Source: Prauserella marina (lineage in GTDB: Bacteria; Actinomycetota; Actinomycetes; Mycobacteriales; Pseudonocardiaceae). From it: DNA of 64,000 nt. Every line of letters begins with the position of its first letter. Positions within the stretch are counted from its first letter, which is position 1. This document shows positions 1-64,000 of the stretch, in pieces. A model generated the notes under the pieces. That model saw nothing but the letters and a program-made list of their open reading frames with translations, ran no database searches and was not told where the DNA came from. Position numbers and translations under genes: made by a program. Location of the stretch: contig NZ_CP016353.1 in assembly GCF_002240355.1 (NCBI RefSeq), positions 2,344,501 through 2,408,500 on the forward strand, read 5' to 3'.

Positions 1-146
1 AGGTCGGTGAGGAACTGTTCATCAGTGAGAAGACGGTGAGCGTGCACCTGTCGCGGGCGATGGCCAAGCTCGGCGCGAGCAGGAGGGCCGAGGCGGTGGC
101 CATCGCCTACGAGCGAGGGCTGCTCAGCGCGGCCCCCGCTCCCTGA
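1..146 (+). CDS. LuxR-type DNA-binding regulator, C-terminal fragment
   Basis: The window opens inside this gene, so only the last 48 codons are visible (reading frame begins at base 3). They encode the recognition half of a LuxR-family helix-turn-helix: FISEKTVSVHLSRAMAKLG matches the usual ISxKTVxxHxxxxxxKLG pattern, followed by RRAEAVAIAYERGLL. Such domains close NarL/FixJ response regulators and large ATP-binding LuxR regulators; which kind this is cannot be told without the upstream part. It converges on the aldehyde dehydrogenase gene, with 15 bases between the stop codons. Confidence 0.8.
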   Translation, partial: VGEELFISEKTVSVHLSRAMAKLGASRRAEAVAIAYERGLLSAAPAP

Positions 147-155
147 CCGGATTTC

Positions 156-170
156 GGGCGGCTACCGCCC
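156..170. terminator. Small hairpin between convergent genes
   Basis: GGGCGG and CCGCCC form a perfect 6-bp stem around the trinucleotide CTA, which is the stop codon of the minus-strand dehydrogenase. It lies between two convergent genes and has no T-tract. A role as a bidirectional terminator is inferred from position only. Confidence 0.35.
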
Positions 171-1763
171 AGGCAGGCGGCGCAGTGCCTTCATGCCCGC
201 GGTCATGGCGCGGGCCCACAACCGTGGCGGGACACCGCGAACGGGCCGCAGCCGGATACCGCGCTGCACGGCGATTGCCTGCGCCTCGGTGTACTTCAGC
301 AGCCCCTCCACGCCGTTTCGCCTGCCAACGCCCGATTCCTTCATCCCGCCCATCGGAAGGCCCACGGTGCCGAAGGTCGCCGCGTAACCCTCGTTGACGT
401 TGACGGTGCCCGCCTTGAGCCTGGCCGCGACCTCCCAGCCGTGCTTGCCGGAACCGGCCCACACGCTGGCATTGAGGCCGAACGGCGTGTCGTTGGCCAT
501 GGCGATGGCATCGTCCACATCGGAGTATCCGTAGACCGAGACGACCGGGCCGAAGGTTTCCTCGGCGAACAGTTTCGCCCCGGGGCCGACGCCGGTGAGA
601 ATCGTCGGCTCGTAGAAGAGAGGACCGATGTCGGGGCGGGCGCTGCCTCCGGTCAGCACGGTCGCTCCCTTCGCTTTCGCATCGTCCACATGCGACGATA
701 CGGCGGCGAGCTGGGCCGCCGAGGTCAGCGATCCCATGCCCGCGCCGTAATCGAGCGCGCCGCCGAGCCGCAGCGCTTCGGTCTTGGCAGTGAACGCCTT
801 GGTGAACTCGTCGCGGATGCTGTCGTGCACGTAGATCCGTTCGACGGAGACACACAGTTGTCCCGCCGAGGAGAAGCAGGCGGTGACCGCGCCCGCCGCC
901 GCCTTGGCGACGTCGGCGTCGGGCAGCACGATCATCGGGTTCTTGCCGCCCAGTTCGAGCGAGAATCCGGTCAGTCTTCCCGCGATCCGCGAGGCGAGCC
1001 GTTTGCCGGTGGGGGTCGATCCGGTGAAGCCGACATAGTCGGATTCCTCGATGAGGGCGTCGCCGATGTCGGAGCCCCTTCCCAGCACGATCTGCCACGC
1101 GTCGAGGGGAAGTCCGGCCTGCTCGGCCAGTTCGTGCAGCCACAGCGCCGACAACGCGGTCTGGTTGTCCGGTTTCTGCACGACCGCGTTACCCGCGGCC
1201 AGCGCGGGCAGTACGTCCATGGCGGTGAGCGCGAGCGGGTAGTTCCACGGCGAGATGATCCCGACGACGCCCTTGGGGTGGCGGAGTTCGCCCGCTTTCG
1301 TCAGCAGCGGGAGGAGGCCCGCCGCGCGTTTCGGAGCGAGGATGCGGGCGCTGTGCTTGCCGTAGTAGGCGGCCACCAGTGCCGTGGCGCTGATCTCGTC
1401 GAAGGCGTCGAGCCGCGCTTTGCCCGCTTCGAGTTGAACGAGGTCCAGCGCCTCGTCCTGATGCCGCAGCACCAGTTCGTGCAGGCGCAGCAGCACCCGC
1501 TGGCGGTCGGCGACCGGGGTCGTGGCCCAGGAGCGCTGGGCGGTGCGGGCCGCGCGGAAGGCGGCCCTGGTTTCGGCGTCGTCGGCCTGCGGAAGTACGG
1601 CGGTGGTGAGTCCGGTGAAAGGGGCCCTCGTCTCGGCCGGTTCCGCGTTGCGGCCTCCCGAGGCCCGCGCGCAGAGCGCGGTCGCGCGAACGAGGGCGGG
1701 AGCGCCGACGACGCCGCCGATCGTGCCCGGCTGCTGTGCCTTCACGGGAAACGTGCTGGTCAT
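162..1763 (-). CDS. gabD2: Succinate-semialdehyde dehydrogenase (NADP+), GabD2 type
   Basis: A 533-residue aldehyde dehydrogenase that would oxidise succinic semialdehyde to succinate in the GABA shunt. The catalytic glutamate sits in the SLELGGKN motif (about residue 270) and the nucleophilic cysteine in GQLCVSVERIY (about 303); FTGSTPTGK is the cofactor-binding loop. Length and the QLCVSVERIYVH stretch resemble mycobacterial GabD2. The ATG at 1763 is chosen because GGAGGGG stands just before it; the frame stays open 35 codons further upstream but without a ribosome site. Exact aldehyde preference is family inference. Confidence 0.82.
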   Translation of the reverse strand: MTSTFPVKAQQPGTIGGVVGAPALVRATALCARASGGRNAEPAETRAPFTGLTTAVLPQADDAETRAAFRAARTAQRSWATTPVADRQRVLLRLHELVLRHQDEALDLVQLEAGKARLDAFDEISATALVAAYYGKHSARILAPKRAAGLLPLLTKAGELRHPKGVVGIISPWNYPLALTAMDVLPALAAGNAVVQKPDNQTALSALWLHELAEQAGLPLDAWQIVLGRGSDIGDALIEESDYVGFTGSTPTGKRLASRIAGRLTGFSLELGGKNPMIVLPDADVAKAAAGAVTACFSSAGQLCVSVERIYVHDSIRDEFTKAFTAKTEALRLGGALDYGAGMGSLTSAAQLAAVSSHVDDAKAKGATVLTGGSARPDIGPLFYEPTILTGVGPGAKLFAEETFGPVVSVYGYSDVDDAIAMANDTPFGLNASVWAGSGKHGWEVAARLKAGTVNVNEGYAATFGTVGLPMGGMKESGVGRRNGVEGLLKYTEAQAIAVQRGIRLRPVRGVPPRLWARAMTAGMKALRRLPGR

Positions 1764-1785
1764 GACCCCTCCGATAGCAGCGTTG

Positions 1786-2403
1786 TTACCGACGGGTAGA
1801 GCATACCGCGAGTATGGCCGCGACCGCCGCCACCACGCTTCCGGCAAGCAGTACCCACAGCCCTGCACCCGTCGCGTACGCCTGTTCCCACGAGCTGCCG
1901 CCCGAAAGTGTTTGCACCTTGGCGTTGCTCATCGTTCCTGACACCGACAGCGCGAGCATCCCGGCCGAGGCGACGATTCCACCTCCGGTGGCGGCGACTC
2001 CGATGCCCGCGGCCCGGCGCGCCCTGCCATCCCGCGCCCATGCCCGCACGGCCGTGAAGAGCAGCAGCAGGAACGCGCCCGCGACGAACGGAATGCCGAA
2101 GTAAGGGGGATGACTGTCGCCGACGACGCTTGCCAGTGTTTCCGCGTCCGGCATGGGGTCGAAGCTCGTCGACCACGCCGTCGTCTCCTGGAGGACGACG
2201 CGGTCGCCGTCCTGGAGATAGGAGTAGCTCAGGTAGGTCAGGAACGTGCCGCCGCCAAGCGCGGCCGCCGCGATCGCGCCGAGGATCAGGCCGGTGATGC
2301 CCATGCGGGAAGGCCCGCGCGGCGGGCTCCCCGGTACCCGGGTCTGGGGCGACGGAGGTATCCAGGGCAGCGGTTGCGGTATTTGCGGGTGTGGTGTCGT
2401 CAT
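1786..2403 (-). CDS. Hypothetical integral membrane protein
   Basis: About 205 residues with a proline-rich cytoplasmic start (MTTPHPQIPQPLPWIPPSP) followed by four hydrophobic segments: near residues 35-55 (ITGLILGAIAAAALGGGTF), 105-122, 135-155 and 180-203. The loop between the first two carries the sequence that would face outside. I do not recognise the family. It stands upstream of and in the same direction as gabD2, 22 bases from its start. No good ribosome binding site precedes the ATG; a longer reading frame exists but is less likely. Confidence 0.6.
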   Translation of the reverse strand: MTTPHPQIPQPLPWIPPSPQTRVPGSPPRGPSRMGITGLILGAIAAAALGGGTFLTYLSYSYLQDGDRVVLQETTAWSTSFDPMPDAETLASVVGDSHPPYFGIPFVAGAFLLLLFTAVRAWARDGRARRAAGIGVAATGGGIVASAGMLALSVSGTMSNAKVQTLSGGSSWEQAYATGAGLWVLLAGSVVAAVAAILAVCSTRR

Positions 2404-2470
2404 GCCCGCTAGGACCATGCCGATAGGTATTTCGTTCCGCAAACGAGCAAATCGCACGATGGGTGCACGG

Positions 2471-3073
2471 TCAGGCGAAGTGGCTGATCACGATTCGTTT
2501 CCACTCGGCGAGAAGCTGCTCGCGGCGGTGCGGATCGCCGCCCAGTTCGGCGTCGAGCGCCAGGCCCCTGGTGAGGTTGACCGTCAGCCAGTACACGAGC
2601 TCGACCTTCTCCCTGGGAAGACTGCCCGACATGGTCGCGATGTCTTCGAGAGTGGAGCGGCCGAGCGCGCGGTCGACGGGCCGCATCGCGGCCCGGAGTT
2701 CGGCGTCGGTGCGCGCCGCGATCCACAGCTCCGTCGCGGCGATCGCCAGCGTGCCGGAGTAGGACTCCCACAGCAGGTCGATGGCCGCGGTGATCCTGGC
2801 CGTTCCCTCGGGCAGCCGGTCCAGATCGGTGGCGCCCTTGTCCTTGAGCTTGCCCGCGAGCTGTTCGACGGCGGCCGCCATCAGTTCCGCCTTCGTCGCG
2901 AAGTGGTGCTGGACCGCTCCTTTCGACACCCCAGCCCTCGCGCAGATCTCCGGCATCGAGGTCCGGCCGTAGCCCAGTTCGACGAGGCAGTCGATGGTGG
3001 CGTCCAGTAGCGCCGTCCTCGTCCGTTCGCTGCGCTGGGCCTGCGTGCGGTGCCCTCTGTCCTGGGCGGTCAC
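2471..3073 (-). CDS. TetR-family transcriptional regulator
   Basis: A 200-residue TetR repressor. The helix-turn-helix lies near residues 20-65 (LLDATIDCLVELGYGRTSM, then ICARAGVSKGAVQHHFATK), and the rest is a helical ligand-binding domain. The GTG start at 3073 follows a GGGGAAAAGG ribosome site; a much longer frame exists upstream but runs antisense to the dehydrogenase. It is divergent from the acyl-CoA dehydrogenase/racemase operon, with a palindrome (3126-3143) between them, so it probably controls that operon and itself. The likely ligand is an acyl-CoA or fatty acid, by analogy with other TetR/FadE pairs; this is inference. Confidence 0.85.
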   Translation of the reverse strand: MTAQDRGHRTQAQRSERTRTALLDATIDCLVELGYGRTSMPEICARAGVSKGAVQHHFATKAELMAAAVEQLAGKLKDKGATDLDRLPEGTARITAAIDLLWESYSGTLAIAATELWIAARTDAELRAAMRPVDRALGRSTLEDIATMSGSLPREKVELVYWLTVNLTRGLALDAELGGDPHRREQLLAEWKRIVISHFA

Positions 3074-3107
3074 CCTTTTCCCCTTTACCCGTCGCGGCTG
3101 TCGCTGT

Positions 3108-3143
3108 ACATTCCGGGCAGAACTTACATTCCAGATGGAATGT
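3108..3143. promoter_or_regulatory. Operator for the divergent TetR regulator
   Basis: ACATTCC-AGAT-GGAATGT is a perfect 7-bp inverted repeat at 3126-3143, preceded by a further ACATTCC half-site at 3108-3114. Both lie in the 102-base gap between the divergent TetR and acyl-CoA dehydrogenase starts, where a repressor would cover both promoters. This is not a KstR-type site. Confidence 0.6.
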
Positions 3144-3175
3144 TTTCCAGTCGCCGGTGACGAGGAGGACAGGCC

Positions 3176-4327
3176 GTGGCGTTGCGGATCCAGCGAAGCT
3201 CCTGGATGAACGAGGACCTCGACGATTTCCGGCAGCTCGCGAAAACCTTCTGCCAGAAGGAACTCACGCCGAATCAGGATCGGTGGATCGCGGCCAAGCA
3301 GGTCGACCGTGCACTGTGGACGAAAGCGGGCGAGGTCGGTCTGCTCGCGCTGTCGATCCCCGAGGAATACGGCGGAGGCGGCGGAACCTTCGCGCACGAG
3401 ACGGTGCTGTACGAGGAACAGGCTCGCAGCGGTGACGGCGCGTGGGGTGTTTCGGTGCACAACGGCATCGTCGCCCACTACCTGCTCGCCTACGCCGACG
3501 AGGAGAAGAAGCGTGAATGGCTGCCGAAGCTCGCCAGCGGCGAGTACGTCGGCGCCATCGCCATGACCGAACCCGGCACTGGGTCGGATCTGCAGGGCAT
3601 CAAGACTCGCGCGGTGCGGGAAGGTGACGAGTACGTCATCAACGGCGCGAAGACCTTCATCACCAACGGCGCACACGCCGATCTCGTCGTCGCCGCGGTC
3701 AAGACCGATCCCAGTGAGGGCGCGAAAGGTGTTTCGCTCGTCGTCATCGAGACGTCGGCACCGGGATTCCGCAGGGGCAGGGTGCTCGACAAGGTCGGGC
3801 TGCGCGGCCAGGACACCGCCGAGCTGTTCTTCGACGACGTGCGGGTCCCCTCCGCGAACCTGCTCGGTACCGAAGAGGGGCAGGGCTTCATCCAGCTCAT
3901 GCAGCAACTGCCCCAGGAACGGCTCATCATCGCCGTCACCGCGGTGGCCGGCATGGAGGCCGCGATCGAACAGACCCTCGATTACACCAAGGAGCGCACC
4001 GCCTTCGGGCGGCCCGTCTTTTCCTTCCAGAACACCAAGTTCACGCTCGCGGAAGCCGCGACGGAGGCGGCCGTGGCGAGGGCTTTCCTCGACCAGTGCG
4101 TCGAACGGCACCTCAAGGGCGAGCTGGACGTCCAGGGCGCGGCGATGGCGAAACTGTGGACGACGGAGCGGGTCAACAAGGTCATCGACGACTGCGTGCA
4201 GCTCTTCGGCGGCTACGGCTACATGACCGAATACCCGATCGCGAGGGCGTGGGCAGACGTGCGCATCTCGCGCATCTTCGGCGGTACCAGCGAAATCATG
4301 AAGGACATCATCTCAAGGACCCTGTGA
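3176..4327 (+). CDS. Acyl-CoA dehydrogenase (FadE family)
   Basis: A 383-residue flavoprotein that introduces the alpha,beta double bond into an acyl-CoA. The N-terminal helical domain is followed by the FAD/substrate motifs AIAMTEPGTGSDLQGIKT (about residues 123-140) and the C-terminal RTAFGRPVFSFQ and QLFGGYGYMTEYPIARAWAD. The usual MCAD glutamate position reads GGT in RIFGGTSEIM; a glutamate in AAIEQTLDYTKERTAFG sits where isovaleryl- and long-chain dehydrogenases keep theirs, suggesting a branched or long substrate. The GTG start follows GAGGAGGAC. It is probably co-transcribed with the racemase downstream. Confidence 0.88.
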   Translation: MALRIQRSSWMNEDLDDFRQLAKTFCQKELTPNQDRWIAAKQVDRALWTKAGEVGLLALSIPEEYGGGGGTFAHETVLYEEQARSGDGAWGVSVHNGIVAHYLLAYADEEKKREWLPKLASGEYVGAIAMTEPGTGSDLQGIKTRAVREGDEYVINGAKTFITNGAHADLVVAAVKTDPSEGAKGVSLVVIETSAPGFRRGRVLDKVGLRGQDTAELFFDDVRVPSANLLGTEEGQGFIQLMQQLPQERLIIAVTAVAGMEAAIEQTLDYTKERTAFGRPVFSFQNTKFTLAEAATEAAVARAFLDQCVERHLKGELDVQGAAMAKLWTTERVNKVIDDCVQLFGGYGYMTEYPIARAWADVRISRIFGGTSEIMKDIISRTL

Positions 4328-4379
4328 GCCCGGTGGTGACGACAGGGAACGACAGGACAATGTGGAAGGACGGCAATCG

Positions 4380-5522
4380 ATGAAGGCAGGACCGCTCGGC
4401 GGTCTGAAGGTGATCGAACTGGCCGGGCTCGCACCCGCGCCGTTCGCCTGCACCGTGCTCGCCGACCTCGGCGCCGACGTCATCAGGGTCGACAGGTCGG
4501 TGCCGGGGGAGGACGTGCTGGCCCTGCCCTACGACCCGCTGGGGCGGGGCAGGAGAAGCATCGGCGTCAACACCAAGACCGCCGAAGGCGTCGAGGTGGT
4601 GCTCGCGCTCGCCGAAAAGGCCGATGTGCTCATCGAGGGCTTCCGGCCGGGTGTCGCCGAACGCATCGGCCTCGGGCCCGAGCAGGTGCGGGCGCGCAAT
4701 CCGAGGTTGATCTACGGCAGGGTGACCGGCTGGGGACAGGACGGGCCGCTCGCGCGCACCGCCGGGCACGACATCAACTACCTCGCGCTGTCCGGCGTGC
4801 TCGACACCATCGGCAGGGAGGGCGAACGCCCCGTGCCGCCGGTGAACTATCTCGGCGACTTCGGCGGGGGAGGGCTCTTCCTCGCCATGGGGGTGCTGTC
4901 GGCGTTGTACGAGCGCACGTCCTCGGGCATGGGCCAGGTCGTCGACGCCTCGATGGTCGACGGCGCCGCGCTGCTGAGCACCCAGCTCTTCGGGCTCAAG
5001 GCCAGCGGAGCGTGGGAAGGCGAACGGGGGCGGAACCTGCTCGACGGCGGCGCCCCTTTCTACGACACCTATGAATGCGCCGACGGCAAGTACGTCGCGG
5101 TGGGCGCGCTGGAGATGCGGTTCTGGGCCGCCCTTGTCCAGGTTCTCGATCTCGACGCCGCCGAACTTCCCGTTCACCTCGACCAGCGGGAGTGGCCGAA
5201 GCTGCGCGGGATACTGGCCGAGGCGATCGGCAGGTGGAACCGCGACGAACTCGTGGCGAGGGCCGAGGGCACCGACGCCTGCGTCACGCCCGTGCTCAGC
5301 CCGTGGGAAGCGGCCGAGCATCCGCACAACGCGGCGCGGGGCACGTTCGTCGACGTCGGCGGCGTGCGCCAGCCCGCCCCTGGTCCCAAGTTCGACCGGA
5401 CCCCGCCCGCGACACCGGAGCCACCGCGCGAGAAGGGCGCCGACACCGCGGATGTGCTGGCGGAGCTGGGATTCGACGAGGACCGGATCGCCGCTTTGCT
5501 GGCAGCGGGCGCGGTCGGCTGA
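4380..5522 (+). CDS. mcr: Alpha-methylacyl-CoA racemase (CaiB/BaiF family)
   Basis: A 380-residue CaiB/BaiF enzyme, the usual length for the bacterial racemase that interconverts (2R)- and (2S)-2-methylacyl-CoA so branched chains can be beta-oxidised. It starts GGLKVIELAGLAPAPFACT, and GWGQDGPLARTAGHDINY, NYLGDFGGGG and YDTYECADGKY carry the His, Asp and Glu that form the proton-transfer set in Mycobacterium Mcr. The start ATG at 4380 follows GGAAGGA and lies 52 bases after the dehydrogenase stop. With that dehydrogenase it makes a small 2-methyl-branched acyl-CoA module. A CoA-transferase function is the main alternative. Confidence 0.85.
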   Translation: MKAGPLGGLKVIELAGLAPAPFACTVLADLGADVIRVDRSVPGEDVLALPYDPLGRGRRSIGVNTKTAEGVEVVLALAEKADVLIEGFRPGVAERIGLGPEQVRARNPRLIYGRVTGWGQDGPLARTAGHDINYLALSGVLDTIGREGERPVPPVNYLGDFGGGGLFLAMGVLSALYERTSSGMGQVVDASMVDGAALLSTQLFGLKASGAWEGERGRNLLDGGAPFYDTYECADGKYVAVGALEMRFWAALVQVLDLDAAELPVHLDQREWPKLRGILAEAIGRWNRDELVARAEGTDACVTPVLSPWEAAEHPHNAARGTFVDVGGVRQPAPGPKFDRTPPATPEPPREKGADTADVLAELGFDEDRIAALLAAGAVG

Positions 5523-5750
5523 GCGATCGGCGCCACGGGGAGCGACGCGTGTCGGAGACCCGATCGGGGGTCAAGGTCTCCTAGGGTGGAAACGGATTCA
5601 CGACGTACGGGCGGTCACCGCTGCCGCCCGTTCGCGTGATTACCCGTCAGGATGGTCCTGGGTGAGGCATGATGGGCGAGGTACTGGCGGGAGAAGCAAC
5701 GCGAGCGCCGTGTACCCCAGCGGCATCGCCGAGACGAATCGGATGGAGCT

Positions 5751-5918
5751 ATGTCGCCGGGTCTCAAGAAAATTCTCATTTTCGGCGTCGTCGCGCTCGT
5801 GTTGTTCTTGTTGATCAGCCGGCCCAATGAGTCCGCCGATGCCGTTCAGACAGCACTAGGGTGGTTGCGCGATGGCGCGGAGGCGATCGTGACGTTCGTG
5901 CAGAGCCTGTTCTCCTGA
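5751..5918 (+). CDS. Small single-span membrane protein
   Basis: A 55-codon frame that starts with ATG after GGATGGAGCT. The product begins MSPGLKKILIFGVVALVLF: two lysines, then a 14-residue hydrophobic segment (ILIFGVVALVLFLLI) and an amphipathic tail (AVQTALGWLRDGAEAIVTFV). The layout is that of a real small membrane protein, with a strongly coding-like third-position GC pattern. It stands alone between the racemase and the next gene. No function is assigned. Confidence 0.6.
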   Translation: MSPGLKKILIFGVVALVLFLLISRPNESADAVQTALGWLRDGAEAIVTFVQSLFS

Positions 5919-6232
5919 CCTGGACCCGTTTCCCGGCCGGCACCACGTGGAGGTGTCGGCTGTTGTCGTGCGCACCGGACAGTTTTGATCACACTCCGTC
6001 GCGATTATTGATTTTTTCCTCTATTGCTCCACCATCCGGGTGGATTCCCACGGTTAAGACCCTGGTCAACGAATTCGTCGGGCCGAGGGTCTGGCGTACC
6101 ACTGGCCCCCTCTCATACGGTGCTCACATTGCGTGATCGACCGGTTTCAGGGCCTCACGCTGAACGTCATACCTGACATGTGCTCAACCAGTCTTTGACG
6201 AACGACGGCAGTGCGTTGCAGAGGAGGCAGGG
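5919..6232. other. Intergenic region, promoter-like
   Basis: These 314 bases contain no supportable gene. An A+T-rich patch near 5977-6030 stands out against the GC-rich surroundings and probably holds the promoter of the gene starting at 6233. No operator or clear terminator is visible. Confidence 0.4.
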
Positions 6233-6724
6233 ATGCGAGATCCCGGAGTTGACGCTGTGATCCGGCAGTGGGCTTCCGAGCGCCGGCAGAGCGCGGAGGA
6301 GCGGGAAATCGACCGGATCGCGTCGGCGTGGTTAGCGGAGGCACCCGCCTCGCAGGCCACTCCTGGCATTCCAGGCCAGCGGCGCGGCAGCGAAACCCCG
6401 AACTGGGCGCCGGTCGAAGCGGCCGACCCCGGATATCTCGACGCCATGCGTGAGCGGGTGCCCGAGGCTCCGCTGGAACTGCTGACCGCCGCGGCGGGCT
6501 GGTGGCAGATGATCGGCGACGTCAGCGAGGCACAGGCGTGGTGGGACGCGGGCATCAGCCCGCTCGACCAGCGCGCGCTGGACTACCGGGCCGCCGGGCT
6601 GACGCCGGAGGACCTCGGCAAGCGGCTCGGGCCGCTGACGGTTCTGGAACACCTGCGCAGGGGCAGCGCCCCAGCGTGGTGCGTGGCCAGGTTGTCGCGG
6701 CAGCGCCGCGACGCCGCGAGCTGA
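6233..6724 (+). CDS. Conserved-looking hypothetical protein
   Basis: A 163-residue soluble protein, charged and tryptophan-rich, with predicted helices throughout (for example LLTAAAGWWQMIGDVSEAQ and AWWDAGISPLDQRALDYR). The part from LDQRALDYRAAGLTPEDLGKR looks like a small helical module of the kind that ends many actinobacterial regulators. The ATG is preceded by GAGGAGGCAG at a good distance. There is no signal peptide, membrane span or known motif, and I cannot name the family. It precedes a lytic transglycosylase in the same direction, separated by 136 bases, so joint transcription is uncertain. Confidence 0.6.
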   Translation: MRDPGVDAVIRQWASERRQSAEEREIDRIASAWLAEAPASQATPGIPGQRRGSETPNWAPVEAADPGYLDAMRERVPEAPLELLTAAAGWWQMIGDVSEAQAWWDAGISPLDQRALDYRAAGLTPEDLGKRLGPLTVLEHLRRGSAPAWCVARLSRQRRDAAS

Positions 6725-6860
6725 CCCGCGCGATTCGCCCTCCGACCCGGCGTATTCCGCCCAGGCCGAACCGGGCGTCCCTGACGAACCCGTAACGCTA
6801 ACCTGCGTGAGGTCGTTGGTGAGACGTTGATACGTCGGTCGGTCGGGTGGAGGACCCAGC

Positions 6861-7721
6861 GTGCAGGAGGCGGGGACGCGGAACACGGAATCGCGTCCAG
6901 GGCTCACAGCCCTTTTTCGATTGTTCATCGTCGTACTGGTGCTCGCGATGGCGGCGGGCGGCGTGTGGCTCGTCGCGAACGCCGCCACCCCCGAGGCGGG
7001 CCCCACGACAACGGACGTCCCGGCACTCCAGGTGGAACCCGCCAGTGTGGAGCCGGGTAGCGCCGTCCCGGACAGCGATATCGTCGCGGGCGGCGACCAG
7101 GGGGCGGGGCAACCGGCGCAGCCGGGGGAAACCGGTCAGTCCAGCGAGGATCCGCTCGCGGACTGGGCGCGGCGGACCTCCCCGGCCGTCGGCGTTCCCG
7201 CCCGCGCGCTCATGGCCTACGGCAACGCCGAACTCGTGCTCGCCGACATCCAGCCCGGTTGCCAGGTGTCGTGGGCGACACTCGCCGGCATCGGCAGGGT
7301 CGAATCCGATCACGGTCGTTACGGGGGCGCGGTCCTCGGCGAGGACGGCCGCCCTTCCGAGCCCATCATCGGGGTTCCGCTCAACGGATCCGCCGGTGTC
7401 AAGGCCATTCCGGACACCGACGGCGGCGGCCTCGACGGCGATCCCGTGCACGACAGGGCGGTCGGCCCGATGCAGTTCATCCCCGGCACGTGGGCCAAGT
7501 GGGGCTCGGACGCCGACGGGGACGGGAGGGCCGACCCGCAGCAGATCGACGACGCGGCGCTGTCGGCGGCCCGGTATCTCTGCGCCGGAGACCGGGACAT
7601 GACCAGCGCCCAAGGCTGGTGGGCCGGGATCATGTCGTACAACAACTCCGTCGAGTACGCGCAGAAGGTGTTCGGCCTCGCCGACGCCTACGCGACGCAG
7701 GCCAAGACGATCGCCGGCTGA
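6861..7721 (+). CDS. Membrane-anchored lytic murein transglycosylase
   Basis: A 286-residue protein with an N-terminal membrane anchor or signal (about residues 16-40, LFRLFIVVLVLAMAAGGVWLV), a low-complexity Pro/Gly/Glu linker, and a C-terminal MltB-type (SLT_2) lysozyme-fold domain. The catalytic glutamate is in IGRVESDHGRYGG (about residue 151), and VGPMQFIPGTWAKWGSDADG is the family signature. It would cleave peptidoglycan glycan strands outside the membrane. The GTG start follows GGTGGAGGA. Length and layout resemble other actinobacterial secreted transglycosylases. Confidence 0.87.
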   Translation: MQEAGTRNTESRPGLTALFRLFIVVLVLAMAAGGVWLVANAATPEAGPTTTDVPALQVEPASVEPGSAVPDSDIVAGGDQGAGQPAQPGETGQSSEDPLADWARRTSPAVGVPARALMAYGNAELVLADIQPGCQVSWATLAGIGRVESDHGRYGGAVLGEDGRPSEPIIGVPLNGSAGVKAIPDTDGGGLDGDPVHDRAVGPMQFIPGTWAKWGSDADGDGRADPQQIDDAALSAARYLCAGDRDMTSAQGWWAGIMSYNNSVEYAQKVFGLADAYATQAKTIAG

Positions 7722-7775
7722 ACTCCGGTACCTGCGCCGCGAGCGGGCGCGCCGGTGAGTGCTAGCGTCGATGGC

Positions 7776-8228
7776 GTGTCCTTGAGCCGAACCGTGACCA
7801 ACAGGCTCGCGATCGTGGGCGTCTCCGCGCTGAGCCTGGTCATCTGCTGTGGGCTCGCGTGGTGGCAGTGGGAGCGCTTCTCCTCAGCGGGAGGCTCCTT
7901 TCAGAACCTCGGCTACGTGTTGCAGTGGCCGCTGTTCGGTCTGTTTCCCGCGTTCATGTTCTGGCGGATCCGCAAGCTGAACAAGCAGGCGAAGGCGGCG
8001 GAGCAGGCTGAGCTGGCTGAACGCACGGAGCGGGACGCCGAAGCCGAGGTGCCGGATATGCCACAACAGCGCGCCGAGACCCGGCCGCCCGCGACCACCG
8101 CCCGTACTGTCGGTAATGTCGAGATCGGCGAAGCGGACGCGGGACAGCTCGATCCCGAGGACGCCGAGCTTGCCGCCTACAACAGGTATCTGGCCGAGTT
8201 GAACGCCCGTGACCAAGAGGTGAAATGA
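7776..8228 (+). CDS. Hypothetical membrane protein with a charged C-terminal tail
   Basis: About 150 residues: two transmembrane segments (LAIVGVSALSLVICCGLAWW near 10-30 and YVLQWPLFGLFPAFMFW near 48-64), then a coiled-coil-like acidic/basic tail starting KLNKQAKAAEQAELAERTER. The GTG at 7776 is preferred because a TAGCGT -10 box ends 7 bases before it, giving a leaderless message; GTG at 7755 is an in-frame alternative. It is followed after one base by the DUF3817 gene, so both are probably co-transcribed membrane proteins. Function unknown. Confidence 0.6.
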   Translation: MSLSRTVTNRLAIVGVSALSLVICCGLAWWQWERFSSAGGSFQNLGYVLQWPLFGLFPAFMFWRIRKLNKQAKAAEQAELAERTERDAEAEVPDMPQQRAETRPPATTARTVGNVEIGEADAGQLDPEDAELAAYNRYLAELNARDQEVK

Positions 8229-8229
8229 C

Positions 8230-8583
8230 ATGGTGACGACCGAAAGCGACGACACGACGGTGGCGCCCGCTCCGGTGTCCCTCAAGGGCCCGTTGCTGCG
8301 GTTTCGCGTGCTGGCCTACCTGACGGGTGTCGGCCTGCTCGGCCTGACCCTGGCTTTCGTGCTCAAGTACGCGTTCGACGCGCCGGGCATGATGGGCTGG
8401 ATCGGCGTCACCCACGGCGGGCTCTACATGGTCTATCTCGTCGTCGCCGTCGACCTCGCGCTGAAAGCCCGCTGGTCGATCAAGGGAACCGTCGCGGTCT
8501 TGCTGGCGGGCACCATTCCGTTCCTGTCGTTCGTCGCCGAACGCAAGGTCACACAGAGGGTTCAGGCAGGCAAGAAGCTCTGA
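8230..8583 (+). CDS. DUF3817 integral membrane protein
   Basis: A 117-residue protein with three membrane segments: ALAYLTGVGLLGLTLAFVLK-like start (about residues 26-48), GWIGVTHGGLYMVYLVVAVD (58-80) and GTVAVLLAGTIPFLSFVAE (88-108). The GWIGVTHGGLYMVYL motif and the F-x-A-E-R-K end are those of the DUF3817 family, common in actinobacteria and of unknown role. Its start is one base after the preceding stop. Its 3' end overlaps the convergent SpeE-like gene by 35 bases. Confidence 0.75.
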   Translation: MVTTESDDTTVAPAPVSLKGPLLRFRVLAYLTGVGLLGLTLAFVLKYAFDAPGMMGWIGVTHGGLYMVYLVVAVDLALKARWSIKGTVAVLLAGTIPFLSFVAERKVTQRVQAGKKL

Positions 8584-9418
8584 CCGAGTAGGGCGGCACT
8601 CCGCAGGCTCGCAGCGCGGGCCCGTCGATGGAGGCGGGCCGGTAGGCCGAGCGGTCAAGCCGGTCCACCATGGTGCCGATCGGGTCCGGTACGCGGTCGG
8701 CCCTTCCTGACAGGAATGCCCACTCGTGCTCGTCGGAGCCGTAGTAGGCCACGGTGCCGAACAACGCGGTGAACCGCCGCCATGCCGCGATCAGCGTTTC
8801 GTTGCGCCACAACGTCGGGCAGCCTGCCTGGCACACCACGACCCCGCCGGGAGCGAGCGCGGCCGCGCAGCGGCTGAGGAATTCGGTGCCGTAGAGCCGG
8901 TTGTGCTGTGCCGCCTCGTCGTCGTTCTCGTCGGGAAGGTCGATGACGACGAGGTCGTAGCCACCTGGGGAGGCCGCGAGGAATTCCCAGCCGTCCTGGT
9001 AGTGCACCCGGACCGGGCCCTCGCCGTGCTCGGCTTCGGCCAGCTCCGCCGCCGAATACCCGTAGGGCAGGTGTTCGGCGCACGCTCTGACCGCGACGCT
9101 GTCGATGTCGACGTGGTCGACCCGCGACGCCCCGTGCGCGACCGCGAGCCGGCTCACGACGCCCTCACTGGATCCGATGACCAGAACGGCGTCGAGCTTG
9201 TCGGCCAGCAGCATCGCGGGAACGGCCAGCGCCTCGTGGTAGACGAGCTGGCTGGCTTCGGTGCTCTGCCGTTCGCCGTCGCAGAACAGCGAAACCCCCT
9301 GAGCCGTCGTCCCGATGACGACGTGCTGGAAGCCGGTGTGGACATCGAGGAGGGTGTCGCGCAGCTCCCACACCCTGGACAGTCCGTTGCCGAGTGGTTC
9401 GACGATCTGGCTGGACAT
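8549..9418 (-). CDS. speE: Spermidine synthase-like aminopropyltransferase
   Basis: A 289-residue Rossmann-fold protein of the spermidine synthase family, which moves an aminopropyl group from decarboxylated S-adenosylmethionine to putrescine. It keeps the N-terminal GFQHVVI/ERQSTEASQLVYHEAL block and the acidic VVIDLPDEND loop holding the catalytic aspartate. The glycine-rich nucleotide loop reads VIGSSEGVVSR instead of the usual GGGDG, so activity should not be assumed. Its ATG abuts the stop of speD with no gap, placing it third in a decarboxylase-speD-speE operon. The amine it accepts is not predictable from sequence. Confidence 0.75.
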   Translation of the reverse strand: MSSQIVEPLGNGLSRVWELRDTLLDVHTGFQHVVIGTTAQGVSLFCDGERQSTEASQLVYHEALAVPAMLLADKLDAVLVIGSSEGVVSRLAVAHGASRVDHVDIDSVAVRACAEHLPYGYSAAELAEAEHGEGPVRVHYQDGWEFLAASPGGYDLVVIDLPDENDDEAAQHNRLYGTEFLSRCAAALAPGGVVVCQAGCPTLWRNETLIAAWRRFTALFGTVAYYGSDEHEWAFLSGRADRVPDPIGTMVDRLDRSAYRPASIDGPALRACGVPPYSVRASCLPEPSV

Positions 9419-9814
9419 TCACTTCCCTGTACTCGCGGGCAGGCGCCCGCGCCTGATGGTGGACATGACGGGTGGTTCGGCGCCGAGGGCGGCGGCAAGC
9501 AGCAGGACCGCCTTCTCCGGATCGGCCTGCTGCCCGCAGGTGAACACGTCGACGAAGGTGGCGCCCAGTTCGGGATAGGTGTGCACCGAGGCGTGTGATT
9601 CGGCGAGCATGGCCACCACGGTGACGCCCTGGGGCTCGAACCGGTTGGCGACGACCTCGCACACGGTCGCCCCTGCCTCGGTCAACGTGCGAGTGAGGGT
9701 TTCCCTCAGCAACTCGGCGTCATCGAGCACATGCTCGGCGACGCCGTACAGTTCGGCGAGTACGTGGTGGCCGAAGAACGTGCCGACAGCGCCGGTGCCG
9801 TGCTCACTCGACAC
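9419..9814 (-). CDS. speD: S-adenosylmethionine decarboxylase proenzyme
   Basis: A 131-residue class 1 prokaryotic proenzyme. Self-cleavage between Glu72 and Ser73 in AESHASVHTYPE would create the pyruvoyl cofactor, and the Cys in DVFTCGQQADP is the conserved proton donor. It makes decarboxylated AdoMet, the aminopropyl donor for spermidine. The GTG start overlaps the stop of the upstream decarboxylase by 11 bases and the stop abuts the ATG of the SpeE-like gene, indicating tight translational coupling. Length is normal for the family. Confidence 0.92.
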   Translation of the reverse strand: MSSEHGTGAVGTFFGHHVLAELYGVAEHVLDDAELLRETLTRTLTEAGATVCEVVANRFEPQGVTVVAMLAESHASVHTYPELGATFVDVFTCGQQADPEKAVLLLAAALGAEPPVMSTIRRGRLPASTGK

Positions 9815-11015
9815 TGATCAGCCTCCCTTCCGAGATGCAGTACGTGCGCAACGGCGGGATGCCGTTGAACGCGACGGACGAATAGCTTGCCGTGTAAGCG
9901 CCGGTGGCCAGGATGTCGAGCTGGTCGCCCGCGCGCAACGACAGCGGAAGGTGGTATGGCGTGCGCTGGTACAGCACGTCGTCACCGTCGCACGTCGGGC
10001 CCGCGATGATCACCCGCTCGCCGGTGGCCTCGCCGGGGGAGCCGACCGGCTCGATCCGGTATGCGATGGCCTCGTTCTCCGTTTCGGCGAGACCGTTGTA
10101 CCTGCCGACGTCGAGGTAAACCCATCTTTCACTGTCCATAGTGGATTTTCGAGAGACGAGGACGACCTCGGTTCTGATGAGCCCGGCCTCGGCGACGATC
10201 GCTCTGCCCGGCTCGATGACGAGCTCGGCAGGCAGGTCGTGCACATGTGTGCGCACGGCTTCGGTGATCGCTTTCGCGTATGTGGCCGGTTCAGGCGCCC
10301 GCCCGCGATAATCCGTTCCGATCCCGCCGCCGACGTTGAGAGCGCGCAGCGGGATTCCGGTTCGCGCCGCCGCGGCGAAGACCGGAGCCGCCGCGGCCAT
10401 GGCGCCGTCCCACGCGGCTGGATCGTTGTGCTGGGAGCCGACGTGGAAGCTGACGCCCTTGGGATCGAGACCCGCGCGCGCCGCCCGCTTCAGCAACGCG
10501 ATCGCGGTGTCGGCGTCACAGCCGAACTTGCGCCCGAACGGGGTCGCGGCTCCATCGGCGTTCACCAGCAGGCGAACGGAGATCTCGGCCCCCGGGGCGT
10601 GTTCCGCGACGTTGTCGAGGTCGCTTGCCGCCTCGACGGTGAAGTCCCTGACCCCGGCCGCGAACGCCGTCGCGATGTCGCCCGGTTTCTTGATCGTGTT
10701 GCCGTAGGACAAGGTCGCCGGGTTCGCTCCCGCGTGCAGACACGACTCGATTTCCGCTGGGCTCGCCACGTCGAAGTGTGCTCCCTCGGCCGCGAGCGCG
10801 CGCAGTACGGCCGGACTCGGATTGGCCTTGACCGCGTACTGCACGCGGTAGCCCGCGAAGTCACGAGCGAGCGCTCGGTAGCGGTCGGCGACCGAGCCGA
10901 GGTCGACGACGAGGCACGGCGTCGGAAGCGGGTTCCGGTCAAGGAACTCGCGGATCCGCGCCGTGGCCCGGTTCGCGCTGGTCGCGCCCGTCGCCGCGGT
11001 GTGCTCTGCCGTCAC
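9804..11015 (-). CDS. Group IV PLP decarboxylase (ornithine/lysine/diaminopimelate type)
   Basis: A 403-residue alanine-racemase-fold decarboxylase. The PLP lysine is in YAVKANP (Lys63), the phosphate-binding glycines in LNVGGGIGTDY, and the active-site cysteine-aspartate in GPTCDGDDVLY; SFHVGSQ is also diagnostic. Position directly upstream of speD and speE argues for ornithine decarboxylase making putrescine, although lysine or 2,4-diaminobutyrate cannot be excluded. The GTG at 11015 lacks a good ribosome site, and the frame is open far upstream through non-coding-looking sequence; the N-terminus is therefore tentative. Confidence 0.85.
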   Translation of the reverse strand: MTAEHTAATGATSANRATARIREFLDRNPLPTPCLVVDLGSVADRYRALARDFAGYRVQYAVKANPSPAVLRALAAEGAHFDVASPAEIESCLHAGANPATLSYGNTIKKPGDIATAFAAGVRDFTVEAASDLDNVAEHAPGAEISVRLLVNADGAATPFGRKFGCDADTAIALLKRAARAGLDPKGVSFHVGSQHNDPAAWDGAMAAAAPVFAAAARTGIPLRALNVGGGIGTDYRGRAPEPATYAKAITEAVRTHVHDLPAELVIEPGRAIVAEAGLIRTEVVLVSRKSTMDSERWVYLDVGRYNGLAETENEAIAYRIEPVGSPGEATGERVIIAGPTCDGDDVLYQRTPYHLPLSLRAGDQLDILATGAYTASYSSVAFNGIPPLRTYCISEGRLISVE

Positions 11016-12700
11016 GACAGTCAGCGTCTCAGGCCCGGATGACCGGGCGGGGAGCAGGGCGGCGTGCACGTGCAGTGGGGCACAGTCACCCCGGGCGACC
11101 GGGGTCGCGCACGTTCGCGTGGGTCCACATTGGATGTTGCAGCTTGCGTGGGTAACGGGAGAATCACGATGGCGGTGGGTTGGGTCCGGTCCGGTGAATC
11201 CCGGTTTTGTGATCGCGCGAAAAGAATAGGTGGCCGACAATAAGAGACTCACGGCCATTCGAATATTGTCCGCGCCCATTTTCGAGTTTTTCGCGTGCGT
11301 TTTTATGGTGGTCGGCGAAAAAGCCGCGTCCGGTGTGTCCCGGGGTCGTGAGCGGCCCGTCCTGGCGCTCGGCCGCACCACGGGTGACCGGCCACGACAG
11401 GTCGTTGACCGATCGCGGAGAGTGGCAAGCCGGGCTGTCCGCGGGGTGTTCACTGGCTGCCGAGGCCGGGGTGACGGTGCGTGCTCGGGTGGCGGGTCTC
11501 GCTCGGCCGCCATGATCGAGGCCGGGTCCCTCGGCAGGTCGGCGCGGAGTTTTGGAATGCGAGGTGAAGTGTCGTGCGTGGCCGTGGGGTGCGAAATATG
11601 AAAGTTCACCCTTCCTGGTGGATTCGATCGTGACTCGGCGTTATCGGCGGTGGCGATCTTGCCGACTGAAAGAGGTTCAGCAGGGGTTTGGCGCTGACAT
11701 GAAAGGTACTCAGGGTAGCTGTTGCCAGTCAGTCGGAGCGGGAACGAGCGCGTGTCCCCGGTGACTCGCGTTCATGCGCATGGCCTAACCTGAGCGGAGA
11801 TACCACCAGGCCAGGGCGAAAATCCTGGGCGAGGTGAAGCGGGCGAGTCCTTCATGCGATGACTGATCGAGCCACAACTTCGTGCACATTTCCGTGACAT
11901 CACTCCACCGTGGGAGGGTTCTGGCTAGGCCATCCGAGGGATCACTCGCCGGGTCTTGCTCTATGTGGGTGACGCTTGATGTCTCGCACACCATGAAAGC
12001 GGTAACCGAATTGGTGGCCCGATCTTCGTCATGTGTGAATGCGCGGGCCTCTCCGCGTCGGCATTGTGCATTTCTCCTGGTCACGGGCTGAGCCTTTGCG
12101 AACATTTGCCCTGCGCTTGTTTGGTGTACGCTTTCTGGCGCCCCGGTCAAATGTCAATTCCGGCGCCAACACCGTCTAGACGGCATGCAGTTCGCATGAT
12201 GCGGTGGTCGGCGCCCTGGTGGTTGACGACGGACCGGCCACAGCGACAGCACCGAGCACGACCAGCGGCACCGACGACAGCGCACGACAGTGCGCGAAGA
12301 CGACAACGACAACACAGGCCGGCGGACCAGGTGAAACCCACCGGAGTACGACCGGCACGACAGTGCGGGACCCGTGTGAACAGGCACGAACCGGCATGAG
12401 CAGGCACAAGCGTGGCATCGGCGAGCACGAGCGGACTCGGACGGACATGGGGACATGGGTACGGACACGGCCTCGGCCGGTGCACGCCGCACCGTTCGTC
12501 ACCGGCGCCAAGAGCGGCACGGTCGGCAGCGGTAGAAGCGGTGGCGAGGACCGGGCTCATCCGCGATGCCTGCCCGGCCGTGCTCCTCGCGGCGTGCTGA
12601 TCGGAAGCGGTCACCGGAGTCCCGACATGCCTGACGTGCCGAGCGTGCCACCCGTGAGCCGTCGCGAGACAGCGAGTGAGCCGGAGGAGGAGTCACCTTC
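11016..12700. other. 1.7-kb region without a supportable gene
   Basis: Reading frames here lack family motifs and consistent codon bias. Around 11200-11320 and 11580-11720 the sequence is clearly poorer in GC, as in promoters or decayed DNA. From about 12200 to 12680 it becomes rich in short CGACA/CGGCAC repeats, including a perfect GCGCAC-GACA-GTGCGC hairpin at 12280-12295. A 121-codon minus-strand frame (11785-12150) looks more protein-like than the others but matches nothing I know. The end of the region carries the ribosome site of cvnA. Confidence 0.45.
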
Positions 12701-15700
12701 GTGACCGTTGCAGGAGAAGGCCAAGTGCCTGTGGGCAAGCTCCTCGGCCAGCCGGCCCCGAAGCCGTCCCGGTGGCGGGCCGCGACGCGCTGGCGTGACT
12801 GGAGCCTTCCGGTCAAGCTGGGGGCGATCACCCTGATCCCCATCATCGTCGCGCTGGCTCTCGGCGGGGTCACCCTGGGCAGCCAGCTCGGCGAGGCAGA
12901 CCGCTACGAGCGGGTCGACGCGCTCGTGAAGCTGGACACCTCGGCGGCGGCGCTGCTCGACGGCGTCCAGCGCGAGCGGGCGCTGACCGCCGACGCGCTC
13001 ACCCAGGGCACCGGCGCGGCCTCCGCCGAGTTGCGCGAGGCGAGGGCGGCCGTCGACGCCGCGGCGGGCCCGGTCAACGCGGCAGCGGGACCGGCTGTCG
13101 AACTCGAACCCGGCATCGCTGGTCAGCGACAGGATGTCGCCGACCAGCTCGGCGGGCTCGCCGAACTCCGCGAGCGGGTCGGCGCGGGACAGGTCGGCCC
13201 CATCGAGGCCGTCACCGAGTACACGGCGCTGACCACCGCCCTGCTCAACCTGGACACCGCGCTGGTGAGCGGCATGGGCGACACCGAGATCGGCGCGACC
13301 CCCAGCGCGCTGCACAACCTGCTCGTCGCCAAGGAGGAGGTTTCCCTCCAGCAGGCCCTCATCGGGTACGGCATCGGCAGGAGTGGGCTCGCGCCAAGCG
13401 AGTTCAACCAGGTCCGCACCTCCGACGTGCGGCTGACCGACCGCCTCGCCGAGTTCGGCAGCGCCGCGACCGAGAGTCAGCGGCAGGATTTCGACAGCAG
13501 CGTGCGTGGCGAGGCATTCGACGAACGCGACCGGATCGTCAAGGGCGTGCTCGCCGCGCAGGACACCGGCAGCGGGGAGGCATTCCGGACCGAGACGGCC
13601 CAGCAATGGCGGGGCCTTTCCGGCTCGGTGTTCACCAGCATGGGCGAGGTCGGTGACCGGCTCGGCGGCCAGCTCGCCGCGACGGCGAGCGACCTCGCCG
13701 GCGGCGCGAGCACCACTGTCGTCGTGCTCGCTGTGTTGTTCGTCGTCGCGCTCCTGCTCGCCGCCGCCGTGGTCTTCCTGGTCACCCGCCAGCTTCTCCG
13801 CTCGCTCAAGGTGCTGCGCACCACGGCGCTCGACGTCGCGGAGCACGGGCTGCCGGAAGCGGTGCGCACCATCCAGGAGGGGCGTTCGCAAAGCGCGGAG
13901 CTCAGCCCGACCCCTGTCCACACCGACGACGAGATCGGCCAGGTGGCCAGGGCGTTCGACGCCGTGCACGCCGAAGCGCTGCGGCTCGCGGCCGAACAAG
14001 CGGGCATGCGCACCGGCTACGCCAGCGTCTTCGTCAACCTCTCCCGCAGGAGCCAGAGTCTCGTCCAGCGTCAGCTACAGCTCATCGAGCGGCTCGAACG
14101 CGACGAGGAGGATGCCGACCAGCTCGCGACGCTGTTCCAGCTCGACCATCTCGCGACCCGCATGCGGCGCAACAACGAGAACCTGATGGTGCTTTCCGGC
14201 GCCGAGCCCGGCCGCCGGTCCGGTCAGCCGGTCAGCGCCACCGACGTACTGCGTGCCGCCGTGTCGGAGATCGAGCAGTACCAGCGGGTCGTCGTGCAGA
14301 CTCCGCCCTCGGTCAGGATCGTCGGTTACGCCGCTGGAGACCTCGTCCGGCTCGCGGCCGAACTCCTCGACAACGCCACCGCGTTCTCCGCGCCGGAGAC
14401 ACAGGTGACGGTGGCGACCAGGTTGATGGAGGACGGCTCGCTGACCGTCGACATCATGGACAAGGGCATCGGCATGAACGAGGCCGAGGTCGCCGAGGCC
14501 AACGCTCGCCTCACCGAGGCGGGTTCGGTCGATCTCGCGACCTCGCGCCGCATGGGGCTCTTCGTCGTCGGCAGGCTCGCCGGACGGCACAACTTCGGCG
14601 TCGTACTGCACGGCGGCAAGGACATCGTCGGCGTGCGGGCGACGGTGAGCGTGCCCGCGGAACTGGTGATGGGCGCGCAACAGCAACAACAGCCCTCCGG
14701 TACGAGTGCCCAGCAGGTACCGGCTGTCGCCGCCGTTCCGGAGACTCCGGCACAGCCTTCGGCGCCACATCCGGCGACCCCGTTGCCGCCGAAGACGCCG
14801 GGCGGGCTGCCCCGCAGGAAACCCAACGGCACCAGGCGGCCAGGTGTCCTGCAAGACCTCGCTGGTGGCGCTGTGCGGCAGTCGCCATCGGACACCGAGG
14901 TGTCGGGGACGGCGCTGTTCACGCCCATCGGCAAGGAAGAGCAGCAGCAGGCGAAAGAAGCGGCTCCGGCATGGCCGGACGCGGCGGACGAGGCGAGGGA
15001 GAAGGCCGAGTCCGAGTCGGCGGCGGAGGTGACCGCGGCCTTCGCGAAGCCGGACCTGGAAGAGCCAACGCCGGACGAGCGAACGGAATCCGAGCCGGAG
15101 ACCGAGGGCGCGCTCGCGCGGAGCACTCCCACCGAACGCATCGACCCCACCGTGCACAGTGGACAGCCGGGTGCCGGGAGCGCGGCCACCAGGCCGGAGG
15201 ACGAGCCGGAACCCGCGGCGCCGTCCTCGACCAAGGTCACCGCGAAGTCGGGCTCCCCGACGGCGGCCGCGAAGGCGCCGGAGGTGGATCCGCTCAGCGG
15301 TGAGGCGTTGTTCGAAGCCACCGGAACAGTGGTGAGTGACTGGTGGAGTGCGGCAACGACGGCGAGCGACGCCGAACGCAGGGCACAACGCGCGCGGTCG
15401 GTGTCCGAGACGACCCCGATCTTCGACGAGATGCTGTCCGCCTGGTTCAGGAGCGTCAGCGAATCGCCTTCGGAGACCTCGGGTGGCGCGAAGAAGGAGT
15501 GGGATTTCGCCGCCGACGAGCGGTGGCGCACCGTGCAGGCGGTGTCCCGCACCTCGCCATCGGATTACACGCAGGCGGGTTTGCCGCGCCGGAGGAAGGG
15601 CGAGCAGTTGCTGCCCGGCAGCGCCGCGGCAGGCCAGGCGAGCGCGAGTGCCGCGCGGGCCGCCGTGGCGAAGGCGCCGCCTCCGCCACAGCAGCCCAGC

Positions 15701-16237
15701 AGAGACCCCGCGGACGTACGGGGCAGGCTCAGCAGCTTCCAGCAAGGCGTCAGCAGGGGGCGCAGGCATCGGCAGGCGGAGTCAGCCACCCGGCAAGGCC
15801 GGTCCGCGGAGCAGGAGCGGCCGACGACGAGCGCGGGCCTGCCGCAACGGCAGCCACGCAAGCCAGCCCGGCAAGGGACGACGCCCCCGCCACAAGCCGA
15901 GGTACCGTCCCAGGCGGTTTCGGGATCCGGGTCGGGACAGGCGCCTGCCTCGGAATGGGCGTTCGCCGCCGACGAGCGGTGGAGCGCGGTACAGGCCGCC
16001 TCCCAGTCCGGGCCGCCGAACTACACGGCGGCGGGATTGCCCCGGCGCAGGAAGGGGGCACAGTTGTTGCCCGGCAGTCTTTCCTCGGCGGCCGGCCAGG
16101 CGAGCAGGCCGAAAGCGGAGCGCGATCCCGCCGACGTGCGGGGCAGGCTCAGCAGTTTCCAGCAGGGTATTCGCCGAGGCCGGCATCGGACCGCTCAGGC
16201 GAGCGAGAGCAGTCAAGAGAAAGTGGAGGGTGAATGA
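12701..16237 (+). CDS. cvnA: Conservon sensor kinase-like protein (CvnA) with tandem C-terminal repeats
   Basis: A 1,178-residue membrane protein. Order: short cytoplasmic start; TM1 near residues 37-58; an extracellular nitrate/nitrite-sensing (NIT) type helical domain to about 340; TM2 (VVLAVLFVVALLLAAAVVF, about 346-366); HAMP-like linker; a dimerisation region with LDHLATRMRRNNENL; and a HATPase domain (N-box ELLDNATAFSAP, G boxes MDKGIGMNE and GLFVVGRLAG, about 530-655). The remaining 500 residues are low-complexity, with two near-identical blocks (933-1025 and 1085-1167), each with ADERW, GLPRRRKG, QLLPGS and DPADVRGRLSSFQQG. GTG start after GGAGGAGGA. Its stop overlaps cvnB (ATGA). No classical His-Asp partner is present. 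Confidence 0.9.
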   Translation: MTVAGEGQVPVGKLLGQPAPKPSRWRAATRWRDWSLPVKLGAITLIPIIVALALGGVTLGSQLGEADRYERVDALVKLDTSAAALLDGVQRERALTADALTQGTGAASAELREARAAVDAAAGPVNAAAGPAVELEPGIAGQRQDVADQLGGLAELRERVGAGQVGPIEAVTEYTALTTALLNLDTALVSGMGDTEIGATPSALHNLLVAKEEVSLQQALIGYGIGRSGLAPSEFNQVRTSDVRLTDRLAEFGSAATESQRQDFDSSVRGEAFDERDRIVKGVLAAQDTGSGEAFRTETAQQWRGLSGSVFTSMGEVGDRLGGQLAATASDLAGGASTTVVVLAVLFVVALLLAAAVVFLVTRQLLRSLKVLRTTALDVAEHGLPEAVRTIQEGRSQSAELSPTPVHTDDEIGQVARAFDAVHAEALRLAAEQAGMRTGYASVFVNLSRRSQSLVQRQLQLIERLERDEEDADQLATLFQLDHLATRMRRNNENLMVLSGAEPGRRSGQPVSATDVLRAAVSEIEQYQRVVVQTPPSVRIVGYAAGDLVRLAAELLDNATAFSAPETQVTVATRLMEDGSLTVDIMDKGIGMNEAEVAEANARLTEAGSVDLATSRRMGLFVVGRLAGRHNFGVVLHGGKDIVGVRATVSVPAELVMGAQQQQQPSGTSAQQVPAVAAVPETPAQPSAPHPATPLPPKTPGGLPRRKPNGTRRPGVLQDLAGGAVRQSPSDTEVSGTALFTPIGKEEQQQAKEAAPAWPDAADEAREKAESESAAEVTAAFAKPDLEEPTPDERTESEPETEGALARSTPTERIDPTVHSGQPGAGSAATRPEDEPEPAAPSSTKVTAKSGSPTAAAKAPEVDPLSGEALFEATGTVVSDWWSAATTASDAERRAQRARSVSETTPIFDEMLSAWFRSVSESPSETSGGAKKEWDFAADERWRTVQAVSRTSPSDYTQAGLPRRRKGEQLLPGSAAAGQASASAARAAVAKAPPPPQQPSRDPADVRGRLSSFQQGVSRGRRHRQAESATRQGRSAEQERPTTSAGLPQRQPRKPARQGTTPPPQAEVPSQAVSGSGSGQAPASEWAFAADERWSAVQAASQSGPPNYTAAGLPRRRKGAQLLPGSLSSAAGQASRPKAERDPADVRGRLSSFQQGIRRGRHRTAQASESSQEKVEGE

Positions 16238-16686
16238 CCGCGCCGGAACGGGCTCAGCCCCAACAGAATCAATTCGGCTGGCTGGTGAACGACTTCGCGG
16301 AGCGTGTCCCCGGAGTCGCGCACGCCGTGGTGGTGTCAGCGGACGGCCTGCTGCTCACCGCGTCCAACCGGCTTCCGCTCGACAGAGCCGACCAGCTCGC
16401 GGCCGTCGCCTCGGGCCTGGTGAGCCTCACCCAGGGCGCGGCGCGCTGCTTCGAGGCAGGGGCCGTGAGCGAAACCGTGGTGGAGATGGAACTCGGCATC
16501 ATGGTGCTGATGTCCATCAGCGACGGTTCGTGCCTCGCGGTGCTCGCCGCCCCCAACTGCGACATCGGGCAGGTGGCCTATGAGATGACACTGCTCGTGG
16601 ACAGGGTGGGCCAGATTCTCACTCCCGAGCTGAGGGCGCAGTTGCAGGGCGTCACCAGCTCGTTCGTCGGCGAACCGGTGGGTTGA
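16234..16686 (+). CDS. cvnB: Roadblock/LC7 domain protein (CvnB)
   Basis: A 150-residue roadblock/LC7 protein, full length for the family. It begins with the typical FGWLVNDFAERVPGVAHAV and continues VVVSADGLLLTASNRLP and MELGIMVLMSISDGSCLAVLA. In conservons this protein sits with CvnA, CvnC and CvnD in a membrane-associated complex thought to regulate a small GTPase in a way that resembles eukaryotic G-protein coupling. The ATG overlaps the stop of cvnA by four bases, and cvnC follows after 10 bases. Confidence 0.93.
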   Translation: MTAPERAQPQQNQFGWLVNDFAERVPGVAHAVVVSADGLLLTASNRLPLDRADQLAAVASGLVSLTQGAARCFEAGAVSETVVEMELGIMVLMSISDGSCLAVLAAPNCDIGQVAYEMTLLVDRVGQILTPELRAQLQGVTSSFVGEPVG

Positions 16687-16696
16687 GCTGGCGACG

Positions 16697-17296
16697 ATGA
16701 GTACGGGGCCTGGCCGGACAGGGGACGACGATTCCGGCACCTTCGCCGATCTCGTCAACGGGTTCGCGCTCGGTCCGGGTCATCGCGGCCTGAGAAAAGG
16801 CAGAGAGCACAGGGGGGACCGCGGTGAACCTCGCGGCAGGCAAACACCCCCTTTCACCGAGATGTCCCACCCAGCCGGCCTACCCGGCACGATCGGGGCC
16901 CCGACCGGAGAGGAGCAGCTTGTGTCGGCCGAAGCCGTCCCGTTGTACCCAGCGGAGGAAACGGATTTCGTGCGTCCCTACGCCATTACCGGAGGTAGGA
17001 CGAAGGCCAACTATCCATTGGAGCTCGAAACCCTGGTCTCCACCCGCGAGGCGGCTGTGTTTGCGGTGCCCGACCAGATCGAGCACAAGCTGATCATGGA
17101 AGAATGTCGGACCCCACACTCGGTCGCCGAGATCGCTGCGGCGCTGCGCGTCCCGCTCGGCGTGGCGCGGGTGCTGATCAGTGACGCGGCGGACGCGGGG
17201 CTGGTCACCGTGCACAGGACCATCTCCGGTGATGAGGGTGCCGAAGCGCATTTGATGTTGATGGAAAGGGTTTTGAGTGGACTCCGTCGGCTTTAA
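16697..17296 (+). CDS. cvnC: DUF742 protein (CvnC)
   Basis: A 199-residue protein whose C-terminal 120 residues form the DUF742 domain: FVRPYAITGGRTKANYPLE followed by a winged-helix-like region (CRTPHSVAEIAAALRVPLG, VARVLISDAADAGLVTVHR). The first 80 residues are unstructured and longer than in many homologues, so the true start could be further downstream (for instance the GTG near 16922, just before the SAEAVPLYPAE stretch). DUF742 proteins are the third component of conservons. Its last 20 bases overlap the GTG start of cvnD, implying coupled translation. Confidence 0.88.
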   Translation: MSTGPGRTGDDDSGTFADLVNGFALGPGHRGLRKGREHRGDRGEPRGRQTPPFTEMSHPAGLPGTIGAPTGEEQLVSAEAVPLYPAEETDFVRPYAITGGRTKANYPLELETLVSTREAAVFAVPDQIEHKLIMEECRTPHSVAEIAAALRVPLGVARVLISDAADAGLVTVHRTISGDEGAEAHLMLMERVLSGLRRL

Positions 17297-17912
17297 GGCA
17301 CCGCGCGAAGCCGCGCCGAAGACCATGACCTCGGCCAAGATCGTCGTGGCCGGTGGCTTCGGAGCGGGAAAGACGACCTTCGTCGGGTCGGTTTCGGAGA
17401 TCGTGCCGTTGACCACCGAGGCGATGATGACGGACGCGAGTACCGGCATCGACGACCTCGAAGCGACGCCGAACAAGGCGACGACGACCGTCGCCATGGA
17501 CTTCGGCAGGGTGTCGCTCGACGAGGACCTGATCCTCTACTTGTTCGGTACGCCGGGCCAGCAGCGGTTCTGGTTCATGTGGGACGACCTCGTCCGCGGC
17601 GCGATCGGCGCGGTCGTGCTCGCGGACACCCGCAGGCTGGCCGACTCGTTCGCGCCGGTCGATTTCTTCGAGGACAGGGGACTGCCCTACATCGTGGGCG
17701 TCAACACCTTCGACGGCGTATTGCAGCACGACCTGCAAGACGTGCGGGAGGCGCTGTCGATCGACCCGAGTATCCCGATCGTGCGATGCGATGCCAGGGA
17801 CAAGGAGTCGACGAAGCAGACGCTCATCACGCTCGTCGAGTACGCGATGCGGCAGTGGATCGCGTTGCGCTCGCCGAATTCCGCCGCGGAAGGGCCGGTG
17901 ACCACGCCCTGA
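17277..17912 (+). CDS. cvnD: Conservon small GTPase (CvnD)
   Basis: A 211-residue GTP-binding protein of the conservon family, related to MglA/Ras-like GTPases. The P-loop is VVAGGFGAGKTTFVGS (about residues 24-39), switch II is YLFGTPGQQRFWFMW, and VGVNTFDG occupies the position of NKxD, as is typical for CvnD. It would act as the switch read by the complex formed by CvnA, CvnB and CvnC. The GTG start lies inside cvnC. No cytochrome P450 (cvnE) follows here; icmF begins 80 bases downstream behind its own promoter-like region. Confidence 0.93.
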   Translation: MDSVGFKAPREAAPKTMTSAKIVVAGGFGAGKTTFVGSVSEIVPLTTEAMMTDASTGIDDLEATPNKATTTVAMDFGRVSLDEDLILYLFGTPGQQRFWFMWDDLVRGAIGAVVLADTRRLADSFAPVDFFEDRGLPYIVGVNTFDGVLQHDLQDVREALSIDPSIPIVRCDARDKESTKQTLITLVEYAMRQWIALRSPNSAAEGPVTTP

Positions 17913-17950
17913 ATCGATCCGGGGGCCGCTGAGACGGCCATCACGGACAC

Positions 17951-17981
17951 ACTTGGTTTTAAAAAGGTAGGAAGTCCAAGT
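17951..17981. promoter_or_regulatory. Inverted repeat in the icmF leader
   Basis: ACTTGG (17951-17956) and CCAAGT (17976-17981) form a perfect 6-bp inverted repeat with 19 bases between, 12 bases upstream of the icmF ATG and immediately before the GGAGG ribosome site. The spacing fits an operator or a translational hairpin; which one is unknown. Confidence 0.35.
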
Positions 17982-17992
17982 ATTTTGGAGGC

Positions 17993-20900
17993 ATGACCTC
18001 CGAACTGCACCGGCCTGCGCACCCCGTCCGGTTCGTGACCGCCGCGAGCCTTTTCGATGGTCACGACGCGTCCATCAACATCATGCGGCGCATCCTGCAA
18101 TCGCAGGGCGCCGAGGTGATTCACCTGGGGCACAACCGCTCGGTGGACGAGGTCGTCACCGCGGCCATCTCCGAAGACGTCCAAGGGGTCGCGATCAGCG
18201 CGTACCAGGGCGGGCACGTCGAGTACTTCACCTATCTCGTCGAGCTGCTGCGGGAGCGGGGAGCCGGGCACGTCAAGGTCTTCGGCGGTGGTGGCGGCGT
18301 CATCGTGCGCGAGGAGATCGAGCTACTGCACTCCAGGGGTGTCGCCCACATCTTCTCGCCGGACGACGGGCTCACCATGGGCCTGCCCGGAATGATCAAC
18401 TCGATGATCAGGGAGTGCGACGCCGACCTCGCCGCCACCCCCGTCGGCTCCGTGGATTCCCTGCTCTCCGGCGATCTGCCGACCCTCTCGCGCACGATCA
18501 CCCGGCTACAGCAGGACGAGCTCCCGGCCGAGTGGCGCTCGGCCATTACCGAGGCCGCCCGCGCGCGTACCGTGCCGGTGCTCGGCATCACGGGTACCGG
18601 CGGATCGGGGAAGTCCTCGCTCACCGATGAGCTGGTCCGGCGCTTCCGCCTCGACCAGCAGGACAAGCTGCGGATCGCGGTGCTGGCGATCGACCCGACC
18701 CGGCGAAGGGGTGGCGGCGCGCTGCTCGGCGACCGCATCCGCATGAACTGCCTCGAAGGCGACACCGTCTTCTTCCGGTCGCTGGCCACTCGCACGGCAG
18801 GCGGCGAGATACCCACCGGTCTCGACGAGGCGGTGCTCGCGTGCAAGGCGGCCGGTTTCGACCTGGTCGTCGTCGAGACGCCAGGCATCGGCCAGGGCGA
18901 CGCGGGGATCGTCGACCACGTCGACCACGCGCTGTACGTGATGACGCCGGAGTTCGGCGCTGCATCCCAGCTTGAGAAAATCGACATGCTCGACTTCGCC
19001 GACGTCGTCGCCATCAACAAGTTCGAGCGAAGGGGCGCCGAGGACGCCCGGCGCGACGTGGCCCGTCAGCTCGTCCGCAACCGCGAGGAGTTCCACCTCG
19101 GTCCCGATGACATGCCGGTGTTCGGGACCAGCGCGGCGACCTTCAACGACGACGGAGTCACCGCCCTGTACCAGAACCTGCGCGACGCGCTCGCCGAGCG
19201 AGGACTGGGAGTGCACCAGGGAGTGCTGCCCGAGGTGACCGGCAAGGTGTCGACGGGACTGGCCACCGTGATCCCCTCCGGCAGGGTGCGTTATCTCGCC
19301 GACATCGCCGGAACGGTTCGTGACTATCACCGGAACACGGCCGAGCAGGTCGCCGCCGTCAGGGCGAGCGAACAGTTCGCGGCGACGTTGCGCGCGCTCA
19401 CCGAAGCGGGAGCCGGTGACGGCGCGACCGGCGCGGTCGAAGAACTCGCCACGCGCGCGAAGTCCGCTGTGGACGATTCGAGCGCCACGTTGCTCGCCGA
19501 GTACGAGAAACTCGCCGAGTCCTACCGCGATGACGAACTCGTGTTCACCGTCCGCGACAAGGAGCTGCGGACCCAGTTGTGGAGGGAAACCCTTTCGGGA
19601 AGCCGGATTCCCAGGGTCGCGTTGCCCCGTTACACCGACAAGGGCGAGCTGCTTTCCTTCCTGCGCAGGGAACACCTCCCCGGCTACTTCCCCTACACGG
19701 CTGGTGTTTTCCCCTTCAAGCGGGAAGGGGAGGACCCGGCGAGGATGTTCGCGGGTGAGGGCGACGCGTTCCGCACCAACCGGCGGTTCAAGTACCTTTC
19801 CGCGGACTCGGAGGCCAAGCGGCTCTCCACCGCGTTCGACTCCGTCACGCTCTACGGCTTCGATCCGGCGACCCGGCCAGACATCTACGGGAAGGTGGGC
19901 ACGTCGGGTGTTTCCATCGCGACCCTCGACGACATGAAGGCGCTCTACGACGGTTTCGACCTGACCGCGCCGAGCACATCGGTGTCGATGACGATCAACG
20001 GTCCCGCTCCGACCATTCTTGCGTTCTTCCTCAACACCGCCATCGATCAGCGGATCGAGGCGTTCAAGGAACAACACGGCAGGGAACCGTCCGAAGAGGA
20101 AGCGGGCGGCATTCGCGAGTGGACACTGCGGCAGGTGCGCGGCACCGTGCAGGCCGACATCCTCAAGGAGGACCAGGGGCAGAACACCTGCATCTTCTCC
20201 ACCGAGTTCTCGCTGCGCATGATGGCCGACATTCAGGAATGGTTCATCGAGCACGAGGTCCGCAACTTCTACTCGGTGTCGATCTCCGGCTATCACATCG
20301 CCGAAGCCGGTGCCAACCCGATCTCGCAGTTGGCGTTCACCCTCGCCAACGGCTTCACCTACGTCGAGTCCTATTTGGCCCGTGGAATGGACATCGACGA
20401 TTTCGCTCCCAATCTCTCTTTCTTCTTCTCCAACGGCATGGACGCCGAATACTCGGTGCTGGGCAGGGTCGCGAGGCGCATCTGGGCGGTCGCCATGCGG
20501 GAGCGCTACGGGGCCGGCGATCGTTCGCGGAAACTCAAGTACCACGTGCAGACGTCGGGACGTTCGCTGCACGCGCAGGAGATGAGCTTCAACGACATCC
20601 GTACCACGCTGCAAGCGCTGTGCGCGCTGTACGACAACGCGAATTCCTTGCACACCAACGCCTACGACGAGGCGATCACCACGCCGAGCGAGAGTTCGGT
20701 GCGCAGGGCGATGGCCATCCAGATGATCATCAACAAGGAATGGGGTCTCGCCAAGAACGAGAACCCGCTCCAGGGTTCCTTCATCATCGACGAGCTGACC
20801 GACCTCGTCGAGGAAGCCGTGCTCATGGAATTCGACCGCATCTCCGAGCGCGGCGGCGTGCTCGGTGCCATGGAAACCGGTTATCAGCGCGGCAGAATCC

Positions 20901-21238
20901 AGGACGAGTCCATTCTCTACGAACGGCTCAAGCACGACGGATCGCTGCCGATCGTCGGGGTGAACACCTTCCGCAACCCCGGCGCCGCCGAGGACGACGT
21001 GGAGGTCGAACTGGCGAGGGCGACCGAGGACGAGAAGCGTTCGCAGCTCGACCGGCTCGCCGATTTCCAGCGCAGGCACCACGACGACGCGCAGCAGGCA
21101 CTCAAGGAGCTGCGCGAGGCGGCGACCAGGGGTGACAACCTGTTCGGGGCACTGATGGACGCGGCGAGGGTGTGCTCGCTCGGGCAGATCACCGAGGCGT
21201 TCTTCGAGGTCGGCGGGCAGTACCGGCGCAACGTGTGA
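17993..21238 (+). CDS. icmF: Fused isobutyryl-CoA mutase IcmF
   Basis: A 1,081-residue fusion: B12-binding domain (residues about 10-150, with DGHDASINIMRR carrying the cobalt-ligating His), a MeaI-type GTPase chaperone (P-loop GITGTGGSGKSS near 200, then VVVETPGIGQGD), and the mutase barrel from about 560 to the end. The barrel has YFPYTAGVFPFKREGEDP and GQNTCIFSTEF. The Phe (about 573) and Gln (about 730) there are the residues that favour isobutyryl/n-butyryl-CoA over methylmalonyl-CoA (Tyr/Arg) or pivalyl-CoA (Leu/Ala). It needs adenosylcobalamin and links valine-derived isobutyrate with butyrate. ATG after TTTTGGAGG. Confidence 0.93.
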   Translation: MTSELHRPAHPVRFVTAASLFDGHDASINIMRRILQSQGAEVIHLGHNRSVDEVVTAAISEDVQGVAISAYQGGHVEYFTYLVELLRERGAGHVKVFGGGGGVIVREEIELLHSRGVAHIFSPDDGLTMGLPGMINSMIRECDADLAATPVGSVDSLLSGDLPTLSRTITRLQQDELPAEWRSAITEAARARTVPVLGITGTGGSGKSSLTDELVRRFRLDQQDKLRIAVLAIDPTRRRGGGALLGDRIRMNCLEGDTVFFRSLATRTAGGEIPTGLDEAVLACKAAGFDLVVVETPGIGQGDAGIVDHVDHALYVMTPEFGAASQLEKIDMLDFADVVAINKFERRGAEDARRDVARQLVRNREEFHLGPDDMPVFGTSAATFNDDGVTALYQNLRDALAERGLGVHQGVLPEVTGKVSTGLATVIPSGRVRYLADIAGTVRDYHRNTAEQVAAVRASEQFAATLRALTEAGAGDGATGAVEELATRAKSAVDDSSATLLAEYEKLAESYRDDELVFTVRDKELRTQLWRETLSGSRIPRVALPRYTDKGELLSFLRREHLPGYFPYTAGVFPFKREGEDPARMFAGEGDAFRTNRRFKYLSADSEAKRLSTAFDSVTLYGFDPATRPDIYGKVGTSGVSIATLDDMKALYDGFDLTAPSTSVSMTINGPAPTILAFFLNTAIDQRIEAFKEQHGREPSEEEAGGIREWTLRQVRGTVQADILKEDQGQNTCIFSTEFSLRMMADIQEWFIEHEVRNFYSVSISGYHIAEAGANPISQLAFTLANGFTYVESYLARGMDIDDFAPNLSFFFSNGMDAEYSVLGRVARRIWAVAMRERYGAGDRSRKLKYHVQTSGRSLHAQEMSFNDIRTTLQALCALYDNANSLHTNAYDEAITTPSESSVRRAMAIQMIINKEWGLAKNENPLQGSFIIDELTDLVEEAVLMEFDRISERGGVLGAMETGYQRGRIQDESILYERLKHDGSLPIVGVNTFRNPGAAEDDVEVELARATEDEKRSQLDRLADFQRRHHDDAQQALKELREAATRGDNLFGALMDAARVCSLGQITEAFFEVGGQYRRNV

Positions 21239-21279
21239 GGTAGGGGAACAAACCGCGGGACGACGTGGTTCGCACCGGC

Positions 21280-22113
21280 ATGGACTTCGGTATCGCCACG
21301 TTCGTGACAGACGAGGGAATCCGGCCGGACGCGCTGGGCATCGCGCTTGAGGAGCGCGGGTTCGACTCGTTGTTCCTCGCCGAGCACTCGCACATTCCGG
21401 TCAGCAGGGACACTCCCTATCCGGGCGGGGGTGAGTTGCCGAGGGTCTACTACCGCACGCTCGACCCATTCGTCGCGCTGACCGCGGCGGCGACGGCGAC
21501 CCGTGACCTCGTGGTGGGAACAGGGGTCGCGCTCCTGCCACAGCGTGACCTCATCCACACGGCGAAGGAGGTCGCCAGCCTCGATTTGCTCTCGCGTGGC
21601 CGGTTCGTGTTCGGCGTCGGCGTCGGCTGGAACCGGGAGGAAATGCGCAATCACGGCACCGATCCCGCGACGCGCGGCAGGCTGATGGACGAACAACTCG
21701 AAGCCCTCAGCCGCATCTGGACCCAGGACGAGGCCGAGTACCACGGCAAGCACGTCGACTTCGACCCCGTGTACAGCTGGCCGAAGCCGGTGCGCACGCC
21801 GCATCCGCCGGTGTACGTCGGTGGTGAGAGCCCGGCCGCGCTGGCGAGGCTTCGCCGGTACGGCGACGGCTGGCTCCCCCGGCCCGACACCGCGCCGGAG
21901 ACGATCAGGTCGGTGCGCGCGGACCTCGCCGAGCACGGCAAGCCCGGTCTGCCGGTCACGGTGTTCGGCGCGGGCCGCGACGAGAAGCGCATTGAGGGCT
22001 GGGCGGAGGCCGGTGCCGACAGGGTGACGTTCCTGCTCGGTACCAAGCCGGAGCCCGCGACACTGGCAACCTTGGACCAACTTGCCGCGATAGCGGCGAA
22101 GTACCGAAATTAG
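21280..22113 (+). CDS. LLM-class F420-dependent oxidoreductase
   Basis: A 277-residue luciferase-like TIM-barrel protein. Family features are the MDFGIATFVTDEGI start, LFLAEHSHIPVSR, LVVGTGVALLPQRDLIHTAK (cofactor loop), FGVGVGWNREEMRNHG and PVYVGGESPAALARLRRYG. Such proteins use F420 (or FMN) to oxidise or reduce small substrates; none can be named here. The ATG at 21280 matches the usual family N-terminus; an in-frame GTG at 21265 is the alternative, and neither has a strong ribosome site. It lies 41 bases after icmF and could be co-transcribed. Confidence 0.85.
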   Translation: MDFGIATFVTDEGIRPDALGIALEERGFDSLFLAEHSHIPVSRDTPYPGGGELPRVYYRTLDPFVALTAAATATRDLVVGTGVALLPQRDLIHTAKEVASLDLLSRGRFVFGVGVGWNREEMRNHGTDPATRGRLMDEQLEALSRIWTQDEAEYHGKHVDFDPVYSWPKPVRTPHPPVYVGGESPAALARLRRYGDGWLPRPDTAPETIRSVRADLAEHGKPGLPVTVFGAGRDEKRIEGWAEAGADRVTFLLGTKPEPATLATLDQLAAIAAKYRN

Positions 22114-22190
22114 CCCGCGCGAATTCAGTATCCTGCGAGCTGATCCGGATGGCGCCGGAAGGGTGCCCTCCGCCAGCTGGGGAGGACCAC

Positions 22191-22910
22191 GTGCTCGGCA
22201 GGTTCAAGCGGCAGCGCGCCGATACGGCAACGAAACGGCACGGCGCGGCGGAGGGAAGCCCTCGATGGCCGCTGGAGGTATGGCAGCGCGACGACCCGCG
22301 TGCCGACGGCCCCGATTACGTCGGTCTCTGCCTGAGCCCGGCGTTCCGGGAGGAGCCAGAGGCGCGCTCGCTGCGTGACGGGGACGGGATGGGCCGGATC
22401 ATCGAGGTCGCCAAGACCGGGGGCATGGAAACGCCCGCGATGGCGAGGGTGGTCGAGGAACTCCTCGCCGATCCGCGCTACGCCGCCTTGGACACGTTGT
22501 ACAGCTGGCTTGCCCCCGTCTACCGGGACACCGACCGTCAGCTTGAGGTGATCGAACACGGTTTGCGCACCTGTCCGCGCAAGTACAAGCTGCTCGAACT
22601 CGCCGGAACCGCGATGTTGCAGCGTGAGCGAGGCGCCGCCGCGCTGTACTACTGGGCGCAGTCGGTGGTCAACGCCGAGTCGCTCGGTGAAGGCCCGGAC
22701 GCGAGTGCCTACGACTTCCTCATCGTCGTGGCGCACGTGGCCGGGCAGCGGGGTGCGGTGAAGGCGTTCCGGGCCCGTACGGGCGAGGCCGACCATCCGG
22801 AGATCGTCCTCGACGAGGAGTACACAGAGCTGGTCGAAACCGCCTTCCGGAAGCCGTCGAAGGAGACGAAAGCGGTGATCCAGGCGCTGGCCGCCCGGAT
22901 TTCCGCGTAG
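22191..22910 (+). CDS. Hypothetical helical protein
   Basis: About 239 residues, soluble, no signal peptide. The N-terminal part is basic (VLGRFKRQRADTATKRHG); the middle and C-terminal parts look like helical repeats (YSWLAPVYRDTDRQLEVIE, YKLLELAGTAMLQRERGAA, ALYYWAQSVVNAESLG), reminiscent of a tetratricopeptide fold. The GTG at 22191 is selected because GGGAGGACCAC stands directly before it; the frame extends further upstream without such a site. I do not recognise the family. It ends just before a 690-base repeat region that separates it from convergent kstR. Confidence 0.65.
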   Translation: MLGRFKRQRADTATKRHGAAEGSPRWPLEVWQRDDPRADGPDYVGLCLSPAFREEPEARSLRDGDGMGRIIEVAKTGGMETPAMARVVEELLADPRYAALDTLYSWLAPVYRDTDRQLEVIEHGLRTCPRKYKLLELAGTAMLQRERGAAALYYWAQSVVNAESLGEGPDASAYDFLIVVAHVAGQRGAVKAFRARTGEADHPEIVLDEEYTELVETAFRKPSKETKAVIQALAARISA

Positions 22911-23009
22911 CGGGAGTCGCCGCGCCGGGCGCCCTGCCGAGTCCGAGCCCGCAGCCCGAGACGTGCCCGGAGCCCGGAGCCCGGAGCCCGAGCCCCGTGA
23001 CGTGCCGTC

Positions 23010-23135
23010 GAGTTCCGCGTCCAGGATGCCGAGTTCTGCGCTCGGGCCGCCGAGTTCCGCGGCCAGGTCGCCGAGATCCGCGCTCAGGGTGGCGAGTTCC
23101 GCGTTCGTGTCGTCGAGTTCCGCGCTGGTGATGCG
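23010..23135. repeat. Six tandem 21-bp repeats (array 1)
   Basis: Six head-to-tail 21-base units, each starting GAGTTCCGCG (one GAGTTCTGCG, one GAGATCCGCG) followed by 11 variable bases. Read on the minus strand they would encode heptads ending AEL or ADL, but no start codon precedes them and a stop lies just upstream, so they are not a gene. An inverted array of the same unit follows at 23480. Confidence 0.85.
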
Positions 23136-23206
23136 AGGGTTCCGTTCGGTTCAACCGGGGTTGCCGGGCTTGCCCGGACCAATCGGTACCGCTGTGCGAC
23201 CGATGC

Positions 23207-23350
23207 ACCCGCACCCGCGTCCGCACCCGCGTTCGCACCCGCGTCGGCTGCGGCGCCGTACCGGAACGGTGGTGTCGGAAGTGGAACTGTGGCGCCCTAC
23301 GGAACCGTGGTGTCGGCTGGAACCGTGGCGCCGCACCGGAACCGGGCGTC
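23207..23350. repeat. Short direct repeats between the two 21-bp arrays
   Basis: First a 12-base unit (CACCCGCGTCCG and variants) repeated about three times near 23217-23252, then an 18-19-base unit beginning GGAACCGTGG/GGAACTGTGG repeated about five times from 23260 to 23350. They lie between convergent genes, and no coding frame is supportable through them. Confidence 0.6.
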
Positions 23351-23479
23351 AGTACTGGAACCCACGTGCCGCACCGGTATCGCGGCGGCGCACCACCGGC
23401 GCGGGGCTGCCGGTGTCGGTTGCCGAGGATGAGTGCGCTGGCGCCCTTGGCACCGATATCGCGCCCGAAGGTGCATCCC

Positions 23480-23563
23480 GACATCCCGGGTGCGGGTCTC
23501 GGCGTCCTGAGTGCGGATCTCGGTGACCTGGACGCGGATCTCGGCGGCCTGGGTGCGGGACTC
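23480..23563. repeat. Four tandem 21-bp repeats (array 2, inverted relative to array 1)
   Basis: Four 21-base units of the form G(G/A)CNNCCTGNNTGCGGATCTC. The reverse complement of this unit matches the unit of array 1 (GAGNTCCGCG), so the two arrays are an inverted pair about 345 bases apart. Read-through RNA from either side could fold them together. Confidence 0.8.
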
Positions 23564-23602
23564 GCGCACGCAAGGGCGGTGGGCGCTCGCGCGCCGAGGT
23601 GG

Positions 23603-24235
23603 TCAGTCGAGCAGGAGATGCACCGACAGTTCCAGCCGGTTGGCCACGTCGGCGGCCGATGCCCGCCTCGTCACCCACGCCACCAGGTTGGCCATCCACA
23701 CGTCGGCGATCACGTGGAAGACGTCGCGATCGTGGTCGGTGGGGTCCTCGATGCCCATCGCCTTGGCGAACATGTTCTCCATGGTTCGCCCTACCTGCTC
23801 CACCTCTGCGGCCGCTGTCGTGTCGGCGAACATGAACGCCCTGACCATCGCCTCGGTGAGGTGCGGGTCGCGTTGCATCATCCTGGTGTTGCGGCCGAGT
23901 ACGAACAGCAACCGCTCGGTGGGCGTCTCGCCGGGAATCGCACCTCTGTCCAGTTTGTCCTGTGCTCGCTCGAATTCCCGGGCGAGTCCTGACACCAGGA
24001 GGTGGATCTTGGAAGGGAAGTAGCGGTACAGGGTGCCGAGAGCGACGTCGGCGCGTTCGGCGACCGTCCTCATCTGGACGGCGTCGTAGCCACCTTTCGC
24101 GGCGAGCGCGAGCGTGGCGTCGAGGATGCGCTTGCGCCGGTCACGCTGCGCGGCCGAGCCCAGCTCTTCGCCGCCCATCGGGCTGAGGGCGCCGCGGCCC
24201 TTGCTGGTGGTCGGCGTCTTGGGCTTGCTTGCCAT
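23603..24235 (-). CDS. kstR: Sterol catabolism repressor KstR
   Basis: A 210-residue TetR repressor. After a basic tail the DNA-binding domain reads RRKRILDATLALAAKGGYD, AVQMRTVAERADVALGTLYRYFPSK, very close to mycobacterial and rhodococcal KstR; the ligand domain keeps MMQRDPHLTEAMVRAFMFAD and VIADVWMANLVAWVTRR. KstR is released from DNA by 3-oxo-cholestenoyl-type CoA esters. The ATG at 24235 follows CAGGAGACCGC; an upstream in-frame ATG (24265) lacks this. Two KstR-type sites (24251 and 24328) stand in front of the gene, implying autoregulation; nine more occur across the next 32 kb. Confidence 0.93.
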   Translation of the reverse strand: MASKPKTPTTSKGRGALSPMGGEELGSAAQRDRRKRILDATLALAAKGGYDAVQMRTVAERADVALGTLYRYFPSKIHLLVSGLAREFERAQDKLDRGAIPGETPTERLLFVLGRNTRMMQRDPHLTEAMVRAFMFADTTAAAEVEQVGRTMENMFAKAMGIEDPTDHDRDVFHVIADVWMANLVAWVTRRASAADVANRLELSVHLLLD

Positions 24236-24250
24236 GCGGTCTCCTGGTCG

Positions 24251-24264
24251 CAGAACTTGTTCCA
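24251..24264. promoter_or_regulatory. KstR operator (kstR-proximal)
   Basis: CAGAACTTGTTCCA matches the KstR pattern TnnAACnnGTTnnA at all but the first base. It lies 16 bases upstream of the kstR ATG and would give autorepression. Confidence 0.7.
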
Positions 24265-24282
24265 TTTTCAGTACTGAGCCTA

Positions 24283-24294
24283 CCTAACGTTAGG
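24283..24294. promoter_or_regulatory. Perfect 12-bp palindrome between two KstR sites
   Basis: CCTAACGTTAGG is a perfect dyad lying between the two KstR sites upstream of kstR. It does not fit the KstR pattern and may belong to another regulator or be chance. Confidence 0.3.
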
Positions 24295-24327
24295 GCACCA
24301 TCGGCCGCAGGGGGAACGAATCGCGAA

Positions 24328-24341
24328 TGAAACTTGTTCTA
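24328..24341. promoter_or_regulatory. KstR operator (kstR-distal)
   Basis: TGAAACTTGTTCTA fits TnnAACnnGTTnnA exactly. It lies in the gap between the lipase stop and kstR, about 93 bases upstream of the kstR ATG. Confidence 0.75.
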
Positions 24342-24404
24342 TCCATCGAACAGGTGGCCAGCGCTGGCGCGCGCCGGGCATTCGCCGTGCCTCACCTGAT
24401 CGGG

Positions 24405-25643
24405 CTAGCGCGCCTTGGCGAGGTGGTGCAGGTAGGACCAGTCGAGGAACCGTTCGACCCCTCGCACGACATGCGCGCTGCGAATGGAGGGGAACAGGTC
24501 GAACGCGTGCTGCGCGCCGGGAATTTCCGCGTAGGCGACCGGATTGGGGGATACCGCGCGCAGCTTGCGCACGAATTCGCGCGCCTCGCGGGCCGGGACC
24601 ATGGTGTCCCGCTCGCCGTGGATGACGAAGAACGGTGGAGCCTTGTCAGTGACACGGTCGAGCGGGGACGCCGCGATGTAGTCGTCGAGCGATGCGACGG
24701 GATCCTTGCCGACGACGAACCTCGACAACAGGTACCGCATCCTGGTGGCGCTTGCCCGCGACCCACTGGTGCCCGCGAAGTCGTAGACCCCGTAGTGCGG
24801 GACGCAGGCCTGCACGGTGGTGTCGACGTCCTCGAACCCCGGCTGTAGCACGGCGTCGCCGGCAGTCAGCGCCAGCAGCGCGGCGAGGTGGCCTCCCGCG
24901 GAACCTCCCGTCACCGCGACGAACGAAGGGTCGCCGCCGTAGTCCTGAATGGAGCGCCGGATCCAGGCGAGCGCTTTTTTCGCGGCGAGGATGTGTTCCG
25001 GCCAGCGCGCGGTGGGGGAGAGCGGGTAGTTGATGGCGACGCAGATCCAGCCGCGCCGCGCCATGTGCAGCATGAGCGGAATACCCTGCTGGTCCTTGTT
25101 GCCCACCATCCACGCGCCACCGTGCACCTGGAGCAGCACCGGCCTGCCGGAGACGGGCGTGCTCGGCCGGTAGATGTCGAGCAGGTAGCGGCGCCCGCCC
25201 GGCGCGTAGGCGATGTCGCGGTCGCGCCGGACCTCGGGGTTGGTCATCCGGAAGGGGAAGACCAGTTCTCCCCATGGGGTCGCCAGGTCGCGTGAATCAG
25301 GTCCGCGGTCCAGGTCACGGGTGTACTCGGGCCCGAGTGCCGCGACCAGCGCGTCCTCGACGGCGCCCTTGGCGCGCTGGGAGGAGACGATCAGTGCGCC
25401 AAGCCCCGCCGCGGAGAGCCCGGCCATGGCCAGCCCGGTGCGGTCGGCTCCGCGCGGGCCGGTGCGGGCGACGTGGGCGGCCGAGTCGGCGACGGTGAGC
25501 GCGAGCAGGTGCGGGGCGAGTTCTCCGGTGAGCCATCCCGCGAAGAAGGCTGGGATGGACGTCCTCGACCCGCTCAGCGGGCGCAGCGCGTTGACGGTGA
25601 GGCCGAGTTGCAGCGCCCTGCGGGTACGAAACCTTGGGTGCAT
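24405..25643 (-). CDS. Hormone-sensitive-lipase-type esterase (LipC-like)
   Basis: A 412-residue alpha/beta hydrolase. The oxyanion motif HGGAW, the nucleophile elbow VTGGSAGGHLAA (GxSxG), the acid residue in HGERDTMVPA and the catalytic His in GAQHAFDLF are all present. The 130-residue N-terminal extension includes hydrophobic stretches (LAMAGLSAAGLGALIVS) and could sit in the membrane. Mycobacterial LipC (Rv0220) has the same length and stands beside a triacylglycerol synthase (Rv0221), as here. It would release fatty acids from esters; whether sterol esters are substrates is inference from the neighbourhood. ATG at 25643, 39 bases from the divergent acyltransferase. Confidence 0.85.
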   Translation of the reverse strand: MHPRFRTRRALQLGLTVNALRPLSGSRTSIPAFFAGWLTGELAPHLLALTVADSAAHVARTGPRGADRTGLAMAGLSAAGLGALIVSSQRAKGAVEDALVAALGPEYTRDLDRGPDSRDLATPWGELVFPFRMTNPEVRRDRDIAYAPGGRRYLLDIYRPSTPVSGRPVLLQVHGGAWMVGNKDQQGIPLMLHMARRGWICVAINYPLSPTARWPEHILAAKKALAWIRRSIQDYGGDPSFVAVTGGSAGGHLAALLALTAGDAVLQPGFEDVDTTVQACVPHYGVYDFAGTSGSRASATRMRYLLSRFVVGKDPVASLDDYIAASPLDRVTDKAPPFFVIHGERDTMVPAREAREFVRKLRAVSPNPVAYAEIPGAQHAFDLFPSIRSAHVVRGVERFLDWSYLHHLAKAR

Positions 25644-25682
25644 GACCTGAGACTATCGCCGACCCGGCTTACGCTTGAGGAC

Positions 25683-27077
25683 GTGTGGCGACTCAGTGGC
25701 CTCGACGCGAGTTTTCTCTACCTGGAGACGCCCGCGCAGTTGTTGCACGTGTGCGGGCTGCTGACGCTCGACCCGGCCACCGTGCCGGGCGGCTATGACT
25801 TCGGCACGCTCAAGCGGAGCCTTGCCGAACGCGTCGCCGCGGTGCCCGCGTTCCGCCGCAAGCTCTACAATCCGCCGCTGAACCTGACCCACCCCGTGTG
25901 GGTACGCGATTCCGATTTCGACCTGGAACGTCACCTGCACCACATCGCGGTTCCCGCTCCCGGCGGTCCCGCCGAACTGGCCGAGTTGTGCGCGCACATC
26001 GCGGGCCAGCCGCTGGACCGGTCCCGGCCGCTGTGGGAGATGTACGTCATCGACGGCCTCGCCGACGGCGGCATCGCCGTGCTTGCCAAGCTCCACCACG
26101 CCAGCGTCGATGGCGTGAGCGGCGCGAACCTGCTGTCCTATCTGGCCGGTCTGCGGCCCGACGCGCCCCTGCTGGACCCCGCCGAAACGGCCGACGGTGG
26201 GGATCAACCTCCGCCGAGCCAGTGGAGCCTGCTCGGCAGCAGTGTGCGCACGGTGGCCGCGCGGCCGGTGGAGCTGGCGAGGCTGCTTCCCGGGCTGGTG
26301 CGAATGGTGCCGCGATGGGTGGGCAGATCGTTGCAGGGCAAGGGAATGGCGACGCCGTTCACCGCGCCGCGCACCTCGCTCAACGGCACGATCACCGGAC
26401 ACCGCAGCGTCGCGTTCACGCAGGTGGAGCTGGCCGACCTGAAAGCGGTGAAAACGGCGTTCGGGGTCACGATGAACGACGCGGTGCTGGCGATGTGCAG
26501 TGGGGCGCTGCGCACCTTCCTCGCCGCGAGGGAGGAACTGCCCGCCGATCCGCTGGTGGCGACCGTTCCGGTGTCGGTGCACGCGCGCAGCGAACGCGAG
26601 GTCGGCAGCAACCGGATTTCGGCGTTCTTCGCCTCGTTGCCGACGCACGTCGCCGATCCGGCGGCACGGGTGTTCATGATCGCCGAGAACAACCGGCTCT
26701 CCAAAGCCCACCACCACACCCTGGACGCGGACATGCTCCAGGACTGGGCCCAGTTCGCGGCCGGGACCACGTTCGGGCTCGCCGTGCGGGCGTATTCGGC
26801 GTTGCGCCTGGCCGAGCGGCATCCGGTGATCCACAACCTGGTGATCTCGAACGTTCCGGGCCCCGCGAAGCCGCTGTACCTGCTTGGCGCGCGGGTCACC
26901 GGTTTCTATCCGCTCGGGCCCGTCTTCCACGGTGCCGGACTCAACGTCACCGTGCTCTCGGCGGGAGGGCGCACGAACATCGGCCTGCTCGCCGCGCGAG
27001 AACTCGTTCCAGATCTGTGGCCGCTTGCCGAGGCGATGCGCGAATCGCTGCGGGAACTTTTGGATTTCCGGCCGTAG
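25683..27077 (+). CDS. Wax ester synthase/diacylglycerol acyltransferase
   Basis: A 464-residue WS/DGAT enzyme that uses acyl-CoA to make triacylglycerol or wax esters. The catalytic motif is LHHASVDGVSG (HHxxxDG, near residue 140). The start RLSGLDASFLYLETP, the NDAVLAMCSGALR stretch and VISNVPGPAKPLYLLGA are family signatures. The GTG at 25683 fits a leaderless message: TACGCT ends 7 bases before it and no proper ribosome site is present. Paired with the divergent lipase, it suggests storage and mobilisation of fatty acids or sterol esters. No KstR site is seen at this promoter. Confidence 0.9.
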   Translation: MWRLSGLDASFLYLETPAQLLHVCGLLTLDPATVPGGYDFGTLKRSLAERVAAVPAFRRKLYNPPLNLTHPVWVRDSDFDLERHLHHIAVPAPGGPAELAELCAHIAGQPLDRSRPLWEMYVIDGLADGGIAVLAKLHHASVDGVSGANLLSYLAGLRPDAPLLDPAETADGGDQPPPSQWSLLGSSVRTVAARPVELARLLPGLVRMVPRWVGRSLQGKGMATPFTAPRTSLNGTITGHRSVAFTQVELADLKAVKTAFGVTMNDAVLAMCSGALRTFLAAREELPADPLVATVPVSVHARSEREVGSNRISAFFASLPTHVADPAARVFMIAENNRLSKAHHHTLDADMLQDWAQFAAGTTFGLAVRAYSALRLAERHPVIHNLVISNVPGPAKPLYLLGARVTGFYPLGPVFHGAGLNVTVLSAGGRTNIGLLAARELVPDLWPLAEAMRESLRELLDFRP

Positions 27078-27110
27078 CGCCGAGGGACTTGCCCGCGTCG
27101 CCTGCCGTGA

Positions 27111-27138
27111 GCAAGACTAGAACAAGTTTCAGTCTTGC
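27111..27138. promoter_or_regulatory. KstR operator nested in an 8-bp inverted repeat (chsE1 promoter)
   Basis: TAGAACAAGTTTCA at 27118-27131 fits TnnAACnnGTTnnA. It is framed by perfect outer arms GCAAGACT (27111-27118) and AGTCTTGC (27131-27138), making a 28-base nested dyad in front of the side-chain operon. Confidence 0.75.
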
Positions 27139-27161
27139 TTTCCGTTCGGTGAGGAGCGCGC

Positions 27162-28247
27162 GTGGACTTCACCCCCGATGACGGTGCCGCGACCGCGGCG
27201 GGGCTTGCCGCCGACGTGCTCGGCAGGACGGCGGGCGAGGAGGACGACCAGGTCTGGAGCGCGCTCGGCAAGGCAGGGCTGCTCGCCCTGCCGGTGCCGG
27301 CCGACCTCGGCGGGGAAGGTCTCGGGTTCGCCGAGGTGGCCGCCGTGCTGACGGAGCTCGGCCGGGCCGCGCCGCCCGCCGTGGCCATGTCCGGCTACGC
27401 CACGCTGGCCATGGGGGTGCTGCCCGTCGACCGGTTCGGCAGCGCGCGACAGCGCGCCGGGCTGCTGGCCGACGTGGCCACCGGCGCGCTGAGGCTCACC
27501 GCCGCGGTGCACGAACCGTCGGCGCCGCTCGCCGGGGTACCCGCGACCACGGCGACGCCAGAGGCAGGCGGATGGACACTGACCGGGGTCAAGACGAACG
27601 TGCCGGACGCGGCCGACGCGCACCGGGTGCTCGTCCCAGCGGCGACCTACTCCGGTGCCGAGCTCTTCCTCGTCGATCCCGGTGCGGACGGGGTCACGCT
27701 GACGGAGACCAGGACCTCCTCGGGTGCTCCCTCGTACACGATGCGACTGTCCGGGGTCGCCGTCGGCGACGACGCCGTACTCGCCTCGTCCTCCGCCGGT
27801 GATGCGCACGCCGCCCTGCGCCGTTACGTCCTCGCTGGCGCGGTCGCGCTCGGCGCGGGCATCGTCGCCGGAGCGCTGTCGCTGACGACCGGCCATCTCG
27901 CGGCCCGTACCCAGTTCGGCCGTCCGCTCGCGACGTTCCAGGCGGTCGCCCAGCAGGCCGCCGACGTCTACATCACGGCGAGAACGCTGCGGCTCGTGGC
28001 GGACACGGCGTGCTGGAAGCTCGCGACCGGCCGTGAAGCGGACGCCGATCTCGGTGTCGCCGCGTACTGGCTGGCGAGCGAGGCACCGAAGGCGCTGGCG
28101 ACCTGTCATCACCTGCACGGCGGGACGGGCGTCGACATCGACTACCCGCTGCACCGGTTTTCCTCGCTCTGCAAGGACCTCACCCACTTCGTCGGCGGTG
28201 CCGGACACCGGCTCGGCGAACTCGGCGTACCGGCCGGAGGCGTGTGA
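27162..28247 (+). CDS. fadE28: Steroid acyl-CoA dehydrogenase subunit ChsE1 (FadE28)
   Basis: A 361-residue acyl-CoA dehydrogenase subunit. First gene of an operon with the same order as the mycobacterial igr operon (fadE28-fadE29-chsH2-chsH1-ltp2). It is short and lacks parts of the usual active site, keeping LTTGHLAARTQFGRPLATFQ and ATCHHLHGGTGVDIDYPLHR. In Mycobacterium it forms an alpha2beta2 enzyme with FadE29 that dehydrogenates the last three-carbon side chain of the sterol CoA ester. GTG start after GTGAGGAG; the next gene begins at the base after its stop. Confidence 0.9.
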   Translation: MDFTPDDGAATAAGLAADVLGRTAGEEDDQVWSALGKAGLLALPVPADLGGEGLGFAEVAAVLTELGRAAPPAVAMSGYATLAMGVLPVDRFGSARQRAGLLADVATGALRLTAAVHEPSAPLAGVPATTATPEAGGWTLTGVKTNVPDAADAHRVLVPAATYSGAELFLVDPGADGVTLTETRTSSGAPSYTMRLSGVAVGDDAVLASSSAGDAHAALRRYVLAGAVALGAGIVAGALSLTTGHLAARTQFGRPLATFQAVAQQAADVYITARTLRLVADTACWKLATGREADADLGVAAYWLASEAPKALATCHHLHGGTGVDIDYPLHRFSSLCKDLTHFVGGAGHRLGELGVPAGGV

Positions 28248-29411
28248 ATGCACATCGAACTGACCGCCGCCCAGCGCGAACTGCGCGCGGAATTGCGGGA
28301 CTACTTCGCCCGGCTGCTCACCGCCGAGCAACGTCGTGTGCTCCAGCGGGAACGGCACGGTTCGGTCTACCGGGACGTCGTGCGCAGGATGGGTGAGGAC
28401 AACTGGCTCGGCGTCGGCTGGCCGGTGGAATACGGCGGCCGGGGGTTCGGTCCCGTCGAGCAGCACATCTTCGTCGACGAGGCGGCGAGAGCCGACGTCC
28501 CGCTGCCGTCGGTGACCTTGCAGACCGTCGGCCCGACGTTGCAGCAGAACGGAACCGCCGCGCAGAAGGCGAGGTTCCTGCCACGCATTCTTTCCGGCGA
28601 GGTGCATTTCGCCATCGGCTACACCGAACCCGAGGCGGGAACCGACCTTGCCGCGCTGCGCACGCGGGCGGTCCGCGGCGGTGATCATTACGTCGTGGAC
28701 GGGCAGAAGATCTTCACGACGGGCGGGCACGACGCCGACTACATTTGGCTCGCGGTGAGAACCGATCCGGACGCGCCCCGGCACAAGGGCATCTCGATTC
28801 TCATCGCCGACACCTCCGATCCCGGCTACTCGTGGACGCCGATCATCACCTGCGACGGCGCGCACCACGTCAACGCCACCTACTACTCCGGCGTCCGGGT
28901 TCCCTCGGATCTGCTTGTCGGCAAGGAAAACGAGGGCTGGAAGCTGATCACGGCGCAGCTCAACCACGAGCGCGTCATGCTCGGTCCTTCCGGCAGGATC
29001 GGCGGGCTGTGCGACAGGGTCGCCGAGTGGGCGCGGGAACGGAGTACGCCGGAAGGGACCCCGCTGTCGTGGCTGCCCGACGTGCGGGCGGCGCTGGCGG
29101 AGGCTCAGGCGATCGCCAGGGTGAACGAACTGCTCAACTGGCAGGTCGCCGTGTCGGAGCCCGGTTCGGTCGCCGACGCTTCCGCGACGAAGGTCTTCGC
29201 GTCTGAACATCAGCAGCGGATCGGCAGGACATTGGAGGAAATCGTGGCACGGCACGGAGATCCGGCCGACGAGGAGACGGCGGCGCTCGCCGAATGGCTC
29301 GACGTACTCGCCAAGCGCAACATCGTGCTGACCTTCGGGGGAGGCGTCAACGAGATCCAGCGTGAACTGATCGCGAGTTTCGGGCTCGGCCTGCCGAGGG
29401 TGCCGCGATGA
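28248..29411 (+). CDS. fadE29: Steroid acyl-CoA dehydrogenase subunit ChsE2 (FadE29)
   Basis: A 387-residue partner of ChsE1, identical in length to mycobacterial FadE29. It has the full FAD/substrate signature AIGYTEPEAGTDLAALRTRA (about residues 124-143), the flavin-proximal YVVDGQKIFTTGGHDADY and the C-terminal FGGGVNEIQRELIASFGLG. Together the two subunits oxidise 3-oxo-pregn-4-ene-20-carboxyl-CoA (or its ring-modified forms) to the 17(20)-enoyl-CoA. Its ATG directly follows the stop of fadE28 and its stop overlaps chsH2 (ATGA). Confidence 0.92.
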   Translation: MHIELTAAQRELRAELRDYFARLLTAEQRRVLQRERHGSVYRDVVRRMGEDNWLGVGWPVEYGGRGFGPVEQHIFVDEAARADVPLPSVTLQTVGPTLQQNGTAAQKARFLPRILSGEVHFAIGYTEPEAGTDLAALRTRAVRGGDHYVVDGQKIFTTGGHDADYIWLAVRTDPDAPRHKGISILIADTSDPGYSWTPIITCDGAHHVNATYYSGVRVPSDLLVGKENEGWKLITAQLNHERVMLGPSGRIGGLCDRVAEWARERSTPEGTPLSWLPDVRAALAEAQAIARVNELLNWQVAVSEPGSVADASATKVFASEHQQRIGRTLEEIVARHGDPADEETAALAEWLDVLAKRNIVLTFGGGVNEIQRELIASFGLGLPRVPR

Positions 29412-30325
29412 CCGGGATCGAGGAGGCCGCCGCCCGCATCGCCGAGGAGGGACCGTCGGAGCGCCGGTTCGCGAGGGATCCGGTCAACCAAGCCATGATC
29501 AACAACTGGGCCGAGGCGATCGGCGACCGCAACCCCGTCTACACCGACCCCGGCTACGCCGCGACCTCGGTGCACGGAGGACTGGTGGCCCCGCCCGCGA
29601 TGGCCCAGGTGTGGACGATGCCGGGCTTGCGCGGGCAACGAGCCGACGACGACCCGCTGTCCGCGATGATGTCCATTATGGACGAAGCAGGATACACGTC
29701 GGTCGTCGCGACCAACTCCGAGCAGCGCTACCACCGCTATCTCCGGCACGGCGAGCACGTCGCGGCCTCGACCCGCCTCGAAGGTGTCATCGGCCCGAAG
29801 CGCACCGCGCTCGGCGAAGGCTGGTTCGTCACCACGGTCACGACCTGGTACGTCGGCGACGAGGTGGTGGCCGACATGGTGTTCCGGGTCCTCAAATTCC
29901 GCCCCTCCGACGCATCCGGCGGCGCCGAGGCGGGAGACGTACTGCGTCCCGTCGTCAGCAAGGACACCGAGTTCTTCTGGGAGGGAACCCGCGTCGCCGA
30001 GTTGCGGATCCAGCGCTGGGGCGGCACGCTGCGGCATCCGCCGGGGCCGACGCCGCCCGACGGTGATCTCGGCGCTGTTCCCGATTACGTGGTCGCCGCC
30101 GGTACCGGCACGGTCTACAGCTTCGTCGTGCAGCACCACCCAGGGGTGCCCGGAAAGACGACACCGTTCGTGGTCGCGCTGGTCGAACTGGACGAGGGAG
30201 TCAGAATGCTCGGTGAACTGCTCGACGCCGAACCCAGCCAGGTCCACATCGGACTTGAGGTCGAGGTGGTCTTCGTTCCCGTCGAGGCCGGGTTGACCAT
30301 TCCCGCGTGGAAGGTGCGGTCGTGA
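29408..30325 (+). CDS. chsH2: Steroid enoyl-CoA hydratase large subunit / aldolase partner ChsH2
   Basis: A 305-residue fusion of an N-terminal MaoC-like hotdog domain (about residues 1-180) and a C-terminal DUF35 domain. In the hotdog the usual GDxNPxH reads GDRNPVYTD, so the catalytic His is missing, as expected when the active pair is supplied by ChsH1. The DUF35 domain (about 195-305) is the part that binds and activates the Ltp2 aldolase in Mycobacterium. Start overlaps the fadE29 stop; its own stop overlaps the chsH1 start (GTGA). Confidence 0.92.
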   Translation: MTGIEEAAARIAEEGPSERRFARDPVNQAMINNWAEAIGDRNPVYTDPGYAATSVHGGLVAPPAMAQVWTMPGLRGQRADDDPLSAMMSIMDEAGYTSVVATNSEQRYHRYLRHGEHVAASTRLEGVIGPKRTALGEGWFVTTVTTWYVGDEVVADMVFRVLKFRPSDASGGAEAGDVLRPVVSKDTEFFWEGTRVAELRIQRWGGTLRHPPGPTPPDGDLGAVPDYVVAAGTGTVYSFVVQHHPGVPGKTTPFVVALVELDEGVRMLGELLDAEPSQVHIGLEVEVVFVPVEAGLTIPAWKVRS

Positions 30326-30720
30326 ACATCGCGATAGGGGCCGAACTGCCGCCGCTGACCGTCGAGACGAGCACCACGTTCGTCATCAGTACGGCCATCG
30401 CCACCAGGGACTTCCAGGACGTGCATCACGACGCCGACGCCGCGCGCGCGAGGGGATCGGAGGGGATCTTCGTCAACATTCTCACCGACACCGGGCTCGT
30501 CCAGCGGTTCGTCACGGAGTGGGCGGGCCACGACGCGCTGGTGCGCTCGATCGCCATCAGGCTCGGGGTTCCCTGTTACGCGGGGGACACGCTGACGTTC
30601 ACGGGAGCGGTCACCGGCAGGGACGGGGACGAATGGGAGGTCACGGTGACCGGAAAGGGCGATCTCGGTGACCATCTCACCGGCACGGTGCGCGTCGTGA
30701 TCCCCGGGGAGGCACCGTGA
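30322..30720 (+). CDS. chsH1: Steroid enoyl-CoA hydratase catalytic subunit ChsH1
   Basis: A 132-residue MaoC-like hotdog protein. Asp30 and His35 in TRDFQDVHHDAD correspond to the catalytic pair of mycobacterial ChsH1. With ChsH2 it adds water to the 17(20)-enoyl-CoA to give the 17-hydroxy intermediate that Ltp2 cleaves. The GTG at 30322 overlaps the chsH2 stop and matches the short family N-terminus; an in-frame GTG at 30307 would add five residues. Its stop overlaps the ltp2 start (GTGA). Confidence 0.92.
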   Translation: MNIAIGAELPPLTVETSTTFVISTAIATRDFQDVHHDADAARARGSEGIFVNILTDTGLVQRFVTEWAGHDALVRSIAIRLGVPCYAGDTLTFTGAVTGRDGDEWEVTVTGKGDLGDHLTGTVRVVIPGEAP

Positions 30721-31904
30721 GCTTGTCCGGGGTGGCGGCCATCGCCGGTATCGGGGCGACCGAGTTCTCCAAGGACTCCGGCCGCAGCGAGTTGCGGCTC
30801 GCGGTCGAGGCGGTGAGTTCCGCCATCGCCGACGCGGGCCTCCGGCCGTCCGATGTGGATGGTCTGGTGACGTTCACGATGGACGGCAACGCCGAGATCG
30901 CCGTCGCGAGGGAACTCGGCATTCCCGAACTGAGTTTCTTCAGCAGGATCCACTACGGCGGTGGTGCCGCAGCGGCGACCGTGCAGCAGGCCGCCATGGC
31001 GGTCGCGACGGGAGCGGCGGAGGTGGTCGTGGCCTATCGCGCGTTCAACGAACGTTCGGGACAGCGTTTCGGGCAGGTCTCGGCCGCGGCCGCGCGACAG
31101 GTGAACACGTCCGGTGTGGACAATGGATTCCACTATCCGATGGGGCTGGCCACCCCGGCGGCGACGGTGGCCATGGTCGCGCGACGCTACCTGCACAGCT
31201 ACGGGGCGAGCAGCGAGGATTTCGGCAGAATCGCCGTACTGGACCGCAAACACGCCGCGACCAACCCGAACGCGTGGTTCCACGGCAGGCCCATCACGCT
31301 CGCCGAGCACCAGAACTCGCGGTGGGTGACCGAACCGCTGCGTCTGCTCGACTGCTGCCAGGAAAGCGACGGCGGGGTGGCCGTCGTGGTCACCTCCACC
31401 GAGCGGGCGCGTGATCTTCCCCGGCCGCCGGCCGTGATCGCCGCGGCGGCGCAGGGCAGCGGTCCCGATCAGTACACGATGACGAGCTACTACCGCGACG
31501 AGATCGCCGCACTGCCCGAACTGGGTGTCGTGGCGAGGCAGTTGTGGCGGCAGGCGGGAATCACCGTCGCCGACATCGACGTCGCCGTGCTCTACGACCA
31601 CTTCACCCCCTACGTGCTCATGCAACTCGAAGAGCTGGGCGTGTGCGGAAGGGGAGAGGCGAAGGACTTCGTCGCCGACGGCGCGCTCGAACTCACCGGC
31701 ACGCTGCCGCTCAACCCGCACGGCGGCCAGCTCGGCGAGGCGTATCTGCACGGGATGAACGGCATCACCGAGGCGGTACGCCAGGTGCGCGGGGACGCGG
31801 TCAACCAGCTGCCCTCGGTGAGCAATGTGCTGGTCACCGCGGGTACCGGGGTGCCGACGAGCGGACTGGTGCTGGCCGCGGACCGACCTTCCTCACCTGC
31901 TTGA
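30717..31904 (+). CDS. ltp2: Steroid side-chain aldolase Ltp2
   Basis: A 395-residue SCP-x-thiolase-fold protein. It starts GVAAIAGIGATEFSKDSGRSE and has the family stretches IHYGGGAAAATVQQAAMAVA, YPMGLATPAATVAMVARRY and LNPHGGQLGEAYLHGMNG. Ltp2 carries out a retro-aldol cleavage of 17-hydroxy-C22-CoA, releasing propionyl-CoA and a C17 ketone (androstenedione series), in complex with the DUF35 domain of ChsH2. GTG start overlapping the stop of chsH1. It is the last gene of the conserved five-gene side-chain operon. Confidence 0.92.
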   Translation: MSLSGVAAIAGIGATEFSKDSGRSELRLAVEAVSSAIADAGLRPSDVDGLVTFTMDGNAEIAVARELGIPELSFFSRIHYGGGAAAATVQQAAMAVATGAAEVVVAYRAFNERSGQRFGQVSAAAARQVNTSGVDNGFHYPMGLATPAATVAMVARRYLHSYGASSEDFGRIAVLDRKHAATNPNAWFHGRPITLAEHQNSRWVTEPLRLLDCCQESDGGVAVVVTSTERARDLPRPPAVIAAAAQGSGPDQYTMTSYYRDEIAALPELGVVARQLWRQAGITVADIDVAVLYDHFTPYVLMQLEELGVCGRGEAKDFVADGALELTGTLPLNPHGGQLGEAYLHGMNGITEAVRQVRGDAVNQLPSVSNVLVTAGTGVPTSGLVLAADRPSSPA

Positions 31905-31985
31905 CGGCTGGTGGGCCGCGCCAGGCTCTGCCACGGTGGAACCGCGCGAGGCGCATTCGGGTGCAACGGGACAGGGGAGCGGGAC

Positions 31986-32570
31986 ATGGGCTTGCCGGTC
32001 GTCGTGGGATGGCTGTTCACAGCGGCTTTTCTCGCACTGGCCTATCCGTGCCTGCGCAGGCTGGCGCGACTCGACTACGTGCGGCTCGGCAGCGGGGTGC
32101 GCCACGTCGATCTCGCCGGCCTGCTCATGACCGTGGCGATGGTCGCCATGGTCTCTCCCGTCGGTGGCCCTGTGCCCGTCGCGGGCTGGCAGGCGCTGTT
32201 CCTGCTCACCGCGGGCTGGTTCGGCGTCGCCGCCGTGCGCGGAAGGGCCGGGGCCGGGGTGTGCAGGCGGTGCGACCTGCACCACGGCATCTCGGCGGTC
32301 GCGATGCTGCTCATGCTGGCCGCGATGCCGCACGCGGGGGGTCACGACTTGGCGATGAGCGCTGCCCTGGGCCAGTGGCGGGGCTGGCCGGTGATCGCCC
32401 TGCTCGCGGCGTTCTATTTCCTTGTCGACAGTGTGCTGGCCGCGCGGGGCACGCTGCGTGCTGCACGCGCCGCGGGGGCCGCCGCGATGCCCGAGGGCTT
32501 CGCTTCGCGGACAGTGTGCCGCGTGGCCATGGGCGGCGGGATGGCGGTGTTGTTCGTCGCCACCATGTGA
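31986..32570 (+). CDS. DUF5134 membrane protein
   Basis: A 194-residue protein with about five transmembrane segments (VVVGWLFTAAFLALAYPC, VDLAGLLMTVAMVAMVS, ALFLLTAGWFGVAAV, ISAVAMLLMLAAMPH, VIALLAAFYFLVDSVLAA). A CRRCDLHHGISAVAML motif holds Cys and His residues next to a membrane segment, as in the DUF5134 family of actinobacterial membrane proteins, some near copper genes. The ATG at 31986 follows GGGGAGCGGGAC and starts 81 bases after ltp2. No obvious link with sterol degradation; it may simply fill the gap to the convergent operon. Confidence 0.7.
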   Translation: MGLPVVVGWLFTAAFLALAYPCLRRLARLDYVRLGSGVRHVDLAGLLMTVAMVAMVSPVGGPVPVAGWQALFLLTAGWFGVAAVRGRAGAGVCRRCDLHHGISAVAMLLMLAAMPHAGGHDLAMSAALGQWRGWPVIALLAAFYFLVDSVLAARGTLRAARAAGAAAMPEGFASRTVCRVAMGGGMAVLFVATM

Positions 32571-32580
32571 GTACCGTGGC

Positions 32581-33444
32581 TCAGCGCGTCGTCTCCAGCA
32601 CCGCGTCGGACAGTACGGGTGCCTCGCCTCTTTCGGGCGCCGTGGTGGTGACCAGCAGGCGAGCGCCTTCCTTCCAGACGCGGGTGCGCAGTGTCTCGCC
32701 GGGCAGCACGATGCCCGCGAATTTGGCCGACCAGGACGAAATCGCCGTGACGTCGGCGTCGAGCAGCGCGTCGGTCACCGCCTTGGCCACGATCCCGTAG
32801 GTGCACAGGCCGTGCAGGATCGGCACGTCGAATCCGGCGGCCTTCGCGAAGCCGGGATCCACGTGCAGCGGGTTGCGGTCGCCGCACAACCGGTACAGCA
32901 GTGCCTGTTGCGGCAGCGTCGGTGTGTCGAGGACGGCGTCCGGTTCGCGCGCGGGCGGCTCGATCCGTTCCGAACTTCCCCTGTTGCCACCGAAACCGCC
33001 CTCGCCCCTGGCGAAGATGCTGAGCCTTGTCGTCCACAATGGTTCGCCTTCGGGAGTGCTCACCCGCGATTCCTGCACGATGACGGCGGCCTTGCCCTTG
33101 TCGAGGACGTCGACGATGCGCCCGCTGGCGATCGCTTTGCCCTCGACGGGAACGGGCCGGTGCACGACGACCTGCTGGGTGCCGTGCACGACCTTCGCCA
33201 GGTCGACGTCGATGCCGGGGAAGCTCACCGACGGCGGCTCGAAGATCCGCATGTTGGGTGCGACCGTCGCGAACGTCGGCAGCACCCTGAGGTCCTTCTC
33301 GTAGGTGTAGCGCAGTTCGCGGGGATCGGAAGGAGCCGAACCCGCGCCGATGCCGAGGTGGTAGAGCAGCACGTCGGAGGCGGTCCAGCCGAAGGTGGTC
33401 TCGCCGAGGTCGGCTCCGATGGCCTTGTCGACATCGATGGGCAT
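32581..33444 (-). CDS. chsH3: MaoC-like enoyl-CoA hydratase ChsH3
   Basis: A 287-residue double-hotdog hydratase. The C-terminal domain has the catalytic GDRNPLHVDP (about residue 185) and HGLCTYGIVAKAV; the N-terminal domain lacks these and is structural. It resembles Rv3538 of Mycobacterium, which hydrates a C24 sterol enoyl-CoA with stereochemistry opposite to EchA19. It is the last gene of the kstD-kshA-orf-kshB-chsH3 operon, 13 bases after kshB. A related role on a peroxisome-type multifunctional substrate is possible. Confidence 0.85.
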   Translation of the reverse strand: MPIDVDKAIGADLGETTFGWTASDVLLYHLGIGAGSAPSDPRELRYTYEKDLRVLPTFATVAPNMRIFEPPSVSFPGIDVDLAKVVHGTQQVVVHRPVPVEGKAIASGRIVDVLDKGKAAVIVQESRVSTPEGEPLWTTRLSIFARGEGGFGGNRGSSERIEPPAREPDAVLDTPTLPQQALLYRLCGDRNPLHVDPGFAKAAGFDVPILHGLCTYGIVAKAVTDALLDADVTAISSWSAKFAGIVLPGETLRTRVWKEGARLLVTTTAPERGEAPVLSDAVLETTR

Positions 33445-33457
33445 GCGCGGCTCCCTT

Positions 33458-34477
33458 TCACTCGTAGCTGATCGAGACCTCGTCGGTGAGCGGGAGCGAC
33501 TGGCAGGCCAGCACGATCCCGTCGGCGATGTCCTCGGAGTCGAGTACGTCGTTGTGCAGCATCTTCACCTCACCGGAGGTGATCCGGCAAGCACACGCGC
33601 TGCACTGGCCCTCCCTGCACGAGTAGGGCGCGTCGATTCCGTTGTCGAGCAGCAGGTCGAGCAGCTTGTTCCCGCGAGGCCATGCGAGTTCGTGCCGCGA
33701 GCCGTCGAGGCTGACCTCCAGCGTCGATGACGGGCTGTCCTGGCCTGGTTCGTCTTCCCGCTTCGGGGTGCCGGTGTCGAATGGATTCCCGCCGAGGGAG
33801 ACGAACTTCTCGGTGTGGACGGCCGAGCGCGGTTTCCCGAGTGACTTCATCGCGGTCGTCGCGGCTGACATGAACGGCCGGGGCCCGCAGATGAACACCT
33901 CACGCTCGGTGTGCGGGGCTGCCAGCGCGGTGAGTTGTTCGGCGCTGGGCAGCCCCTGCACGCTTTCCAGCCAATGCGTGACGACGAGCCTGCCGGGGTG
34001 TGCCTCGGCGAGTTCACGCAGGACGCCGGAGAAGATCACCGAGTGCTCGTCGCGGTTGGCGTAGACGAGCCTGATCGTGCCGGTGCCCCCGGCGAGCACG
34101 GAGCGCACGATCGAGAGCACCGGCGTGATGCCGCTGCCCGCCGCGAACAGCAACAGGTCCGAGGTGAGCGAGGAGGGAGTGAACACGCCGCTCGGCGGCA
34201 GCACCTCCAGTTCGCTGCCACTGGTGACGTTGTCGCAGATCCAGTTGGAGCCGTAGCCGTCGCGTTTCACCGTCACCTGGGGCCGCTGTCCGGTGTGCGG
34301 CGAGCTGGACAGCGAATAGCAGCGCGCCACCGAACCGCCGTCACCGTCGGGGATGCGCACGGTGAGGAACTGGCCAGGCCGGTAGTCCAGTTCGGCGTCG
34401 AAGACGACCGAGCACGCCTGCGATGTCTCCTCGACGACCTCGGCGACCGGAAGGACCAGCGAGCGGGTTTCAGTCAT
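33458..34477 (-). CDS. kshB: 3-Ketosteroid 9alpha-hydroxylase reductase KshB
   Basis: A 339-residue reductase with an FAD domain (RCYSLSSSP near residues 52-60), a NAD domain (LLFAAGSGITPVLSI, EVFICGPRPFM) and a C-terminal plant-type [2Fe-2S] ferredoxin domain (CREGQCSACACRITSG then VLACQS, giving Cys-x4-Cys-x2-Cys and a distal Cys). It passes electrons from NADH to KshA. Its ATG overlaps the stop of the small upstream gene by eight bases, so it is translationally coupled within the kstD operon. Confidence 0.93.
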   Translation of the reverse strand: MTETRSLVLPVAEVVEETSQACSVVFDAELDYRPGQFLTVRIPDGDGGSVARCYSLSSSPHTGQRPQVTVKRDGYGSNWICDNVTSGSELEVLPPSGVFTPSSLTSDLLLFAAGSGITPVLSIVRSVLAGGTGTIRLVYANRDEHSVIFSGVLRELAEAHPGRLVVTHWLESVQGLPSAEQLTALAAPHTEREVFICGPRPFMSAATTAMKSLGKPRSAVHTEKFVSLGGNPFDTGTPKREDEPGQDSPSSTLEVSLDGSRHELAWPRGNKLLDLLLDNGIDAPYSCREGQCSACACRITSGEVKMLHNDVLDSEDIADGIVLACQSLPLTDEVSISYE

Positions 34478-34739
34478 GGCCGAACACGCCTTCCCTCGCC
34501 GCGGCGGCGATGCTCTCCCTGAGCCGCTCGCACGTGTCGAGCAGTGCCGGGTGCGTGCCCTCGGCCACGCGTTCCGCGAAGACGGGACAGGAGGTTCCAG
34601 CGTCGGTCGTCCACTGGATGCTGGTGTGTTTCGGGCTGTTCTTCTTCACCAGCACCGTCGTCGCGCACGCGTGGCAGGACACGGGGCGCAGCCCCCCGGT
34701 GAGGAATTCCTCGGTGTCGGAACGGGTTTCGGCCCGCAC
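34470..34739 (-). CDS. Small uncharacterised protein between kshA and kshB
   Basis: An 89-residue protein lying exactly between the oxygenase and reductase genes of 3-ketosteroid 9alpha-hydroxylase. Its GTG shares one base with the kshA stop (TAGTG), and its stop overlaps kshB by eight bases. It has CHAC near residue 22, a third Cys in TSCPVFAE, and a helical C-terminus (LLDTCERLRESIAAAAREG). That is too few ligands to call a metal site with confidence. The packing argues for co-expression with Ksh; function unknown. Confidence 0.72.
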   Translation of the reverse strand: MRAETRSDTEEFLTGGLRPVSCHACATTVLVKKNSPKHTSIQWTTDAGTSCPVFAERVAEGTHPALLDTCERLRESIAAAAREGVFGHD

Positions 34740-35875
34740 TAGGACACTCCGGTTTCCTGGCGGCGGGCCAGGTTCGCGGCGACTTCCTCCGCCCACACCT
34801 CGTTGGCCCTCGTGGTGTCCACTTCGAACTCGAACCGGCTCGTCATGTCGTCGGTGACATCGGCGGCGTCCACATAGAACTGGTCGTACCAGCGGCGCAA
34901 CTGATACACCGGGCCGTCTTCCTCGCACAGCAACGGATTGTCGATCCTGGTCTTGTTGCGCCAGATCTCCACGTCCTGAAGGAAGCCGACGCCGATGCTC
35001 TTGGCGAACTTACCGGCGATCTTGTCCGCCTGTTCGTCGGAGATCCCTGGCAGCTTCTTGACGAGGACACCCCATTGCAGCACGAAAGACGTGGGCGAGA
35101 CCGGATAGTGGCAGTTGATCAGCACGTTCTCGATCTCGAAGCCCTGGTAGGTGTTCAGCAGCGTGTTGATCATGTAAGAGGGTCCGAAGTAGGACGCCTC
35201 GGAGCGCAGCAGGTTCTCCTCGCCGCCGTAGTTGGAGGCCATGCCCACGTCGGGCCTGCCCTTGGTGTTGAGGTACTGGGTCGCGACGTGTCCTTCGAAG
35301 ACGTTCTTGAAATAGGTGGGGAACGCGAAGTGGATGTAGAAGAAGTGCGCCATGTCCACGACGTTGTCGACGATCTCCCTGCAGTTGGCTCCCTCGATGA
35401 GCACGGAGTCCCACGTCCAGTTGCTCCACTGGCCGTCGAAGACGCCTTCGATGCGGGGGATGACCACCTCCGGCGGCGGAGGGTTGCCCTCGGGATCGTG
35501 CCAGACGAACAGCTGCTTGTTCTCCTCAAGCGTCTGCCACGAGCGGGTCCTCGCGCGCAGCGGTACCCGCTTGGCGTAGGGAATCGACACGCATTTGCCG
35601 TTGCCGGCCCACCGCCAGTCGTGGAAGGGGCAGGCGATCTCGTTGCCCTTGACCGTGCCCTGGGTGAGGTCGCCACCCATGTGCCTGCAATAGCCGTCGA
35701 GAACGTTCAGCACGCCGTCCTCGCCCTGGAACACGACGAGCTTGGTGCCGAACGCGTTGACAGCGTGCGGTTTCCCGTCCTTGAACGAGTCGGCGAGACC
35801 GAGGCAGTGCCAGCCGCGGGCGAACCGGGTGGGCGGGGCACCCGCGTCGATGGTGCGAACAGCGGCCTGCGTCAT
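34739..35875 (-). CDS. kshA: 3-Ketosteroid 9alpha-hydroxylase oxygenase KshA
   Basis: A 378-residue Rieske oxygenase. The [2Fe-2S] ligands are Cys63/His65 (CRHMGGDL) and Cys82/His85 (CPFHDW). The mononuclear iron site is in DNVVDMAHFFYIH (NxxDxxHxxxxH, about residues 170-182). It hydroxylates C9 of androstadienedione or its CoA-carrying precursors; with KstD this opens ring B. The ATG overlaps the stop of kstD (ATGA) and the stop touches the next gene. Confidence 0.95.
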   Translation of the reverse strand: MTQAAVRTIDAGAPPTRFARGWHCLGLADSFKDGKPHAVNAFGTKLVVFQGEDGVLNVLDGYCRHMGGDLTQGTVKGNEIACPFHDWRWAGNGKCVSIPYAKRVPLRARTRSWQTLEENKQLFVWHDPEGNPPPPEVVIPRIEGVFDGQWSNWTWDSVLIEGANCREIVDNVVDMAHFFYIHFAFPTYFKNVFEGHVATQYLNTKGRPDVGMASNYGGEENLLRSEASYFGPSYMINTLLNTYQGFEIENVLINCHYPVSPTSFVLQWGVLVKKLPGISDEQADKIAGKFAKSIGVGFLQDVEIWRNKTRIDNPLLCEEDGPVYQLRRWYDQFYVDAADVTDDMTSRFEFEVDTTRANEVWAEEVAANLARRQETGVS

Positions 35876-37602
35876 TGCGAACCTCCGGCTTCCTTGGTCG
35901 CGGGGTGTGCTCGATTCTGGGCTGCGATGTGCTGTGCCGCAAGGTATCCGAACACCATCGCGGGCCCGATCGTCGCTCCTGGCCCCGCGTAGGTGCGGCC
36001 CATCACGGCGGCGCTGGTGTTACCGGCGGCGTAGAGACCCTCGATGGCCGACCCGTCTTCTCGCAGCACCCTGGCGTGGGCGTCGGTGGTCAGCCCGCCC
36101 TTCGTGCCGAGGTCACCAGGCACGATCCGCATCGCGTAGAACGGGGCGCGGTCCAGCGCTCCGAGGCTCGGATTGGGCTTGTGCCTCGGGTCGCCGTAGT
36201 AGTGGTCGTAGGCGCTGACGCCCCGGTGGAAATCCTCGTCAGTGCCCGCGCGCGCGAAGCCGTTGAACCTGGTGACGGTCGCCTCAAGGGCGTCGGCCGG
36301 GACGCCGATGCGCTCGGCGAGCCCCCGCAGCGTCGAGGCCTTGGCCGCGATCCCGGCGTCGAACCAGCGGCGCGGCAGCGGTTGTCTCGGGCCCAGTCCG
36401 GTGAACAGGTAGCGATTACGGTAGCGCTGGTCGAACACCAGCCAGGCGGGGAGGTTGTGCGCGGGTCCCTCGCCCGGTCCGTACATGGCGTGCACGGCTT
36501 CGACGTAGGGCGCGGATTCGTTGACGAACCGCCGTCCTTCGCCGTTGACCATGAGGCAGCCTGGCCGGGAGCGCTCGGCGAGCGCGAACCACGGCCCTCC
36601 GGTGAGCGGCAGCGAAGGTCCCCACCACGCGTCGTCCATCAGGTCGACTCCGGAACCGAGCGCCATACCCGCGACGATGCCGTCGCCGGTGTTGCCCTTG
36701 GCTCCGACCGTCCATTCCGTACCGATGGGCTGGCGCTGGTACTTGCGCCTGAGTTGCTCGTTGTGCTCGAAGCCGCCGCAGGCGAGGATCACGCCGTGCC
36801 GGGCGCGCAGGAGTACTGGTTCCTTCCCGGAAGCTCGTTCGGTCCAGACCCCGGTGACGACGTCGTTCTCGCTGTGCAGGCTGGTCATCGCGGTGGAGAG
36901 CAGCAAGGGCACGTCGGCGCGCGACAGCCCGGCCCTCAGCCCCGCCGCCAGCGCCTGGCCCATGGAGAGCAGTTTCTTTCCTCTGAGCTTGCCGACGACG
37001 CCGCGCACCCCGAGCCGCAGCAGTCTCGTGATTCCGCGCGGGTGCCTGGCGATGAGGCTCAGCCAGCGGAAATCGGCCTGGGTCAACGGAAAGCCAAGCG
37101 GGGGCTGGCTGTAGGGCGGTTCGAGGTCGGCGAGATCGGCGCCGAGCAGCTTTCCGTCCAGCGGAACCGGTTCCGCCGACCGGCCATGTGCCCTTCCGCC
37201 GGGCGCTTCGGGGTGATAGTCGGAGTAGTCGCGCACCCAGCGCAGCCGCAGCGGCGTGTGTTCGTGCACGAAGGCGACGACCTCGGGCCCCGCGTCGAGG
37301 TAGGCGGTGCGGCGTTCGGCGGGCACGACGTCACCGACGATGGCGTCGAGGTAGCGGTGTGCCTCGCCCGGCTGGTCCTCGATCCCGGCCGCGCGCAGCG
37401 CCTCGTTGCCGGGGATCCAGACCCCGCCGCCGGAGCGGGCGGTGGAGCCGCCGAACCGCGCCGCCTTCTCCAGCACGACCACGGAGAGACCGGCGTGTGC
37501 CGCCGCGAGCGCCGCGGTCATGCCCGCCGCGCCGCTGCCGACCACGATGACGTCGTATTCGTGGTCGGCCGCGGCGTCGGAATCCGCGCTGCCCACTGCC
37601 AT
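35872..37602 (-). CDS. kstD: 3-Ketosteroid delta1-dehydrogenase KstD
   Basis: A 576-residue flavoprotein. N-terminal FAD motif DVIVVGSGAAGMTAALAAAH (about residues 17-36), E-K-A-A-R-F-G-G-S-T next, and a C-terminal GLYAAGNTSAAVMGRTYAGPG, in which the Tyr and the Gly four residues on match the Tyr487/Gly491 pair of the Rhodococcus enzyme. It introduces the 1,2-double bond into ring A. First gene of the operon to kshA, kshB and chsH3. ATG follows GGAGGCGGT, and a KstR site (37612) overlaps the upstream region. Confidence 0.94.
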   Translation of the reverse strand: MAVGSADSDAAADHEYDVIVVGSGAAGMTAALAAAHAGLSVVVLEKAARFGGSTARSGGGVWIPGNEALRAAGIEDQPGEAHRYLDAIVGDVVPAERRTAYLDAGPEVVAFVHEHTPLRLRWVRDYSDYHPEAPGGRAHGRSAEPVPLDGKLLGADLADLEPPYSQPPLGFPLTQADFRWLSLIARHPRGITRLLRLGVRGVVGKLRGKKLLSMGQALAAGLRAGLSRADVPLLLSTAMTSLHSENDVVTGVWTERASGKEPVLLRARHGVILACGGFEHNEQLRRKYQRQPIGTEWTVGAKGNTGDGIVAGMALGSGVDLMDDAWWGPSLPLTGGPWFALAERSRPGCLMVNGEGRRFVNESAPYVEAVHAMYGPGEGPAHNLPAWLVFDQRYRNRYLFTGLGPRQPLPRRWFDAGIAAKASTLRGLAERIGVPADALEATVTRFNGFARAGTDEDFHRGVSAYDHYYGDPRHKPNPSLGALDRAPFYAMRIVPGDLGTKGGLTTDAHARVLREDGSAIEGLYAAGNTSAAVMGRTYAGPGATIGPAMVFGYLAAQHIAAQNRAHPATKEAGGSQ

Positions 37603-37611
37603 ACCGCCTCC

Positions 37612-37625
37612 TGAAACGCGTTATA
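37612..37625. promoter_or_regulatory. KstR operator (kstD promoter)
   Basis: TGAAACGCGTTATA fits TnnAACnnGTTnnA and lies ten bases upstream of the kstD start on the minus strand, directly next to the GGAGG ribosome site. Confidence 0.75.
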
Positions 37626-37667
37626 GAAATCAGAGTCCTCGTTGTCGGTACTTCCGTCACGATAGAC

Positions 37668-37681
37668 GAGAACGTGTTTCA
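37668..37681. promoter_or_regulatory. KstR operator overlapping upstream edge of the plus-strand dehydrogenase promoter
   Basis: GAGAACGTGTTTCA is one base off the KstR pattern. A TAGGGT -10 box follows at 37686-37691, and the GTG start of the gene lies 7 bases beyond, so KstR binding would block RNA polymerase. Confidence 0.7.
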
Positions 37682-37698
37682 GTTCTAGGGTGAGGACC

Positions 37699-39279
37699 GT
37701 GGCCGGAACAGCGGAAATTCAGGAAATCGCGGACGTGGTGGTCGTGGGTTTCGGCGCCGCGGGCGCCTGTGCGGCCATCGAGGCCGCCGAACGCGGTGCC
37801 GACGTGCTGGTGATCGACAGATTCGCCGGAGGAGGCGCGAGCGCGCTCAGCGGCGGGGTCGTCTACGCGGGCGGCGGGACCCCGCAGCAGCGCGAGGCAG
37901 GAGTCGACGACTCGGTCGAGGCCATGTACGAGTACCTGCGGCGCGAGGTCGGCGACGTGGTCTCCCCGGAAACCCTGCGCCGCTTCTGCGAGGGCAGTCC
38001 CGAGCTGATCGGCTGGCTGGAGCGGCACGGCGTTCCCTTCGAGGGCAGCCTCTGCCCGGTGAAGACGTCCTATCCCAGCAACGATCATTACCTCTACTAC
38101 TCGGGAAGCGAGGCGGCCGGCGCGTTCAGGGACGTCGCCAAGCCCGCGCCGAGGGGACATCGCGTCAAGGGCAGCGGAACCTCGGGCAAGGTGCTGTTCT
38201 CCCGGCTCGCCTCCTCGGCGCGGAAGGCGGGCGTGCGGTTACTGCCGCAGACGAAGGGCGTCGAGCTGATCATCGAATCCGGCGCGGTGAAGGGGCTGAC
38301 CGCGCGCACGTTGCGGGGCGCGCCGCGCAGGGTGCGATGGGCGCACCGGGTGCTCGCGCGGTACGCGGCCAAGCCGGGCCTCTACGTGCCGGCGCTGCGC
38401 AAACTGCTGGAGCGCCGGGTCGTCGCGCTCGAACGCGAGCACGGTGCCCCGGTGACCGTGCGCGCTCGTCGCGGGGTCGTGCTGGCCGCGGGAGGTTTCA
38501 TCGCCAACAGGGCCATGGTGCGTGAACACGCTCCCGCCTACCGGGGCGGGCTCGCGCTCGGCACGGCCGGCGACGACGGTTCCGGGATCGCGATGGGGGT
38601 CGCCGCGGGGGGCGCCACGGCCGAACTCGACCGGATCTCCGCGTGGCGGTTTCTCACCCCGCCCAGCGTGTTCATCGGCGGGGTGCTCGTCAACGAGCGC
38701 GGGGAGCGGTTCATCGACGAATCCCGTTACGGCGCGGCGATCGGTGAGGCGATGATCACCGGGCAGGGCGCGCGTGCCTGGCTGCTCGTCGACGACGCGA
38801 TCGTGCGCGCGGCGAGGAAGGGCGCTCGCGCGGAAAGCCAGTGGTTCCAATGGTTGCAGGCGCTGTATCTGCTGCGGAGGGGCAGGGTGAGCGGGTCCTC
38901 GGCGGAGGAGGCCGCCGCGAAGGCGGGGATCGATCCGGGAGGGCTCGCCCGCACTGTGGCCGCCTATCGGAACGGGGATGCCGACCCGTTCGGCAAACCG
39001 GAGGAATTCCGGGCCCCGCTGGACACTCCGCCGTTCTCGCTCATTGATCTGACCATCAAGCCGAACATCGGTTACCCGTGTCCGATGCTGACGCTGGGCG
39101 GGCTCGTCGTCGGGGAGGACGCCGGGCAGGTGCTGGCCGCCGACGGTGCCGCCGTGCCGGGGCTCTACGCGGCGGGCAGGTCCGCGGTTGGAATCTGTTC
39201 CAGGTCGTACGTCAGCGGACTTTCGCTCGCCGACTGTGTGTTCTCAGGGCGTCGAGCCGGTGCGGCCGTGAGTGCGTGA
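37699..39279 (+). CDS. FAD-dependent 3-ketosteroid dehydrogenase, probably delta4-(5alpha) type
   Basis: A 526-residue relative of KstD. The FAD-binding start reads VVVVGFGAAGACAAIEAAER and SALSGGVVYAGGG. The C-terminal active-site segment is GICSRSYVSGLSLADC: a Tyr-x-Ser pair in the place where the delta4-(5alpha) dehydrogenase of Rhodococcus has Tyr466 and Ser468, and without the YAGPG of delta1 enzymes. It would desaturate 5alpha-reduced 3-ketosteroids so they enter the pathway. The GTG at 37699 fits a leaderless message; GTG at 37690 is an alternative. Divergent from kstD, 96 bases apart. Confidence 0.78.
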   Translation: MAGTAEIQEIADVVVVGFGAAGACAAIEAAERGADVLVIDRFAGGGASALSGGVVYAGGGTPQQREAGVDDSVEAMYEYLRREVGDVVSPETLRRFCEGSPELIGWLERHGVPFEGSLCPVKTSYPSNDHYLYYSGSEAAGAFRDVAKPAPRGHRVKGSGTSGKVLFSRLASSARKAGVRLLPQTKGVELIIESGAVKGLTARTLRGAPRRVRWAHRVLARYAAKPGLYVPALRKLLERRVVALEREHGAPVTVRARRGVVLAAGGFIANRAMVREHAPAYRGGLALGTAGDDGSGIAMGVAAGGATAELDRISAWRFLTPPSVFIGGVLVNERGERFIDESRYGAAIGEAMITGQGARAWLLVDDAIVRAARKGARAESQWFQWLQALYLLRRGRVSGSSAEEAAAKAGIDPGGLARTVAAYRNGDADPFGKPEEFRAPLDTPPFSLIDLTIKPNIGYPCPMLTLGGLVVGEDAGQVLAADGAAVPGLYAAGRSAVGICSRSYVSGLSLADCVFSGRRAGAAVSA

Positions 39280-39286
39280 CAAAAAC

Positions 39287-39300
39287 GAGAACGTGTTCTA
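39287..39300. promoter_or_regulatory. KstR operator (hsaADCB promoter)
   Basis: GAGAACGTGTTCTA (reverse TAGAACACGTTCTC) is one base off the KstR pattern. It ends in a TAGTCT -10 like sequence and lies 46 bases upstream of hsaA. Confidence 0.78.
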
Positions 39301-39346
39301 GTCTCAGAAGTGTCATTCCAGGTAACCAGCAGGAACGAGGCACAGG

Positions 39347-42897
<3,551 letters not shown>

Positions 42898-42918
42898 CCC
42901 GGCCGTTAGGATCGCGCC

Positions 42919-43671
42919 ATGAGTACGCGTGTGGCGGTGGTGACCGGGGCCGGGTCGGGAATCGGAAGGCAGATCGCGCTGAGCCTGCTCGGCGCGGGGT
43001 ACAGCGTGGCGCTGGCCGGCAGGCGCGAACGGCCGCTGCGGGACACCGTGGCCGCGGCGGGCGGCACCGGCGACTCCACCGAGGTGGTCCCGGCCGACGT
43101 CACCGACGACGAGGCGGTCGCGCGCTTGTTCGACCGGGTCGCCGAGCGCTGGGGCAGGGTCGACGTGCTCGTGAACAACGCGGGCACCTTCGGTGCGCCC
43201 GGCTCGGTCGACACCCTGTCCGCCGCGGACTGGAGGGCGACCGTCGAGGTCAACCTCACCGGCATGTTTCTGTGCGCGCACCACGCCGTGCGACTCATGA
43301 AGGCACAGGACCCGCAAGGCGGGCGCATCATCAACAACGGTTCGATCTCCGCGCACGTGCCCCGGCCGGACAGCGTCGCCTACACGGCGACCAAACATGC
43401 CGTCACCGGTCTCACCAAGTCGATTTCCCTCGACGGGCGGGCTTTCGGCATCGCGTGCGGGCAGATCGACATCGGCAACGCGGCGACGGACATGACGGCG
43501 GGGATCGCGACCGGCGCGCGGCAGGCCGACGGCAGCGTCCGGCCGGAGCCGACGTTCGACGTCTCGCACGTCGGCGACGCGGTGCTCGCGATGGCGAACC
43601 TTCCGTTGTCGGCCAACGTCGGCTTCATGACCATCGCGGCCACCGCGATGCCGTTCATCGGGCGAGGCTGA
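42919..43671 (+). CDS. Short-chain dehydrogenase/reductase
   Basis: A 250-residue classical SDR. The cofactor motif is [13 protein letters not shown] (TGxxxGxG), followed by [15 protein letters not shown] and the catalytic YTATK; Arg36-Arg37 after the first strand (LAGRRERP) suggests NADP. It follows hsaB by 21 bases but seems to have its own leaderless start: TAGGAT ends 6 bases before the ATG. Location in the ring-cleavage operon makes a hydroxysteroid or HIP-related alcohol a plausible substrate; no direct evidence. It converges on fadA5 with eight bases between. Confidence 0.85.
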
Positions 43672-43679
43672 GCCCGGCC

Positions 43680-44945
<1,266 letters not shown>

Positions 44946-45005
44946 CTATCCGGCTACCGATGGTCAGCGATCTTTCTACCTGGAGTTTCAAGATCCTCAT
45001 TGATA

Positions 45006-45044
45006 AAGTTAACGGGGTTCACTACAGTCCTTCCTTAAGTTAAC
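45006..45044. promoter_or_regulatory. Two AAGTTAAC direct repeats 31 bases apart
   Basis: AAGTTAAC occurs at 45006-45013 and 45037-45044, centre to centre 31 bases (about three helical turns), in the A+T-rich gap between the divergent fadA5 and cyp125 promoters and between their KstR sites. Spacing on one helix face is typical of a cooperative regulator; identity unknown. Confidence 0.4.
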
Positions 45045-45066
45045 ACCGTATGCTTCAATCCTGTTC

Positions 45067-45080
45067 TAGAACGTGTTCCA
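45067..45080. promoter_or_regulatory. KstR operator (cyp125 promoter)
   Basis: TAGAACGTGTTCCA fits TnnAACnnGTTnnA exactly and lies 25 bases upstream of the cyp125 ATG. Confidence 0.82.
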
Positions 45081-45105
45081 ACGACGTATGTCGGAGGTAC
45101 GGCGC

Positions 45106-46332
45106 ATGAGCTCGTCGCTACTGCCCACCGGATTCGACTTCACCGATCCCGACCTGTACGCGACCCGGCTGCCGCTGGAGGAGTTCGCGCTGCTCCGGCG
45201 GACGGCGCCGGTGTGGTGGAACCCGCAGTCGCACAACAAGGCCGGGTTCGGCGACGACGGGTTCTGGGTGGTGACCCGCCTCGAAGACGTCAAGGCGGTG
45301 TCGAGAGACAGTGAACTGTTCTCCTCACAGGAGAAGACCGCCATCATCCGGTTCGACGAGACGATGACCAAGGAAGGCATCGAGGCCAACCGGCTGGTCC
45401 TGCTCAACATGGATGCCCCGCAGCACACGAAACTGCGCCGGATCGTGTCGAAGGGGTTCACGCCGAGGGCCATCGGCAAACTGGAGGACACGCTGCGGGA
45501 GCGGGCCAGGCACATCGCGAGGGCCGCGAAGGAGAAAGGCTCAGGCGACTTCGTCGCCGACATCGCCTGCGAACTTCCCTTGCAGGCCATCGCGGAGCTC
45601 ATCGGGGTCCCGCAGGACGACCGGCTCAAGATCTTCGACTGGTCCAACCAGATGATCGGCTACGACGACCCCGAATACGACGTCGACCCGCTCACCGCCT
45701 CGGCCGAACTCGTCGGCTACGCGTGGAACATGGCCGAGGAACGGCGCGGTTGTCCCATGGACGACATCGTCACCAAACTCATTCAGGCCGATGTGGACGG
45801 TGAGGCGCTCTCGTCGGACGAGTTCGGGTTCTTCGTGATCCTGCTCGCCGTCGCGGGCAACGAGACTACGCGCAACGCGATCACCCACGGAATGAAGGCA
45901 TTCCTCGATCACCCCGACCAGTGGGAGCTCTACAAACGCGAGCGCCCCAAGACCGCGCCTGACGAGATCGTGCGCTGGGCGACCCCCGTGGTTTCCTTCC
46001 AGCGCACGGCGACGGCCGACACCGAACTCGGCGGCCAGCACATCCGCAAGGGCGACCGGGTGGGCATGTTCTACAGTTCGGCCAACTTCGACCCCGAGGT
46101 GTTCGAGGAGCCGGAGAAGTTCGACATTTTGCGGAAGGACAACCCGCATGTCGGGTTCGGCGGCACCGGATCGCACTACTGCATCGGCGCCAACCTCGCG
46201 AGGCTGGAGATCGACCTCATCTTCAACGCCATCGCCGACGAGATGCCGGACATCAGGGAACTCGCGCCGCCCGACCGGCTGCGTTCCGGCTGGCTCAACG
46301 GAATCAAGCACTACCAGGTCGCCTACGAATGA
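45106..46332 (+). CDS. cyp125: Cytochrome P450 Cyp125 (steroid C26 monooxygenase)
   Basis: A 408-residue P450. The oxygen-activating I-helix is VAGNETTRNAITHG (about residues 253-266), the ExxR pair is followed by PVVSFQRTATADTELGG, and the haem loop is FGGTGSHYCIGANLARLE. It oxidises C26 of cholesterol or cholestenone to the carboxylate that FadD19 activates. The ATG at 45106 has GGAGGTACGGCGC before it, which sets the start; an earlier in-frame ATG at 45088 would place that site inside the gene. A KstR operator sits at 45067. Confidence 0.95.
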   Translation: MSSSLLPTGFDFTDPDLYATRLPLEEFALLRRTAPVWWNPQSHNKAGFGDDGFWVVTRLEDVKAVSRDSELFSSQEKTAIIRFDETMTKEGIEANRLVLLNMDAPQHTKLRRIVSKGFTPRAIGKLEDTLRERARHIARAAKEKGSGDFVADIACELPLQAIAELIGVPQDDRLKIFDWSNQMIGYDDPEYDVDPLTASAELVGYAWNMAEERRGCPMDDIVTKLIQADVDGEALSSDEFGFFVILLAVAGNETTRNAITHGMKAFLDHPDQWELYKRERPKTAPDEIVRWATPVVSFQRTATADTELGGQHIRKGDRVGMFYSSANFDPEVFEEPEKFDILRKDNPHVGFGGTGSHYCIGANLARLEIDLIFNAIADEMPDIRELAPPDRLRSGWLNGIKHYQVAYE

Positions 46333-46339
46333 GTCGGCC

Positions 46340-46371
46340 GAGCCGCCCGCCGCTTCCGTGGTGGGCGGCTC
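46340..46371. terminator. Hairpin after cyp125
   Basis: GAGCCGCCC (46340-46348) and GGGCGGCTC (46363-46371) form a perfect 9-bp GC stem, 7 bases after the cyp125 stop, between convergent genes. It marks the left boundary of the XRE/RNR cassette. Confidence 0.65.
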
Positions 46372-46417
46372 GACGGGGTTTCTCTCGCGTGACGGTCAGG
46401 ATGGCTCCGGCCCGCGG

Positions 46418-46791
46418 TCATGTGGTGCGAGGTGGGTCGACGAGTTCGATGCCGATCGCGACGACGCCGAGGGCTTCGCGCTCGGGGGATAGATCTGCCG
46501 GATGTTCGCGAGCTGGTCGTCGCGGGTGGCATGCGGGTTGACCGAGGACACCTTCTCGTGGTCGAACATCTCGTCGAAGTTTCGCGTAGCGGGCGATGCG
46601 AGTGACGCGGGTGAGGACTTCGTCGCCCTGACAGCGGAACCGGATCAGTGAGCCTTCCTTGATCTTTTTGCGGCGGAAGTCGTTGACCCGGATCTCGGTC
46701 GTCTTGCGGCCGGTGCAATGAGGTCGAAACAACGCTCGTAAATACCCATCTCGTGGGCGCGAACGACTGCTTCGGTGGGGCGGGCGGTCAT
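46418..46791 (-). pseudogene. ASCH-domain protein gene broken by three frameshifts
   Basis: Piecing three frames together gives one ASCH-family protein. It starts MTARPTEAVVRAHEMGIY (ATG at 46791), then TGRKTTEIRVNDFRRKKIKE, then FDEMFDHEKVSSVNPHATR and DDQLANIRQIYPP, and ends EREALGVVAIGIELV. Frame breaks are near 46715 (a missing base), 46582 (an extra A in an AAA run) and 46484-46488 (a missing C in a C5 run). A continuous 104-codon frame survives, but its middle third is out of phase. ASCH domains bind RNA or modified nucleosides. The gene follows the XRE regulator by 21 bases. Decay or base-call errors at short homopolymers are both possible. Confidence 0.72.
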
Positions 46792-46812
46792 GAGTCGGCC
46801 TAGTTCCTGTGG

Positions 46813-48183
46813 TCAGACGACGGCGTGGACCCGCTGGGCAAGTTTGGGTAGCCCCGGCATCGCGGCGTGCTTGGACGATTCCATGAGGTCGGTAACCAGT
46901 CGCCGGACGGCGTTGCGGGTGCGTACCTCGCCAGGCGCGGTGCGCTCGGCCGCGAGCAGGGTTCGGTATGCCTGGTCGGGTTTATCCCACTGCGCCCACG
47001 CCTGCGCGGCGTCCACGAGCAGCCGCGCACGACGTTCGGTGGTGGGGATCGCGGCCAAGGGCAGACTGCGCGCGTGTGCGAGCGCGGTACCAGCGTCACC
47101 GAGTACGTAGGCTGCGGAAACCTTGTGACTGACCAGATTCGCGACCAGGGTACGGTGCCGGTCGTGGTCGTCGGCCAACCTGTTCGCGGTGACCTCGGCT
47201 TTGGCGAGTAAGTCACTCGCTCGCTCGCGGTTGCCGGCGCGGGCGGCGGCGTAGGCGGCCGACAGGTGCAGCGTGCCGTACATCGCCAAGTGTTCGGGTA
47301 CTGGGCGTGGCCCTGCAACGTCCAAATAGGACGCCGCGGCCAAGGTCAGGTTCTGTGCGCGGTCGTGATGGCCGGCGCGGCGGGCAACCGATGCGACCAG
47401 TCGCTGCGCCTCGACCAGCGTAAGGGAGTCCTCGGCGGTTCGAGCGGCGCGCAGGGCACGGTCAGCCGATAGCCATTCCAGGCCGGAGGTCTCCAGTTTG
47501 ATCAGCGCTCGGGTAGCGAGGTTGTAAGACTCGGCGAGTACCCGCTGCGTATGCGGCTCGGGCCGCTGGGCGGAGCTGGCCTCGGCGGCGGTGATCAACG
47601 CGGGTAGCCGCGACGCGAGCGGGAGGTAGCGGCAGGCGGTGAACTCCTGCTGGGCCACGGCCAGGGCCTCACTCAGAACACCCACTCCCGTGGTCGGCTC
47701 GTCGGACTGCGCGGAACCGAGCAACACGTCACCAAGCCGACTGGCAAGCACCGCGGCGGGGTCGACCTCGGTGGCGTGAGCCGCCATCGGCCAGGCGAAC
47801 GTGCTGCCGGTAAGGGCGGCGAGCTGGAGGAACGCGCGTCGGCGCACCGGGTCGTCCTCCTCCGTAGGTGGGGTCGTGACCCGGCCCACTCTATTCCTCG
47901 CCGTGGTGGCTGTCCGGGAAGGTCGTTCGGTCGTGTCGCCGAGCCCGAATGCCGCTGGTGGTAAGGCGAGCACCTTGGCCAGGGTGCGCAGGAGTTCCAC
48001 GTCCCGCAGCGGCATTCGGCCGGTTTCCCAGCGGGACACCTGGCTCGCTGAATAGCCGCAGCGGCGGCCCAGTTCGGCCTGACTCCAGTTCAGGGCGGTG
48101 CGGGCGACTCGGACAACCGTGCCGGGACCGGGGTGCTGGTGTGGCGAAGCCATGACTACTTCGCCGTGCGCGTCAGGTGACAT
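46813..48183 (-). CDS. XRE-family regulator with TPR-like C-terminal domain
   Basis: A 456-residue protein: N-terminal XRE helix-turn-helix (LNWSQAELGRRCGYSASQVSRW, about residues 28-50), a twin-arginine-like stretch RRRAFLQLAALTGSTFAWP typical of actinobacterial XRE proteins, and about 330 residues of helical repeats (LLAKAEVTANRLADDHDRH, AAYVLGDAGTALAHARSLP) like tetratricopeptides. It would sense a ligand or partner and control neighbouring genes. The ATG at 48183 is set by GAGGAGGCACCGTC; a later ATG at 48153 is possible. Divergent from the ribonucleotide reductase-like gene; 182 bases lie between. Confidence 0.85.
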   Translation of the reverse strand: MSPDAHGEVVMASPHQHPGPGTVVRVARTALNWSQAELGRRCGYSASQVSRWETGRMPLRDVELLRTLAKVLALPPAAFGLGDTTERPSRTATTARNRVGRVTTPPTEEDDPVRRRAFLQLAALTGSTFAWPMAAHATEVDPAAVLASRLGDVLLGSAQSDEPTTGVGVLSEALAVAQQEFTACRYLPLASRLPALITAAEASSAQRPEPHTQRVLAESYNLATRALIKLETSGLEWLSADRALRAARTAEDSLTLVEAQRLVASVARRAGHHDRAQNLTLAAASYLDVAGPRPVPEHLAMYGTLHLSAAYAAARAGNRERASDLLAKAEVTANRLADDHDRHRTLVANLVSHKVSAAYVLGDAGTALAHARSLPLAAIPTTERRARLLVDAAQAWAQWDKPDQAYRTLLAAERTAPGEVRTRNAVRRLVTDLMESSKHAAMPGLPKLAQRVHAVV

Positions 48184-48365
48184 GACGGTGCCTCCTCGTG
48201 AAGCGACCAGCGGTCCCACCGTAGCGGTTGCCGCCGTGCCCGCCAGAGAGTTTGCAGGATCTGCACACCGCGTGCCTGGCCGGTAAGACCCACTGCCGAC
48301 GAGGAACGATCACCGGTTGCGTGGCAGGAGTCCAGCGGTTCGACCGATACGAAGGGCTTCTGCCG
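48184..48365. promoter_or_regulatory. Divergent promoter region of the XRE/RNR cassette
   Basis: The 182 bases between the XRE start and the ATG of the ribonucleotide reductase homologue. No KstR site and no recognisable cobalamin riboswitch core are visible. A likely place for the XRE operator, but no clear dyad was found by eye. Confidence 0.4.
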
Positions 48366-50063
48366 ATGTATGCCTCGACTTTCCAAACCAGCCCCGCCAC
48401 TGACGCCTACCTCCGTTCCGGGCGGATCATCGCACCTCGCGAGACTGGCCAGGACATGGTGACTCGGATCGTCACCGCCCTGGCCGACGCGGATGCCCAA
48501 TTCGACCCAATCGGTGCGGAATGGTTCGCGAAGCGGCTCGGGCGGGCGATGGATACCGCCCGAATCGTGTTCTCCACCCCGATCATGACCAATGCAGGCC
48601 GTTATCCGGATCGGCCATTGGCCGCGTGCGCGGTTCCGCCGGTGGACCTGCGCGGCGACCTAGCCGCGGTGAAGACCGTGGTGGACGAATACCACCAGGC
48701 GGGGATGGGCACCGGGTTCAACCTCAACGACCTGACCAACCCGGTGGAAATGCTGCGCTACCTCAACGACATCGCCGTGGAGGGAGCCCACTCCGGGGGC
48801 GAGGACCGACCGGTCGGCAACATGGCGATCCTGTCCCTCTCGCACCCGGCGGTTGAGGAGTTCATCGGCTGCAAGGTCGGTGCCGACGCTCGCGGGGAGG
48901 AGTGGAAGTTCAACATCTCCCTGCTCGTCACCGACGAGCAGATGCGCGCCGCCATCGCCCGCCGCGGGCGGGAACGCAAGCTGCTGGCCATGGTGGCCGA
49001 GGCCGCGTACGCCTGTGCCGACCCCGGTCTGCTGTTCGCCGACCGGATGAACGAGGCCAACCCTACTCCCGCCGTTGGCGACTACGTCTCGACCGCGCCG
49101 TGCGCCGAGGTCGGGCTGGTGGCCGGGGAGACCTGTCAGTTCGGCTACGTCAACCTGGGACGCTTCCACACCGGTACCGGCGACGTCCCGGTGGACCTGG
49201 ACGCACTGGCCGACACCGTGCATACCCTGGTACGGGCGCTGGACGACGCGATCGAGGCTAGCCTCGATCACTACCCCAACCCGCTGTCCACGCGGGTGAT
49301 GGGCGTCAAACGCAAGATCGGCGTCGGGATATGCGGCCTGGCTGACCTGCTGCTTTCCGCTGGTCTGCCCTACGACAGCGCCGACGGGCGGCAACTCGTC
49401 ATGGAAGTACTGGCGTTCGTCAACTACACCTCCAAGCTCGCCTCGATGCGGCTCGCCCGCACCCGTGGCGCGGCCCCTGCAATCCACAGTGGACTGTCCC
49501 GGTATGCCGACCCGGACTTTCTCAAGCGGTTCGCCACGCTCGACGTCCGTACCGTGACCAGCCGCGAGTGGGACATGCTCGCGCAGGAGATCGCCTCGAC
49601 GGGGATGCTACGCAACTCCTCGACGATCGCCGTGCCACCGACCGGGCGCAGCGCCCCGGTCGTGGGTGCTTCGACGGGGATTGAACCGTTGTTCCGGCTC
49701 ACCGACCCGCACCTTGCCGGCCAGCTGCACCCGGCAGTCCTCGCCACTCTGGAAGCGGCGAACTGTAACGACCTACTCGACTACGTCATGACCCACGGGC
49801 GGCTGCCGGACGACGCCGGTGTCACACCGTATCTGGCCGCGGTGCTGGCTACTGCCACCCAGATCGCCCCAAGTGGACACTTGGCGATGGCCGCCGCAGT
49901 GCAGGCGTGTGTGGACGAGGCGGTGTCCAAGACGGTGAATCTGCCCGCCACCACTACACCGGCCCAGGTGTACGACACCTACGTGGCCGCCTGGGAGGCC
50001 GGGTGCAAGGGCGTTACCGTCTACGTGGACGGCTCGCACCGGGTCCAGCCCAAAGCGCTGTGA
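48366..50063 (+). CDS. Short class II-like ribonucleotide reductase homologue with altered active site
   Basis: A 565-residue protein with the ten-stranded radical-enzyme barrel of ribonucleotide reductase. Its motifs are Cys88 (LAACAVPP), STAPCAEVGL, Cys257 (ETCQFGYVNL), KRKIGVGICGLADLL, PPTGRSAPVVGASTGIEPL and EAGCKGVTVYVDGS near the end. The central triad normally reads Asn-x-Cys-x-Glu; here it is Ala244-Pro-Cys246-Ala-Glu248, so the Asn known to be essential in class I enzymes is missing. It is much shorter than usual NrdJ and lacks the C-terminal Cys pair region. Probably cobalamin-dependent, from resemblance to class II. ATG after GAAGGG. The real reaction is unknown; the NUDIX gene follows. 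Confidence 0.82.
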   Translation: MYASTFQTSPATDAYLRSGRIIAPRETGQDMVTRIVTALADADAQFDPIGAEWFAKRLGRAMDTARIVFSTPIMTNAGRYPDRPLAACAVPPVDLRGDLAAVKTVVDEYHQAGMGTGFNLNDLTNPVEMLRYLNDIAVEGAHSGGEDRPVGNMAILSLSHPAVEEFIGCKVGADARGEEWKFNISLLVTDEQMRAAIARRGRERKLLAMVAEAAYACADPGLLFADRMNEANPTPAVGDYVSTAPCAEVGLVAGETCQFGYVNLGRFHTGTGDVPVDLDALADTVHTLVRALDDAIEASLDHYPNPLSTRVMGVKRKIGVGICGLADLLLSAGLPYDSADGRQLVMEVLAFVNYTSKLASMRLARTRGAAPAIHSGLSRYADPDFLKRFATLDVRTVTSREWDMLAQEIASTGMLRNSSTIAVPPTGRSAPVVGASTGIEPLFRLTDPHLAGQLHPAVLATLEAANCNDLLDYVMTHGRLPDDAGVTPYLAAVLATATQIAPSGHLAMAAAVQACVDEAVSKTVNLPATTTPAQVYDTYVAAWEAGCKGVTVYVDGSHRVQPKAL

Positions 50064-50100
50064 CCATGATCGGAGGTGAGCGGATCTTTCCGAGGTGATG

Positions 50101-50589
50101 ATGACCGACCCGACGGCGCGGACCGGGCACTACGTGTTCGACACCAAGCACGACCGCTACCCCGTGGCTGTGCACGTGATCCTCACCGACCACCACGGGC
50201 GCGTACTGCTCATGCGCCGGGCCGGGTCCGGCTACGCCGACGGCCGGCTCGGCCTTCCGGCCGGGCATGTCGACCGGGGGGAGGTCCCGACCGACAGCGC
50301 GGTCAGGGAGATCGCCGAGGAACTGGGCATCCGGCTTGATCCAGCAGCGCTGGAGCCAGGTGGGACGATGTTTCGCCGTTCCCTGGAGCCGAGGGTGGAT
50401 TTTTTCTTCCTCGCCCGATCCTGGATCGGGAACCCGCGAATCCGCGAACCGCGCAAGTGCACCGAACTCGTGTGGGCTTACCCCGATGCCCTGCCCGTCG
50501 ACGCACTGGACTTCATCGGTGCGGCCATCACCAATGCCCGCACCGGACGTCACTTCCACGAGTACGGCTGGGAAAACGCGAAGGCGTAG
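50101..50589 (+). CDS. NUDIX hydrolase
   Basis: A 162-residue NUDIX protein. The full NUDIX box GHVDRGEVPTDSAVREIAEE with LGI following (Gx5Ex7REUxEExGU) lies near residues 58-80. The start VAVHVILTDHHGRVLLMRR and the WGN/RKCTELVWAYPD region are typical of small nucleoside-diphosphate-X hydrolases. The ATG at 50101 is preferred (GAGG at 50092-50095); ATG at 50098 is the alternative. It stands 37 bases after the ribonucleotide reductase homologue and is probably co-transcribed. Substrate unknown; a nucleotide made or consumed by the neighbour is a reasonable guess. Confidence 0.9.
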   Translation: MTDPTARTGHYVFDTKHDRYPVAVHVILTDHHGRVLLMRRAGSGYADGRLGLPAGHVDRGEVPTDSAVREIAEELGIRLDPAALEPGGTMFRRSLEPRVDFFFLARSWIGNPRIREPRKCTELVWAYPDALPVDALDFIGAAITNARTGRHFHEYGWENAKA

Positions 50590-50611
50590 ATCCACTCGGA
50601 CTCGCGACGGC

Positions 50612-51772
50612 TCACGGTTTGTCGGCGGAAACGAGCCACATCGCGAAATACTGGGAGCCGCCGCCGTAGGCGTGTCCCAGCGCGACCCTGGCGCCGTCGA
50701 CCTGATAGTCGCCCGCCCTGCCCATCACCTGCTTCGCGGCCTCGGAGAAGCGCAGCATGCCGGAGGCCCCGATGGGATTGGACGACAGCACCCCGCCGGA
50801 GGGGTTGACCGGAAGACGCCCGCCCAGCGCGGTGTCTCCCGCTTCCGTCACCCGCCAGCCTTCGCCCTCCTTCGCGAAGCCGAGATTTTCCAGCCACATC
50901 GGCTCGAACCAGGAAAACGGGACATAGATCTCCGCTGTGTCCACTTCGGACATCGGATCGGTGATTCCCGCTTCCCGCCACAGCGCGGCGGCCGCATCCC
51001 TTCCCGCTTGCGGGTTGACCTGGTCGCGGCCCGCGAACGTGGTGGGCTCGGTACGCATGGCGGTCGCGGTGATCCACGCGGCGCCGCCCTCGACGGCATC
51101 ACCCGCCGCCTCGTCGCCGAGCACCATCGCGCACGCGCCGTCGGAGGAAGGGCAGGTCTCGTCGTAGCGGATCGGGTCCCACAGCATCTTCGACGCCCGC
51201 ACCGAATCGACCGTGATGTCGGGTTGCCTCAGGTGCGCGTACGGGTTGAGCGCGCCCTGCCTGCGGTCCTTGGCCGCGACGACGGCGCCGATGTGCTCCG
51301 GCGCGCCGGAACGGCGGATGTAGGACCGGACGTGCGGCGCGAAGTAGCCGCCCGCGCCCGCGCCCACCGGCATCTGGAACGGCGGCAGAATCGACAGTGC
51401 CCACATCGCGTTGGACTCCGACTGCTTCTCGAAGGCCACCGTGAGCACGCGCTGGTGTACGCCGGCCTGGACGAGGCTGGCAGCCACCAGCGCCGTCGAC
51501 CCGCCGACCGAACCGGCGGTGTGCACGCGCAGCAACGGTTTGCCCACCGCGCCGAGCGCGTCGGCCAGTGACAGTTCCGGCATCATGACGCCCTCGAACA
51601 TGTCGGGCGCCTTGCCGACGACGACGGCGTCGATGTCGGGCCAGTCGACACCGGCGTCGGCCATCGCCCTGTCCACCGCTTCCCTGAGCAGCCCCGGCAT
51701 CGACACGTCGGTGCGCTTCGCGCGATGGTGCGTCTGTCCCGTACCGAGTACCGCGGTGCGCAGCTTGCTCAA
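50612..51772 (-). CDS. ltp3: Thiolase-like sterol side-chain protein Ltp3
   Basis: A 386-residue SCP-x-type thiolase-fold protein, close in length to Rv3523 (Ltp3). The start reads KLRTAVLGTGQTHHRAKR, followed by RVHTAGSVGGSTALVAASL (the position of the thiolase nucleophile), YDETCPSSDGACAMVLGDE and NPSGGVLSSNPIGASGM with HAYGGGSQYFA at the end. Ltp3 and Ltp4 of Rhodococcus are required for C24-branched side chains (plant sterols), where they act as aldolases. The start is TTG at 51772, three bases after the ltp4 stop; no ATG or GTG fits the family N-terminus. Last gene of the DUF35-ltp4-ltp3 operon. Confidence 0.85.
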   Translation of the reverse strand: MSKLRTAVLGTGQTHHRAKRTDVSMPGLLREAVDRAMADAGVDWPDIDAVVVGKAPDMFEGVMMPELSLADALGAVGKPLLRVHTAGSVGGSTALVAASLVQAGVHQRVLTVAFEKQSESNAMWALSILPPFQMPVGAGAGGYFAPHVRSYIRRSGAPEHIGAVVAAKDRRQGALNPYAHLRQPDITVDSVRASKMLWDPIRYDETCPSSDGACAMVLGDEAAGDAVEGGAAWITATAMRTEPTTFAGRDQVNPQAGRDAAAALWREAGITDPMSEVDTAEIYVPFSWFEPMWLENLGFAKEGEGWRVTEAGDTALGGRLPVNPSGGVLSSNPIGASGMLRFSEAAKQVMGRAGDYQVDGARVALGHAYGGGSQYFAMWLVSADKP

Positions 51773-51775
51773 TGG

Positions 51776-52834
51776 TCAGCCTTTCTCCAGTACGGCAACC
51801 AGGTTCTGTTGCAGCGCGGGCCCGCTCGTCGCGTGTGCCAGCGTGCGGATCGCGTTGCCGGCGAGAATCTGTCTGGCGGCCTCGCCGATCCGGATCAGGC
51901 CCGCCGAGAACATCGGGTTACCTGTCAGCGCGCCGCCGGAAGGAGTGACGCGCACGTCGCCGCCCAGCCCGAGCGCTTCCCGCACGATGAGTTCCTGATG
52001 GCTGAACGGCGCGTGGATTTCGGCGATCTGCACCGGATCCTCGCCCGCCCCTGCGCGCGCGCCCGCCGTCTCGGTGGAGGGGGAGCGGGTCAGGTCGCGG
52101 GCGCCGATCGCCGAGGAGTCGACGCGGTGGTCGATGCCGGTGATGATCGCGGGCCGTTCCACGAGGTCGGCCGCCCTGCGCGCCGAGGCGAGCACGATCG
52201 CGGCCGCGCCGTCGGTGACGGGCGCGATGTCGTGTGCCCGCAACGGTTCCGCGACATACGGCGCGGCCAGCAGTTCCGGTGCCCCCTCGGTGCCGCGAAC
52301 TTGCGCGAACGGGTTGTTCTCCGCGTCTCGCCTGCTGCGGGAGGCCACCTCGGCGAGGTCCTTTTCGTTCCACAGTCCCGCGTCGAGGCCGAGCCGGGCC
52401 TGTATGCCCGCGATGCTCACCGAGTCCGGCCACAGTGGAGCCGTGACGTAGGGGTCGAGTTGCAGGGAGAGCACCCTGCGCAGTTGCCCAGCCGAGGATT
52501 TGCCGAATCCGTATACCAGGGCGGTTTCCACCTCGCCGGTGCGGATCTTCAGCCACGCCTCGTACAGCGCCCACGCCGCGTCCATCTCCACATGCGACTC
52601 GTTGATGGGAGGGAAAGCGCCGATGGCGTCGATCGCGGCAATGAACGAGAAGGCCCTTCCGGCGAGGTAGTCCGACGAGCCGGAACACCAGAACCCGATG
52701 TCCTTCTTGGACAGCCCGGTTTGCTCGAACAGGTCGGCGAAGACGGGAACCAGCATCTCCACGCCGTTGGTGGTGCCGTGGGTGCGCCGCACCTGTGGTG
52801 CCTGCGCGAACCCGACCACGGCGACGTCTGTCAT
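51776..52834 (-). CDS. ltp4: Thiolase-like sterol side-chain protein Ltp4
   Basis: A 352-residue thiolase-fold protein, matching the 354 residues of Rv3522. It begins MTDVAVVGFAQAPQVRR and contains FWCSGSSDYLAGRAFSF, ESHVEMDAAWALYEAW, PSGGALTGNPMFSAGLIR and GEAARQILAGNA. It is expected to form a complex with Ltp3 and the DUF35 protein for retro-aldol cleavage of C24-branched sterol CoA esters. The ATG follows GAGGGGAC and lies 11 bases after the DUF35 gene. ORF frames that run further upstream are antisense-overlapping noise. Confidence 0.87.
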   Translation of the reverse strand: MTDVAVVGFAQAPQVRRTHGTTNGVEMLVPVFADLFEQTGLSKKDIGFWCSGSSDYLAGRAFSFIAAIDAIGAFPPINESHVEMDAAWALYEAWLKIRTGEVETALVYGFGKSSAGQLRRVLSLQLDPYVTAPLWPDSVSIAGIQARLGLDAGLWNEKDLAEVASRSRRDAENNPFAQVRGTEGAPELLAAPYVAEPLRAHDIAPVTDGAAAIVLASARRAADLVERPAIITGIDHRVDSSAIGARDLTRSPSTETAGARAGAGEDPVQIAEIHAPFSHQELIVREALGLGGDVRVTPSGGALTGNPMFSAGLIRIGEAARQILAGNAIRTLAHATSGPALQQNLVAVLEKG

Positions 52835-52845
52835 CAGATGTCCCC

Positions 52846-53838
52846 TCACAGGTGATGGGCGAAGGACTCGTACGGCGCGTCCGGTTCGCCGGTCGGCTCG
52901 AAGTGCGCGATGTTCTCCAGCGACGTTGTCCATTCCTCGCGTGGTCGCCACGCGGCGCGCACGCGCATCCCCATTCGCACCTCGTCGGCCTCGCAGCCGA
53001 GCACGAGGTGGAGGAAGGCGATGTCGGCGCCGTCGAGCAGGACGTAGGCGGCGACGTAGGGCGGCTGGATGCGCTGGCCGAGGAAGGGAACGTTGACGAT
53101 GCAGAAGGTGGTGACGATGCCGGTGTCGGGGAGGAAGACCTCGGTCGTGGTCGGCACGCCGTCGGTGGGGCAGGCGCCGCGCGGCGGGATGTAGACCTTG
53201 CCGCACGCGGGACAGCGCTGCCCGATGAGTTTGCCGTCGGCAAGGCCGCGCAGGTATCTGCTTTCCTCTGGCGAAGCGGAATGCTGGTAGCTCAAGTGCA
53301 CCGGCGTGACGATCGTGCTCACCGGCGCGCCCTCGTCCCGGTCGGCGACGGGCGGCGGTGGTGACACGGGCGGCGGGTCCTCAGGGGCGTTCACGCCCGC
53401 GAAGTAGGCGATGTCCCTGATGTGTCCCACCGGCTCGGCTGCCCAGCGCGCCTCGACCCGCATCCCGGTGTGGATTCCCTCTGGGGAACCGGCGTCGACG
53501 GCGTGCAGCAGGCTGGTGTCCGCGCCGTCCAGCGCGATCAAGGCGAAGGCGAAGGGACGCTGAAGCGGTTGTCCGGCAAGGGGTTCGACGACCCACGACC
53601 AGGACACCACCGTGCCTTCACCGGAGACTTCGACGAACTCGGTGAGTGGTGCCGCCGTCACGGGATCGTATTCGACAGGGGGGACGTGCACGCGCCCGTC
53701 CGAGCCGCGAACGCCGAGGACGCGGCGTTCGCGCAGGGCATTGACGAACCGGCCGAGCACCGGGCCGGTCGAGCGCGTGTAGTCGAAGCCGACGTCGAGC
53801 GGAGCCGAGAGCGGGGCGGTGGTACCGACGGCATTCAC
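52846..53838 (-). CDS. Double OB-fold/DUF35 protein, Ltp partner (Rv3521-like)
   Basis: A 330-residue protein with two related halves. The N-terminal half (residues 1-150) has an OB-fold without zinc ligands; the C-terminal half carries a rubredoxin-like zinc ribbon CPACGKVYIPPRGACPTDG and an OB-fold ending VRMGMRVRAAWRP. The fourth zinc ligand is Asp, not Cys. DUF35 proteins serve as obligate partners of SCP-x aldolases such as Ltp2, so this one probably supports Ltp3/Ltp4. The GTG at 53838 has no ribosome site; a leaderless start 9 bases from the KstR operator is likely. TTG at 53874 is rejected. Confidence 0.83.
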   Translation of the reverse strand: MNAVGTTAPLSAPLDVGFDYTRSTGPVLGRFVNALRERRVLGVRGSDGRVHVPPVEYDPVTAAPLTEFVEVSGEGTVVSWSWVVEPLAGQPLQRPFAFALIALDGADTSLLHAVDAGSPEGIHTGMRVEARWAAEPVGHIRDIAYFAGVNAPEDPPPVSPPPPVADRDEGAPVSTIVTPVHLSYQHSASPEESRYLRGLADGKLIGQRCPACGKVYIPPRGACPTDGVPTTTEVFLPDTGIVTTFCIVNVPFLGQRIQPPYVAAYVLLDGADIAFLHLVLGCEADEVRMGMRVRAAWRPREEWTTSLENIAHFEPTGEPDAPYESFAHHL

Positions 53839-53847
53839 GCAAGGAAG

Positions 53848-53861
53848 TGAAACACGTTCTT
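53848..53861. promoter_or_regulatory. KstR operator (DUF35-ltp4-ltp3 promoter)
   Basis: TGAAACACGTTCTT is one base off the KstR pattern. It lies 9 bases upstream of the minus-strand GTG at 53838. Confidence 0.75.
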
Positions 53862-53915
53862 GGTTGGTCGGCAAGAGGAGTGCGAGGCCATTGCCTCGGA
53901 TTGCTTGAACTGAAG

Positions 53916-53929
53916 TGCAACGAGTTCTA
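53916..53929. promoter_or_regulatory. KstR operator overlapping the -10 box of the acyl-CoA ligase gene
   Basis: TGCAACGAGTTCTA fits TnnAACnnGTTnnA exactly. Its last two bases start a TAGATT -10 box (53928-53933), and the gene starts 6 bases later at 53940. Confidence 0.8.
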
Positions 53930-53939
53930 GATTTGGTGG

Positions 53940-55529
53940 ATGTCGACTGACACCGCAGCCCACTCCGGGGCTTCCGCGAACACCGAGACCATCGGCCTCT
54001 GGAACATCGCCGCCGAGACGCCGGAGCGCCTCGCTGTGGTCGATCCGGACGGCACCGAGATCAGTTACGCGACGCTGGCCGCGAAGGCCAACGCCTACGC
54101 CGGCGGGCTTCGCGAACTGGGACTTGGCACGGGGGACGTCGTCGTCGTGCTCCAGCCCAACGGTGTCGAACTGCTCGCGGCGTATTTCGCGGCGATCCAG
54201 TCGGGCCTCTACGTGGTGCTGGTCAACTGGCATCTCGTCGGGCCGGAGGTCGCCTACATCCTCACCGATTCGGGAGCGAAGGCGTTTCTTGCCCACGAAC
54301 GGTTCGCCGACATCGCCGTCGCGGCGGCCGACGAGGCCGGTCTGGCGGACAACGCGAGGTTCGCCGTCGGCGACGTGCCCGGCTTCACCGACATCGCGCG
54401 GCTGGGCGAAAGCACGCAAGGCCGCCCAGCCGGGCGCACCGCTGGCTCGCCCATGCTGTACACCTCGGGGACGACGGGACGGCCGAAGGGTGTGCGCAGG
54501 CCGCTCACCGGGCAGGATCCCGATGCGGTGCCCGCCGCCTCGACCTGGTTTTTCGGGATTTTCGGGCTGCGGCAAGGAGATGGCCACGTTCACCTGTGCG
54601 GATCGCCGCTCTACCACACCGCCGTACTGAACTTCGTCGCGATTTCGATCCAGCTCGGGCATTCCGCGGTGCTCATGGACCGCTGGGACGCCGAGGACAT
54701 GCTCGTGCTCATCGAACGCCATCGCGTGACGCACAGCCACATGGTGCCCACCCAGTTCCGGCGGCTGCTGGCCCTGCCGGAGGAGGTGAGGGCCCGCTAC
54801 GACGTGTCCTCGCTCAGGGCCATGATCCACGGCGCCGCGCCGTGCCCTCAGGAGATCAAGCGGCGCATGCTCGAATGGTGGGGTCCTGTCGTGATCGAGT
54901 ACTACGCGGCCACCGAAGGCGGCGGCACCTCGATCGGCGGCGAGGAGTGGCTGCGCAAACCGGGCTCGGTAGGCAGGCCATGGCCGGGTTCGGTCGTGAA
55001 GGTACTCGACGACTCCGGAGCCGAACTGCCGCCGGGACAGACCGGCACGGTGTACCTGCGCATGGGTGGTTCGTCGTTCGAATACCACAAGGACAAGGCC
55101 AAAACGGAGAAAGCACGCGTCGGCGACCTGTTCACCCTCGGCGACGTCGGCTATCTCGACGAGGACGGCTACCTGTTCCTGCACGACAGGAAAAACGACA
55201 TGATCATCTCCGGCGGGGTCAACATCTACCCGGCCGAGATCGAGAACGAACTGGTGCTGCACCCGAAGGTCGGCGACGTCGCGGTGTTCGGCGTCCCGCA
55301 CGCCGACTGGGGCGAACAGGTCAAGGCGGTCGTGCAACCGGCGGAGGGAGTCGCGCCCTCCGAGGAGCTGACGGAGGAACTGCTCGCCTATGCCGCGAGC
55401 AGGCTGGCGAAGTTCAAACTCCCTCGCAGCGTCGACTACGTGGAGCTGCTTCCCAGGGACCCCAACGGAAAGCTCTACAAGCGGCGGCTTCGCGACCCCT
55501 ACTGGCGCGATCACGGCACCGCGATCTGA
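53940..55529 (+). CDS. Acyl-CoA synthetase (FadD family), sterol-linked
   Basis: A 529-residue ANL-superfamily ligase. The ATP loop is MLYTSGTTGRPKGVRRP (about residues 174-190), the adenine-binding motif YYAATEGGGTS, the ribose motif GDVGYLDEDGYLFLHDRK and the C-terminal lysine in NGKLYKRRL. It activates a carboxylate as acyl-AMP and CoA ester. It differs from FadD19 and may act on another side-chain length or on a C24-branched product, given its position beside DUF35, Ltp4 and Ltp3. The ATG at 53940 fits a leaderless start. Stops 51 bases before convergent echA19. Confidence 0.87.
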   Translation: MSTDTAAHSGASANTETIGLWNIAAETPERLAVVDPDGTEISYATLAAKANAYAGGLRELGLGTGDVVVVLQPNGVELLAAYFAAIQSGLYVVLVNWHLVGPEVAYILTDSGAKAFLAHERFADIAVAAADEAGLADNARFAVGDVPGFTDIARLGESTQGRPAGRTAGSPMLYTSGTTGRPKGVRRPLTGQDPDAVPAASTWFFGIFGLRQGDGHVHLCGSPLYHTAVLNFVAISIQLGHSAVLMDRWDAEDMLVLIERHRVTHSHMVPTQFRRLLALPEEVRARYDVSSLRAMIHGAAPCPQEIKRRMLEWWGPVVIEYYAATEGGGTSIGGEEWLRKPGSVGRPWPGSVVKVLDDSGAELPPGQTGTVYLRMGGSSFEYHKDKAKTEKARVGDLFTLGDVGYLDEDGYLFLHDRKNDMIISGGVNIYPAEIENELVLHPKVGDVAVFGVPHADWGEQVKAVVQPAEGVAPSEELTEELLAYAASRLAKFKLPRSVDYVELLPRDPNGKLYKRRLRDPYWRDHGTAI

Positions 55530-55550
55530 GCCGGGAAACGCGCGGACGGC

Positions 55551-55579
55551 GCCGGGCGCAGGCGCCGCCCGCGCCCGGC
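55551..55579. terminator. Bidirectional hairpin between fadD and echA19
   Basis: GCCGGGCGC (55551-55559) and GCGCCCGGC (55571-55579) form a perfect 9-bp stem with an 11-base loop, between two convergent stops. The echA19 stop codon is at 55580-55582. Confidence 0.7.
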
Positions 55580-56368
55580 TCAGCGACCGGTGAAACGCGG
55601 CGCGCGCTTCTCGGTGAACGCCCTTGGCCCTTCCTTGGCGTCCTGGCTGGCGAACACCGCCATGCCGTACTTTGCCTCGACGGCGAACGCGTCGTTTTCG
55701 TGCATGCCCTCGGTGTCCCTGATGGTGCGCAGGATGGCCTGAACGGCGAGTGGTCCGTTGGCCGCGATCCGGTCGGCGATCTCGATGGCCTTGTCCAGCG
55801 CCGTCCCATCGGGAACGACGTGGCCGATGAGCCCGATCTCCTTGGCCTCCGCCGCGCCGAAATGCCTTCCGGTCACCAGTAGTTCCGCGGCAACGGTGTA
55901 GGGGATCTGCCTGGGCAGCCGCACGGCCGACCCGCCGAGCGGGAACAGGCCCCAGCGCGCCTCGGCGACCCCGAAGGTCGCGCTCTCTCCCGCGACCCTG
56001 ATGTCGGTGCCTTGCAGGATCTCCGTGCCGCCCGCGATCGCGGCTCCTTCCACCGCCGCGATGAGCGGCTTGCGCAACCGGCGCCCCTTCAGCAGCCCCT
56101 CGATGGTGCTGGGGTCGAAGGAGCCGCTGCCGAACGCGGCGTCGGGGCTGTTGCGGTTCATCGACTTCAGGTCGGCTCCGGCGCAGAACACGCCACCGGC
56201 GCCGGTCAGTACACAACTGCGGATCTCGGGGTCTTCGTCGACGCGATCCCACGCCTCGACCATGATCGCCATCATCTCGCCGGTCAGCGCGTTGCGCGCG
56301 GAAGGCCGGTTCATCGTCACCACAAGCGTGTGCCCGCGTTGTTCTACCAGTGCGTGCGGCTGCTCCAT
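55580..56368 (-). CDS. echA19: Enoyl-CoA hydratase EchA19
   Basis: A 262-residue crotonase-fold protein. The oxyanion signatures are [12 protein letters not shown] and [19 protein letters not shown], and the catalytic Glu is in [16 protein letters not shown] (about residue 141). EchA19 of Mycobacterium hydrates the C24 sterol 22-enoyl-CoA, and, as there, it is divergent from fadD19. The ATG at 56368 follows CAGGAGACC; 18 extra upstream codons are open but unlikely. It shares the KstR site at 56458 with fadD19. Confidence 0.92.
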
Positions 56369-56457
56369 CGCGGTCTCCTGCCTACTCGGCCACGAACGTC
56401 GGCCGGGAACACCGGCGGGCAACCTGTGCCGGACCCGGATCGTGCATTGCCCGGAAC

Positions 56458-56471
56458 GATAACATGTTCTA
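56458..56471. promoter_or_regulatory. KstR operator overlapping the -10 box of fadD19
   Basis: GATAACATGTTCTA is one base off the KstR pattern. Its last two bases start a TAGTTT -10 box (56470-56475), and the fadD19 GTG follows 6 bases later. Confidence 0.78.
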
Positions 56472-56481
56472 GTTTAGCTGC

Positions 56482-58113
56482 GTGGCCCTCAACATCGCGG
56501 ATTTACTGGAGCACGCCGTCGACGCCGTGCCGGAACGCACCGCGGTCATCTGCGGCGGTGAGAATGTCAGCTACGCCGAGCTCGACACGCGCGCCAACCG
56601 GCTCGCCAACTACCTTGCCTCGGCCGGGATCGGCAAGGGTGATCACATTGGTGTCTATTCCCGCAATTCCATCGAGATGATCGAGACGATGTTCGCCGCG
56701 TACAAGCTGCGGGCGATCGCCGTCAACGTCAACTACCGCTATGTGCACGCCGAACTGGCCTACCTGTTCACCAACGCCGACCTCACCGTGCTGGTGCACG
56801 AGAAGCAGTACTCCGCCAAGGTCGCCGCCGTCCTGCCGGAGGCGCCCAAGCTGAAACATGTTTTAGCAATTGACGATGGCTCGTCGGAGGAGCGCGCGGA
56901 TACGCCCGACTCCGTCGTCACGGTCGGCTACGAGCAGGCGCTGGCGCAGGGCAGCCCTGAACGGAACTTCGCGGAGCGCAGCCCCGACGATCTCTACATC
57001 CTCTACACCGGTGGTACGACCGGGTATCCCAAGGGCGTGCTGTGGCGGCACGAGGACGTGTGGCGCGCGCTCGGCGGTGGTATCGACTTCATCACCGGCG
57101 AGTACGTCGCCGACGAGTGGACGTTGGCGGAACAGGGAAAGGCGGGCGGCCTCGTCCGGCTTCCGGCTGCTCCGCTGATTCACGGCGCGGCGCAGTGGGC
57201 GGCGTTCGGCGCGCTCTTCGCGGGCGGCACGGTGGTGTTCGTGCCGCAGTTCGACGCCGACGAGGTGTGGAGGGCGATCGAACGGCACAAGGTGCAGGTG
57301 CTCACGATCGTCGGTGACGCCATGGCGCGCCCGATGCTCGACGCCTACCGGGAGGGCGGCTACGACGCCTCGTCGCTCGTGGCCGTTTCCAGCCACGCGG
57401 CGTTGTTCTCCCATTCGGTCAAGCAGGAATACCTCGCCGAGTTTCCCGGTGTCGTGCTGACCGACGCGATCGGTTCGTCGGAAAGCGGCTTCACCGGTAT
57501 CGGGATGATGGGCAAGGACGCCGACCATTCCGCGGGACCTCGCGTCAATTTCGGCAAGGACGCCATCCTGCTCGGCGACGACGACGAGATCGTTCCGGTC
57601 GAGCCGGGCGCGATCGGCCGGATCGGCAGGAGGGGACACGTTCCGCTGGGCTACTACAAGGATCCGGGCAAGAGCGCGACGATCTTCGTCGAGGCGGGCG
57701 GCGCCCGCTACGTGGTTCCCGGCGACTACGCCCGTTACGAGGCGGACGGCACGGTGACCTTGCTCGGCCGGGGTTCGCAGTGCGTCAACACCGGAGGGGA
57801 GAAGGTGTTCCCCGAGGAGGTCGAGGCCGCGCTCAAGTCGCATCCCGACGTGTTCGACGCGCTCGTCATCGCCGTCGCCGACGAACGCCTGGGGCAGCGG
57901 GTCGGTGCCGTCATCGCGCCCCGCGCCGGAAGGACACTCGATCTCGGCGCGGTCGAGGACCATGTGCGCACCAGGATCGCCGGGTACAAGGTGCCGCGCA
58001 GCACCTGGATCGTGCCCGAGGTGTCCCGGCTGCCCAGCGGAAAGCCCGACTACCCGTGGGCGCAGCGGCACGCGGCCGGCAACGAACCCGTCGCCGCGCA
58101 GCCGACCAACTAG
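56482..58113 (+). CDS. fadD19: Sterol C26-CoA ligase FadD19
   Basis: A 543-residue acyl-CoA synthetase. It begins MALNIADLLEHAVDAVPER, and contains YILYTGGTTGYPKGVLWRHED, ITDAIGSSESGF-like LTDAIGSSESGFTGIG, PGDYARYEADGTVTLLGRGS and INSGGEKVYPEE-like VNTGGEKVFPEEVEAALKSH. FadD19 activates the C26 carboxylate made by Cyp125 and is needed for C24-branched sterols in Rhodococcus. The GTG at 56482 fits a leaderless mRNA. It is followed by the nitronate-monooxygenase-like gene after 15 bases. Confidence 0.94.
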   Translation: MALNIADLLEHAVDAVPERTAVICGGENVSYAELDTRANRLANYLASAGIGKGDHIGVYSRNSIEMIETMFAAYKLRAIAVNVNYRYVHAELAYLFTNADLTVLVHEKQYSAKVAAVLPEAPKLKHVLAIDDGSSEERADTPDSVVTVGYEQALAQGSPERNFAERSPDDLYILYTGGTTGYPKGVLWRHEDVWRALGGGIDFITGEYVADEWTLAEQGKAGGLVRLPAAPLIHGAAQWAAFGALFAGGTVVFVPQFDADEVWRAIERHKVQVLTIVGDAMARPMLDAYREGGYDASSLVAVSSHAALFSHSVKQEYLAEFPGVVLTDAIGSSESGFTGIGMMGKDADHSAGPRVNFGKDAILLGDDDEIVPVEPGAIGRIGRRGHVPLGYYKDPGKSATIFVEAGGARYVVPGDYARYEADGTVTLLGRGSQCVNTGGEKVFPEEVEAALKSHPDVFDALVIAVADERLGQRVGAVIAPRAGRTLDLGAVEDHVRTRIAGYKVPRSTWIVPEVSRLPSGKPDYPWAQRHAAGNEPVAAQPTN

Positions 58114-58128
58114 AAGGAAAGGCACGTC

Positions 58129-59247
58129 ATGCGTACGGTCCTGTGCGACACGCTCGGCACGGAGTTGCCGATCGCCGGATTCACGCCGTCCGAGCATGTC
58201 GCCGCGGCGCTCAGCAGGGCGGGCGGACTCGGTGTGCTCGGCTGCGTCCGGTTCAACGACGCCGAGGAACTGGACAAGGTACTCGGCTGGATGGACGCCA
58301 ACACCGACGGCAAGCCCTACGGTGTCGACATCGTGATGCCTGCGAAGGTGCCCGCCGAGGGAAAACAGGTCGACCTCGACAAGCTGATTCCGGAGGAGCA
58401 CAAGGCTTTCGTCGAGCGCACGCTCGCCGAACTCGGGGTTCCCGAGTTACCGGAGGGCACCGAGGAACGCGCGGGCGTCCTCGGCTGGCTGCACTCGGTG
58501 GCCCGCTCGCACGTCGAGGTCGCGCTGGAGCACCGCATCGCGCTCATCGCCAACGCGCTCGGCTCTCCACCGCCGGATGTCATCGGGCAGGCACACGAGC
58601 ACGGTGTTCCGGTCGCGGCTCTCGCGGGAACCGCCGAGCACGCGGCCAGGCACGTGGCGGGCGGGGTCGACATCGTCGTGGCACAGGGTTACGAGGCGGG
58701 AGGGCACACCGGCGAGATTGCCTCCATGGTGTTGCTGCCGGAGGTGGTCGACGCGGTCGGTGACCGGGTGCCGGTGCTCGCCGCGGGTGGCATCGGCTCG
58801 GGAAGGCAGGTCGCCGCCGCGCTCGCGCTCGGCGCGGCGGGTGCCTGGACGGGCTCGGTGTGGCTGGCGACAAGGGAATACCTGGAGACCATGCCGGAGT
58901 CGGAGGCCATGCAGCAGGCTCTGCTCGCCGCGACCTCGGCCGACACCGTGCGGACCCGGATCTACACCGGCAAGCCCGCTCGGCTGCTCAAGACGCGGTG
59001 GACCGAGGCGTGGGCGCGGCCGGATGCTCCGGAACCGTTGCCGATGCCGTTGCAGAACCTGCTCGTCTCCGGGGCGCACAACCGCATCCACGCCGCCGCC
59101 GACCCGAGCGTGGTGTCGATGCCAGCCGGTCAGGTGATCGGCGGGTTGCACGAGGTACGTGCCGTCGCCGACGTGGTCGCCGAGCTCAGGACCGGTTTCG
59201 ACGCCGCGGTCGGCAGGCTGAGCACCATCAGGGACACCACCGGCTGA
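58129..59247 (+). CDS. Nitronate monooxygenase-family flavoprotein
   Basis: A 372-residue FMN TIM-barrel protein of the nitronate monooxygenase/2-nitropropane dioxygenase family. FMN contacts lie in VAQGYEAGGHTG (about residues 185-196) and PVLAAGGIGSGRQVAAALALGA (225-246), and MVLLPEVVDAV is also conserved. The N-terminal domain carries GGLGVLGCVRFNDAEELDK. Position in the fadD19 operon suggests a dehydrogenation or detoxification role in sterol breakdown. It is not clearly IpdC (Rv3553), whose N-terminal region I recall as different. ATG follows GAAGGAAAGGCACGTC. Confidence 0.82.
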   Translation: MRTVLCDTLGTELPIAGFTPSEHVAAALSRAGGLGVLGCVRFNDAEELDKVLGWMDANTDGKPYGVDIVMPAKVPAEGKQVDLDKLIPEEHKAFVERTLAELGVPELPEGTEERAGVLGWLHSVARSHVEVALEHRIALIANALGSPPPDVIGQAHEHGVPVAALAGTAEHAARHVAGGVDIVVAQGYEAGGHTGEIASMVLLPEVVDAVGDRVPVLAAGGIGSGRQVAAALALGAAGAWTGSVWLATREYLETMPESEAMQQALLAATSADTVRTRIYTGKPARLLKTRWTEAWARPDAPEPLPMPLQNLLVSGAHNRIHAAADPSVVSMPAGQVIGGLHEVRAVADVVAELRTGFDAAVGRLSTIRDTTG

Positions 59248-59354
59248 ACGACGGCACCGTGCAACCCCTTCCGGTACTCGTTACGTCTTCCCTGCACGAG
59301 GCGAAAGCCGGGGCGGCAACCGTCCCGGCCGCGAACCGGAAGGGGAGATACCCG

Positions 59355-59948
59355 ATGAGGCCGAGCACCAGCGATTCGCGACCCGCGAAGACAGGGTGGC
59401 GGCGGGCGGTCACCGGTCCCTTCGCGGCCTGTGCCGTACTGCTGCTCGTGGCGGGCTGTGGTCAAGCAGGTCAGGACGGCCAGGCCGGTCAGGAGCGGGA
59501 ATCACCGAGCGCGCCGCCCGCCACCTCGCAGCCGAGTCAGCCGCCTGCTGGGGACCCGGAGTCGAGCGACCTGCCGCGCGACTCGGGCAAGGAACCGCCA
59601 GAGACGACCGAACCAGCCGAACCGGGAGCGGGCGCGGGCGCGGCGGCCGTGCCGAAGGCACAGCTCGACGGCAGCGGCCTCCCCAAGGGCTATCCGGTCG
59701 ACGTCACCGAGTCGGCCGATGGCCGCACACTCACCGTCATCGGGCAGGAAGGCGGGTGCAGCAAGGCGAGTGCCGAGGTCGCCGAGCAGACCGCTGAGCA
59801 CGTGGCCCTCACCATGGTCGAGACGTTCCCTGCCGACAAGAACATGATGTGCACGATGGACATGCGCTACCCGCCGCTGACCGTCGAACTGGCCGAACCG
59901 CTCGGCGACCGGCACCTGGCACTCGACTACGTCAAGCGCGAGGAGTGA
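59355..59948 (+). CDS. Putative lipoprotein
   Basis: A 197-residue secreted lipoprotein. The signal peptide (residues 1-36) ends in the lipobox LVAGC, with a hydrophobic stretch AACAVLLL before it and an arginine pair after the first 15 residues. A Pro/Ser/Glu-rich linker follows (residues 40-95), then a folded domain of about 100 residues with two Cys (GGCSKASAEVAEQTA and NMMCTMDMRYPPL) that could pair as a disulphide. No family is recognised. ATG follows AGGGGAGATACCCG. It lies 107 bases after the sterol operon and seems independent of it. Confidence 0.8.
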   Translation: MRPSTSDSRPAKTGWRRAVTGPFAACAVLLLVAGCGQAGQDGQAGQERESPSAPPATSQPSQPPAGDPESSDLPRDSGKEPPETTEPAEPGAGAGAAAVPKAQLDGSGLPKGYPVDVTESADGRTLTVIGQEGGCSKASAEVAEQTAEHVALTMVETFPADKNMMCTMDMRYPPLTVELAEPLGDRHLALDYVKREE

Positions 59949-59974
59949 GCGGATCACACGGTTAGAGTGACCGC

Positions 59975-60415
59975 ATGGCACTACGTCAGGTCAGCGTCAC
60001 GCGCACGATTCCCGCTCCACCCGAACGGATCTTCGACCTGCTCACCGACCCCGCGAAACATCCGTTGCTCGACGGATCGGGGTCGGTGAGAGCGGCTACC
60101 GGCGCCAACCCGGCCAGGCTGCGGATGGGCTCGACGTTCGGCATGGACATGCGCATGGGCGCGCCCTACCGCATCCGCAACACGGTGGTCGAGTTCGAGG
60201 AGAACCGGCTCATCGCCTGGCGGCACTTCTTCGGCCACCGCTGGCGGTGGCAGCTGCGGCCGGCAGGCGAGGGCAGGACCGAGGTCACCGAGACCTTCGA
60301 CTGGTCGACGGCCAGGATCCCGCGCTTCATCGAGCTGACCCGCTTCCCCGCCAAGAACAAGATCGGCATCAGGAAGACGCTCGATCACTTGGCGGGGATG
60401 TTCGGCGCGGAGTAG
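59975..60415 (+). CDS. SRPBCC (START/polyketide cyclase-like) protein
   Basis: A 146-residue SRPBCC protein. It starts VSVTRTIPAPPERIFDLLTDPAKHPLLDG, the usual N-terminal beta-strand and helix pair, followed by a curved sheet (GSTFGMDMRMGAPYRI, RLIAWRHFFGHRWRWQL, RTEVTETFDWS). Such proteins bind hydrophobic ligands in a cavity; the ligand cannot be told. The ATG is 6 bases after a TAGAGT -10 box, so a leaderless message is likely. It converges on the fumarase gene with seven bases between. Confidence 0.8.
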   Translation: MALRQVSVTRTIPAPPERIFDLLTDPAKHPLLDGSGSVRAATGANPARLRMGSTFGMDMRMGAPYRIRNTVVEFEENRLIAWRHFFGHRWRWQLRPAGEGRTEVTETFDWSTARIPRFIELTRFPAKNKIGIRKTLDHLAGMFGAE

Positions 60416-60422
60416 CGCCGCC

Positions 60423-62111
<1,689 letters not shown>

Positions 62112-62443
62112 GGCTCGGGCTCCATCGCACGTGGTCAAAGGGAGTTCGACCGTACCGCGCCGCGAGCGGGCTCCGGTGGGGGTACCGGCTCCGCGCGACG
62201 GAGATCACGACCGCGGCGCCACCGGCTTCGCGGGCTCACACGAGGAAGGCCGGGCCCACCCCGACGGGACCCGACCTTCCTGGGAAAGCGGCCGGTGCAC
62301 CCCGGCACCTGCCGCGTGGCCAGTGCCTGTGGACCGCCGGTCAGCCTAAGCGCCGGTAGTCCATGTCTGCGGGTAGCCGGTGGCGGGCCGGTTAATCATC
62401 CAGCCCGGGACGCGACCCTTGGTGCTGTCTCGGTTACCGGGTG
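62112..62443. other. Intergenic region between fumarase and sigB
   Basis: These 332 bases hold no supportable gene. They contain the promoter of the fumarase and, further to the right, the hairpin at 62243-62281 which follows sigB. Confidence 0.4.
62243..62281. terminator. Hairpin downstream of sigB
   Basis: AGGAAGG (62243-62249) pairs with CCTTCCT (62275-62281), and the inner CGGG/CCCG segments extend the stem with one mismatch. It lies about 165 bases after the sigB stop on the minus strand. Confidence 0.45.
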
Positions 62444-63475
62444 TCAGCTCGCGTAAGCGCGCAGCCGGTCGGCGCGCTCGCCCTGGCGCAGCTTCGACAT
62501 GACCTCGCGCTCGATCTGGCGCACCCGCTCCCTTGAGAGGCCGAAGTGCTTGCCGATCTGGTCGAGCGTGCGCGGCTGTCCGTCGTCGAGGCCGTACCGC
62601 AGCCTGATGACGTACTGCTCCCTGTCGTCGAGCGTGCCAAGTACCCGGCGCAGATCGTCCTGGAGCAGGCCGGAGATGACGGCGCTCTCGGCATCGGTCG
62701 CCTCGGAGTCCTCGATGAAGTCGCCGAGCGGCGCGTCCTCCTCCGTGCCCACCGGCATGTCGAGGCTCACCGGATCGCGGGCGTGGTCGAGCAGGCTGGA
62801 CACCTTCTCGGCCGCGATACCCGATTCCGAGGCAAGTTCCTCGTTGGTCGCCTCCCTGCCGAGCTGCTGGTGCAGGTCGCGCTTGATCCTCGCGAGCTTG
62901 TTGACCTGCTCGACGAGATGCACCGGCAACCGGATGGTGCGGCCCTGGTCGGCCATGCCCCTCGTGATCGCCTGCCTGATCCACCAGGTGGCGTAGGTGG
63001 AGAACTTGAAGCCCTTCGAGTAGTCGAACTTCTCGACGGCGCGGATCAGGCCGAGGTTGCCCTCCTGGATCAGGTCGAGCAGCGGCATCCCGCGGCCGGT
63101 GTAGCGCTTGGCCAGCGACACCACGAGCCGCAGGTTCGCTTGCAAGAGGTGATTCTTGGCGTTGTGGCCGTCGCGGACGAGTGCCGACAGCTCGGCGCGC
63201 CGTGCGCGCGAGGGGTTCTCCTCCGTCTCCAGCATGTGCTGGGCGAACACCCCCGCCTCGATCCGCTTCGCGAGGTCGACCTCCTGGGCCGCCGTCAACA
63301 GCGCTGTCTTGCCGATGCCGTTGAGGTAGACGCGAACCAGGTCGGCGGCGGGGCCTTGTGCGTCGAGATCGGGCTCCTCGCTTGGCGCGGGGGCCACGTC
63401 ATCCGCGAGTGCGGCCATCGGGATGTCCCGCTCGCGGATTCCGCGGGCCTCACGATCGAGAGTCTGGACGGACAT
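62444..63475 (-). CDS. sigB: RNA polymerase sigma factor SigB (group 2)
   Basis: A 343-residue sigma-70 group 2 factor. Region 1.2 ([20 protein letters not shown]), region 2 ([39 protein letters not shown]), region 3 and region 4 ([37 protein letters not shown]) are complete and closely follow mycobacterial SigB through the end [10 protein letters not shown]. Such factors read stress and stationary-phase promoters. The ATG follows CCGGGGAGGCAGA. An ECF-type promoter about 115 bases upstream suggests control by a SigE/SigH-type factor. Confidence 0.95.
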
Positions 63476-63589
63476 TCTGCCTCCCCGGTCAACGGGCTGA
63501 CGTGAGGCGTGCTCACGCCTGCGTTGCGCTCGTGTACCCGGCCTGTGGAACCCGGCACTCGAAACCGGCTTACGCCAGTCATCGGGAAT

Positions 63590-63616
63590 AACGTCACCGG
63601 GGCCGGAAACGTTCCC
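63590..63616 (-). promoter_or_regulatory. ECF-type promoter upstream of sigB
   Basis: On the minus strand GGGAAC (63611-63616) is followed after exactly 17 bases by CGTT (63590-63593). GGAAC-N17-CGTT is the layout of SigE/SigH/SigR-type promoters. It stands about 115 bases before the sigB ATG. Confidence 0.6.
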
Positions 63617-63742
63617 GGCATCGCCACGTTGTTGAGCTGCTCACGACTCGCGACTCTCAAGTAACGCTGAGCTTGTCTCCGACCGATTGTCATGGGCCGC
63701 CTGTGCGTTATGTGGTCAGTGAGGCTGTTTTCTTTACCTGGT

Positions 63743-64000
63743 CTAAACCTCGATCATGACCGTGAAGGGGCCGTCGTTGACGCTGTGCACGGCCATCATC
63801 GCACCGAACCGGCCGGTTTCGACGGTGGCACCGCGCAGCCGGAGTTCGGTCACGACGGCGGTCACCAGTTCCTCCGCGTGCTCCGGCTTCGCCGCCGCGG
63901 TCCACGATGGACGCCTGCCCTTCCGGGTGTCGCCGTACAACGTGAACTGGCTGACGACGAGCAGTGGTGCATGCGCGCTCGCGCATGATTGTTCGTCGCG
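63743..64000 (-). CDS. dtd: D-aminoacyl-tRNA deacylase, C-terminal part
   Basis: The last 86 codons, cut by the window end. [20 protein letters not shown] is the catalytic signature (the Ser-Gln-Phe-Thr-Leu stretch holds the nucleophile Thr region), and [12 protein letters not shown] is the usual family C-terminus with the conserved NDGPFT motif. DTD removes D-amino acids wrongly attached to tRNA. The start lies outside the window; the upstream residues [11 protein letters not shown] read into the standard DTD fold. It is in the same direction as sigB, 267 bases away. Confidence 0.93.

Follow-up and report, generated by a model that had tools for sequence, protein, structure and literature searches.

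The DNA between cyp125 and ltp3 (Table 1) is a true insertion into this part of the Prauserella marina genome. Homology to three congeners stops at 46328-46338 and restarts at 50615-50636, in the coordinates of the window (the whole 64,000-nucleotide stretch analysed), and at the same site the congeners carry other DNA or little DNA. The preliminary description had placed here an inserted four-gene cassette without sterol function, and much of that claim stands: relatives do possess cyp125 and ltp3 without the block, which is not an ancestral and constant part of the locus. A sterol link was ruled out, as the block lacks a strict KstR site and 16 other loci tested gave no match to cyp125 or ltp3. 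In the palindrome scan, which used what we take to be the KstR-type motif, no site starts in 46333-50611 and six lie elsewhere in the window. The reported absence of integrases and transposases holds for those open reading frames of the block that were domain-searched. Because the insertion site accepts other DNA as well, it does not by itself indicate a defence island. The hairpin said to close off cyp125 is indeed perfect, but it does not count as a terminator under the rule of our terminator scan. Scans for Sigma-70 promoters and intrinsic terminators found nothing, and a search for a B12 riboswitch or other known RNAs gave no credible hit, its two matches both lying far under their gathering scores.

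Table 1. Features of the inserted stretch, in window coordinates.
Feature	Position	Strand	Evidence
Inserted stretch, cyp125 stop codon to ltp3 stop codon	46333..50611	.	DNA homology limits against three congeners
Perfect hairpin, 9-bp arms, 14-nt loop	46340..46371	+	Arms 46340-46348 and 46363-46371, downstream of cyp125
Decayed ASCH gene with last residues of a former upstream gene	46424..46809	-	Outside the module
Conserved module as DNA unit	46810..50595	.	86% nucleotide identity with L052 (another genus)
XRE-type regulator gene, remote NsdA-family likeness	46813..48219	-	HTH_31 42.1 bits; NsdA_fam_reg 49.9 bits
Probable operator GTTTGCAGGATCTGCACAC, in divergent promoter	48250..48268	+	Conserved upstream of the RNR-like gene at loci with the same regulator type
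RNR-like radical enzyme gene, 565 aa	48366..50063	+	Ribonuc_red_lgC 224.3 bits and NrdJ_Z 330 bits, both on the longer frame from 48228
Cys88, equivalent of first redox cysteine (T. maritima Cys134)	48627..48629	+	Alignment, profile to 1xje
Finger loop A244-P-C246-A-E248 (canonical N-P-C-x-E)	49095..49109	+	Alignment, profile to 1xje
Cys257, equivalent of second redox cysteine (T. maritima Cys333)	49134..49136	+	Alignment, profile to 1xje
NUDIX hydrolase gene, intact Nudix box	50095..50589	+	NUDIX 66.7 bits; box GHVDRGEVPTDSAVREIAEELGI

Judged by its conservation, the module comprises three genes: an XRE-type regulator, a divergent gene resembling ribonucleotide reductase (RNR) and a NUDIX gene. 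These recur together in another genus as a 3.8-kb stretch of similar DNA, and conservation reaches the edges of the unit. The four-gene cassette was rejected because its ASCH gene is broken and lies outside this unit. Aligned to its homologues, the ASCH sequence changes frame three times and alternates between two reading frames; it does not qualify as an open gene and scores 16.2 bits against a Pfam cut-off of 21.2; it is evidently the decayed remnant of a different gene pair. The earlier observation is thus confirmed in part, its XRE-type and NUDIX genes and its nucleotide-type enzymes being upheld and its intact ASCH gene lost. The TPR-likeness ascribed to the regulator is weak (the NsdA-family score compares with an NCBIfam cut-off of 75); its start may alternatively lie at 48183 or 48153. 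Its divergent orientation to the RNR-like gene is as described, and the operator-like sequence between the two, of which the genome holds a single exact copy, is conserved among relatives according to regulator type. The Nudix box agrees with the pattern GX5EX7REUXEEXGU.

The RNR-like gene starts at ATG 48366, which is conserved in relatives, and not at TTG 48228. Its product contains the RNR catalytic barrel (PF02867), and its NrdJ_Z score falls short of the curated NCBIfam cut-off of 399.95. An AlphaFold model reached a pLDDT of 48 and was discarded. The finger loop reads APCAE in 17/17 proteins of the clade to which it belongs, as against N-x-C-x-E in 34/34 comparison rows (34 of 38 loci passed our filter, and one gene is counted twice). 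C88, the thiyl cysteine C246, E248 and C257 are invariant in all 14 aligned members. Cysteines after the end of the barrel are absent from 13 of the 17; L108 and L142 have one each, and L061 (one) and L063 (three) carry run-on C-terminal ends that we take as altered frames. The cysteine-pair tail is accordingly missing from 15/15 members with a normal end, while the last 20 residues of the comparison rows hold two to four cysteines in 32/34 (one in L100, none in L010). A class II-like RNR homologue had been proposed, and barrel, thiyl cysteine, glutamate and redox pair bear this out; with the catalytic Asn replaced by Ala and the tail pair missing, however, the protein appears to be no ordinary class II RNR.

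Relatives of this protein are patchily distributed. They occur at other loci in 15 of 390 genomes of the family (the present one included, and two with broken copies), in 10 of 46 genera and in none of three congeners. The module was likely gained after the split from these congeners. The 17-member clade forms one side of a tree branch (support 100/99) and spans two actinobacterial classes, one alphaproteobacterial plasmid and one viral contig. In the class of G1241, that genome is the only one of 66 with a member. Among phages and plasmids RNR matches were many; the finger loop was read for Tistrella pTM3 only, which proved to be a new member. In the viral collection, a looser signature pattern returned 48 stretches, one encoding a relative, and a stricter one two stretches, neither with an RNR; searches there with L108, L142 and an alignment yielded nothing, or the same contig again. 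A phage search with the PfkB protein of L142 gave no match. Synonymous divergence between G000 and G100 is 0.364 for the RNR-like gene and 0.62 for the housekeeping nrdJ (0.483 between G000 and its congener G001), although G100 is metagenome-derived with 6% contamination and its contig could therefore be mis-binned. Only with G100 did this transfer test come out positive; each of the five other genera has an RNR-like gene that has diverged more than nrdJ.

The association of the genes persists across these loci. A NUDIX gene lies within two genes of the RNR-like gene in 15/17 members (none in L061 and L105), and an XRE-type regulator is among its neighbours in 13/17 (none in L055, L060, L108 and L142). 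Recurrence of such neighbours at other loci, the check set for the earlier reading, is thereby supported; of the interpretation first offered, insertion, lack of sterol function and nucleotide-type enzymes survive, and the four-gene extent does not. Distant members, whose neighbours were domain-searched in part, add a PfkB kinase (three), an HD-domain gene (two), a cytidine deaminase (one) and a TIR-like gene (one).

On balance, and by a slight leaning, we regard the three genes as a module that is mobile and under local repression, with a radical enzyme of altered nucleotide chemistry and a probable use in biological conflict. Such a module would move horizontally and regulate itself, the divergently transcribed XRE-type protein acting on its local operator to hold the RNR-like/NUDIX operon low until a trigger arrives. 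The RNR-like protein would descend from adenosylcobalamin-dependent (class II) RNRs, and we assume from family likeness that it binds this cofactor; the thiyl-radical start on a ribonucleotide would be kept. In RNRs the Asn positions the ribose hydroxyls and the tail re-reduces the active site. Loss of a normally constant residue of the catalytic centre suggests that this RNR relative has turned to forming or breaking down an unusual nucleotide, and with both elements missing the product may be a modified or damaged nucleotide rather than the normal deoxynucleotide supply. The NUDIX enzyme could then cleave the pyrophosphate of this product or of its precursor, releasing a nucleoside-type compound or limiting toxicity. 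The most likely use would be biological conflict, as phage defence or antimetabolite. More speculatively, the whole RNR-derived clade may consist of nucleotide-modifying enzymes whose noncanonical product (with a sugar that is, for instance, 3'-keto, dehydrated or changed in some other way) acts as antiviral agent or immune signal; NUDIX would be its release or safety valve, and the PfkB, HD, deaminase and TIR partners variants on the theme.

Several narrower or competing explanations deserve consideration. The module may be an anti-phage system, in which the RNR-like enzyme makes a noncanonical nucleotide on infection that is either toxic to replicating phage or a signal for an effector, of TIR type in the Tistrella copy; we consider this possible and no more. 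The patchy distribution and the local operator-like site are consistent with it, as are a terminase-like gene adjoining the member on the viral contig L142 (the terminase-like matches lie under their cut-offs), an ApeA-like gene about 3 kb off in L057, and the gene content of Tistrella pTM3, where a TIR-like gene follows the PfkB gene by 63 bp and weak PADLOC PDC-S35 matches (19-24 bits) occur. Kongming, which combines dITP with NAD depletion, provides a precedent in the part of its description considered here (PMC12948488). Yet the TIR-like gene, found once at 24.6 bits, just under the Pfam cut-off of 24.7, may be an unrelated neighbour; the window holds no effector gene, and within the partial domain search effector-like neighbours are confined to L108 and, at a distance, L057. 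Searched against PADLOC 2.0.0 at E 0.001, the RNR-like protein matched no model, and there were only weak matches for the XRE protein (HTH_VI, RmrA and capH, 17-22 bits) and the NUDIX protein (PDC-S07, 31.4 bits). A minimal nucleoside-metabolite pathway, to which we give comparably modest credence, would have the RNR-like enzyme remodel a nucleotide sugar, NUDIX (and HD) proteins strip phosphates, and the PfkB kinase and deaminase tailor or protect the product. The companion enzymes of distant members fit this proposal, as does the pairing of the Nudix hydrolase TubG with the carbohydrate kinase TubH in the tubercidin cluster (PMC6112128, in the portion consulted). Two genes would however make a very short pathway, without base- or sugar-building genes or an exporter; a viral location suits it poorly, and the tubercidin paper (PMC6112128) does not use the term 'ribonucleotide reductase' in its main text.

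That the enzyme is a spare class II RNR, supplying dNTPs under special conditions with NUDIX for house-cleaning, we think improbable. Retention of the thiyl cysteine, glutamate and redox pair would agree with it, and plasmids and phages commonly carry RNR genes; against it stand the Ala found throughout the clade, the tail pair missing from every normal end, the subthreshold NrdJ score, two ordinary RNRs elsewhere in the host genome, and companion genes not needed for dNTP supply. House-cleaning alone is disfavoured because the spread is patchy and the radical enzyme altered. Least credible, and very improbable in our estimate, is a functionless paralogue in decay. Broken copies (L064, L066 and L067) and the run-on ends of L061 and L063 point that way, and imply that the module is dispensable; the intact copies, however, are under purifying selection (dN/dS 0.19-0.30 between them), active-site residues are invariant over deep divergence, and promoter elements are conserved.

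RNRs are, to our knowledge, known only as makers of DNA precursors. If our reading is true, the module would offer the first sign of the RNR radical scaffold being reused for another nucleotide reaction, in a clade that has dropped the Asn described for all of classes I, II and O and that spreads in a compact gene set with its own regulation, outside DNA metabolism. Both the chemistry and a possible antiviral effect are open to direct test, since no more than two enzymes are involved. None of the literature titles listed was recognised as reporting an RNR-like enzyme from either nucleoside clusters or defence modules, which is not proof of absence.

One of the nearest characterized systems is the class II RNR NrdJ/NrdZ of Thermotoga maritima (PDB 1xje), to which the catalytic barrel aligns over most of its length (E 5e-83), together with thiyl cysteine, glutamate and redox pair. 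The RNR-like protein differs in bearing Ala at the finger-loop position Asn320, in lacking the tail pair, in its phosphate loop (PPTGRSA against APTGSIS) and in reading RPVGN where 1xje has RRGA; the phosphate-loop Arg occurs in 12/12 aligned actinobacterial members and is Thr in L108 and L142. Viperin-type nucleotide dehydratases, which yield ddhCTP, would be similar in that they are radical enzymes converting a nucleotide into an antiviral one, as far as the descriptions consulted go; set apart by description, they are radical SAM enzymes, and their fold is other than that of RNRs. KomA of Kongming is a deaminase. With Kongming the module would share the idea of a noncanonical nucleotide joined to NAD depletion, a TIR-like gene being present only in the Tistrella copy; there, dITP arises from KomA, phage kinases and host NDK, and the passage concerned names no RNR-like enzyme (PMC12948488). 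The portion consulted on tubercidin in Streptomyces assigns TubG, tested with an analogue, the last hydrolysis of the pathway and mentions no RNR-like enzyme; TubG beside TubH resembles the Nudix and kinase genes here, with the Nudix proteins compared by description only (PMC6112128). As to the finger loop, section 2.5 of PMC9669993 gives N-x-C-x-E as common to classes O, I and II and NPCxE for 3,175 of 3,347 class II sequences; it neither spells out the motifs of the remaining 172 nor mentions APCAE, and members of our clade could be among them. With the loops of all three classes the RNR-like protein shares the C-x-E core at the catalytic cysteine (PMC9669993, in the same section).

The preliminary description had proposed a four-gene nucleotide cassette (XRE-type regulator, ASCH gene, ribonucleotide reductase (RNR) homologue and NUDIX gene) between cyp125 and ltp3. 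Comparison with other loci upholds the XRE, RNR-like and NUDIX genes as a unit but not the membership of ASCH. The DNA shared with loci L052 (from G100, a genome of another genus), L053 and L054 ends near the XRE and NUDIX ends, leaving the ASCH stretch outside. Read against eight homologues, this stretch is broken into two frames with three frame changes, and it retains the last few residues of its former upstream gene directly beside the XRE stop codon. In the three homologues read (L159, L162, L164), the ASCH frame continues from an upstream gene whose motifs suggest a class I aminoacyl-tRNA synthetase; Pfam named ASCH alone in these frames, plus a sub-threshold DUF3850 in L164. Its place outside the conserved unit, its broken frame and its upstream-gene residues lead us to take the window ASCH as the leftover of a different gene pair, and ASCH with the synthetase-like gene is possibly another mobile pair. 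At E 1e-8, 13 of 150 family genomes, among them the window genome (G000), hold an ASCH homologue, part of these matches being incomplete or carrying an internal stop. A second ASCH copy, on contig C2 of the window genome, is a better relative than the decayed one.

Coordinates of the features discussed (plain numbers are positions within the window)
Feature	Position	Strand	Remark
cyp125	45073-46332		convergent with ltp3
Direct repeat	46329-46342 and 46790-46803		cyp125 stop and ASCH/XRE edge; 13/14 bases identical
ASCH, decayed copy	46424-46809		
XRE-type regulator	46813-48219	-	
RNR-like gene	48366-50063	+	
NUDIX gene	50095-50589	+	
ltp3	50612-51772		convergent with cyp125
DNA shared with L052	46810-50595		86% nucleotide identity
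DNA shared with L053	46809-50514		76% nucleotide identity
DNA shared with L054	46823-50574		72% nucleotide identity
Second ASCH copy	G000:C2:93550-93840		
Second-type regulator	L056:7339-8952		HTH fused to peptide deformylase domain
P-loop kinase-like proteins	L057:8848-9459 and L058:11320-11904		48% identity
ApeA-like N-terminal domain	L057:11786-13099		PF18862, 26.7 bits (cut-off 25.5)
RNR-like frame, run-on	L063:1805-3988		overshoots by ~175 residues
TIR-like protein	L108:8589-10181		530 aa
Duplicated ORFs	L142: 803-5170 and 9920-14287		identical proteins

Readable relatives of the RNR-like protein were found at 17 loci, hereafter members: L051-L063 (13 in the family, from 12 genomes), L065 in G010 of the same family (RNR-like protein 40%), L105 in G1241 from another class of the phylum, L108 on the alphaproteobacterial plasmid pTM3 of Tistrella mobilis, and L142 on a viral contig of IMG/VR (IMGVR_UViG_3300020195_001307). 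Genes in unannotated loci were called by open frame and codon-position composition. A NUDIX gene lies at most two genes away in 15 members (L051-L060, L062, L063, L065, L108, L142) and was absent within that distance at L061 and L105. The window NUDIX is homologous to those of L108 (E 6e-16) and L142 (E 1e-25), while the Pfam NUDIX of L065 is without a match to those of other members. Twelve members have a divergent XRE-type regulator: six window-like, five of a second type, plus L105. It lies downstream at L065, and none was seen at L055, L060, L108 and L142. The second type, likewise divergent from the RNR-like gene, is in L056 an HTH protein fused to a peptide deformylase domain; these two parts occupy separate frames in L063, and L058, L059 and L061 were assigned to this type by BLAST cluster. 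The grouping with XRE and NUDIX neighbours thus recurs elsewhere, and no cyp125 or ltp3 match was found at the 16 other module loci within up to ~9 kb per side (less for L055, L057 and L063).

Further enzymes adjoin some members. A PfkB-family kinase sits beside the RNR-like genes of L105, L108 and L142; that of L142, queried against 72,556 plasmid records (E 1e-5), matched only the Tistrella kinase, so a chance NUDIX-RNR-PfkB association is unlikely. HD-domain proteins that are 43% identical to each other occur at L065 and L105, the former locus also carrying a cytidine deaminase gene. In Tistrella, a gene with a TIR-like C-terminal end (PF10137, 24.6 bits against a cut-off of 24.7) has its first possible start 63 bp past the kinase gene; the TIR-like end of the protein is of the CAP12/Pycsar type, its N-terminal part bears no domain name, and its gene adjoins NUDIX-RNR-PfkB. 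The gene beyond the L142 kinase matches terminase models just below their cut-offs. The L142 module lies, beside this terminase-like gene, between two head-to-tail copies of ~9.1 kb, a duplication which is perhaps an assembly effect. Related P-loop kinase-like proteins adjoin the module copies of L057 and L058, and an ApeA-like domain occurs ~3 kb from the L057 module regulator.

In the window, which spans G000:C1:2344501-2408500, 4.28 kb separate cyp125 from ltp3. Both genes are present in the congeners G001, G002 and G003 (gaps of ~355, ~1285 and ~1771 bases) and in G022 of another genus (~100 bases), and window similarity to all four stops at 46328-46338 and restarts at 50612-50636. These differing gaps and homology breaks bear out the proposed insertion, show that the block is not ancestral and constant here, and indicate that the site accepts different inserts. 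The seven relatives whose stretch includes adjoining cyp125 and ltp3 (L085-L089, L091, L092) have spacings of ~100 bases to ~2.5 kb, making the cyp125-ltp3 space a general insertion site. The direct repeat at cyp125 and the ASCH/XRE edge may be an insertion scar or chance.

In capped samples of one genome per species, the RNR-like query (E 1e-60 or better) matched 15 of 390 family genomes in 10 of 46 genera, the window genome included, and none of the three congeners. An order-wide sample yielded 7/298, all among those 15, and a class-wide sample only the window genome itself (1/394). Five relatives were named: Actinophytocola (a metagenome-derived genome), Actinokineospora, two Streptoalloteichus and Pseudonocardia. 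Two of the 15, G114 and G152, hold broken copies only. Three copies are broken in all: L064, L066 and L067. The L052 flank carries genes that look etf-like; among neighbours searched for domains, a Tn3 transposase flanks L053 and a DDE transposase fragment L058. Synonymous divergence between the window genome and G100 is 0.364 for the RNR-like gene and 0.62 for the housekeeping class II gene nrdJ; for nrdJ between the window genome and congener G001 it is 0.483. If rates are alike, these values point to transfer after the congeners split, but G100 is metagenome-derived with 6% contamination, and in the five other genera compared the RNR-like gene has diverged more than nrdJ. All three module genes have dN/dS of 0.19-0.30 (8 comparisons).

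The window RNR-like protein scores 224 bits with the Pfam RNR barrel and 330 bits with NCBIfam NrdJ_Z, whose cut-off of 399.95 it does not reach. Two ordinary RNRs, at 637.9 and 484.7 bits, are also encoded by the host. A 14-member profile matched the Thermotoga maritima class II structure 1xje at E 5e-83; by family likeness, the RNR-like protein is assumed to share the class II mechanism and cofactor. Counted on the 1xje alignment, window residues A244, C246, E248, C88 and C257 stand opposite Asn320, Cys322, Glu324, Cys134 and Cys333. The canonical finger loop, S-T-N-P-C-G-E in 1xje, reads S-T-A-P-C-A-E in the RNR-like protein, with T-A-P-C-A-E invariant in the 14 aligned members and APCAE in all 17. 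N-x-C-x-E is present in all 34 comparison rows, which are the loci left of 38 after filtering and count one gene twice (L097 and L107). This Asn is reportedly essential in E. coli RNR. PMC4493059 describes it as one of two residues that, in classes I and II, hold the ribose of the substrate. Section 2.5 of a 2022 Protein Science survey reports N-x-C-x-E as common to classes O, I and II, and NPCxE in 3,175 of 3,347 class II sequences, the motifs of the other 172 not being spelled out there (PMC9669993). Past the barrel end, 13 of the 17 members have no Cys and L108 and L142 one each. The L061 and L063 frames run on, with one and three, and are taken as altered; that of L063 crosses the NUDIX gene, and its 3' end may be shifted. 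The 15 members with a normal end therefore lack the tail cysteine pair, unlike 32 of the 34 comparison rows. One comparison row, L010 (G043:C127), is another odd RNR: it keeps NPCGE, has Ser at the expected second redox Cys, and shows no Cys in its last 20 frame residues. A tree built from all 17 members and 13 of the 34 comparison rows sets the members apart on one side of a branch (support 100/99), the program having flagged long branches.

Upstream of their RNR-like genes, loci with the window-type regulator have in common a block around TTTGCAGGATCTGCACACC, which is clear in L051-L054 and less so in L057 and L062; those with the second type have another around CCGTGAGTGTGCGTGAACGCACCGTGAGT, which is exact at L056 and L061 and altered in L058, L059 and L063. 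A scan of the 6.99-Mb window genome for the first block, as a 19-base pattern with three mismatches allowed, gave one exact copy and one with three mismatches, and no occurrence of a control pattern. One block per regulator type, together with this rarity, is in keeping with each type having its own dedicated local operator, to which the regulator would bind.

We incline slightly towards reading the module as a locally repressed one whose radical enzyme would give an altered nucleotide. The XRE protein would repress the operon divergent from its own gene, and relief of repression would allow the RNR-like and NUDIX proteins to be made. The former probably retains radical initiation through its thiyl cysteine and Glu. 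Since Ala replaces Asn and the re-reduction tail is missing, it would be an unlikely maker of normal dNTPs, which argues against a spare dNTP supply, an improbable role for the module. The radical intermediate may instead meet a changed fate, a proposal in keeping both with the residues conserved and with partners of the NUDIX, kinase, HD and deaminase types.

As to the use of such a nucleotide, the patchy spread, local operator, viral location of L142 and TIR-like neighbour in Tistrella favour biological conflict; a defence role in particular we regard as rather unlikely. An alternative, to which we attach about the same low probability, is a metabolite role, the enzyme set of the module also resembling nucleoside-antibiotic tailoring of the TubG/TubH kind (PMC6112128).
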